DNA of 32,222 bases from Myxococcales bacterium (GTDB lineage: Bacteria > Myxococcota_A > Polyangia > Polyangiales > Polyangiaceae), in NCBI GenBank assembly GCA_009692485.1, contig SHZB01000018.1, forward strand, positions 1 to 32,222, in the 5' to 3' direction. How positions within the stretch are numbered: the stretch's first letter is position 1; every line of letters starts with the position of its first letter. The notes beneath the pieces were generated by a model. That model was given only the letters and a program-made list of their open reading frames with translations, was not told the DNA's origin and ran no database searches. Of this stretch, positions 1 to 32,222 are shown piece after piece. The translations under genes and the position numbers were made by a program.

Positions 1-183
1 GAGCCGGCAGTGTTGCGCGCTGATCGAAGCGCCCGCGAGCACCAAATCGCAGTCGTTGCTGGTGCCTAGGACCCAGCTCTCGCCGTGACGTAGAGACTTG
101 CCGCTAGCCGTTTGACCAACGACGTGGACGCGCACCGGGCCAGCGGCGCGACTCGGATCGATCCAGGGGGATGTGCATGTCAT
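1..183 (-). CDS. FHA-domain protein, N-terminal fragment
   Basis: This reading frame on the minus strand starts at ATG 183-181 and stays open to the window edge (61 codons), so most of the gene lies outside. After about 15 variable residues it reads VRVHVVGQTASGKSLRHGES, then VLGTSNDCDLVLAGASISAQ followed by HCRL. That is the core of a forkhead-associated domain: a beta strand, the G-x-S-x-x-x-D-L-V-L turn, then an S-x-x-H motif that in known FHA domains contacts phosphothreonine. The usual GR is GT here, so phosphopeptide binding is not certain. FHA proteins usually act in Ser/Thr-kinase signalling, and myxobacteria carry many. No strong ribosome-binding site is visible, so the start is tentative. 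The neighbouring gene at 319 is divergent. Confidence 0.68.
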   Translation of the reverse strand, partial: MTCTSPWIDPSRAAGPVRVHVVGQTASGKSLRHGESWVLGTSNDCDLVLAGASISAQHCRL

Positions 184-318
184 GCGCGGTCCATCGTCGC
201 GGCGCCGCGGAGGTTTCGCGGCTCACCCGATGCGCTGCTCGAGCAGGTGAACCGCGCTGTCTGTGGCGAGATTGCGATTGCCCGCCACGGCGCGCGCGAA
301 TAATCAGCTGCGCGGACG

Positions 319-1038
319 ATGACGACCTTGCACCATGCGGCGCTTCGCTTCGGACTGTCGTCCGTCATGGCGATGACGGGCGGGTTTGCGAACGGCGCAG
401 AGGCGAAGGTTGCAGACTTGGACGCGACCCCGACTGCTTCGAGCACGGCGTCGGACGATGGTGGTGCAGGCGCAGATCTCCGCTACGGCCACGTCACGAT
501 CGAGGCGTCCGCCGGACCGTGGTGGGCTTCGAGCATGCTCGTGCCGGAGGCGGTTGGATTCGGCGCTCCAGAAATAGGAGGCGGCGCTCAGCTTCGCTTT
601 GGGGTCGGCGTTGGCCGCTATCTGGTGTCTTTCTTGGAGGGCGAAGTTCTACACGCGAGCGCCGGCGAAGCGGGTTGCGACGCTTGTTCGATGACTTCGA
701 TTTTCGTCGGCCTCGGCGTCGCGGCGCATCTCGCGCAGGGATTTGCGGTGGATCCGTGGATCTCGTACGGCGGCGGTTATCGCCACATCCTTCTCGCCGC
801 CGCGGACGAGCCCGGCGCCGAAGGCGGAGCGTTCTCCGCGTTTGACTTTGCACGCATCGGGATTGGGCTTGATTACAGGCCCGCTCCGAGCTGGGGGATC
901 GGCCCCTTCGCGCAGTCAAACCTTGGCGTGCGGCAATTCGCCGATCCGGTCCTCTACGTCGATGCGGTCTTTGGACTGCGTGTCACCTTCGATCCGATGG
1001 CGTCGCACACGAAGCTTGGCCTCGTGCTCGGAAGATAA
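319..1038 (+). CDS. Predicted outer-membrane beta-barrel-like protein
   Basis: This 239-residue protein has a hydrophobic N-terminus with a plausible signal-peptide end (NGAEA, near residue 29). A short Ala/Ser/Thr/Asp-rich linker follows to about residue 50. The rest is built of alternating-residue strands separated by Gly-rich turns, for example LRFGVGVGRYLVSF, IFVGLGVAAHL, DFARIGIGLDYRP and VFGLRVTFDP, which is typical of small outer-membrane beta barrels of the OmpW/porin-like kind. It contains only two Cys, close together (GCDACS, near residue 118). ATG 319 has no strong Shine-Dalgarno, and an internal ATG at 370 is an alternative start but would lose part of the signal. No specific family was recognised. 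It is convergent with the small lipoprotein gene at 1159-1569. Confidence 0.72.
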   Translation: MTTLHHAALRFGLSSVMAMTGGFANGAEAKVADLDATPTASSTASDDGGAGADLRYGHVTIEASAGPWWASSMLVPEAVGFGAPEIGGGAQLRFGVGVGRYLVSFLEGEVLHASAGEAGCDACSMTSIFVGLGVAAHLAQGFAVDPWISYGGGYRHILLAAADEPGAEGGAFSAFDFARIGIGLDYRPAPSWGIGPFAQSNLGVRQFADPVLYVDAVFGLRVTFDPMASHTKLGLVLGR

Positions 1039-1092
1039 TGTCGTGAAGCGTTCGAGCCGCGACTCACTGCCATTTTCGATGGACTCGCGGCA

Positions 1093-1191
1093 CTAGTTCG
1101 GGATGTCGCTCGCGTCGCGGCAGCACTGGTTCGGGATGTCGCTCGCCTCGCGGCAGCGCTAGTTCGGGACGTCGCTCGCGTCGCGGCAGCA
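1093..1191 (+). repeat. 33-bp tandem repeat, three units
   Basis: Three adjacent 33-bp units (1093-1125, 1126-1158, 1159-1191) differ at only a few bases. Read on the minus strand in the frame of the lipoprotein gene, each unit encodes CCRDASDVPN or a variant, followed by an eleventh codon. That codon is TAG in the first unit translated (1161-1159), CAG (Gln) in the second and TAG in the third. The gene therefore ends inside its own repeat, and the two downstream units are in-frame but untranslated. Confidence 0.93.
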
Positions 1192-1569
1192 TTCTCTCGG
1201 GCGACCCGAAGAGCAGCCATCGACCATGGCCGCGCGCCATCGGACGAGATAACAATTTCCGTCGCAGCTCGTGACGCTGAGTTCGCAATTCGTGAAATCG
1301 AGACCTCCCTGGCATGCTGCGTCGGGCGCGGGCTCGGCGCTCTCGCGGCCTTCGCAACACGAGCTCGGCTCGCAAGTGCGGCACGTACACATCATCGTGC
1401 GCGTGATGCTCTCACCCGGCTTGGGTGGCGGCCGAGCGCGCGTGACCGTGAGCACGAGGGCCGGAGACGTGGGGGGCGGGACCTCACACGAGGCGAGGGC
1501 GGTCACGAATAGCGCGCAGGCGAGCGAAGCGCGAACGAATCGCTGCCACTTCACGGGCGCGCGCGACAT
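1159..1569 (-). CDS. Small Cys-rich lipoprotein of unknown function
   Basis: This 136-residue protein begins with a lipoprotein signal peptide: basic N-region, hydrophobic core LACALFVTA and lipobox LASC, giving lipidated Cys at residue 27. A Pro-rich stretch (PPPTSP, RPPPKPGES) follows. A Cys-rich region then contains CTCRTCEPSSCC, CELSVTSCDGNC and the C-terminal ECCRDASDVPN, all suited to disulfides outside the cytoplasm. ATG 1569 was chosen because it gives a signal peptide at once; starting further upstream would only add Gly-His-Arg residues translated from the 9-bp repeat. An AGAGG lies 7 bases before this ATG and is part of that repeat. The gene follows the HEAT and PAD genes on the same strand. 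No family was recognised. The stop codon falls inside a 33-bp repeat unit. Confidence 0.8.
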   Translation of the reverse strand: MSRAPVKWQRFVRASLACALFVTALASCEVPPPTSPALVLTVTRARPPPKPGESITRTMMCTCRTCEPSSCCEGRESAEPAPDAACQGGLDFTNCELSVTSCDGNCYLVRWRAAMVDGCSSGRPRECCRDASDVPN

Positions 1570-1570
1570 T

Positions 1571-1642
1571 CTGTGACCTCTGTGACCTCTGTGACCTCTG
1601 TGACCTCTGTGACCTCTGTGACCTCTGTGACCTCTGTGACCT
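1571..1642 (+). repeat. 9-bp tandem repeat, eight perfect units, in a 5' leader
   Basis: Eight perfect head-to-tail copies of CTGTGACCT fill most of the gap between the HEAT-protein stop (1674) and the lipoprotein start (1569). On the minus strand, the transcribed sense for both genes, the unit is AGGTCACAG and each junction creates AGAGG, a Shine-Dalgarno-like sequence. The copy nearest the start is 7 bases from ATG 1569. The array therefore forms a repeated ribosome-binding-site leader. Slippage in copy number is likely for such a repeat. Confidence 0.95.
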
Positions 1643-1673
1643 CTCTGTGGCACGGCGCGTACCGAGGACGGGC

Positions 1674-2612
1674 TCAGTGTCGGTGAAGCGGGCTCTTCTG
1701 AAACCGCAGCGCGAGTGCATCGAGCAACAAGGCGAGGGGCGGAGCTGCGCTGCTGCGTGCCTCGGCGATGAGAGCCGGTGTCGACGGGTCATCGACCACG
1801 AGGACAGCCTCGGTGATGGCGGCCCTGCTCACGGCGTCGTTGTGTTGGCGGAAGGCTTGGATGAGCGCATCAGCAGCCGTAGCTCGAACCGCGCTCTCGT
1901 CGCCGTTTGCGGCAATGATCGGCGTTTGCCATGCCCAGGCGTTGCCGACGTCGCCGAGCGAGCGCGCGAGGACCTCAACCTCCGCCGAGCGTGCCGTGCT
2001 CGTGATGAGAGTGGCCAAGCGTTCCGCGACGAGCTGTCGGCGGCAGTGCCCCATCCCCGCGAGGACTCCGAGCCGCTTCTTGTCGGCGATATCGCTCAAG
2101 GCCACGAGCATCTTCGCGGCTCGCTGTGTGCCGAGCTTGCCGAGCGCTTGTGCGGCAGCGACGGTGACCTCATGCTCGTCAATGGCGGAGGCCATGACGG
2201 CCTCGAGCACGGTGGTCGATCGCGCGTCACGCAATGCGCCGACGGCCTCGAGCAAATTCACGCGCCACGCGAGCCACGCTGTCCTACTCAAATCGCCGCG
2301 GCCGGGCGATGCCACAGCGAGCTCTTGAAGCATGGGCATGAGCGCGCGCGTGCCCAAACCGCGTAATTGCGGTGTCACGCTGGCGAGCCGACCGCGCTTG
2401 TTCGCGTCGAGCGCCGGAAGCTCCGCGCGTAGGCGTCCGAGCTCGGTGAACGCGCCAACATCCGAAGCCTTTGCCGTGGCGATCGACCGCTCGAGCAGGA
2501 CGAGGTCCGCGCGCGGAATGCTCGAAGTGCGGACGAGCGCGCCGTCGCCGAAGGCCGAGCCCGAGATGAGCGCCGTCGTGCTGAGAACGAAAATTAGAAT
2601 GCCGATTCTCAT
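1674..2612 (-). CDS. Exported HEAT-repeat protein
   Basis: This 312-residue protein starts at ATG 2612 with a signal peptide (MRIGILIFVLSTTALISGSA, cleavage expected near residue 22). The start overlaps the stop of the PAD gene as ATGA, so translation is probably coupled; GGGAGAG lies just upstream. The mature part is almost entirely alpha-helical with repeating pairs such as LLEAVGALRDARSTTVLEAV, VTVAAAQALGKLGTQRAAKM and AVRATAADALIQAFRQH. This is the spacing and Ala/Leu pattern of HEAT or PBS-lyase-type scaffold repeats. Such proteins bind other proteins and are seldom enzymes. Because it is coupled to a secreted arginine deiminase, it may be a periplasmic partner or scaffold for that enzyme; this is inference. 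Its stop is about 30 bp before the 9-bp repeat array. Confidence 0.85.
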   Translation of the reverse strand: MRIGILIFVLSTTALISGSAFGDGALVRTSSIPRADLVLLERSIATAKASDVGAFTELGRLRAELPALDANKRGRLASVTPQLRGLGTRALMPMLQELAVASPGRGDLSRTAWLAWRVNLLEAVGALRDARSTTVLEAVMASAIDEHEVTVAAAQALGKLGTQRAAKMLVALSDIADKKRLGVLAGMGHCRRQLVAERLATLITSTARSAEVEVLARSLGDVGNAWAWQTPIIAANGDESAVRATAADALIQAFRQHNDAVSRAAITEAVLVVDDPSTPALIAEARSSAAPPLALLLDALALRFQKSPLHRH

Positions 2613-4954
2613 TTGCCACTCTCCCACCAATGGACGGTCTTGGGCACGGCGCGGGTCGCGTTGGTGCCGCAGTGCACCTCACCGAGGAGGCGATGGTAAA
2701 GGTCCCAATTCTCAACCCAGTAGACCGTGACGCCGTAGGGCGAGAGCGCCTGGGTGAGCTGCGACTTGAAGATGTCGACGTTGTTGATGAGCGGCCCGTG
2801 CGGCTCTGGCGTCGCGAACACCGAGTCGCTCATGTAGATGCCGTTTACCGTGCCTGGATTGAACGCAACCGAGTAGCCGGACTGCGCCCAGTGCAGATAC
2901 GGGACATCGACGATTTCAGCGTCGGTGAGCCCGGTCTCGGCCTTGAGCGCAGCCACCTGTTCGCCGACCTTCACCGCAGCCCATGCGCTCTCGTTCATGA
3001 TGTCCGGATCGGCGAGGACCTTTGAGATCGTGATCGCGGCGGACACGTTGGTGCTCCAGAACTTGCCGACGAACATCTGTTTTTGGCCGTTGCCGTCCTT
3101 CTGCTGCTGCTCGAGGAGCTGCTTGGCGAGCGCGGCGTCGTTCGCGAGCATGACCCAACCGCGCGGCGAGTTCGCCTTCACGAAAGAGACCGTCTCGTCC
3201 ACGTGTCCGACGAGCAGCCACGAGGTGTCGATCGTGACGAGGCCCTGTACGGAGTTCGACGTGATGAGTTTGTCGAAGGCCTTGTCCGGGTAGAAGCTCG
3301 CGTGGCTTCCGCGCAACACTCGCCCGAGCGGCCATGCCTTTCCGTTGTGCGTATACGGCGGGATCGTCTCGGTGTTGCCGAACGAGTTCAGCGTGTCCAT
3401 CGAGTCCGAGTGATTCGGGTCGTAGACGACGGCGCCGGCGATGTCCTTGCCTTGGAAATCCGTGAACACGACGCGGCCCGCCGTGCGGAGCTTGCCGGAG
3501 GCGTAGTTCGCCGAGCGAAAATTGACGTGCAGCGCTTGTTTTCCGAGGACCGACGGCATGGCCATGTACGCCGTCTCGAAGAAATCCTGCGTCCACTGGT
3601 CCGCCTCGAACACCTCGTGAACGCCGACTTTTGCCGCACCCGCTGCATCCGCGAGGTCGTCGCGAAACAGCGTGCTCGCCGTGGAGTTGAAGCTCGTCAC
3701 GTAATAAGTGGTCAATGGGTCGAGGTGGTGGCGAAACACGACGGGTGCCACGCGCATCCGCACGGTGTCGGTGCCGCCCATGACGTCGCCGCCGTTCACC
3801 GTGAGCGTGACGTCGACGAAGCCGTTCCAGCTCGCGCTGTCGCGCACGAAGTCTTTGCCCTCGATCGCGAGCTCGACGCCGCTCTTGAGTTCACTTGCGC
3901 TCAACGACGCGCCGGGCACGTACTCGGACCACGCGCCGCCGGCCTTCTTGAAGAGTCGGACGAATTTGCTGCCTGGGCTCGCGACGCTCACAGAGCCGCT
4001 GGCGCCGGCATTTGCGCTTGGCCAGGGAGCGATCTGCAGGCGCGCGAGATCGAGCAAATCGTCGGTGCCGTTGATGACGTTGTCCGCGGCATCGTTGCAG
4101 GCGGCGAGCGCGGCATCGGTGCCGGTGGACGGGCACACGCTCGCGTCGTCGTCGATGTTGGCGAGGAAGATGGCGCCGTGGGTCGCATCCCATGTGCTCT
4201 CGGCGTTGTCTTCGCTCGGCTCGGCGAGATCGATCTTGCCGTTGCGGTTGTTGTCGGCGCGAAGATCGACGATGGCGGCAGGGCACGCGGGGGTTTGCCC
4301 GTCACAGTCCTCATCCGCGGCGGTGGCGCAGCTCTCCTCGGCGGGAAGAAGTTCGCCCTTGCAGGCACCGTAGCCGGAGCCATCCGGGAGGCATGTTTGG
4401 GCGCCCGCCTTGCAATTGCCGACGTTCTTCGTCGCTGCGGGCCCGGAGTAACACTCGGCGTTCGTGCCGGGAGCGCACGCGCAGTCGACACCGTCCTCGT
4501 TGACGGCGCCGTCGCAGTCGTCGTCGCCGGGTGTGACGCAGAGTTCTTCGGACGGGACGATCTGTCCAAGGCAGGGACCCCAAGTTCCGTCGCTCGAGCA
4601 GCTCTCGACGCCCGCGCTGCACGAGCCGATGCCTTGCGTGTCCGCAGGGCCGTCGTAGCAATTGCGTTCGTTGCCGGGGACGCAGCCCGAGGCGCCACTG
4701 CCGCCCGTGCCGTCATTGCCTCCGACGCCGACCTCGACGCTCGCGCCTCCGACGCCAGCGAAAGAGCTGTCGACACTCTCGTTGTTGTTCTTGTCGGTGC
4801 CATCGCCGAATAGAACGTCGTCCGCTGTACAGCTCACGAGTCCGGGGGCGAGCGCGAGGGCGAGTGCGAGGGGCAACGCCGCCGTGTCGAGCGGCGACGG
4901 GCGTGCGATGGGAAGCGACTCGGGTGCTCGACTTGGGCGTAGCTTGAGAGGCAT
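2609..4954 (-). CDS. Lipoprotein protein-arginine deiminase (PADI type) with MopE-like modules
   Basis: The predicted reaction is Ca-dependent conversion of peptidyl-arginine to citrulline plus ammonia, outside the cytoplasm. The 781-residue protein starts at ATG 4954, giving a signal peptide and lipobox LVSC (Cys42). A Gly-rich linker follows to about residue 90. Two Cys-rich modules (about 91-158 and 160-224) each end in DDDCDG or DEDCDG, as in MopE-like metal-binding motifs. From residue 228, ADNNRNGKIDL and later GAIFLANIDDD match the Ca-binding middle domain of animal PADs. The catalytic domain (about 440-781) has WTQD (Asp457), GHVDE (His584, Asp586) and GEVHCGTN (Cys762), equivalent to Asp350, His471, Asp473 and Cys645 of human PAD4. 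Spacing is close to PAD4 (127 and 176 residues here, 121 and 172 there). It is the first gene of a minus-strand operon and is coupled to the HEAT gene. An upstream extension to 5182 is open but lacks a signal peptide. Confidence 0.9.
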   Translation of the reverse strand: MPLKLRPSRAPESLPIARPSPLDTAALPLALALALAPGLVSCTADDVLFGDGTDKNNNESVDSSFAGVGGASVEVGVGGNDGTGGSGASGCVPGNERNCYDGPADTQGIGSCSAGVESCSSDGTWGPCLGQIVPSEELCVTPGDDDCDGAVNEDGVDCACAPGTNAECYSGPAATKNVGNCKAGAQTCLPDGSGYGACKGELLPAEESCATAADEDCDGQTPACPAAIVDLRADNNRNGKIDLAEPSEDNAESTWDATHGAIFLANIDDDASVCPSTGTDAALAACNDAADNVINGTDDLLDLARLQIAPWPSANAGASGSVSVASPGSKFVRLFKKAGGAWSEYVPGASLSASELKSGVELAIEGKDFVRDSASWNGFVDVTLTVNGGDVMGGTDTVRMRVAPVVFRHHLDPLTTYYVTSFNSTASTLFRDDLADAAGAAKVGVHEVFEADQWTQDFFETAYMAMPSVLGKQALHVNFRSANYASGKLRTAGRVVFTDFQGKDIAGAVVYDPNHSDSMDTLNSFGNTETIPPYTHNGKAWPLGRVLRGSHASFYPDKAFDKLITSNSVQGLVTIDTSWLLVGHVDETVSFVKANSPRGWVMLANDAALAKQLLEQQQKDGNGQKQMFVGKFWSTNVSAAITISKVLADPDIMNESAWAAVKVGEQVAALKAETGLTDAEIVDVPYLHWAQSGYSVAFNPGTVNGIYMSDSVFATPEPHGPLINNVDIFKSQLTQALSPYGVTVYWVENWDLYHRLLGEVHCGTNATRAVPKTVHWWESGK

Positions 4955-5207
4955 ATCGATTCGTGAGCTCTGCGCGAACCAGATCCTGAAACGGGCCGAA
5001 ATCGGGCCGACTCGAGAGCCCGCGCGCGATCCTGCTCGAAGTCCGATGGCCGTCCATGCCATGGGCGCCTCGCCGCGCGAAACCCCTACACGCGATCGGG
5101 GCTGGCCGTCTATTGAAGACTTCGCGACCGAAGACGGATGCACGGAAACCCGAGGTCGCACTGTCTCTTGGCTCGACGCCACACCCGGTGCATGATGAAT
5201 CGCTGCG

Positions 5208-5606
5208 ATGTCCGAAGAGTCTCTGAAGCCGAAGCGCCGTGTGCGGGCGGATGGGATCGACGTGGAGTATCAGGTGGTCGGCTCGGAGGATCGCTTCGCT
5301 GCCACCTTGGGGAAATTGACCGTGAGCGGGGGGCTCATGCGTCCCGGTCGGCCGCTCGAGGTCGGCGCGAGGATCCGCGTGTTCATTCAGCCCTTCGACG
5401 AGGACGTGTCCATCGGAGCTGACGAGGAGCTCTCGCTGCGCGCCGTGACGCGGTGGGATCGACAGGGGTCGATTGGCCTGCAATTTTGGCGCGCCGGCGA
5501 GCGTGAGGTGCGGATTCTGATGGAGATCATCGCCGCATCCGAGAATGCGGGTTCGCAGAAACCGACTCCCACGGATCCGGACGCGTCGGCGCGAAGTCGC
5601 AAGTGA
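5208..5606 (+). CDS. PilZ-like domain protein
   Basis: This 132-residue cytoplasmic protein starts at ATG 5208. It has an N-terminal Arg-rich motif (KPKRRVRADGI), a TVSGG turn (near residue 45) in place of the usual D/N-x-S-x-x-G, and a later beta strand SIGLQFW. The order and spacing are those of a single PilZ domain, known for binding cyclic di-GMP, but the second motif departs from consensus, so ligand binding is uncertain. The Ser/Pro/Asp-rich C-terminal 25 residues look disordered. It lies 246 bp upstream of tssC on the same strand, separated by the 14-bp repeat array, so co-transcription is possible but not shown. Confidence 0.7.
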   Translation: MSEESLKPKRRVRADGIDVEYQVVGSEDRFAATLGKLTVSGGLMRPGRPLEVGARIRVFIQPFDEDVSIGADEELSLRAVTRWDRQGSIGLQFWRAGEREVRILMEIIAASENAGSQKPTPTDPDASARSRK

Positions 5607-5660
5607 CGCCACCGATGCGCCGCGTGATGGCAAGTCCATCGCGGCCCTGGGCCTAGGCAT

Positions 5661-5758
5661 CCGCGGCCATGGATCGGCGGCCATGGATCGGCGGCCATGC
5701 ATCGGCGGCCATGCATCGGCGGCCATGCATCGGCGGCCATGCATCGGCGGCAATGTGA
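5661..5758 (+). repeat. 14-bp tandem repeat array upstream of tssC
   Basis: Six near-perfect units of CGGCGGCCATGCAT (the first two end in GGAT, and the first begins CC) plus a degenerate seventh unit run from 5661 to 5758. They lie in the 246-bp gap between the PilZ stop and the tssC start. The unit holds the palindromes GGCC and ATGCAT. Derived fragments (GCCGGCCCTGG, GGCGGCCCTGG) continue to about 5790. The array sits where the tssC promoter or leader would be. Confidence 0.93.
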
Positions 5759-5852
5759 TTGCCGGCCCTGGGGATTGGCGGCCCTGGTGTTTGGCGGCCG
5801 TGGTGTCCGTCTTACGCGAAAGCGAGTAACGTCGCGCTCGTTCGAAGGCGTC

Positions 5853-7547
5853 ATGTCGAGCGACTCGCAGCAGCCGATCCCACCGATCCCGGTCCCCGCT
5901 CCATCGGCGGCGCCGTCCCTCGCGCCGATTCGCAGCGCGTCGCCGGCGCCGGAACGTTCGGCATCCGCTGCGCCTTCACCGGCACCCATCGCTTCGGCAT
6001 CCGCTGCGCCTTCACCGGCACCCATCGCTTCGGCGTCCTCGGCGCCCGTCATGGTCAACGCCAGCGTGAGCTCGGACCGCATCGATCTCGCTGCCATCGC
6101 CGCGCGCGGGACGAGCCGCACGATCTTGGACGAGATCATGGCCACATGCACCGTTCTATCCGGAACGCCGGAGCGGGAGCAAGTCACGGCGGGGCTGCGT
6201 GAGCTGCTCCGTTTTGCAGTGTCGTCGGGCCAGTCCGGCGCGCATGCCGACATCGCCCTCGTGGACTTGGTCATCGTCGCGGTGACCGAGCGGCTGTCGC
6301 GGCAGATCGACGCCGTCCTTCATCACCCTGCGTTTCAGGCGCTCGAGGCGGCGTGGCGTGGCCTTCGCTTCGTCATCGACCGCGTCGACTTCAGCGAGAA
6401 CATCTCGGTCGAGCTGCTCAATCTCCGAAAGGCGGACCTGATCGAAGATTTTCAGGACGCGCCCGAGCTGGTTAAGTGCGGCTTGTACCGCCTCGTCTAC
6501 TCGAACGAGTTTGGCGTGTTCGGCGGCAGGCCCTACGGCTTGCTCGTAGCGAATTATGAATTTTCGCCCACGCCGCAGGACATGTTTCTTCTCGATCAAT
6601 GCGCCGCGGTCGCCACGATGTCCCACGCGCCCTTCATCGCCGCTGCTGCGCCGCCGTTCTTCGGCATGAAGGACTACGCGAGCCTTCCTCAGCTGAATGA
6701 TCTTCACAGCTTGTTCGAAGGGCCGCAGTACGTGAAGTGGCGGGCGTTTCGTGACTCGGATGACTCACGCAGCGTCGGGCTCACGTTGCCACGGTTCTTG
6801 TTGCGGCTGCCCTACGGCGCCGAGTCGATGCGGGTGAAGGCCTTCGATTACGAAGAAGACGTGCTCGGCGAGCATGAACACTTCTTATGGGGCAATGCGG
6901 CCTTCGCGTTCGCGACGCGTATCGCCAACAGCTTTGCCCATTACCGCTGGTGCTTGAACATCGTCGGACCAGAGACAGGCGGTACCGTCGAGGACCTTCC
7001 GCTGCACCGGTACCGCGCGATGGGGCAGCTTCAGACCAAGATCCCGACCGAGATCATCGTCACCGAGCGGCGCGAGGCCGAACTCGCCGACCTCGGATTC
7101 ATCGCCTTCGCGTTTCGACGCGAGACGGAGAACGCGTGTTTTTTTAGCGCGAGCTCGACCCAGAAGCCCAAGTACTTTGGCATCGGCGCCGACGCGCAGA
7201 AGGCTGCGCTCAATCACCGGCTCGGTACGCAGTTGCCTTACCTGTTCATCACCTGCCGGCTCGCGCACTACATCAAGGTGCTTCAACGCGAGAACATCGG
7301 AAGCTGGAAAGAGCGCGACGATTTGCAGACCGGACTGCAGACGTGGATCAACCAATACGTCGCCGCGATGACCGTGGTGAGCGCGGCTGTGCGTGCGCGC
7401 CGTCCGCTCAAGAGTGCCAGTGTCATCGTCGCCGCCGTGGCAGGAAGCGCGGGCTGGTACAAAGTCGATCTGCAAGTGCAGCCGCACTTTCACTATATGG
7501 GCGCCGAGTTTCAGATCGGCCTCGTCGGCCGGCTCGATCAGGAGTGA
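5853..7547 (+). CDS. tssC: Contractile sheath large subunit, TssC/VipB family
   Basis: This 564-residue protein matches the type VI secretion sheath large subunit along its length after a low-complexity N-terminus. Recognisable blocks are FQALEAAWRGLRF, SVELLNLRKADLIEDFQDAP, GLYRLVYSNEFG, FGGRPYGLLVANYEF, APFIAAAAPPFF, FEGPQYVKWRAFRDSDDSR, LPRFLLRLPYG, HFLWGNAAFAFATR, KIPTEIIVTERRE, LPYLFITCRLAHYIKVLQRE and the C-terminal HFHYMGAEFQIGLVGRLDQE. In known systems TssC pairs with TssB to build the contractile tube. No tssB, tube (hcp), baseplate or ClpV gene is present in this window. The first roughly 70 residues are Ala/Pro/Ser-rich and include a 36-bp duplication. ATG 5853 is the first start giving a sensible protein; an upstream in-frame extension would be translated repeat. 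The PLD-like gene follows after 2 bp. Confidence 0.93.
   Translation: MSSDSQQPIPPIPVPAPSAAPSLAPIRSASPAPERSASAAPSPAPIASASAAPSPAPIASASSAPVMVNASVSSDRIDLAAIAARGTSRTILDEIMATCTVLSGTPEREQVTAGLRELLRFAVSSGQSGAHADIALVDLVIVAVTERLSRQIDAVLHHPAFQALEAAWRGLRFVIDRVDFSENISVELLNLRKADLIEDFQDAPELVKCGLYRLVYSNEFGVFGGRPYGLLVANYEFSPTPQDMFLLDQCAAVATMSHAPFIAAAAPPFFGMKDYASLPQLNDLHSLFEGPQYVKWRAFRDSDDSRSVGLTLPRFLLRLPYGAESMRVKAFDYEEDVLGEHEHFLWGNAAFAFATRIANSFAHYRWCLNIVGPETGGTVEDLPLHRYRAMGQLQTKIPTEIIVTERREAELADLGFIAFAFRRETENACFFSASSTQKPKYFGIGADAQKAALNHRLGTQLPYLFITCRLAHYIKVLQRENIGSWKERDDLQTGLQTWINQYVAAMTVVSAAVRARRPLKSASVIVAAVAGSAGWYKVDLQVQPHFHYMGAEFQIGLVGRLDQE
5961..6032 (+). repeat. 36-bp in-frame tandem duplication in tssC
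   Basis: Two identical 36-bp units (5961-5996, 5997-6032) encode two copies of ASAAPSPAPIAS in the N-terminal extension of TssC. The length is a multiple of three, so the frame is kept. It lies outside the conserved sheath fold. Confidence 0.93.
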
Positions 7548-7549
7548 GC

Positions 7550-8965
7550 GTGCGGCGCAAGGCCGAGCTCGGTCACGGGCGGCGTGGGTGGAAACCAGCG
7601 TGGCCGGGTGAGCTGCCCTCGGGCGAGCTGCCGTTGGGCGGCGTGCGTCTCGTGGCGGTGGCGGGAATTTGCGCGCTCGCGGTCGCATGTGGTGCGAGTC
7701 AACTGACCACGACGGCGCCGACTTCGATTGCCCGAGCTTCGACCGAGAGCGCGGGGCCGTCACCCTTCGAGCTCGTAGAGACCGTCCCCGAGCACGGCAT
7801 GCCGGATGACCCTGAGCTCGCGAACACGAGCGACGTTTGGATGGCGATGTTGGAGCGCGCAAAACGCGAGATCGCCATCGCGCAGTTTTACGTGAGCAAC
7901 GCGAAGGCGGGTGGCCGGCTCGAGCCGGTGCTCGTGCTGCTCGAGTCGGCGGCACGGCGTGGAGTCGTCGTGCGCTTGCTGGTGGACGCGAAATTTGCCG
8001 AGAAATACCCGCGCGAGCTCGAGCGCCTCACGAAGGGTGGCCTCCTCGTTCGCAAGCTTGACGTCTCCCTTTCGATGGGCGGTGTGCACCACGCGAAGTA
8101 CCTCGTCGTCGATGGGCGCGACGGTTACCTCGGAAGCGCAAACTTCGACTGGCGTTCGCTCCAGCACATCCATGAGATCGGAGTGCGCTTTCAGAGCGAG
8201 CGGCTCGGCGCACAGCTCATGAGGGTCTTCGAGCTCGATTGGCGGAGCGCGGGTAACGAGGGCAGTGCCGGGTCGTCGCGTACTCGGGAGCTCGGTGCGG
8301 AGGGCGCGGCAGACGGTGCTGCGGAGCCACGTCTAGCGCCGGCGATAGGCATCGCAAGCGAAGCGGCCACAACGCGATTTGAGCCGGAAATCATCGCGGA
8401 TGGCAGGGTCGAGCTGCTCCTGAGCCCGAAGGGATACTTGCCCGACGAGCGCGCTTGGGACCTCGATCGGATCGTGCTCGCGCTCGAGACGGCGGAGCGA
8501 GAGGTGCTCGTTCAATTGCTGACGTATGAGACGACCTCTTACGACGGCTCGGCGTTCAGCCGCATCGATGACGCGCTGCGAGCGGCGCATAGCCGTGGCG
8601 TTCGCGTGCGGTTGTTATTGTCCCACTGGCAAACGTCGCCCAAGAAGATCGCGGCGGCCCAGACGCTCGCCAGGGCTGGGATCGAGGTGCAAATCGTCCG
8701 GTTCCACGAGGCGGCCGAGGGCTTCATCCCCTTCGCGCGGGTGGCGCATGCCAAGTATCTCGTCGTCGATCGCCGCCTCGCTTGGATTGGCACGAGCAAC
8801 TTCAGCGGGGACTACTTTTTCAAGAGCCGCAACGTCTCGGTGCTGGTCAGCTCGCCAAAGCTCGCCGAGAAACTCGCGCTCGTGTTCGAGGGCCTATCCG
8901 CTGGGCCGCTCGCCGAGCGGGTCGAACTCGAGCGGCGCTATGAGCCGCCCCGCATCGCCGAATAA
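7550..8965 (+). CDS. Phospholipase D-like lipoprotein with two HKD motifs
   Basis: This is a predicted PLD-superfamily phosphodiesterase or phosphatidyltransferase (cardiolipin-synthase-like) acting outside the cytoplasm. The first HKD motif is HAKYLVVD (His181, Lys183, Asp188), followed by GSANFDWRS. The second is HAKYLVVD (His400, Lys402, Asp407), followed by GTSNFSGDYF. Both halves of the bilobed active site are thus intact. The N-terminus has a hydrophobic segment and a possible lipobox ending at Cys47 (LAVACG). The start is GTG 7550, with a perfect AGGAG five bases upstream that overlaps the end of tssC; there is no good ATG. The gene is therefore tightly coupled to tssC. An Ala/Gly-rich linker (about residues 238-275) joins the lobes. 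PLD enzymes are known type VI effectors (Tle5), but the Sec-type signal here argues for a different route. Confidence 0.87.
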   Translation: MRRKAELGHGRRGWKPAWPGELPSGELPLGGVRLVAVAGICALAVACGASQLTTTAPTSIARASTESAGPSPFELVETVPEHGMPDDPELANTSDVWMAMLERAKREIAIAQFYVSNAKAGGRLEPVLVLLESAARRGVVVRLLVDAKFAEKYPRELERLTKGGLLVRKLDVSLSMGGVHHAKYLVVDGRDGYLGSANFDWRSLQHIHEIGVRFQSERLGAQLMRVFELDWRSAGNEGSAGSSRTRELGAEGAADGAAEPRLAPAIGIASEAATTRFEPEIIADGRVELLLSPKGYLPDERAWDLDRIVLALETAEREVLVQLLTYETTSYDGSAFSRIDDALRAAHSRGVRVRLLLSHWQTSPKKIAAAQTLARAGIEVQIVRFHEAAEGFIPFARVAHAKYLVVDRRLAWIGTSNFSGDYFFKSRNVSVLVSSPKLAEKLALVFEGLSAGPLAERVELERRYEPPRIAE

Positions 8966-9039
8966 ACCCCGAGCGGCGCTCGACTCAGCTGCGGCCGCCG
9001 ATTGCGGCGTAAACCGAGCCGCGCTCGCCTCAGCCGCCG
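8963..9039 (+). repeat. Imperfect direct duplication at the ends of two convergent genes
   Basis: The segment 8963-9000 (TAAACCCCGAGCGGCGCTCG and onward) recurs with small gaps as 9010-9039 (TAAACCGAGCCGCGCTCGCC and onward), at a 47-bp spacing. The first copy starts with the stop codon of the PLD gene. The second covers the stop codon (9032-9030) of the minus-strand lipoprotein. GCCGC-CGATT-GCGGC between them could form a short hairpin, but there is no T-run. Confidence 0.6.
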
Positions 9040-10388
9040 TCGCCCGCTCCGCCTTCGCCTTGCACCGCGCCCTCGGCCAATATCCACGGGGTCATCTTTT
9101 TTACGTAGGTTTTGTAGCTTGAGGTTCCGGCGCAGAAGACGAACTGCTTGTGCGGAAAGATCGCGCCAGAGTTCGGGTTCGGCTCCGTGGTGATCGGGCT
9201 CGCGAGCGGATCGTTCTTCGCCGTGAATTTGCGCGCAATCGCACACGCGACTTCGTCGTCACGCGGGGTCTGTAGCAGGGCAGAGAGGTTCATTTTCTGC
9301 GTCGCGAATCCGCCCTCTTTGCCGCCGTGGCACTGCGTGGCGCAGTATTGGAGGCCGTTCGGTTTGGTGCAGTCTTTCACCAGCGGGAGGCTGTCGACCG
9401 CGGCCGTGAAGAGCTCCACGTCCGTGCATGGGTCGTACGCGTTGCCGCTCGAATCTGCGATCAGCGCCTCGATCTTTTCAAAGCGAAGGTAGAGCATTGC
9501 GCCTTGCTCCCACTGGGGCAGTGGCAGGCCGCCGCTGCCGAAGAGCGTGCTGCTCGGCGCGACGAACGTGAGCGGATCGCCGTGCAGCTCGATGTTCGTG
9601 ACCCCGACCTTGGCGCCTTGGGGCAGCACGATCACGGTCATGTCCGTGATGCGAATCCCACGCCCGGTGGCGGGGTAGACGTGCAGATCGACCAGCTCGA
9701 GCAGCGAACTCCCATGCTCGATCCCGTAGAAGGTGACGGCGCTGCCGATGAAGGCCTCACCGAGCGTGTCGAGCGGAACGTAGGTGAGCCCAATGGGCTC
9801 GATCGGGCCTACCTCGATCACCGTGATCTCCGGAAGCAGCGCCGCCTCCATCTTGAGCCACTCGAGCGTCTTAACCTTTAGCTCCGGCAGCGTCGCCCAG
9901 CGGTTGCCGCCGGCGTGGGCGTCCGTCGCGGGGCGCGTCATCAACAGGCTTGCCTCCGCCACCTTGGTGATGAGCCGGAGCCCGCTCGCGGTCTGGTAGG
10001 TCGTGATCGCGTCGTACTCGAAATTCTCGGCGAGAAAGCCGAGCTGACCGGCTCCGTGGCACGCGCCCTGCGTGCAATTGATGACGAGGCCGGCCCTCAC
10101 CGCGCAGTCGAAAAAGTTTCTTGGGTCGCTGGTGTCGCAGCCGCCCGATTCGCCGCCGCCGCCCTCGGACACGGGCGTTCCCCCCATGCCGCCGGTTGCG
10201 GTCGTGTCGCTGCCGCCGACCGATGTGGTCGAGCTCGTGACAACGCCGCTCGCGAGATTGACGAAATCATCTTCCGGCTTGAAGCACGCGCCAGCGAGGG
10301 ACGCCGCCGTGGCCGCGACGCACGCTGCGAAGAGCAGGAAACCAGGGTTTTTAAGGGATCTAGGACCAGTCACGCGCGAACCCCGCAT
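9030..10388 (-). CDS. Lipoprotein with cytochrome-like CX4CH and CX3CH motifs
   Basis: This 452-residue secreted protein has a signal peptide ending at LAGAC (Cys35) and a Gly/Thr/Ser-rich linker (TTATGGMGG, GGGGESGG) to about residue 85. Two unusual motifs stand out: NCTQGACHGAG, a CX4CH, near residue 108, and YCATQCHGG, a CX3CH, near residue 360. Similar CX4CH motifs recur in myxobacterial lipoproteins that resemble c-type cytochromes. Standard heme attachment is CXXCH, so heme binding here is unproven. A central beta-rich part (GIRITDMTVIVLPQGAKVG) looks like a copper-monooxygenase or jelly-roll-type sandwich, but the match is weak. ATG 10388 was taken as the start; a TTG at 10394 is an in-frame alternative. 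It lies about 75 bp downstream of glnS on the same strand. Confidence 0.78.
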   Translation of the reverse strand: MRGSRVTGPRSLKNPGFLLFAACVAATAASLAGACFKPEDDFVNLASGVVTSSTTSVGGSDTTATGGMGGTPVSEGGGGESGGCDTSDPRNFFDCAVRAGLVINCTQGACHGAGQLGFLAENFEYDAITTYQTASGLRLITKVAEASLLMTRPATDAHAGGNRWATLPELKVKTLEWLKMEAALLPEITVIEVGPIEPIGLTYVPLDTLGEAFIGSAVTFYGIEHGSSLLELVDLHVYPATGRGIRITDMTVIVLPQGAKVGVTNIELHGDPLTFVAPSSTLFGSGGLPLPQWEQGAMLYLRFEKIEALIADSSGNAYDPCTDVELFTAAVDSLPLVKDCTKPNGLQYCATQCHGGKEGGFATQKMNLSALLQTPRDDEVACAIARKFTAKNDPLASPITTEPNPNSGAIFPHKQFVFCAGTSSYKTYVKKMTPWILAEGAVQGEGGAGDGG

Positions 10389-10465
10389 CCTCAAAGCCTA
10401 TAGACCATGGCCGCTCGAGCGCAAGCGCCACGCGTCGTGGTCCTCGCCAAATCGGGAACGTCGAG

Positions 10466-12757
10466 TTACCCCTCGATTGGATGGATTCGGTGCACTAGCC
10501 GGGCTCGCAAGAGTGGCTCGAGCTCCGCTGGGTTGGCCTGGCCCTTCGTGCGTCGCATCACCTGACCGACGAAGAAGGCGAGGAGAGCGGTCTTTCCTTC
10601 GCGGTAGCGCGTGGCCTCAGCTGCGTGCGTGGCGACCACTTCAGAGACGATCGCGGCAAGTTCGCCATGAGCAAGCTTTGTCGCACCGAGGGCCTCGACC
10701 ACGCCGCGCGGGCTTCCGCCTTTTGCGATGAGGTGTGCGAGAACGTCCTTGGCCGTGGTGTTCGTGACAGCTCCTTCGTCGATGAGCCCGACGAGCTCCG
10801 CGAGCTCTGCCGCTCCGAAGCGCAGGCCTTGCACGCCGACCGCGCCGAGCAGGCCTCGAAGCTCGTTTGCCGCCAGATTTCCGGTGATTGACGCGCACGC
10901 ACCGAGTTCGACCGCGCCGTCGAAGAGCTGACCGAGCGCCTCGTCCGTTGCGAAGACGAGCGCCGCCGCGTCCGATGCTCCGCGGGCTCGTCGCGCCTCG
11001 GCGATGCCGCGAGCGGGCTCGGTCAGCCGGGCGATCGATCGCGGCAACTCGGCCTGTGCTTGCCCCTGCGCGGCGCGGGTGCGTGGACGCTCGACACGCG
11101 GCGGAGTCGCGGCCGCTCCGGGCATCGCGGCTGCCAATACTTTTGCGAAGCCGTCGCGCAGCGTGACCGTGCGATTGAAGATCGGCCGCTCGGGCGTGCC
11201 ATCCGGGTCGCTGACGAAATATCCGTGCCGCTCGAACTGAAAGTGCGCGCCCGCTTCGGTGCCGTTCACGCTCGGCTCGATCTTGCAGCCTTGAATGACT
11301 TCGAGCGAACCGGAGTTCAGGGGATCGAGCGCGGTCGGCTCATCGGCGCCGAACAGCTTGTCGTAGAGCCGCACCTCGACGTCGAGCGCCTCCGCCGCGC
11401 TCACCCAGTGGATCGTGCCCTTGACTTTTCGCGTGCCGTCGTCTTCGTGATAGCTGCACGCGAGCGCGATGACGGTGCCGTCGGCGTCTTTTTCCACGGT
11501 CTCGCAGCGAAGGAGCCCGGCGTGCCGCAGTCGCACCTCCGCGCCGGGCGCGAGCCGATGCCAACCCGGCGGCGGCGCTTCCGAGAAGTCCGCGCGCTCG
11601 ATGAACAGCTCTGCGCTCAACGGCACGAGCCGCGTGCCACGCTCGGGTCGGTCGGGGAAGCGTGCCGCGACCAGCGTCGTCGCCTTCGGGACCGGAGTGA
11701 GCGTGACGCGCAGCGGATAGAAGACGCAGCTCACCCGCGGCGCGCGCTCATGGAGGTCTTCGCGCAGGCAGAATTCGAGCTTGCCGAGATCGACGAGGCT
11801 GTTGTTCTTCGCGACGCCGATGAGCTCGCAGAACGCGGTGATCGCCTCGGGCGTGTAGCCGCGACGACGCATTCCCGCGATCGTCGGCATGCGCGGATCA
11901 TCCCAGCCGCGGACGAGACCTTGCTGCACCAGCTCGAGCAGCTTGCGCTTGCTCAGCAGCGTGTGCGTGAGATTGAGCCGCGCGAACTCGAACTGCCGTG
12001 GCCGACAATCGACGACCGAGCGGGCGAGCAGCCAGTCGTAGAGCTCGCGGTTGTTCTCGAACTCGAGCGTGCAGATCGAGTGCGTGATCCCCTCTTGGGC
12101 GTCGCTCAAGCAATGGGCGAAATCGTAAAGCGGATATACGCACCAATCCTTGCCGCGGCGGTAATGCGGAGCGTGCTTGATGCGATAGATGGCCGGATCG
12201 CGCAGCTTCATGTTGGCCGCCGCCATGTCGATCTTGGCTCGCAAGACATGCGCGCCATCCTCGAACTCGCCGAGCCGCATGCGCTCGAACAACGCGAGAT
12301 TTTCTTCGACGGAGCGGCCTCGATAGGGGCTGTCCACGCCGGGCTCGGAGACGCTGCCGCGGCCCGCCTTCACGCCGGCGTCGCTCAAGCTGCACACGTA
12401 CGCGAAGCCGGTGCGAATGAGGTGCAGCGCGTGCTCGTAGAGCGCCTCGTAGTAGTCCGACGCGAAGAAGAGGTTCGGTCCCCAATCGAAGCCGAGCCAA
12501 CGCACGTCGCGCTGGATCGCCTCCACGTATTCGAGGTCTTCGGTGCTTGGGTTCGTGTCGTCGAAGCGCAGATGGCAAGCGCCCCCGAATGCGCGCGCGA
12601 GCCCGAAATTCAGGCAGATCGATTTGGCGTGACCGATATGAAGGTAGCCGTTCGGCTCAGGCGGAAACCGTGTCACGACGCCTTTGTGACGGCCGCTCTC
12701 GAGGTCCGTTGCGACGATGTCGGCGATGAAATTTCGCGGAGTCGGCGACTCTTGCAT
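10466..12757 (-). CDS. glnS: Glutaminyl-tRNA synthetase with C-terminal GatB/YqeY domain
   Basis: This cytoplasmic enzyme charges tRNA-Gln with glutamine using ATP. It is a class I synthetase: PPEPNGYLHIGHAKS (residues 32-46, HIGH at 40-43), LRFDDTNPSTEDLEYVEAI, YPLYDFAHCLSDAQEGITHS, and TLLSKRKL as the KMSKS counterpart. The anticodon-binding barrels follow. The protein is 763 residues, about 200 longer than the E. coli enzyme (554). The extra part (from about 555) starts with an Ala/Pro/Arg-rich linker and ends in a GatB/YqeY-type helical domain: AAELAELVGLIDEGAVTNTT, AKDVLAHLI, YREGKTALLAFFVGQVM and KGQANP. The same arrangement is known from Deinococcus GlnRS, where the tail aids tRNA binding. 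ATG 12757 is the first start that keeps the N-terminus. The downstream lipoprotein gene lies about 75 bp away. Confidence 0.96.
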   Translation of the reverse strand: MQESPTPRNFIADIVATDLESGRHKGVVTRFPPEPNGYLHIGHAKSICLNFGLARAFGGACHLRFDDTNPSTEDLEYVEAIQRDVRWLGFDWGPNLFFASDYYEALYEHALHLIRTGFAYVCSLSDAGVKAGRGSVSEPGVDSPYRGRSVEENLALFERMRLGEFEDGAHVLRAKIDMAAANMKLRDPAIYRIKHAPHYRRGKDWCVYPLYDFAHCLSDAQEGITHSICTLEFENNRELYDWLLARSVVDCRPRQFEFARLNLTHTLLSKRKLLELVQQGLVRGWDDPRMPTIAGMRRRGYTPEAITAFCELIGVAKNNSLVDLGKLEFCLREDLHERAPRVSCVFYPLRVTLTPVPKATTLVAARFPDRPERGTRLVPLSAELFIERADFSEAPPPGWHRLAPGAEVRLRHAGLLRCETVEKDADGTVIALACSYHEDDGTRKVKGTIHWVSAAEALDVEVRLYDKLFGADEPTALDPLNSGSLEVIQGCKIEPSVNGTEAGAHFQFERHGYFVSDPDGTPERPIFNRTVTLRDGFAKVLAAAMPGAAATPPRVERPRTRAAQGQAQAELPRSIARLTEPARGIAEARRARGASDAAALVFATDEALGQLFDGAVELGACASITGNLAANELRGLLGAVGVQGLRFGAAELAELVGLIDEGAVTNTTAKDVLAHLIAKGGSPRGVVEALGATKLAHGELAAIVSEVVATHAAEATRYREGKTALLAFFVGQVMRRTKGQANPAELEPLLRARLVHRIHPIEG

Positions 12758-12979
12758 CCTCTCGGGCTATCCCATTTGCCGGTGCGCGTCATTCGGGCGA
12801 AGCGTCCGCGGTGCGCGTGTGGCGGAGCGGCAGGAGAGCACGGCGATGGGCGTCTTTTCCTGCGCGATCACGCCGACGGCTTCGCAGTTCGCGGCGCGAT
12901 TGCACGGACTGCTTGGGTATGTAGTCCAATGTGCGACAAGCTTGGCCCGTGCCCATGAAATCGTGGACGATCGACGGTG

Positions 12980-13453
12980 ATGGAAGCGCCTCTACCCGCC
13001 GTACCCGAAGGCTCGCGCCGAACGATCCGCCGCGCCGTGACGCTCGCGTGCGAGGTGATCTCCGAGCGCAGCGATGAGCCCGTGAGGTTTCGCGCCACCG
13101 AGCTGAGCGTGGACGGAATCTGGTTGGCGACGGCCTCGCCGATGCGCGCCGGTTCGATCGTGGTCGTGTGTTTCTCGCTGGACGACGGTTGGGCGGAGGA
13201 GCTCGTACTGTTCGCGTCCGTCGCGCGGGTGAGCACGGCGCGCGGAGCAAAGGACGACACGCCCGGAGTCGGAATGGGCCTCGAGCTGCTCGACGCGACC
13301 GCACAAGAAGAGCGTCGACTGGAGCGGTGGCTCGCGACCCACCGTGGCCCAGTTCCGCGTCGCCGCCGGCCGGTCAGCGAGCGGCTGCGAGAGACGACCG
13401 AGCGAATGGCAAAGAGCACACCCGATGCGCGACTCGCCGGCTGCTGGCGTTGA
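12980..13453 (+). CDS. PilZ-domain protein
   Basis: This 157-residue protein starts at ATG 12980, with a GTG directly before it at 12977. The PilZ signature is clear: RRTIRRAV near residue 14 (the RxxxR loop), ELSVDGIWLAT near residue 42 (D/N-x-S-x-x-G form), and VGMGLELL near residue 100. The known role of the family is binding cyclic di-GMP. The last 50 residues are Arg-rich and probably flexible. It is transcribed divergently from glnS, and the 220-bp gap may hold both promoters. The next gene, the cytochrome-rhodanese fusion, follows after about 110 bp. The stop codon is the first base triplet of a 12-bp tandem duplication. Confidence 0.85.
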   Translation: MEAPLPAVPEGSRRTIRRAVTLACEVISERSDEPVRFRATELSVDGIWLATASPMRAGSIVVVCFSLDDGWAEELVLFASVARVSTARGAKDDTPGVGMGLELLDATAQEERRLERWLATHRGPVPRRRRPVSERLRETTERMAKSTPDARLAGCWR

Positions 13454-13474
13454 GCGATGGCGTGAGCGATGGCG
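13451..13474 (+). repeat. 12-bp tandem duplication at the PilZ stop
   Basis: TGAGCGATGGCG occurs twice in a row (13451-13462 and 13463-13474). The first three bases are the stop codon of the PilZ gene, so the duplication also copied the stop. Confidence 0.9.
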
Positions 13475-13562
13475 TTGATGGGCCCGCATTGACCGATGTC
13501 GTGGATGGTTTGCGACGACACCTGGCGTTGACGGGTTGAGCGCCTGAAGTAGGCTCGCGCGG

Positions 13563-14678
13563 ATGCAGCTTGGCGGCGCTTGGTTCATCGCGGCTCTCGC
13601 GGTCGCGTGCCTAGGTGCGGCGGGCTGCGGTCCCACGCCCATCAGCGGTCTCGGGAGCGATGGGCCCGGGCCGACCGAGCCCGCGGCGAAAGAAGGCGCG
13701 GAGCTCTATCGACGCTACTGCGCGCTATGTCACGGCCACGCTGGCGAGGGCTACGCCGCAGACCACGCAAGTCAGCTGAATAACCGGCAGTTCCTGACGA
13801 CGGCGAGCGACCCATTCTTGTTGGTGGCGATCGAGCAGGGGCGGCTCGGAACGCCGATGGCCGCGTACGGCAAGCGTTTCGGCGGTCCGCTCGGCCTCGA
13901 GGAAATGCGGAAGATATTGGCCTTCATGCGGAGCTGGCAGACCGAAGCGCCGCAGCTGCTCTCGAGCGAACCGGTGCTCGGCGATCCGCTCGCGGGATCA
14001 CTTGTGTTCAAGGAGCGTTGCGCGCGTTGTCATGGTGAGCGCGGCGAGGGCAAGACGGCGATGAGCGTCAGTAACCCGGTGTTTCTCATGTCGGCGAGCG
14101 ATGCCTTCGTTCGTCACGCGATCGTCCACGGACGTCCCGGCACGCCGATGCCCGCCTTCGGACGCACGCTGACGGCGGGGGCGATCGATGACACGACGGC
14201 GTACCTGCGCTCGCTCGCGCGCACCGTGGATAGAGCCACGACCGCGGGTGATTTGCCGCCGTCGTTCGATCAGGTCGTCGTGAATCCCGATGGTCCAATG
14301 CCCGAGTTTCCGCCGCTGCGCGATGGCCGCTATCTGGCAGCCGCCGTCGTCCACCGCGAGCTTGCGCGAGGGGCGCGGATGGTGCTGCTCGATGCGCGGC
14401 CGACCTCGGATTGGCTCATGTCGCACATTCCCGGGGCGTTGCCGGTGCCCTACTACGATGCCAACCGCATGAGCGCGAAGCTGCCAAAGGATGGCACTTG
14501 GATGATCGCCTATTGCGGCTGTCCGCATGCGGCATCCGGGCAGGTGATGGATACCCTGCGCGCCGCCGGAGCCCAGAACACGGCCGTGATCGACGAGGGG
14601 ATCTTCGAGTGGATCCGCCGCGGATATCCCATCACGCACGGCCGCAAACCGACACTGGGCGCGCCGATTGGCAACTAG
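13563..14678 (+). CDS. Diheme cytochrome c-rhodanese fusion lipoprotein
   Basis: This 371-residue protein joins two c-type cytochrome domains to a rhodanese domain. The signal peptide ends at GAAGC (Cys22). The first cytochrome has CALCH (Cys53, Cys56, His57) with a likely Met ligand in GTPMAAYG (Met99). The second has CARCH (Cys153, Cys156, His157) with Met196 in GTPMPAFG. From about residue 258 a rhodanese fold follows: MVLLDARPTSDWLMSHIPGA, then YCGCPHAAS, with Cys318 at the expected place of the catalytic cysteine, and AVIDEGIFEWIRRGYP. Predicted roles are electron transfer in the periplasm linked to sulfur handling, for example sulfane-sulfur or thiosulfate chemistry; the substrate is unknown. 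ATG 13563 gives the signal peptide directly. The last residues, IGN and the stop, are encoded by the first unit of the 14-bp repeat. Confidence 0.9.
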   Translation: MQLGGAWFIAALAVACLGAAGCGPTPISGLGSDGPGPTEPAAKEGAELYRRYCALCHGHAGEGYAADHASQLNNRQFLTTASDPFLLVAIEQGRLGTPMAAYGKRFGGPLGLEEMRKILAFMRSWQTEAPQLLSSEPVLGDPLAGSLVFKERCARCHGERGEGKTAMSVSNPVFLMSASDAFVRHAIVHGRPGTPMPAFGRTLTAGAIDDTTAYLRSLARTVDRATTAGDLPPSFDQVVVNPDGPMPEFPPLRDGRYLAAAVVHRELARGARMVLLDARPTSDWLMSHIPGALPVPYYDANRMSAKLPKDGTWMIAYCGCPHAASGQVMDTLRAAGAQNTAVIDEGIFEWIRRGYPITHGRKPTLGAPIGN

Positions 14679-14777
14679 CGATTGGCAACTAGCGATTGCC
14701 CAACAGCGATTGGCAACTAGTGATTGCCCAATGGCGATTGGCCAATAGCGACTGGCAACTAGCGACTGGCAAAAGGG
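14666..14777 (+). repeat. 14-bp minisatellite between two gene ends
   Basis: About eight consecutive 14-bp units of the type GATTGGCAACTAGC run from 14666 to 14777. Variants include GATTGCCCAACAGC, GATTGGCCAATAGC and GACTGGCAACTAGC. The first two units are identical, and the last is degenerate. The first unit supplies the last residues and the TAG stop of the cytochrome-rhodanese gene. On the minus strand the array is read as the tail of a truncated gene (ASCQSLLANR-type sequence). Confidence 0.93.
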
Positions 14778-14931
14778 ATCGCGCGCCGAGGCGCTCGAGG
14801 AGGGCCAGCGCCGCGGTCGCGTCGACATCGAGCGAGCCGTAGATCGAGGGGTTGTTCGGCGCTCTCCACATCGCCGCCGCGAGCTTGCGAAAGACCGAGG
14901 CATCGGTGACGGGTGTGAACTCGCTGGGCAT
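14689..14931 (-). pseudogene. Truncated 2-oxoacid dehydrogenase acyltransferase-like N-terminus
   Basis: ATG 14931 opens an 80-codon frame. The first 48 residues look like real protein: FRKLAAAMWRAPNNPSIYGS followed by LDVDATAALALLERL. This resembles the start of stand-alone acyltransferase (E2-catalytic-like) proteins, in which an FRK-x-A-x-x-x-W segment precedes the P-x-I-Y-G-x-x-x-V-D strand. After residue about 54 the frame runs into the 14-bp minisatellite and becomes repetitive (SCQSLLANR) until a stop. The expected roughly 200 further residues are missing, and the next DNA belongs to the convergent cytochrome gene. It is best read as a gene remnant cut at the repeat. The family assignment is tentative; a short expressed protein cannot be ruled out. 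Confidence 0.5.
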
Positions 14932-15043
14932 GGCGCGAGCGTAGGCCGGGCGCCGTCCGCGAACGAGCCGCACTTCGGCAAACGGACGATTAGCCAAGGC
15001 GCTGCTTGTCATTCGCGGCTGCGTTTGCGAGTGTTCGCGCACG

Positions 15044-16288
15044 ATGAAATTGTCGGAATTCGTCATCCCCTTGAGCGTTGCGTTTGTCTCGTTCGGCGCC
15101 GCCTGCGCGACCGTGAAGCCGGGCGACGGCGCGTCCAGCCCCAGCATCGAGAGGGCGGCGCACGAGGCCGTCGGTCTGTCCGCCGCCGTGACCCCGCCAT
15201 CGGGGAGCGCGCTTCTCCTGGTGCCAATGCCGTCGGGGAGCGCCGTCCCTAGCGGTTCGCGCACGTTGGGAGCCTTGCTCCAGAACCCACCCGCGCTCGC
15301 GGCAACACCCGCATTCGCGGCGATGGGCGACTCGGGACCCACGAGTTGTCCGGCGGACATGGTGCTCGTGGAGGGCGACTATTGCACTCGCGTCGAGCAC
15401 GACTGCAAGACCGAGTGGTTTGCAGAGCAAAACAAGAAGCGCGTCTGCGAGCAGTTCAAGCCCGGCGCGCGCTGTGTCGGAAGCCGCGAAAAGAAGCGGT
15501 ATTGCGTAGATCGCTACGAGTGGCCCAATCAGAAGGGCGTGCGGCCCGAGGTGATGAACACCTTCTACCAGGCTCAGCTCAAGTGCGCCGCGGCCGGCAA
15601 ACGCATGTGCACCGAGAGCGAGTGGAGCTTCGCGTGCGAAGGCCCAGAGATGAAGCCGTTTCCTTATGGGTACACGCGCGATCCGAGCAAATGCAACGGT
15701 GACCACGAGTGGGACGCGCCCGACATGGAGAAGGTCGGCGCCCGCGACGCGGCCGAGCTTGCGCGAATATGGAAAGGCGTGCCCAGCGGCTCGCAGCCAG
15801 AGTGCGTCAGCGACTTCGGCGTGCACGATATGCCAGGAAATGCGGACGAAGTGTGCGCCGGTGAAGCGAGGGCAAAGTTCGCGGCGGTGAACACCGGGGG
15901 CCCCTGGTACAGCGGAGTACGCAATCAGTGCCGGCCAAAGGTGTACACGCACTCGGAGGACTTTTATTACTACTTCTTGAGCTTTCGGTGCTGCGCCGCC
16001 CCCGATGGCGGGCCGAACGAGGCGTTGACGAAGAAGCAAGTCGCCGACGGCATCTCGGTCGCAGAGGTAGAGCGCCTCGCCGGCTTCACGACGGCTCAGA
16101 TGAAGCAAGTGCTCGAGCTCAAGCAGAAGGGAGAGTGCCAGTGCGATGGCAATCGCCTGCCGGGGCTAACTCTCAAAGGACCAAAGTATCTATGCAAGAC
16201 CATGTGCGGAACCTTGCTGGGCCCCAAGGTGAAAGACGCAACTTCTGCGACCAGGGTCCTGCACAAATCACGGAGAAAGCTCGACTGA
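15044..16288 (+). CDS. SUMF1/FGE-like domain lipoprotein
   Basis: This 414-residue protein has a signal peptide ending at FGAAC (Cys21) and a Ser/Pro/Ala-rich linker to about residue 100 with a repeated PSGSA motif. From about residue 103 it resembles the formylglycine-generating-enzyme (SUMF1) fold: CPADMVLVEGDYC, then YCVDRYEWPN, QAQLKCAAAGKRMCTESEW, FACEGPEMKPFPYG, SDFGVHDMPGNADEVC and FLSFRCCA near residue 320. It is rich in Cys, unlike cytoplasmic relatives, so several disulfides are likely. Such proteins are common in myxobacteria, and many lack catalytic activity; no substrate can be named. The last 80 residues are Lys-rich with CQC and CKTMCG and are not part of the known fold. ATG 15044 fits the signal peptide. 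It ends 10 bp from the convergent large lipoprotein gene. Confidence 0.86.
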   Translation: MKLSEFVIPLSVAFVSFGAACATVKPGDGASSPSIERAAHEAVGLSAAVTPPSGSALLLVPMPSGSAVPSGSRTLGALLQNPPALAATPAFAAMGDSGPTSCPADMVLVEGDYCTRVEHDCKTEWFAEQNKKRVCEQFKPGARCVGSREKKRYCVDRYEWPNQKGVRPEVMNTFYQAQLKCAAAGKRMCTESEWSFACEGPEMKPFPYGYTRDPSKCNGDHEWDAPDMEKVGARDAAELARIWKGVPSGSQPECVSDFGVHDMPGNADEVCAGEARAKFAAVNTGGPWYSGVRNQCRPKVYTHSEDFYYYFLSFRCCAAPDGGPNEALTKKQVADGISVAEVERLAGFTTAQMKQVLELKQKGECQCDGNRLPGLTLKGPKYLCKTMCGTLLGPKVKDATSATRVLHKSRRKLD

Positions 16289-16298
16289 CGGGCTGGGT

Positions 16299-19200
16299 CT
16301 ATTGCTTCGCACGGGCGGCTTCGGATTGGAGGAGGCCGGTCGCGGTGTCGATGAATTGGGCAATCGCCTGATTGGCAGTTACGCGCTGGTCTGTATTGCC
16401 ATTACGGAGGAGATTGCCATTCCGGAGGAGGGTCGTCGCCGCGCAGATCGGTTCGCGCTCTTTCGAGGGAAAGGCGAGGCATAAAAGGCGGTAGGAGCCG
16501 AGCGTTTTTTGGGTATCGATGGGCTCGGCGGCGAGCACGGCGGCGGCGTGGTGTAACAGCAATACGAGCGCGCCGAGGTCGGGGGAGAGCTTGCGCCAGG
16601 TGTCGATGAAGTGGTCAGTCTTGGTGAGGGCGAGGAGCGGCGCGGGGTGACCGTCTTTGGCGATGCGAGCGGCGAATTGGAGCAGCTCGAAGCGGCGAAC
16701 GGGAGATGAGAGAGAGCTCGTGAGCGCGTCCATGAGCGGGATGTCGTCGTCGTGAGTGTGGGGCAGGGCGCACAGGAGGGCCACGCTCAAGGCATCGGCT
16801 TGCAGGGCGGCGCCGAGCTCGGACTTGCGACCGAGCGTGCGCGCAAGGACGATGAGCTCTTCGCTGCAGTGCTGTGGGTGCCGCTGGTTGGCGAGCAGGG
16901 TCGCGGCGTCGGCGAAGCGCTGGTGAGTTTTGAGCTCTGTGACGGCGTCGGAGAAGAGGGCGGGCTCGTAGCGACGCTCGGAGGCGGCGGCGAGGAAGGC
17001 GTCGAGCGAACGCAAGGCCGCGCACTCGGGCGGGTCTTGCGGGGAAGCCGCGGCGAGGCGTGGCAGGTGGGGCAGGCCGTCGGCGATGCGGAGGCCGAGC
17101 GCGAGCGAATAGTTGCCGCACGCGGGACGGCGGAATCGATCGGGATCGCCCAGTTTTTCCGTGCAATTCAGCGGCGCGAAGAGTGTCGCGAGCGAGTCGG
17201 AGGCGCGCGCGGCGACCGGCTCGAGGCCACCGACATCCGCGAGCCAAGTGGGCAAGGGCGTGAGGGCGGATGCGACGGCGGCGTCGTCGGCGCGATCTCC
17301 CAAGGCGCGGCGCTCGAGCGCGAAGAGCGCACCGGCGAGGAAGGGCTCGCCCGCTTCGGCGCTCTGTTGCGCGGCGAGCGCGATGGTGGCGGTGGCGTCG
17401 CGGAGCCAGCTGCCGTCCGGCTCGGGGCTGACGGCTGCGTCACCGAGGCGCGAGACTCCGGTCCACGCGCCCATGGCCGCGCGCGCGTGACGGCCAGCGC
17501 GCACGCCGTCGCCCGTGAGCCGGTAGAGCACGCTGGTGAGGAGGGCTGCGTGTGCGAAGAAGCGGGCGCCGTCTGCGCGTGCGCTGGAGGAGTTGCGCGG
17601 TTCGAAGGAGACGTCGAGCGAGCTCGAGCTCTTGGCGCCAAGCTCCACGACGCCGAGGCCGACGTTGAAGGTGCTGGCGTTGGTGAGCAAGGGGCTCCCG
17701 AGCGAGATGCTCTCGTCGGCGCTGAAGATCCAGTTGCCCCGTTGCTCGCGGAAGCGAAAGTGCTGACGCGGCACGGCGAGGCCGTCCTTCTCGGCGCGCG
17801 CGAGGACCGTCTCGAGGAGCGCGAGCGCATCTGTGCGTTGGCCGGCGCGAAATTGTTCGAGGGCACGGCGCACGGTGAAGATCGGGGTCGCGTCGGGGGG
17901 CACGCACACGCCCTCGGTCGCGAACGCGAGCGCGGCTCGGAGCGCAGCTTCGTCACGACCGCGCATGGCCTGTTCGGTGCGGAGCGTGAGCGGCACAAGG
18001 ATGGGGCGCCGGCGCGAGCGCGCGACCTCGAGGGTGGTGAGGGGAGGCTCCTTGTCCGTCGCGATGAGGACGGCGTGCGACATCAATAAGAGGACGTCGC
18101 CGGCGATGGTGGCGTCGCGCTCGAAGGCTTGTGCGGCGAGCGCGGTGAGGGCCTCGGCCGGGGAGCTCGCGGCGAGCAGAGTGCCGACCGCGCTCGGTTC
18201 GTCGAGCCACGCGAAAGCGGAGAAAGCGGAGGAGGCATGGGGCGTTTCGAAGACTGCGCGGAGGGCCGAGAAGAGCCGAAGACCGTGCGAGCGCAGCTGG
18301 GCGGTGTCGGGTGCGTCCCCGGGCGCGAGCAGGCGCAGGAGCAGGTAGCTCTCGGCGATGGCCGTCGCGATGTCGGAGTCGAGCGGGCCCCCGAGGGCGG
18401 CGGCGACGATCGTGCGCGCCTCGTCGTGAGCGATGGCGAGCTTGAGTTTTTGCGTGCCGCGGGACGCGAAATCGAGGGCGTCGCTGACGACGAGCGCGAG
18501 CAGCATCACGCGCGGCGACACGGGCCGATCGCTTGGGCGTGCGCGGGCGAGCCCGAGGAGGCGGCGCTGTTTTTTTCGCAGCCGCTCGAAGGCGTCACGG
18601 AGCGGGTCGGTCGGGATGCGCGGCGCCGACTCGCATGAACCGGATGGCGTCGGAGTGCGCACGAGGGTGGCCACGGCGGTGATGGTGCCGTCGGTGAAAT
18701 CGACCAGCTCGTTACGAAAGTCGATGTCGCTCGGGGTCGGGGCGGCTCCATCGTCGAGGCCGGAAATTGCGGCAACTAGGGCCACGCGGGCAGTTGTTCG
18801 CGAGTTCGTGAACAAGCGCGGGTTCGCGACGGCGGCGTCGAGCGAGCCATCGAAAACGAGCGGGAGATAGCGAACGATCGCTGCGGAGAGCGCGGCGAGC
18901 GTGGGCTGCGGCAGTGGTCCGCCGAGCGCGTCGGCGATGTGCGGCGCTCCGGTGGCGAGCGCGTCGGTGTGTCCGAGGGTGAGGCCGAGCACGGCGTGTG
19001 CGGCGTGAAGGCCCGCGAGCCCCCAGCTATGGCCGGCGCCGACGGGGCCGCGGAGCTTTTCACCGAGCGCGTCGAAGAGCTTGGCGAGCTGTGGGCCCTG
19101 GCCGAAACCCGGCTCAGACATCGCGAGCGCCACGGCCAGGAGCCCCGCGTCGTAGAGCTCGGACACGCTCGCGGCGGCGCGGACTTTAGCGGCCTCCGCG

Positions 19201-20663
19201 TTCGCCAGCGCCTTCGCCAGCGCGTCACGAAGCGCGGGCGATTCGGCGACGCCCGGGAGGTAACTGAGCTGCGCGAGCGTGACGATCCGCATGCGGCCGG
19301 GCGCGCTGTCGGCGAGTTTTTCGAGCGCCGCGAGGTGGGCCGCGGCGAGCTCTTCGACGTGGCGGTGGGTGGCGCCGCCGTCGAGCCCGACCATCGCTCC
19401 GGTGCCACGCTGAACGAGCAGGCCATCGAGGAAGAGCCACGCGGTCTTCGTCGCGGCGACGAGCTCGACGGCGCGCTGGTAGCGCACGCTCCAAGGCTCG
19501 ATGCCGAGGCGCTCGGCGGATTCGCTTGCGGGCGGGGCTGCGACATCGAGGGAATACGCGAGCGCGTGGACGAACTCGAGATCGGCCGCGGACGTGATCG
19601 ACGGAGCCAAGGGGAGGGAGCAACGCGCGGGCGTGCTGAGTCGCCGATCGAGCTGAGCCATCCGCGAGGGATCGAGCTCGGCCGCGATGCGTGGTCGGCG
19701 CCGCGCAAACTCAGCTTCGGTCCCGCTCGCGGCGGCGCGAACGAACAACACATCGGCATACGCGCTCGAGCCAGCGGGCAGGGCGAGCGCGAGGGGGTCG
19801 GGTGTCGTCAGCGGCGGTGGCGGTGTCGTTGGCGATATCGGCGGTGTTGTCGGCGGTGTCGTCGTCGGCGGTGTCGTCGTCGGCGGTGTCGTCGTCGGCA
19901 CGGGAGCTTCCGCGAGCGCGAGGCCGCTCTTCGTGAAGAGCGCGAGCGCGTGGCGTAGGCGCGCACCCGGCTCCGTGTCGGGGCCGAAGCGGAGGGCGTG
20001 GCGTTCTAGTTCGTCGATCTCGCGCGCGGCGGCGACATAGTCGAAGCGGCCGGCGAACATGACGGCGCGATCGAGCGTTCGAGCGACCCGCGCTGCCTCC
20101 GCGATGCGCGCCTCAGGAACTCGAATGGTGGCAGTGAGGCCGAAGGTCATCGGTGCGAGCGCGTCGTCGGGAAAGAGCTGCACGGCACTCTTCGTGTCCG
20201 TCGAGCCCGTCGCGAAGAGCTGCGCTACTCCGGCGGCGCGGCCGATCGCCATCAGCGTCGCCCCGGTCGAGACGTGGAGCGGGCGCGAGCGTTCGGGCAC
20301 GGCGATGGCGAAGATCCCGTCTTGGCATGCGGCGGCCGTCGTCTGCGCGAGCGCCGGCTCGAAGCTCACGACCGCGACGCAGTCGGTGCGCGCGGCCAGC
20401 TCGCGGTAGAGAAGGACGAGGCCGGGCGTGCCGGTCTTGCGTGCGAGCGCGGCGAGCCGAATGGGGACATCGACCGAGGACGCGGCGAGCACCGCTGCCT
20501 CGCACGCGGCGACCGTGACGCAGGCCTTGTCCGACGACGGCGGCGCGGGCACGGCGGGTGGAGTGCAACCGAGCGTCGCGAGCGTGAGGCTCAGCGAGAG
20601 GCAAAGCGCGAGGCCCACCGCGCGGCGCACCGAGAGGCTCACCCAGAGGCCAACCGATGCCAT
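16299..20663 (-). CDS. Very large lipoprotein of unknown function
   Basis: This 1454-residue protein starts at ATG 20663, which places a signal peptide (LALCLSLSLTLATLGC, lipidated Cys33) at the N-terminus. A start 66 bp upstream (ATG 20729) is in frame but would run through the 40-bp palindromic element. A Thr/Pro linker (PTTTPPTTTPP and similar) lies near residues 256-290. The rest is almost wholly Ala/Leu-rich helix with many Arg/Glu pairs, for example RYEPALFSDAVTELKTHQRF and ALFALERRALGDRADDAAVA. This is the look of tandem TPR- or alpha-solenoid-type repeats, though no TPR consensus was clear. No enzyme motif was found. It is a single gene on the minus strand, convergent with the SUMF1-like gene and divergent from the toxin-antitoxin pair. 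Confidence 0.82.
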   Translation of the reverse strand: MASVGLWVSLSVRRAVGLALCLSLSLTLATLGCTPPAVPAPPSSDKACVTVAACEAAVLAASSVDVPIRLAALARKTGTPGLVLLYRELAARTDCVAVVSFEPALAQTTAAACQDGIFAIAVPERSRPLHVSTGATLMAIGRAAGVAQLFATGSTDTKSAVQLFPDDALAPMTFGLTATIRVPEARIAEAARVARTLDRAVMFAGRFDYVAAAREIDELERHALRFGPDTEPGARLRHALALFTKSGLALAEAPVPTTTPPTTTPPTTTPPTTPPISPTTPPPPLTTPDPLALALPAGSSAYADVLFVRAAASGTEAEFARRRPRIAAELDPSRMAQLDRRLSTPARCSLPLAPSITSAADLEFVHALAYSLDVAAPPASESAERLGIEPWSVRYQRAVELVAATKTAWLFLDGLLVQRGTGAMVGLDGGATHRHVEELAAAHLAALEKLADSAPGRMRIVTLAQLSYLPGVAESPALRDALAKALANAEAAKVRAAASVSELYDAGLLAVALAMSEPGFGQGPQLAKLFDALGEKLRGPVGAGHSWGLAGLHAAHAVLGLTLGHTDALATGAPHIADALGGPLPQPTLAALSAAIVRYLPLVFDGSLDAAVANPRLFTNSRTTARVALVAAISGLDDGAAPTPSDIDFRNELVDFTDGTITAVATLVRTPTPSGSCESAPRIPTDPLRDAFERLRKKQRRLLGLARARPSDRPVSPRVMLLALVVSDALDFASRGTQKLKLAIAHDEARTIVAAALGGPLDSDIATAIAESYLLLRLLAPGDAPDTAQLRSHGLRLFSALRAVFETPHASSAFSAFAWLDEPSAVGTLLAASSPAEALTALAAQAFERDATIAGDVLLLMSHAVLIATDKEPPLTTLEVARSRRRPILVPLTLRTEQAMRGRDEAALRAALAFATEGVCVPPDATPIFTVRRALEQFRAGQRTDALALLETVLARAEKDGLAVPRQHFRFREQRGNWIFSADESISLGSPLLTNASTFNVGLGVVELGAKSSSSLDVSFEPRNSSSARADGARFFAHAALLTSVLYRLTGDGVRAGRHARAAMGAWTGVSRLGDAAVSPEPDGSWLRDATATIALAAQQSAEAGEPFLAGALFALERRALGDRADDAAVASALTPLPTWLADVGGLEPVAARASDSLATLFAPLNCTEKLGDPDRFRRPACGNYSLALGLRIADGLPHLPRLAAASPQDPPECAALRSLDAFLAAASERRYEPALFSDAVTELKTHQRFADAATLLANQRHPQHCSEELIVLARTLGRKSELGAALQADALSVALLCALPHTHDDDIPLMDALTSSLSSPVRRFELLQFAARIAKDGHPAPLLALTKTDHFIDTWRKLSPDLGALVLLLHHAAAVLAAEPIDTQKTLGSYRLLCLAFPSKEREPICAATTLLRNGNLLRNGNTDQRVTANQAIAQFIDTATGLLQSEAARAKQ
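19852..19896 (+). repeat. 15-bp tandem repeat encoding a Thr/Pro linker
   Basis: GGCGGTGTCGTCGTC is repeated three times (19852-19866, 19867-19881, 19882-19896), with degenerate relatives back to about 19813. On the minus strand it encodes the TTTPP repeats of the large lipoprotein. The unit is a multiple of three. Confidence 0.88.
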
Positions 20664-20690
20664 GCGCGATGCACACGCCGAGGCGATGTT

Positions 20691-20730
20691 CGAGACAGTG
20701 GCGCTCGCGAGCGGCGTCAGGGCTTCCATA
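20691..20730 (+). repeat. 40-bp palindrome-centred element, copy 1
   Basis: This element matches 21588-21627 at 36 of 40 bases in the same orientation. Its core is the perfect 12-bp palindrome CGCTCGCGAGCG (20702-20713). Both palindrome differences between the copies are compensatory. The core is about 45 bp upstream of the large lipoprotein start at 20663. The two copies are 897 bp apart and bracket the toxin-antitoxin pair. Confidence 0.88.
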
Positions 20731-20892
20731 GCAACGACGTCTACCTCATCGCCAACAAGCAGAACATGAAGCGTGACGAGCTACTCCCGCTGCTCGACGA
20801 CAACGCTCCCGACCCCGCGATGTTCGATAGCGAGCACACGCCGAGCGCGGTCCGCCTTGCACGCTCGTGTCAGATTCCATACCGTCGTACGC

Positions 20893-21153
20893 ATGACACG
20901 TACGTCTCGCGGGCCGCGAAGAACGGCTCCCGCAATCCGAGCCACTGCACTACGCGCAGATCTGTATCGCCTGCTTGATCACGTGCTCGAAACCGGGCAA
21001 CCCGTGCGAGTTGAACGCAAAGGCAAAGTACTTCGTATCGAACCCGAGGCATCGGCTTCCAAGTTGGAAAGCTTGTTGCCGCAACCGGACTTGATCATCG
21101 GCGATCCGGACGACCTTGTTTCCATTGATTGGTCGGACGAATGGAAACCATAG
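20893..21153 (+). CDS. Antitoxin, Phd/YefM-like
   Basis: This 86-residue protein starts at ATG 20893. The body reads AIRATALRADLYRLLDHVLE, TGQPVRVERKGKVLRIEPEA, then LIIGDPDDLVSIDWSDEWKP. The first part is the Phd/YefM-type DNA-binding fold (the A-x-x-L-R-x-x-L-Y-x-L-L-D motif). The acidic, Trp-containing tail is typical of antitoxins that wrap a PIN-domain toxin. An extra Arg-rich N-terminus (MTRTSRGPRRTAP) precedes the usual start of the fold; no ATG lies closer, and no strong Shine-Dalgarno is seen. CGTACG occurs twice around the start (20886-20891 and 20899-20904) and could be an autoregulatory operator. The gene overlaps the toxin by 13 bp, the normal arrangement for a type II pair. Confidence 0.85.
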   Translation: MTRTSRGPRRTAPAIRATALRADLYRLLDHVLETGQPVRVERKGKVLRIEPEASASKLESLLPQPDLIIGDPDDLVSIDWSDEWKP

Positions 21154-21527
21154 TCCACCTCGATACGCACGTGGTTGTGTGGCTTGCTGCTGGCGATCGC
21201 GGCCGGTTGCGACGCGTTTGGCCGAGGCTCCTCCGCTCAAAACTCGTCATCTCGCCGATGGTCGCCCTCGAGCTCGAGTATCTGCACGAGATCGGACGAC
21301 TCCGAGACAAGGGAGCTGTGGTGCTCAAACAGCTCGTCTCGAGTGTTGGCGTGCAAATGGCGCTGACTCCCTTCCCGACCGTCGTCGAGGAAGCCCTCAA
21401 GATTCGCTGGACGCGAGATCCCTTTGACCGATTCATCGTCGCCCAAGCAATCGCCGAAGGCGTCCCGCTCCTTACCAAGGACAAGCGCATTCGAGATCAC
21501 GTCGCCACCGCAGTCTGGGCACCGTAG
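21141..21527 (+). CDS. PIN-domain toxin (VapC-like ribonuclease)
   Basis: This 128-residue protein starts at ATG 21141 inside the antitoxin gene. The PIN fold is clear: LDTHVVVWLAAGD with the first acidic residue (Asp7), SPMVALELEYLHEIGRL with Glu at the second site, DPFDRFIVAQAIAEGVPLLT with the third acidic site, and KDKRIRDH at the end. These are the residues that bind divalent metal in known VapC ribonucleases, so an active RNase is expected. Its likely targets are tRNA or rRNA, as for other VapC toxins, but this cannot be told from sequence. The antitoxin overlaps it by 13 bp. The pair lies between two copies of the 40-bp palindromic element. Confidence 0.9.
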   Translation: METIVHLDTHVVVWLAAGDRGRLRRVWPRLLRSKLVISPMVALELEYLHEIGRLRDKGAVVLKQLVSSVGVQMALTPFPTVVEEALKIRWTRDPFDRFIVAQAIAEGVPLLTKDKRIRDHVATAVWAP

Positions 21528-21587
21528 TGATCTCGCGTGGGTGGGTCCCAAGTAGTGAAGGGTTCCCGACGTACGGATGGCTCTGCG

Positions 21588-21627
21588 CGAGACAGTGGCG
21601 TTCGCGAACGGCGTCAGGGCTACCATG
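21588..21627 (+). repeat. 40-bp palindrome-centred element, copy 2
   Basis: This is the second copy of the element at 20691-20730. Its core is the perfect palindrome CGTTCGCGAACG (21599-21610). Relative to copy 1, C to T and G to A changes at mirrored positions keep the palindrome. The core centre lies about 40 bp upstream of the oppA GTG. The last bases form an ATG (21625). Confidence 0.88.
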
Positions 21628-21648
21628 CGCGGCAGGTTAAACCCGTGA
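21625..21648 (+). other. Possible seven-codon leader peptide overlapping oppA
   Basis: ATG 21625 opens MRGRLNP and stops at TGA 21646-21648, overlapping the oppA start as GTGA. CAGGG sits upstream within the palindromic element. The same GTGA overlap is used at later junctions of this operon, which supports the idea that the ribosome could be coupled from this leader to oppA. There is no other support. Confidence 0.25.
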
Positions 21649-23744
21649 AGCGCAGCAGCTTGGTACGCGGCGGAGGTGGAGGCGCGCAGGAGTCCCGGCT
21701 CTGGTCCTTGTGGTCCTGGGCGCTCGCGCTCGTACTGCTCGCGGCGTGCAGGGCGGAGAGCGAGCCGGGCTATTTCGGGACCGTCGGGCGGCGTGGAGGA
21801 GCGCCGAACACGTTCTACGTCAACAACTACGACGAGCCCGAGCACCTCGATCCCGCGCTCGTGAGCGAGAGCGCCGGCTCCACGTTGCTGCTCGAGTTGT
21901 TCGAGCCTCTCGTCGGTGAGCACCCCGCCGATTTGCACGCGATTCAAGGCACAGCGGAGCGTTACGACAAGAGCGACGACAACCGCAGCTATCGGTTCTA
22001 CCTGCGGCAGAATGCGCGCTGGTCCGACGGCCGCGCGGTCGTCGCCGAAGACTTCGCGTGGGCGTGGCGGCGGGTGTTAGTTCCCGAGACGGGCGCGCGC
22101 CAGGTGACGATGATGTTCGCCCTCAAGAACGGGGCGCTGTTTCATCGCGGCGAGCTCGCGGTCCTGAATGCAGAGTTCGGTGGACTTGTCAAGGGCACGC
22201 CCTTGCGGAGCTACGAGCGCACGCCGGAGAACCTGCGTCGCGCGCCGGCTTTGGTGCCCGCCGAGGCGACCCACAAACTCGTCGGCGTGCATCGCGCGAT
22301 GCCGACCTTCACGGGCGTCGCGCCACCGGCGTCGAGCCTGACCGCGGCTGGAGCTGCGGCATCCGTGGCTGGAGCTGCGGCATCCGTGGCACCGAGCCCC
22401 GAGCCGCTCTTTTTCGTGCCGGCGGCGTTGCTCGAGCGGAGCGATGCGGTCCTCGGCGTGCGGGCCACGAGCGAGCACGTCCTCGAGGTCGAGCTCGAGC
22501 AACCGACGCCGTATTTTCTCGAGCTGCTGGGCTACCCCGTGTTCTACCCGGTGCGGCGCGACGTCGTCGAACGGCACGCGGGCTCGGGCGAGGCCGAGCG
22601 CTGGACGCGGCCCGAGCACATCGTCGTGAACGGCCCTTTCACGCTCGCGCGGCACGACTTTCGCTACGAGATGCGTCTCGAAAAGAACCCGTTTTATTGG
22701 GAAAAGGACGCGATCGCCATCGAGCGCATCGTCGTCTTCGAGGTGCCGAGCGCGCAGGCGACGCTCGCGCTCTACAAGACCGGTGAGCTCGACTACCTCG
22801 GCTCGAACGGGGCCTTGCCGACCGGCTCGATGGACCGCTTGCTCGGCTATCGCGATTTCGGGCGAGCCCCGTGGACCGGCACGTACTGGTACGAGTTCAA
22901 CACCGAGCGACCGCCGCTCGACGACGTGCGCGTGAGGCAGGCGCTCAACCTCGCGCTCGACAAACGCGAGCTCATCGACTCGGTCGCGCGCGCCGGCCAA
23001 GCGCCCGCGACCCACTTCGTGCCGGAGCTCACCGGCTCGGGCTACGCGGCTCAGGTGCGCGCCGACAAAGCCGCCGGCGTCGATCCCTTCGCGACCCGCT
23101 TGCTCGGCTTCGACGCGGCCCGTGCGCGCGCTCTCCTCGGTGAGGCGGGCTTCACGGTGCGCGAGCGCGACGGCACCTGGATGGCGGAAGGATTTCCGCC
23201 GCTGGAGGTCCTCTACAACACCTCCGAGGGCCATCGCGCCGTCGCGGTCGCGGTCCAGGCGCTCTGGAAGAAGCACCTCGGCGTCAGCGTCACGCTCCGC
23301 AACGAAGAGTGGAAGGTGATGATCAAGAACATGCGCGACGGTCACTTTCAGGTGGCGCGCTTCGGCTGGGTCGCCGACTACGATCACCCCCACAATTTCC
23401 TCGATACGTTCCTCTCGTACAGCCAGAACAACATGACGCGTTGGCGAGACGAGGCCTTCGACGAAGTGATGGCGCGCGCCGCGGCGGAGCCCGATTCGAA
23501 GCGGAGCATCGCGCTCTACCGTCAAGCCGAAGAGCGCGCCGTCCATGCCATGCCGCGGATGCCGATCTATTTCTACACGAAGAGCTGGCTCATCAAGCCG
23601 TACGTCAAGGGCTTCTATCCGAACGCGATGAACAAGCACCCGATCCACTGGATGTGGCTCGACGAGAGCTGGCGCGCGAACCCCGAGAATCGCCCCGCTC
23701 ACGTACCGCACGAGCTGCCGCCGCCCGGGAGCTACGCGCCGTGA
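21645..23744 (+). CDS. oppA: Oligopeptide ABC transporter substrate-binding lipoprotein
   Basis: This 699-residue protein belongs to the extracellular solute-binding family 5. The signal peptide ends at LLAAC (Cys35), so it is lipid-anchored. Family blocks: NNYDEPEHLDPALVSESAGS, SYRFYLRQNARWSDGRAV, EDFAWAWRRVL, NGPFTLARHDFRYEMRLEKN, FNTERPPLDDVRVRQALNLA, LDKRELIDSV, then FGWVADYDHPHNFLDTFLSY. It captures peptides for the permease encoded next. At about 700 residues it is longer than E. coli OppA (543). Part of the excess is an Ala-rich segment (about residues 225-260) containing a 21-bp duplication. GTG 21645 is preceded by AGG eight bases upstream. The C-terminal 18 codons lie in the first copy of the 56-bp duplication. 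Confidence 0.93.
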   Translation: MKRSSLVRGGGGGAQESRLWSLWSWALALVLLAACRAESEPGYFGTVGRRGGAPNTFYVNNYDEPEHLDPALVSESAGSTLLLELFEPLVGEHPADLHAIQGTAERYDKSDDNRSYRFYLRQNARWSDGRAVVAEDFAWAWRRVLVPETGARQVTMMFALKNGALFHRGELAVLNAEFGGLVKGTPLRSYERTPENLRRAPALVPAEATHKLVGVHRAMPTFTGVAPPASSLTAAGAAASVAGAAASVAPSPEPLFFVPAALLERSDAVLGVRATSEHVLEVELEQPTPYFLELLGYPVFYPVRRDVVERHAGSGEAERWTRPEHIVVNGPFTLARHDFRYEMRLEKNPFYWEKDAIAIERIVVFEVPSAQATLALYKTGELDYLGSNGALPTGSMDRLLGYRDFGRAPWTGTYWYEFNTERPPLDDVRVRQALNLALDKRELIDSVARAGQAPATHFVPELTGSGYAAQVRADKAAGVDPFATRLLGFDAARARALLGEAGFTVRERDGTWMAEGFPPLEVLYNTSEGHRAVAVAVQALWKKHLGVSVTLRNEEWKVMIKNMRDGHFQVARFGWVADYDHPHNFLDTFLSYSQNNMTRWRDEAFDEVMARAAAEPDSKRSIALYRQAEERAVHAMPRMPIYFYTKSWLIKPYVKGFYPNAMNKHPIHWMWLDESWRANPENRPAHVPHELPPPGSYAP
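22347..22388 (+). repeat. 21-bp in-frame duplication in oppA
   Basis: GCTGGAGCTGCGGCATCCGT plus one base occurs twice in a row (22347-22367, 22368-22388), encoding two copies of AGAAASV in the Ala-rich insert of the binding protein. The frame is kept. Confidence 0.9.
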
Positions 23745-23796
23745 ATCGCCCCGCTCACGTACCGCACGAGCCTCGGCCGATCAGGAGCTACGCGCC
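23685..23796 (+). repeat. 56-bp tandem duplication at the oppA-oppB junction
   Basis: Copy 1 (23685-23740) ends the oppA gene. Copy 2 (23741-23796) fills the intergenic space. Most bases are shared, and the differences cluster in the centre (CTGCCGCCGCCCGG versus CCTCGGCCGATCAG). Each copy holds a Shine-Dalgarno (GGGAG at 23727, AGGAG at 23783) and is followed directly by GTGA, at 23741 and 23797. The duplication has therefore doubled the stop-start coupling signal. Confidence 0.95.
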
Positions 23797-23800
23797 GTGA
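23741..23800 (+). CDS. 19-residue mini-ORF linking oppA and oppB
   Basis: GTG 23741 overlaps the oppA stop as GTGA, and the frame reads NRPAHVPHEPRPIRSYAP after the start, ending with TGA 23798-23800. That stop overlaps the oppB start GTG 23797, again as GTGA. It arose from the 56-bp duplication and repeats the C-terminus of OppA (NRPAHVPHELPPPGSYAP). A GGGAG lies nine bases before its start. It could be translated only to keep ribosomes moving to oppB. No function for the peptide is implied. Confidence 0.4.
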   Translation: MNRPAHVPHEPRPIRSYAP

Positions 23801-24723
23801 GTCGTTTCATCGTGCGGCGCATCCTCGCGCTCGTGCCGACCTTGTGGCTCACCGTCACGCTGGTGTTTTTTTTCGTGCGGCTCGCGCCCGGCGGACCCTT
23901 CGACGGGGAGCGCGCCGTCCCGCGTGAGGTGCTCCTTGCGCTCGAGGCGAAGTACCACCTCGGCGATCCGCTCTATCGCCAGTACCTGGATTTCCTCGCA
24001 GATCTGGTGCTGCGCGGCGATCTCGGGCCGTGCTTCAAGTACCCCGGGCGCACCGTGAACGAGCTCTTGCGGGTGAGTCTGCCGGTGTCGCTCCAGCTCG
24101 GCGTCATGGCCATGACCTTCGCGCTCGCCGTCGGCGTTCCGCTCGGGGTCATCGGCGCGCTACGCCAAAATACCTGGGCCGACACCCTCGCGACCAGCGT
24201 CGCCATGATCGGTGTCAGCGTGCCGCGTTTCGTGCTCGCGCCGCTCCTCGTGATGGTGTTCGGGCTCCAGCTCTATTGGCTGCCGGTCGCGCGCTGGGAG
24301 TCGTGGCGTCACGCGATCTTGCCGGTCATCTGCGCGGGCCTGCCTACGGCCGCGTACATCGCGCGGCTCACGCGCGGCGGCATGCTCGAGCTGGTGCGGG
24401 CGGACTTCGTGCGGACGGCTCGCGCCAAGGGACTCGGTGAGGGCGCGATCGTCGTGCGCCACCTCTTGCGCGGCGGGCTGTTGCCGGTGGTGAGCTACCT
24501 CGGACCGGGCTTCTCGGGGCTCTTGGTGGGCTCGCTCGTGGTCGAGACGATCTTCAACATCCCGGGCATGGGGCGCTACTTCGTCGAGGCCGCGACGAAC
24601 CGCGACTACAACATCGTGATGGGCGTAACGATCGTCTACGGCACCTTGCTGATGACGCTCAACGCCCTCGTCGACATCGCCTACGCGTGGCTCGATCCGC
24701 GGGTCAGCCTCGAGGAGCTGTGA
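23797..24723 (+). CDS. oppB: Oligopeptide ABC transporter permease, OppB type
   Basis: This 308-residue inner-membrane protein has about six transmembrane segments. The first is ILALVPTLWLTVTLVFFFV. The family motif PGGPFDGERAVP follows, then a permease core with LQLGVMAMTFALAVGVPLGV. The EAA-type loop that docks the ATPase is seen in ELVRADFVRTARAKGLGEGA. The end, FNIPGMGRYFVEAATNRDYN, is diagnostic for the DppB/OppB family. GTG 23797 is preceded by AGGAG nine bases upstream, and it overlaps the mini-ORF stop. The stop overlaps the oppC start as GTGA. Confidence 0.95.
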   Translation: MSRFIVRRILALVPTLWLTVTLVFFFVRLAPGGPFDGERAVPREVLLALEAKYHLGDPLYRQYLDFLADLVLRGDLGPCFKYPGRTVNELLRVSLPVSLQLGVMAMTFALAVGVPLGVIGALRQNTWADTLATSVAMIGVSVPRFVLAPLLVMVFGLQLYWLPVARWESWRHAILPVICAGLPTAAYIARLTRGGMLELVRADFVRTARAKGLGEGAIVVRHLLRGGLLPVVSYLGPGFSGLLVGSLVVETIFNIPGMGRYFVEAATNRDYNIVMGVTIVYGTLLMTLNALVDIAYAWLDPRVSLEEL

Positions 24724-25700
24724 GCGCCGCGACGAGCGGCGAGAGCGAGCCTATCGAGGACGCGGGCGGCTCCACCTTCGCGGCCGATGCTTGGCGACGC
24801 TTGCGAAAAAACCGCGCCGCGGTCGCCTCGCTCGCCGTCTTGGGAGCGCTGCTCCTCGGCTGCATTCTCGTGCCGGCGCTCGGGAGCTACGGCTACGCCG
24901 ACACCGACCTCGCGCTCGGACCGACCCCGCCGTCGTGGGCGCACTGGATGGGCACCGATTTGTTTGGTCGCGATCTCATGGTGCGGGTCTTCTTCGGCGG
25001 GCGCGTGTCGTTCGCGGTCGGCGTCGTGTCGACCGCGGTGAGCTTCGTCATCGGCGTGACTTGGGGGTCGGTGGCGGGCTTCTTCGGCCGCCGCATCGAC
25101 GCGGTCATGATGCGGATCGTCGACGCGCTCTACACGTTTCCGTTTCTCATCTTCGTCATCTTGCTGTCGGTGTTCTTCGCCAATCAAGGCGGCCTCTTGC
25201 ACCGCGCGTTCGTTCGCGTGCTCGGGCTCTTCACCGCGCGCGCTCACGATCCCTCGTATTTCCCGGTCTTTCAGATCGTGTTCGTGTTCGCGGCGCTCGG
25301 CGCGGCGTCGTGGCTGACGATGGCGCGCATCGTACGCGGGCAGGTGATCGCCCTGCGCGCGCAGCCCTTCGTCGAGGCGGCGCGGTCCATCGGCGCCACC
25401 GAAGCGAGCATCCTCGTTCGACACGTCCTGCCGAACGCGCTCGGGCCCATCATAGTGTACGCGACCCTCACCGTGCCGGAGGTGATGTTGACCGAGGCGT
25501 TCCTCAGCTTCCTTGGGCTCGGCACCCAAGAGCCGCTGGCGAGCTGGGGACTGCTCGCGGCGAGCGGCGCGGAGACGATGGATGTCTACCCGTGGGTGCT
25601 CGTCTTTCCGGCGTTGATGCTCGCCGTCACGCTGTTCTGTTTCAACCACCTCGGCGACGGTCTGCGCGACGCGCTCGATCCGCGGATCCGCAAAGATTAG
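24720..25700 (+). CDS. oppC: Oligopeptide ABC transporter permease, OppC type
   Basis: This 326-residue inner-membrane protein starts at GTG 24720, overlapping the oppB stop as GTGA. The N-terminal OppC-type region has RRLRKNRAAVASLAVLGALL, followed by the typical HWMGTDLFGRDLMVRVFFGG. Several membrane segments and the ATPase-docking loop FVEAARSIGATEASILVRHV follow, then LPNALGPIIVYATLTVPEVM and EAFLSFLGLG. The C-terminus, NHLGDGLRDALDPR, is a near-perfect family match. It forms the channel with OppB. Confidence 0.95.
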   Translation: MSAATSGESEPIEDAGGSTFAADAWRRLRKNRAAVASLAVLGALLLGCILVPALGSYGYADTDLALGPTPPSWAHWMGTDLFGRDLMVRVFFGGRVSFAVGVVSTAVSFVIGVTWGSVAGFFGRRIDAVMMRIVDALYTFPFLIFVILLSVFFANQGGLLHRAFVRVLGLFTARAHDPSYFPVFQIVFVFAALGAASWLTMARIVRGQVIALRAQPFVEAARSIGATEASILVRHVLPNALGPIIVYATLTVPEVMLTEAFLSFLGLGTQEPLASWGLLAASGAETMDVYPWVLVFPALMLAVTLFCFNHLGDGLRDALDPRIRKD

Positions 25701-25721
25701 GCTCGCGAGCCGCACGCCATC

Positions 25722-27673
<1,952 letters not shown>

Positions 27674-27677
<4 letters not shown>

Positions 27678-28843
27678 GTGCCATAATGTCCCTGAAAACA
27701 CGGCATTATTCGCGATTTGTCGCCTTCCTGCCGCTATGCGCCGCGCTCGCGACGGGCTGCCGTGAACGCGACGACGCGCCCGAAGATCTGCGGGGCGTCT
27801 TCGAGCACCGGCCGGCATCGGCACGCGCCGTATCATCCGCGAGCGCATCCGGCTCGAGCGCGCCCTCCGCGTCCGCGAGCGCCTCGTCGAGCGCGGCGAT
27901 CGGGACGCCCCCTCCCGTTCGAGCTGGCGACGCCGATCGAGCGCGGGCGAGCGAAGATACGCTCGATCCCGCCCTCGCCGAAGCGGGCCTCGCCGTGACG
28001 CGCCGTCCGCGCCGAGCTGGGCCCTGTGTCGAGCCCGCGGGCGTCCCCGCCCCGGTGAGTGAGCGACCGTCCCGGCGTCCGCGCTGCATCGGTGCCGAGG
28101 TGCTCGAAGACCGCGATCCCTCCGGAGCGCCGCGCTACGCGTGCGTCTTCACGCCGGGCAAGCTCGCGGAGCGCACGCCCCTGCCGCTGGTCGTGTTTTT
28201 TCACGCGGAGCACGACAGCCCGACGATGCTCAACACCGCCACCATGCTCCGCAAGCTCGACGACGAGCTCGAACTGAGCGGCGCCGCTACCCGCCGCGGC
28301 TTCATCGCGCTGGCCCCGCAGGCACGACGGCTCGCCCAACGTGTGGCCTTCGACGCGGGGCACGTCGCGGCCGAAAACATCGACGCTCGCATGACGGACC
28401 GCTTCGTCGATGAGCTTGTGGGTCGCGGCTACGTCGACGAGGCACAGATTTACGCGCTCGGTGCATCGAACGGCGGCGAAATGGCGGCGCTCTGGGCGAT
28501 GCTGCGACCGGATCGCGTCGCGGCCTTCGGCGCATACGGCGCCACCGCTCAGCGGCTCAAGTGGAGCTGCAAGGACAGCGTGCCCACGCCTGCCGCGATC
28601 GTCTACCGCGCGTGCGACGCGGTGACGAGCTGCGCGGACGTGGAGCAGTGGCTCGCGGCCCGCGACGATGCGCGCGCTCCGACCCTGGCGATGCGCCTCG
28701 ACGACGGCAATCGCCGAGAGCCCGCCTGCTCGCTCTCTTCGGCGCGCTGCAAGGCGCCGCGCGGGACGTCGAATCACCACCGCTGGCCGAAGGGAAAAGA
28801 GCGCGAAATTCTCGCGTTTCTCGGTCGTTTCTCGCTGCGCTGA
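27674..28843 (+). CDS. Alpha/beta-hydrolase (esterase-like) lipoprotein
   Basis: The signal peptide ends at LATGC (Cys29 from the GTG), followed by a long Ala/Ser-rich linker (SSASASGSSAPSASASASSS). The hydrolase domain begins near residue 145 with RTPLPLVVFFHAEHDSP, in which FFH-x-E resembles the oxyanion strand of PHB-depolymerase or feruloyl-esterase-like enzymes. The nucleophile elbow is ALGASNGGEMAALWAM (Ser265). An Asp and a C-terminal His (NHHRWPKG) could complete the triad. The substrate is unknown. GTG 27674 overlaps the upstream stop as GTGA, like other junctions in this operon, and has GAGG ten bases upstream. ATG 27686 is a good alternative giving a protein four residues shorter. 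Confidence 0.82.
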
Positions 28844-28936
28844 GGCCGGGATAGCCGCCATGGAGAGGCTCGCTATTCCGCTCGTAGTTCCGCGCTACCG
28901 CGGGCCTAGGCCGCTGCTATAGGATGCGCCGCGACC

Positions 28937-30856
28937 ATGGCGGCGGACTTATTCGGCATTCTCGGGACCAACATCGCGGGAGCCTTCCGCGTGCAAGAGG
29001 TGATCGCCGAGGGTGGCTTCGGGGTCGTTTATCGGGCCGAGCACGTCGCGTTTCGCGCACCGGTTGCGTTGAAATGCCTCAAAATCCCGGCATCGATCGC
29101 CGCGGAAGCACGCGATGCGTTCATCGAGAATTTTCGCGAGGAGGCGGAGATCCTCTTTCACCTGTCGGCGCAGATCCCCGAGGTCGTGCGTCCGCTCCAC
29201 GCCGACACGCTCACGCTTCATGATGGCACCTGCGTCCCTTTCATCGCGATGGAGTGGATCGAGGGCCGCCCGCTCGACTCGATCGTCATCATGCGTGAGG
29301 ACGCCGGCGAGCCGCCGCTCTCGCTCCTGGAGACGCTGCGGATCCTGACGCCGATCGCGCATGCGTTGAACCGGGCGCATCGCTTCGAAGTGCCGGGCGG
29401 CGGCGCCGTCACGATCACCCACTGCGATCTCAAGCCGGAGAACGTCATCGTCCTCGAGGACGGACCCGTGCGCGCCAAGCTCCTCGACTTCGGCATCGCG
29501 AAGGCCCGCAATTTTCTTCACATGAACGTTGGGCGCGTCACCATGACGGATGAGCCGCGACCGTTCACGCCAAGCTACGGAGCCCCCGAGCAGTGGGTGC
29601 CGAAGCGTTACGGACAGGCCGGCCCCTGGACGGATGTTTGGGGCCTCGCGATCACGATGGTCGAGTGCTTGACGGGCCAGCCGCCCATCGACGGCGCGAT
29701 GCACGCGATGATGGGCACCGCGCTCGATCCGAAGCGCCGTCCGACGCCGAAGGCCGGTGGCGCGAAGCTCTCGGCCGCCGCGGACGCGGTATTTCTACGC
29801 GCGCTGGCGGTCGATCCCCTCGACCGCTACCAGGATATCGAGTCGTTCTGGACGGAGCTCGAGCTCGCGGCGTCGCTGCCATCGAGCTTCGCGCAAGCGG
29901 CGCAGCGGCGTGGCACTCGCAGCTACGATCCTGACATCCTGGGGTCGGCTCCGAGCATGTCCGCGTCCGGTGTCGACCAGGCGCCCGCGGCGGCGAGCTC
30001 ACTCCGCGCTGCACCGCCTCGGCTCGCAAGCGGAGAGTTCGATCTCGAGCTGCTCGACGTGCCCTCCTCGTCCACCCGCGGCGCGACCTCAGCCGGTAGC
30101 TCCGCTGGCCCGGCATCGGCCCGCACCTTGGGCTCCGGTGCTGCGAGCTCGACTGCTGCATCGTCCGCGCGCGTTTCAACGGTGCTGTCGCCGGATGACG
30201 TGAGCGCGCCGCCCTTCGAGCGTCCTACGGTTCCGCCGAGCGTACCGATCGAGCTGGACCTGCCGTCGGGCCGAAGGCGTGGCGCTGGGGATCCAGATGG
30301 AGCGTCCGCCGGTTCATCTGGCGCGCGCTTTTCTCACGCGGATTTTGCCGCGCACCTCGAGGCGGACTCTCGCAATAGCGGCGCGGGGCCTCGGTCAAAT
30401 TCAGGTGCCGCCATCGCTGCTGCTTCTCGCCCTGGTGCGCTCGCGAGCGGACAAGCCGCGCGCCCGGAGGGTGCAGCTCCCGCGTCGTTGCACTCCCCCG
30501 GTGCGGGCGGCGCCGCGTCGGCCAGTTCTTCTTCGGGCGTGCGCGCCGCAGTGGCGGCACATTCTTCATCGGGCGTGCGAGCAGCGGTGGCGGCACATTC
30601 TTCATCGGGCGTGCGAGCAGCGGTGGCCGCGCGCGGTGGACCTGTTTCTACCGAACCCGCGAACACGTTGCGGTCGATCCTCAGGACGCCGCTCAGGCTG
30701 ATTGGCGCCGGGATGTTCATCGCGATCCTAGATCTGGTCGTGGCGCGCAACCTCGAGGGCGTGCTGCCGATCCGCTTGAGATGGATAGGTGCCGTGCTCG
30801 TCGGGATCGGGATCATGCTCGCGTTCGTCAGTCTCGCCGGGCGCGACGACGACTGA
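28937..30856 (+). CDS. Membrane Ser/Thr protein kinase, HCD variant
   Basis: This 639-residue protein is a Hanks-type kinase with an N-terminal catalytic domain (about 17-310). It has a Gly loop AEGGFGVVYRAEH, the ATP-binding Lys46 in VALKCLK, the catalytic loop THCDLKPEN (Asp164), DFGIAK (Asp184) and SYGAPEQW. The Arg normally before the catalytic Asp is Cys163, a non-RD kinase, so activity may not depend on activation-loop phosphorylation. A long Ala/Ser/Pro-rich linker follows, with a triple SSGVRAAVAAHS-like repeat. Two membrane segments lie near the C-terminus (RLIGAGMFIAILDLVVA and WIGAVLVGIGIMLAFVSLA). ATG 28937 has AGGA twelve bases upstream. Its target is unknown. Confidence 0.93.
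   Translation: MAADLFGILGTNIAGAFRVQEVIAEGGFGVVYRAEHVAFRAPVALKCLKIPASIAAEARDAFIENFREEAEILFHLSAQIPEVVRPLHADTLTLHDGTCVPFIAMEWIEGRPLDSIVIMREDAGEPPLSLLETLRILTPIAHALNRAHRFEVPGGGAVTITHCDLKPENVIVLEDGPVRAKLLDFGIAKARNFLHMNVGRVTMTDEPRPFTPSYGAPEQWVPKRYGQAGPWTDVWGLAITMVECLTGQPPIDGAMHAMMGTALDPKRRPTPKAGGAKLSAAADAVFLRALAVDPLDRYQDIESFWTELELAASLPSSFAQAAQRRGTRSYDPDILGSAPSMSASGVDQAPAAASSLRAAPPRLASGEFDLELLDVPSSSTRGATSAGSSAGPASARTLGSGAASSTAASSARVSTVLSPDDVSAPPFERPTVPPSVPIELDLPSGRRRGAGDPDGASAGSSGARFSHADFAAHLEADSRNSGAGPRSNSGAAIAAASRPGALASGQAARPEGAAPASLHSPGAGGAASASSSSGVRAAVAAHSSSGVRAAVAAHSSSGVRAAVAARGGPVSTEPANTLRSILRTPLRLIGAGMFIAILDLVVARNLEGVLPIRLRWIGAVLVGIGIMLAFVSLAGRDDD
30527..30634 (+). repeat. 36-bp tandem repeat in the kinase linker
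   Basis: Three 36-bp units (30527-30562, 30563-30598, 30599-30634) encode SSSGVRAAVAAH three times, with the last ending AAR. Units two and three are nearly identical. The repeat lies in the linker between the kinase domain and the membrane segments. Confidence 0.93.
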
Positions 30857-30926
30857 AGAGGACGACCGACGGCGCCGACTGCGCGCGCTCTTGAAACGTG
30901 CCAGCCCCGCGAGCATAGTCCGTCGA

Positions 30927-32222
30927 ATGGGGCACGATGAGGGTCAGGCCGCGCTCATGCAGCAGCTTGAAGAGCAGGGCGTAAAGCACGTAAAAATCGG
31001 CGGTTTCGACGTCGACGGCGTATTGCGCGGCAAATACGTCTCGATGGAAAAGCTTCGCGCGGCGCTCGCCGGCGGATTCGGTTTCTGCGACGTCATCTTC
31101 GGCTGGGACATCGCCGACGCGCTCTATGCGACCTCGAGCGTGACGGGCTGGGAGCGCGGCTTCCCGGATGCGCTCGCCGTCCTCGATCGCTCGACTTTGC
31201 GCCCAATCCCCTGGGAGCCAGGCGTCTCGGCGATGCTCGCGGACTTTCGCGACGAGCACGGAGGTCCGCACCCGGCCTGCCCGCGCTCGCTGCTCAAGAC
31301 GATGAAAGAGCGAGCGGAAAACCGCGGATTTCAAGCGCGTTTCTCGTGCGAATTCGAGTTCTTTCTGTTCCGCGAGTCTCCCCAATCCCTGCGTGAGAAG
31401 GGCTTCCGCGCGCTCGAGCCGCTCAGCCCCGGCATGTTCGGCTACTCGTGGGTGCGAAGTGGCCAGCAGCGCAAGCTCATGGCGTCGATCCTCAAGGACA
31501 TGGCCGCTTTCGGCATCGATGTCGAAGGGCTCCATACCGAGACCGGTCCGGGTGTGTACGAGGTTGCGATCCGCTACGACGATGTCCTGCGCGCGGCCGA
31601 TAGCGCGGCACTCTTCAAGGTGGGGATGAAGCAGATCGCCGCCGAGCATGGTCTCTCGGTGACCTTCATGGCGAAGTTCAGTGCCGCGCTCCCGGGCTCG
31701 GGCGGCCACATCCATCAGAGCCTCTGGAGAGATGGCAAGAACGTGTTCGCCTCGAGCGAGCCCGGCACGCTCGCGCCCGAGCTGCGGCATTACGTGGGCG
31801 GCCTCGTCGCGCTGATGCCCGAGCTCACGGCCATGATTTCTCCGTTCGTGAATAGCTATAAGCGCTACGTCCCAGGGGTTTGGGCACCGCTCACCGCGAG
31901 CTGGGGGGTCGAGAACCGCACCGCTTCGTTGCGACTCATCGGCCTCGGCAGCCCGACGGCGGCGCGCGTGGAGTTTCGTCAATCGGCGGCCGATCTCAAC
32001 CCGTACATCGCGATGGCCGCGACCTTGGCGGCGGGCTTGTACGGAATCGAACACGAGATCGAGCCAGGCCCGATGACGAGCGGCGATGCTTCGAACCGAG
32101 GCGAGCCTCTGCCGCGAACGCTCGCCGAGGCCACCGAGCGATTTCATGCGAGCGCGCGCGTGCGAGAGATTTTCGGAGCGCCGTTCGTGGACCACTACGC
32201 TCACACTCGCCGCTGGGAGGTA
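30927..32222 (+). CDS. Glutamine synthetase family enzyme, C-terminally cut by the window
   Basis: ATG 30927 opens a frame that continues to the last base (432 codons). The beta-Grasp part has KIGGFDVDGVLRGKYVSMEK. The catalytic domain has SCEFEFFLF, GPGVYEVAIRYDD, LPGSGGHIHQSLW, FVNSYKRYVPG, NRTASLRL and RVEFRQSAADLNPYIAMAA. This set identifies an ATP-dependent amine-glutamate ligase. GSGGHIHQSLW is closer to the gamma-glutamylpolyamine/PuuA-like branch than to housekeeping GlnA (GNGMHCHQS), so the amine acceptor may not be ammonia; this is inference. About the last 20-25 residues are missing from the window. It starts 70 bp after the kinase on the same strand. No strong Shine-Dalgarno was seen. 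Confidence 0.93.
   Translation, partial: MGHDEGQAALMQQLEEQGVKHVKIGGFDVDGVLRGKYVSMEKLRAALAGGFGFCDVIFGWDIADALYATSSVTGWERGFPDALAVLDRSTLRPIPWEPGVSAMLADFRDEHGGPHPACPRSLLKTMKERAENRGFQARFSCEFEFFLFRESPQSLREKGFRALEPLSPGMFGYSWVRSGQQRKLMASILKDMAAFGIDVEGLHTETGPGVYEVAIRYDDVLRAADSAALFKVGMKQIAAEHGLSVTFMAKFSAALPGSGGHIHQSLWRDGKNVFASSEPGTLAPELRHYVGGLVALMPELTAMISPFVNSYKRYVPGVWAPLTASWGVENRTASLRLIGLGSPTAARVEFRQSAADLNPYIAMAATLAAGLYGIEHEIEPGPMTSGDASNRGEPLPRTLAEATERFHASARVREIFGAPFVDHYAHTRRWEV

What the first reader, a model, noticed from the sequence alone, without database searches (positions are those of the whole stretch)
2609..4954. Human-type (PADI) arginine deiminase as a bacterial lipoprotein with MopE-like modules
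Seen: the catalytic equivalents of human PAD4 Asp350, His471, Asp473 and Cys645 are Asp457, His584, Asp586 and Cys762, with similar spacing. The Ca-binding middle domain is also recognisable (ADNNRNGKIDL, GAIFLANIDDD). Known: the Porphyromonas enzyme is an unrelated fold branch, and PADI-type enzymes are reported mostly in animals and cyanobacteria. Inference: a surface-anchored enzyme that citrullinates foreign or own proteins, plausibly in predation. Adding two DDDCDG metal-binding modules and a lipobox to PADI domains is an unusual architecture.
Basis: partly seen in the sequence, partly recalled or inferred. Interest (0 to 1): 0.78.

Follow-up and report, generated by a model that had tools for sequence, protein, structure and literature searches.

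The report
Secreted arginine deiminase with conserved partner
The gene encodes a lipid-anchored relative of the human enzymes that turn protein arginine into citrulline, and in these soil bacteria such enzymes are almost always made together with a second, previously unlabelled secreted protein that probably binds and controls them.

Summary
Window 2609-4954 (minus strand) encodes a 781-aa lipoprotein with a protein-arginine deiminase (PAD) domain (PF03068, E 1.9e-86). The catalytic residues are D457, H584, D586 and C762 exactly as read, and the AlphaFold model matches human PAD4 (Z 43.8, rmsd 2.0 Å over 507 residues).

The enzyme is not 'human-type': it falls in the other PAD clade, with actinobacterial PADs, and has lost calcium site 2 (E351→F458, D369→R480). 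PADs are common here (72 of 284 Myxococcota genomes). The Cys-rich DDDCDG modules are exchangeable spacers. Predation is untested.

A secreted HEAT-repeat protein (1674-2612, minus strand) starts inside the PAD stop codon (ATGA). Its homologue lies next to PAD in nearly every locus: 45 sampled genomes have it and all carry PAD; none of 212 PAD-less genomes has it. PADs of the human-side clade in the same phylum have their own downstream HEAT protein. One arginine in a rigid loop is near-invariant in the partners. I propose a two-component, cell-envelope citrullination system in which the partner docks on and controls or aims the PAD.

The parts
2609..4954 (-). PAD lipoprotein gene, 781 aa
   Evidence: PF03068 1.9e-86; PDB profile match E ~1e-99; AF2 model vs PAD4 Z 43.8
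4829..4954 (-). Signal peptide with lipobox LVSC (lipid Cys C42)
   Evidence: sequence; lipobox-like motif scored in 91 of 104 related proteins, most of the rest truncated or visibly carrying one
4490..4684 (-). Cys-rich DDDCDG module 1
   Evidence: own-module profile 100 bits; PF11617 below cut-off
4280..4477 (-). Cys-rich DEDCDG module 2
   Evidence: own-module profile 106 bits
4229..4255 (-). EF-hand-like calcium loop DNNRNGKID (residues 234-242), PAD2 Ca6-like
   Evidence: alignments A1/A3
4049..4159 (-). Calcium site 3/4/5 region: N266, D268, D270, D288, D299, D302 (PAD4 N153, D155, D157, D165, D176, D179)
   Evidence: N153/D155/D157/D165/D179 equivalents in 104/104, D176 in 103/104
2618..3772 (-). 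PAD catalytic domain: W454, D457, R490, H584, D586, C762
1674..2612 (-). Partner gene: secreted HEAT-repeat protein, 312 aa, ATG overlaps PAD stop (ATGA at 2609-2612)
   Evidence: AF2 pLDDT 94.4; Pfam HEAT_2 only sub-threshold
2370..2399 (-). Partner loop with near-invariant Arg: KRGRLASVTP (residues 72-81), R73
   Evidence: R73 in 95% of 90 partners, loop 71-79 in the model, an Arg at the aligned place in 14/14 group-II partners

Best explanation
The window holds a two-gene operon for a cell-envelope citrullination system. Gene 1 makes an active, calcium-dependent protein-arginine deiminase that is exported, lipidated at C42 and held away from the membrane by a flexible linker plus two disulfide-rich modules. 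Gene 2, translated by stop-start coupling from the same mRNA, makes a secreted HEAT-repeat solenoid that binds the PAD outside the cytoplasm and controls or aims it; the near-invariant arginine in its N-terminal loop is the best candidate for the contact with the arginine-binding active site (pseudosubstrate or docking). Shown by computation: PAD identity, intact catalytic site, which calcium sites are kept, lipobox, coupling, near-obligate association, partner fold. Inferred: activity, extracytoplasmic location, physical binding, the role of R73, and the biological target.
For: PAD: Pfam, PDB profile, model match to substrate- and inhibitor-bound PAD4, catalytic residues invariant. Precedent for activity in bacteria: a Streptomyces PAD deiminates citrulassin lasso peptides (PMC9266682, PMC12971885). 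Partner: next to PAD in nearly all group-I loci, mostly with a -4 nt overlap; in 284 genomes 45 with partner, all PAD+, 0 of 212 PAD- genomes, Fisher p 9e-34, strong hits all adjacent except one on a broken contig. Group-II PADs have a downstream secreted HEAT protein too: 13 sampled active loci by profile and a further one (L145) by eye. The two PAD-like genes with damaged catalytic residues (L032 C645S, L153) lack it. PAD and partner distances correlate, r 0.77 against at most 0.17 in shuffles. Partner model is a confident HEAT solenoid resembling alphaRep binders; R73 95%, aligned Arg 14/14 in group II.
Against: No complex could be modelled and no interaction tested. A near-invariant arginine can be structural. 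Actinobacterial PADs on the same side of the tree, and single loci L076 and L135, lack the partner, so it is not needed for catalysis as such. Correlated distances and co-occurrence are expected for any operon inherited as a unit. Ca2 loss could mean weak or altered activity.
Confidence: 0.6

Rival explanations
1. The partner is a dedicated periplasmic chaperone (steric foldase) for the PAD, comparable to the lipase foldase Lif that is encoded just downstream of its lipase, and leaves after folding or export.
For: Downstream, translationally coupled, exported, helical, absent beside the Gram-positive (Streptomyces) PADs that have no periplasm.
Against: Partners evolve faster than PADs (mean identity 36% against 49%) yet keep a specific Arg loop; HEAT solenoids are not the Lif fold (own knowledge).
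Confidence: 0.25
2. The partner is an immunity protein that keeps the PAD off the producer's own envelope proteins, the PAD being an offensive (predatory or antagonistic) enzyme.
For: Gene order and coupling fit effector-immunity pairs; the phylum has many predators; the partner is with active PADs and missing with the damaged ones L032 and L153.
Against: The partner is conserved across the phylum rather than strain-specific; PAD is a lipoprotein, not an injected effector; no toxicity known for PADs; the T6SS gene is beside it only in this genus.
Confidence: 0.2
3. The partner is the physiological substrate: PAD citrullinates its loop arginine to switch partner function.
For: The Arg loop is among the most conserved features and often reads KRGR; human PADs are known to favour RG-type sites (own knowledge).
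Against: The Gly is not kept in all partners; a 1:1 secreted enzyme-substrate operon would be unusual.
Confidence: 0.1
4. One reading: a human-type PAD with metal-binding modules used in predation.
For: PAD domain and modules are real.
Against: Tree and Ca2 residues put it away from human PADs; modules are replaceable spacers; no predation evidence.
Confidence: 0.1

Closest known systems
Animal PADI1-4 (PF03068 + PF08527 + PAD_N)
   Same: Middle and catalytic domain fold, catalytic D/H/D/C, calcium sites 1, 3 and the Asp of site 4 (model vs PAD4 Z 43.8)
   Different: No PAD_N, Ca site 2 lost, secreted lipoprotein, coupled HEAT partner, opposite side of the tree
Actinobacterial PADs (a Streptomyces PAD modifies citrulassin lasso peptides)
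   Same: Same side of the tree, 31-34% identity, loss of Ca2, His-containing linker in some
   Different: No HEAT partner found next to them; no lipobox in two of the three. Whether the citrulassin enzyme itself is in this clade was not tested
Group-II Myxococcota PADs (this work, e.g. L152, L146)
   Same: Lipoprotein PAD with a downstream secreted HEAT protein
   Different: Keep Ca2 ligands E351 and mostly D369 as in human PADs; lack the EF-hand-like loop and Cys modules
Porphyromonas PPAD / agmatine-deiminase type
   Same: Converts peptidyl arginine to citrulline, secreted
   Different: Phyletically distinct family (PMC8826395); not PF03068 (own knowledge)
Lipase-Lif foldase pairs
   Same: Exported enzyme with a coupled, helical partner just downstream (own knowledge)
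   Different: No sequence or fold relation tested or known

Membership tests
PADI family (PF03068) | Significant PAD catalytic domain | tested here: met
   1.9e-86, 291 bits, cut-off 25
PADI family (PF03068) | Catalytic Asp/His/Asp/Cys | tested here: met
   D457, H584, D586, C762
PADI family (PF03068) | PAD_M middle domain | tested here: met
   Pfam sub-threshold, but profile and model align it to PAD4
PADI family (PF03068) | Citrulline-forming activity, Ca dependence | not testable with these tools
   needs an assay
Animal/cyanobacterial (human-type) PADI clade | PAD_N domain | tested here: not met
   No Pfam hit; residues 43-225 are linker and Cys-rich modules, low confidence in the model
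Animal/cyanobacterial (human-type) PADI clade | Ca site 2 ligands (PAD4 E351, D369) | tested here: not met
   F458 and R480
Animal/cyanobacterial (human-type) PADI clade | Calcium-switch Asp (PADI2 D389 / PAD4 D388) | tested here: met
   D504; Asp in 89 of 104 relatives
Animal/cyanobacterial (human-type) PADI clade | Tree position with human PADs | tested here: not met
   Human PAD4 lies on the other side of a 100/99 branch; no cyanobacterial sequences were available
Fungal/actinobacterial/proteobacterial PADI type | Triple-His linker between middle and catalytic domain | tested here: inconclusive
   Window has RHHL, two of three His
MopE metal-binding repeats (PF11617) | Score above curated cut-off | tested here: not met
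   13.7 bits, cut-off 27
HEAT repeat proteins (partner) | Pfam HEAT_2 above cut-off | tested here: not met
   19.1 bits, cut-off 27.7
HEAT repeat proteins (partner) | Helical-pair solenoid fold | tested here: met
   pLDDT 94.4; best matches alphaRep/HEAT designs, Z 15.8, rmsd 5.0 over 213 residues

The most novel reading that the evidence does not exclude
Myxococcota PADs work as near-obligate two-protein machines: a co-secreted HEAT solenoid inserts a near-invariant arginine loop into the PAD active site as a natural protein regulator, an arrangement shared by the human-side and the actinobacterial-side PAD clades of the phylum and, as far as I could find, not described for any PAD.
Probability: 0.25. 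Interest if true: 0.85.

Novelty: new variant of a known kind. Interest (0 to 1): 0.66.

Why it matters
Human PADs are drug targets and how they are restrained is a live question; I know of no dedicated protein partner encoded with a PAD. A near-obligate partner found with two deep PAD clades gives a direct, testable system. It also shows that PADs are common in a whole bacterial phylum, in two divergent forms, one with human-like calcium site 2, which bears on where animal PADs came from.

Tried and rejected
1) A conserved wider neighbourhood: none beyond the partner; a T6SS sheath gene (VipB) lies near PAD only in the window and one congener. 2) The first neighbour clustering timed out and was repeated on non-overlapping ORFs. 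I first took the negative-distance cluster for shadow ORFs of PAD; inspection showed a real downstream gene (the 19-member opposite-strand cluster is its shadow). 3) MopE membership of the modules: below cut-off. 4) Loss of the calcium switch as a marker of the window's clade, as published for fungi and actinobacteria: not met, D504 is kept. 5) Cyanobacterial and fungal PADs could not be obtained, so the tree has human, three actinobacterial and Myxococcota sequences only. The first tree joined human PAD4 with the long branch L055; more group-II sequences broke up that long branch. In the larger alignment Ca2 column 369 of group II was misplaced; pairwise alignment corrected it. 6) No paper in the open library on Myxococcota PADs or a PAD-HEAT pair was found; subscription papers are not covered.

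Full report
Observation. The interval 2609-4954 read on the minus strand is one open frame of 781 codons. Pfam's PAD model matches residues 395-778 at 1.9e-86. The Pfam middle-domain model is below its cut-off, but a profile of 18 relatives aligns both domains to human PAD4 at E ~1e-99. An AlphaFold model built from 47 sequences is confident from about residue 226 onward and superposes on human PAD4 with Z 43.8, rmsd 2.0 Å over 507 residues, ligand-bound entries ranking first. Three of the catalytic residues are invariant in 104 relatives and the Cys is kept in 103.

Calcium sites. Ligand roles are taken from published PAD4/PAD2 structures (own knowledge) and mapped by alignment. Site 3 (N266, D268, D270, D288, D299, D302), site 1 (Q456, E460, E529) and the Asp of site 4 (D504) are kept; an EF-hand-like loop (D234, N236, N238, D242) matches PAD2 site 6. 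Site 2 is lost: E351 is F458 and D369 is R480, in this protein and nearly all its clade. So calcium dependence is likely but regulated differently from human PADs (inference).

Anchor and spacer. A signal peptide ends in LVSC, lipid Cys C42. A lipobox-like motif is scored in 91 of 104 relatives, and most others visibly carry one or are cut by contig ends. Between anchor and enzyme lies a spacer of 9 to about 290 residues: GGxGG linkers, TD repeats, two DDDCDG-type modules (window, L011, L013, L020, L035, L070), one such module plus a GA-rich linker (L131), or somatomedin-B domains (L009, L040 by Pfam; L039, L042 by eye). The window's modules recur in other open frames of the same genome (C95, C153, C123, C14). 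They look like exchangeable extracellular spacers, not a special PAD feature.

Distribution and clade. PAD occurs in 72 of 284 sampled Myxococcota genomes, and 465 stretches encoding relatives exist in the GTDB collection, the best 80 nearly all Myxococcota. The nearest relative is an 81%-identical protein in a congeneric MAG (L061/L011). The own genome has a second, divergent PAD (G000:C59, L026). A tree with human PAD4 and three actinobacterial PADs splits PADs into two sides with 100/99 support: window clade + second-copy clades + actinobacteria (group I), against human PAD4 + a second Myxococcota clade (group II). Group II keeps E351 in all active members and D369 in most. The window PAD is therefore not the human-type one in its phylum. 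No cyanobacterial or fungal sequences were available, so this does not test the published transfer scenario (PMC8826395).

The partner. Directly downstream, 1674-2612 minus strand, an ATG overlaps the PAD stop (ATGA). It encodes a 312-aa protein with an N-terminal signal-like segment and no curated family match (HEAT_2 at 19.1 bits, cut-off 27.7). Homologues lie on the same strand immediately next to PAD in 124 of the loci held (some are duplicates of one place), most often with the same -4 nt overlap; a few further places have it just upstream. In the 284-genome sample the strong partner hits fall in 45 genomes, all PAD-bearing, and in none of 212 PAD-less ones (p 9e-34); all lie beside a PAD except one at a contig break. 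The 27 PAD genomes without it carry group-II PADs in the cases examined (apart from the damaged gene L153); there another secreted HEAT protein sits at the same place, found by profile in 13 loci and by eye in one more (L145). Exceptions without any partner are L076, L135, the actinobacterial loci, and the two PAD-like genes with damaged catalytic residues (L032, L153).

Partner structure and conservation. The model is an all-helical solenoid, pLDDT 94.4, closest to HEAT/alphaRep binders. R73 is conserved in 95% of 90 partners; R191, R192, W226 and R243 are also highly conserved. R73 lies in an extended, confidently modelled loop (71-79) before the main repeats. In the joint alignment group-II partners have an arginine near the corresponding place in 14 of 14. 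Distances of PAD and partner correlate (r 0.77), as expected for a unit inherited together.

Mechanism. Best reading: a lipid-anchored, calcium-using PAD acting outside the cytoplasm with a bound HEAT protein that controls or aims it; the arginine loop is the likely contact. Steps shown: gene content, fold, active site, coupling, association. Steps inferred: activity, location, binding, role of the loop, target. An actinobacterial PAD is known to act on lasso peptides, so PAD activity in bacteria has precedent, but that enzyme's place in this clade was not tested. Rivals: chaperone, immunity protein, dedicated substrate.

Verdict. Observation confirmed; interpretation partly supported; the real novelty is the near-obligate partner and the two PAD clades of the phylum.

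Noticed in passing
G000:C59:1947-4171 (L026): Second PAD-partner operon in the same genome, from a divergent group-I clade (E351 to Y, D369 to P, Q349 to E).
   Followed up: partly
L141-L152, L154, L055: Group-II Myxococcota PADs keep the human-like Ca2 ligands and group on the human side of the tree; relevant to the origin of animal PADs.
   Followed up: partly
L009, L039, L040, L042: Somatomedin-B domains, usually known from animals, N-terminal to PAD in Polyangiaceae lipoproteins.
   Followed up: partly
L032 (same genus) and L153: PAD-like proteins with damaged catalytic residues (C645S in L032) and no HEAT partner: possible pseudoenzymes.
   Followed up: partly
window 5697-7547 (+): T6SS sheath (VipB) homologue with a ~190-residue N-terminal extension without Pfam match, divergently oriented to the PAD operon; also near PAD in congener L028/L063.
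   Followed up: partly
window 1570-1644 and 5657-5767: Tandem repeats flank the operon: 9-bp TCTGTGACC x8.3 just downstream and a 14-bp array upstream.
   Followed up: no
window 16302-20729 (-) and 24684-27488 (-): Large open frames (1476 and 935 aa) without any Pfam match.
   Followed up: no
L125, record titled Comamonas sp. KCTC 72670: PAD-partner pair nested among Myxococcus/Pyxidicoccus sequences; the record's organism name is probably wrong.
   Followed up: no
L148 (G138:C110): Two PAD genes in tandem followed by one HEAT partner.
   Followed up: no

Follow-up and report, generated by a model that had tools for sequence, protein, structure and literature searches.

The question raised by this locus is how a 19-codon open reading frame (ORF) came to lie between the first two genes of a transporter operon, joined to both by overlapping stop and start codons, and whether translational coupling between these genes would have survived its arrival. 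The window, i.e., the whole stretch of DNA that was analysed (32,222 nucleotides of contig SHZB01000018.1, Myxococcales bacterium assembly GCA_009692485.1), carries an operon for an oligopeptide-type ABC transporter consisting of oppA, oppB, oppC, and a gene for a fused double-ATPase protein, with the domains of an Opp/Dpp-type operon (SBP_bac_5, BPD_transp_1 twice, ABC_tran, and oligo_HPY). Both Opp ATPases appear to be fused into a single protein of 651 residues, in which ABC_tran and oligo_HPY stretches occur twice each (25722-27677). As called, oppB and oppC overlap by 4 nt at 24720-24723, a single, unduplicated junction of the same operon, and an in-frame 21-bp tandem repeat (2.3 copies, 22342-22390) adds an Ala/Ser-rich stretch within oppA. 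Just 5' of oppA, at 20773-21527, lie a Phd/YefM-like ORF (weak, below the Pfam cut-off) and a PIN-domain ORF, possibly a toxin-antitoxin pair. The features of the oppA-oppB junction are the following:

21645..23744, forward strand: oppA, solute-binding protein (SBP_bac_5); start set by a home-made gene caller, longest ORF from 21537
23683..23738, forward strand: repeat copy 1, OppA C-terminal codons and Shine-Dalgarno (SD) motif
23727..23731, forward strand: GGGAG, SD-like, ahead of the mini-ORF (duplex -6.6 kcal/mol)
23739..23794, forward strand: repeat copy 2, mini-ORF body and SD of oppB
23741..23744, forward strand: first GTGA, overlap of oppA stop and mini-ORF start
23741..23800, forward strand: 19-codon mini-ORF, M-NRPAHVPHEPRPIRSYAP
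23783..23787, forward strand: AGGAG, SD-like, ahead of oppB (duplex -7.1 kcal/mol)
23797..23800, forward strand: second GTGA, overlap of mini-ORF stop and oppB start
23797..24723, forward strand: oppB, permease (BPD_transp_1)

The two 56-bp copies lie head to tail at a spacing of 56, are identical at 49/56 positions, and were reported by TRF as one array (23683-23804, period 56, score 188); a repeat of this quality lies well outside what chance would give. The original prediction of a tandemly duplicated 56-bp unit, comprising the end of OppA, a Shine-Dalgarno motif, and the stop-start GTGA, was thus borne out, and all of its points on the chain of oppA, 19-codon ORF, and oppB were confirmed, with GGGAG and AGGAG each nine bases 5' of its GTG (counted by eye). 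In detail, oppA stops with TGA at 23742-23744, the mini-ORF runs from GTG at 23741 to TGA at 23798-23800, and oppB starts with GTG at 23797, so that each link shows a -4 stop-start overlap and an SD-like motif, as in a termination-reinitiation pair. The mini-ORF frame is open further 5' within oppA (ORF 23309-23800), and its 5' limit is hence given by its own start codon and SD rather than by an upstream stop. SD strength at both starts, computed against an assumed 16S tail, is ordinary for -4 starts of this genome (median -5.95 kcal/mol, n = 74), and none of three stretches examined for RNA structure at the junction was unusually stable (z 0.20, 0.11, and 1.05). At E <= 0.001, the 181-bp stretch window:23650-23830 matches only itself in its own genome.

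Relatives were compared at 23 oppB loci with 56 to 87 percent identity to OppB; loci L015-L031 (OppB identity of 51 percent or less) were excluded from the junction count, and 7/23 loci without an adjacent oppA match in the available DNA were set aside, leaving 16. If the duplication were derived, relatives should have one copy with a direct oppA-oppB overlap, and this is what was found: the junction was duplicated in 0/16, and a direct -4 overlap was present in 11 (the others at +1 in two, +6 in two, and +15 in one, where the start codon is open to choice). The best 40-nt self-match near the junction reached 20 to 24/40 in 15 of the 16. In the nearest relative (G002), OppA ends in ENRPAHEPRELASPARFAP, followed directly by GTGA. 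As no relative is duplicated and 11 have the direct -4 overlap, the 56-bp duplication is, on this sequence comparison, derived and was gained in this lineage. In the sixteenth, L013 (G068), which encodes a distant OppA orthologue, a 51-bp repeat (38/40 nt) lies in the OppA tail before the stop, as judged by eye.

Copy 1 is more similar to the single copy of G002 (45/62) than copy 2 (38/62), and it keeps the ELPxPG tail of many relatives, the codons of which often form the SD (by eye); hence copy 2, the coding part of the mini-ORF, is the drifted one. Out of seven differences between the copies, one lies at the breakpoint and six fall within 12 nt (23772-23783). Since random scatter would produce such clustering with P 0.0009, the six probably arose in one local event; when a template for the changed cluster was sought in the window, the site itself was the sole match. 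The SD-like and GTGA parts are conserved between the copies, unlike the coding middle of copy 2.

The intact register can be explained arithmetically. Across an overlap of -4 or -1, the reading frame steps back by one from the upstream to the downstream gene, and the next stop falls in the mini-ORF frame solely when the duplication length L is 2 mod 3. In a simulation in which the junction was collapsed and duplicated again with L from 20 to 120, a relay resulted from 34/34 lengths of class 2 (L mod 3) and from 0/67 others; class 0 lengths gave an N-terminal extension of OppB in 34/34, and class 1 lengths gave 32 overruns and one early stop. The peptide had been said to repeat the C-terminus of OppA even though 56 is not a multiple of three. 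The repetition stands (14/18 residues after the start codon match the OppA tail by eye), whereas the concession has to be reversed: the tail recurs because 56 is 2 mod 3, which matches the -1 frame step of GTGA. At a single junction, the prior chance of an intact register is one in three.

Judging from the sequence features, the mini-ORF is probably the product of a slippage duplication which is tolerated because ribosomes are handed on through it, and its peptide is probably functionless. Slippage between the imperfectly matching flanks CCGAGAATCGC and CCGTGAGTCGT (8/11 by eye) would have generated the 56-bp duplication, and, because 56 is 2 mod 3, the copied unit has rebuilt the junction in register as oppA, mini-ORF, and oppB, each link having its SD-like motif and an overlap of -4. 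A ribosome ending oppA would then restart on the mini-ORF, terminate 19 codons on, and restart on oppB, and coupling would survive as two hand-overs at -4 rather than across a gap; a 56-bp insertion lacking an ORF would put 52 nt between the stop of oppA and oppB. The mini-ORF would thereby serve as a ribosome-delivery spacer, and, with a fraction r retained per hand-over, oppB would receive about r squared plus its own initiation. For reinitiation, no more than the final 15 nt of the preceding gene may be required, and coupling is almost lost at about 20 nt (PMC10666635), and a review gives similar short-distance results together with constructs that couple well above 50 nt (PMC12548453); because of the latter, a gap would not surely break coupling. 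Against the relay explanation, oppB carries an SD-like motif of its own. The middle of the coding part of copy 2 has diverged, so that there is no sign of the mini-ORF peptide being kept, and a function of the peptide is unsupported.

The junction lies in a repeat-rich genome with a fragmented assembly (277 contigs, completeness 85.85). In a sample of 1,275,277 bases of it, 598 tandem arrays with a period of at least 12 were found, a very high density of about 47 per 100 kb, compared to 11.5 per 100 kb in a genome of the same genus (G004) and 21 in one of the same family (G035; 400 kb each). Inside genes, the period of its arrays is divisible by three in 228/241. Similar-looking array motifs (GATTGGCAACTAG and the like) occur in the window at 14665-14773 and in L069 at 4300-4490 and 18228-18298, and perhaps represent a dispersed minisatellite family. 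A dispersed 35-bp family was considered and rejected, the eleven 35-bp arrays having no obvious common consensus by eye.

Chains of gene, overlap, mini-ORF, overlap, and gene were scanned for repeats with an identity of at least 0.7, a scan that, being based on -4/-1 overlaps, detects 2 mod 3 lengths only and hence says nothing on selection. This genome yielded 1015 chains, each nested or alternative chain entering the total separately. Most of them had no repeat similarity; hits were spread over many places, and six were counted as junction relays including the window; G004 gave 0/298 chains and G035 1/324, a weak 17-bp case. With L124, which came from a separate array grouping, six relays besides the window were counted in 1.28 Mb, with units of 17 to 41 bp. 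The first five listed were checked by eye, and neighbours were named from Pfam except at L036:

L079, 35 bp: MAGKLESEIAL and MAGKLDSEVAS, flanked by genes for an ABC ATPase and an FtsX/MacB-like permease
L107, 41 bp: two copies of MSREVSTREVESAR, flanked by genes for an ABC ATPase and a solute-binding lipoprotein
L065, 41 bp: MTIAEFLFHAWTVA, beginning like the downstream and ending like the upstream neighbour
L071, 29-bp units: preceded by an additional mini-ORF and lying between a glycosyltransferase-4 and a nucleotidyltransferase-like gene
L036, 17 bp: followed by a gene read as a lipoprotein
L124, 26 bp: M20 peptidase followed by an MshEN protein, spacing +8

Three of the seven relays (window, L079, and L107) lie in ABC transporter operons, and by eye the sequences of the other relays are unrelated to that of the window. 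Relatives of L079 have one direct -4 junction in 3/3 found (G002, G007, and G064). For L107, seven loci were compared, six with both genes; a -4 start exists in 6/6, some with alternatives, and none of the six has the junction repeat (best tandem self-match 0.76 or less). For L065, four of seven relatives have both genes, with -4 available in G002 and G020 and +3 in G003 and G004, and the repeat is absent in these four (best 0.76 at 21 bp). For L071, three of six relatives have both genes, two at -4 and the third in frame from GTGA by eye, again with no junction repeat. A tight overlap was found in 0/7 relatives of L124, which is therefore not a duplicated -4 junction. Relatives thus lack the repeat at four of the six junctions, and it is partly shown that the same kind of duplication struck several further gene junctions in this genome with its many minisatellites. 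After the stop of the orthologue of the upstream gene of L124 in G002 (L188), a 13-codon ORF lies between two ATGA, with no repeat identity by eye.

Several candidates were left out of the count. L136, L142, L070, L078, L067, and L083, as well as the 17- to 23-bp chains other than L036, were not seen to have called genes on either flank as required, were of low complexity, or were short. At L068, the downstream start lies outside the 21-bp duplication. The 50-bp repeat of L135 spans stop and start without forming a relay, the earlier spacing having been about 24 nt by eye. L064 was likewise rejected as a relay: its 53-bp repeat ends a gene which we take to be recJ, and 42 nt separate the array from the called start of the next gene, presumably MlaF-like.

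The distribution of duplication lengths was assessed, with no selection on frame, on 943 genes of this genome from the home-made caller, among which -4 is the commonest same-strand spacing (74/591 adjacent pairs). Stops within a 20-120 bp tandem duplication of at least 0.80 identity and with a conserved stop image qualified (49/873), and those followed by a coding gene with a possible start between -4 and +10 of the final stop image were taken as junction cases. There were six such cases (L036, L064, L065, L107, L124, and the window), and relay-keeping lengths were found in 6/6, compared to class 2 in 18 of 43 control duplications (Fisher p 0.0096), in a test that is small and was devised after the cases had been seen, with L064 a doubtful member and a control (classes 0, 1, and 2 at 19, 6, and 18) in which class 2 itself outnumbers class 1. 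The rule did not pick up L079, the length of which nevertheless fits. Under relaxed criteria, the comparison became 6/8 vs 22/61 (p 0.043), with L050 and L124 at 17210 running against. Neither G004 (265 stops, 2 duplications) nor G035 (230 stops, 0 duplications) provided any junction case. In a grouping based on TRF arrays, classes 0, 1, and 2 numbered 2, 1, and 6 where the next same-strand gene begins within 20 nt past the array, the six including L135 (no relay) and L131 (a poor 14-bp array). The numbers were 10, 9, and 9 where it begins further off, a group into which L107 and L036 fall because the caller misplaced the starts after them, and 13, 3, and 8 at convergent ends. Relay-keeping lengths thus look over-represented among the duplicated junctions of this genome, and a weeding out of lengths that break the chain is suggestive only. 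The idea that the coupling chain was kept intact while a new micro-gene arose is in part supported, namely by the unduplicated junction of the relatives, by the intact architecture of the chain, and by these lengths.

The same data could be read as a neutral minisatellite in which the register was kept by luck (one in three), translation of oppB starts by means of the SD of that gene, and the mini-ORF represents an unimportant, little-translated by-product. With about 47 arrays per 100 kb, an in-register event is expected now and then; AGGAG stands nine bases ahead of the oppB GTG, and mini-ORF chains often occur with no repeat similarity at all (the majority of the 1015). Random placement, calculated before the relay scan, predicted 0.187 two-copy arrays with a -4 junction in 809 kb; the junction duplications exceed this expectation, however, and relay-keeping lengths in 6/6, or 6/8 under relaxed criteria, also count against a neutral origin, which we regard as unlikely though by no means negligible. 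A wider reading, in which the stop-start junction of minisatellite-rich genomes is an evolvable module, duplicated by slippage and filtered by purifying selection for lengths of 2 mod 3 (at -4 and -1 overlaps), with the number of relay steps tuning the downstream-to-upstream protein ratio, is offered tentatively and as rather doubtful; if true, operons would be seeded with micro-ORFs made from protein tails.

A wrong joining of two strain variants as two copies would agree with the fragmented assembly and with copies identical save for one short cluster and one breakpoint base, but it is very improbable, since other contigs carry numerous arrays of diverse periods, several of them in at least three copies, and the 56-bp unit is located inside an intact operon. 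Equally little credence can be given to a 19-residue functional microprotein selected for itself: the frame is still open and 14/18 residues remain as in the OppA tail, but the peptide is absent in 16/16 relatives, and 6/7 copy differences fall in 12 nt of the mini-ORF body while the SD-like and GTGA parts were kept.

Returning to the tolerated duplication that would pass ribosomes on, the nearest known counterpart of such a junction relay is the family of mycobacterial interspersed repetitive units (MIRUs). The ORF of a MIRU at an operon junction is linked to the following gene by coupling at -4 nt, and expression is probably little affected (PMC12548453), and the units at senX3-regX3 measure 77 and 53 bp (PMC4213456). 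The likeness lies in a short repeat at an operon junction with an ORF linked at -4 nt (here GTGA at 23741-23744 and 23797-23800) and in the unit lengths, which are 2 mod 3, as is 56. MIRUs are, however, one dispersed, apparently mobile family, whereas the units described here are local copies of their own junctions: 23650-23830 is unmatched elsewhere in the genome, and the unit copies the local OppA tail instead of being inserted at start codons. Because it is homologous to the single junction of relatives, it is no mobile insertion. At rnc-fpg of M. tuberculosis, longer repeats generally go along with higher fpg mRNA (PMC2734929); these units (55 and 79 bp) are 1 mod 3 and concern a transcript effect outside the 2 mod 3 rule.

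Termination-reinitiation at NTGA overlaps with an upstream SD is described across prokaryotes (PMC6728339 and PMC10666635); ordinary -4 reinitiation is one direct hand-over, whereas here two would take place in series via a repeat-derived mini-ORF. The iraD leader ORF, the stop of which overlaps the start codon, affects the next gene (PMC5574718), and short ORFs influencing the next gene are also given by mgtQ (PMC8092293) and the axe-txe minigene (PMC8708949). These are regulatory by experiment, whereas the mini-ORF appears to be a recent gene-tail duplicate. The origin of unidirectional overlaps has likewise been modelled, via point mutations shifting stop or start codons, the word "duplication" being absent from that study (PMC3887535); here the overlap was copied by tandem duplication. 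Among titles and abstract openings, with subscription journals mostly outside the search, no report of a local tandem duplication of a stop-start junction was recognised, and nothing relevant was found on tandem repeats in myxobacteria.

For operons of this kind, the finding amounts to an arithmetic rule for which duplications a coupled operon tolerates, which two MIRU unit lengths also fit. It would further provide natural variants with one, two, or three hand-overs, from which the share of the ribosome stream that survives each reinitiation could be measured, and it describes a concrete route by which tiny ORFs may enter operons without any function of their peptides.
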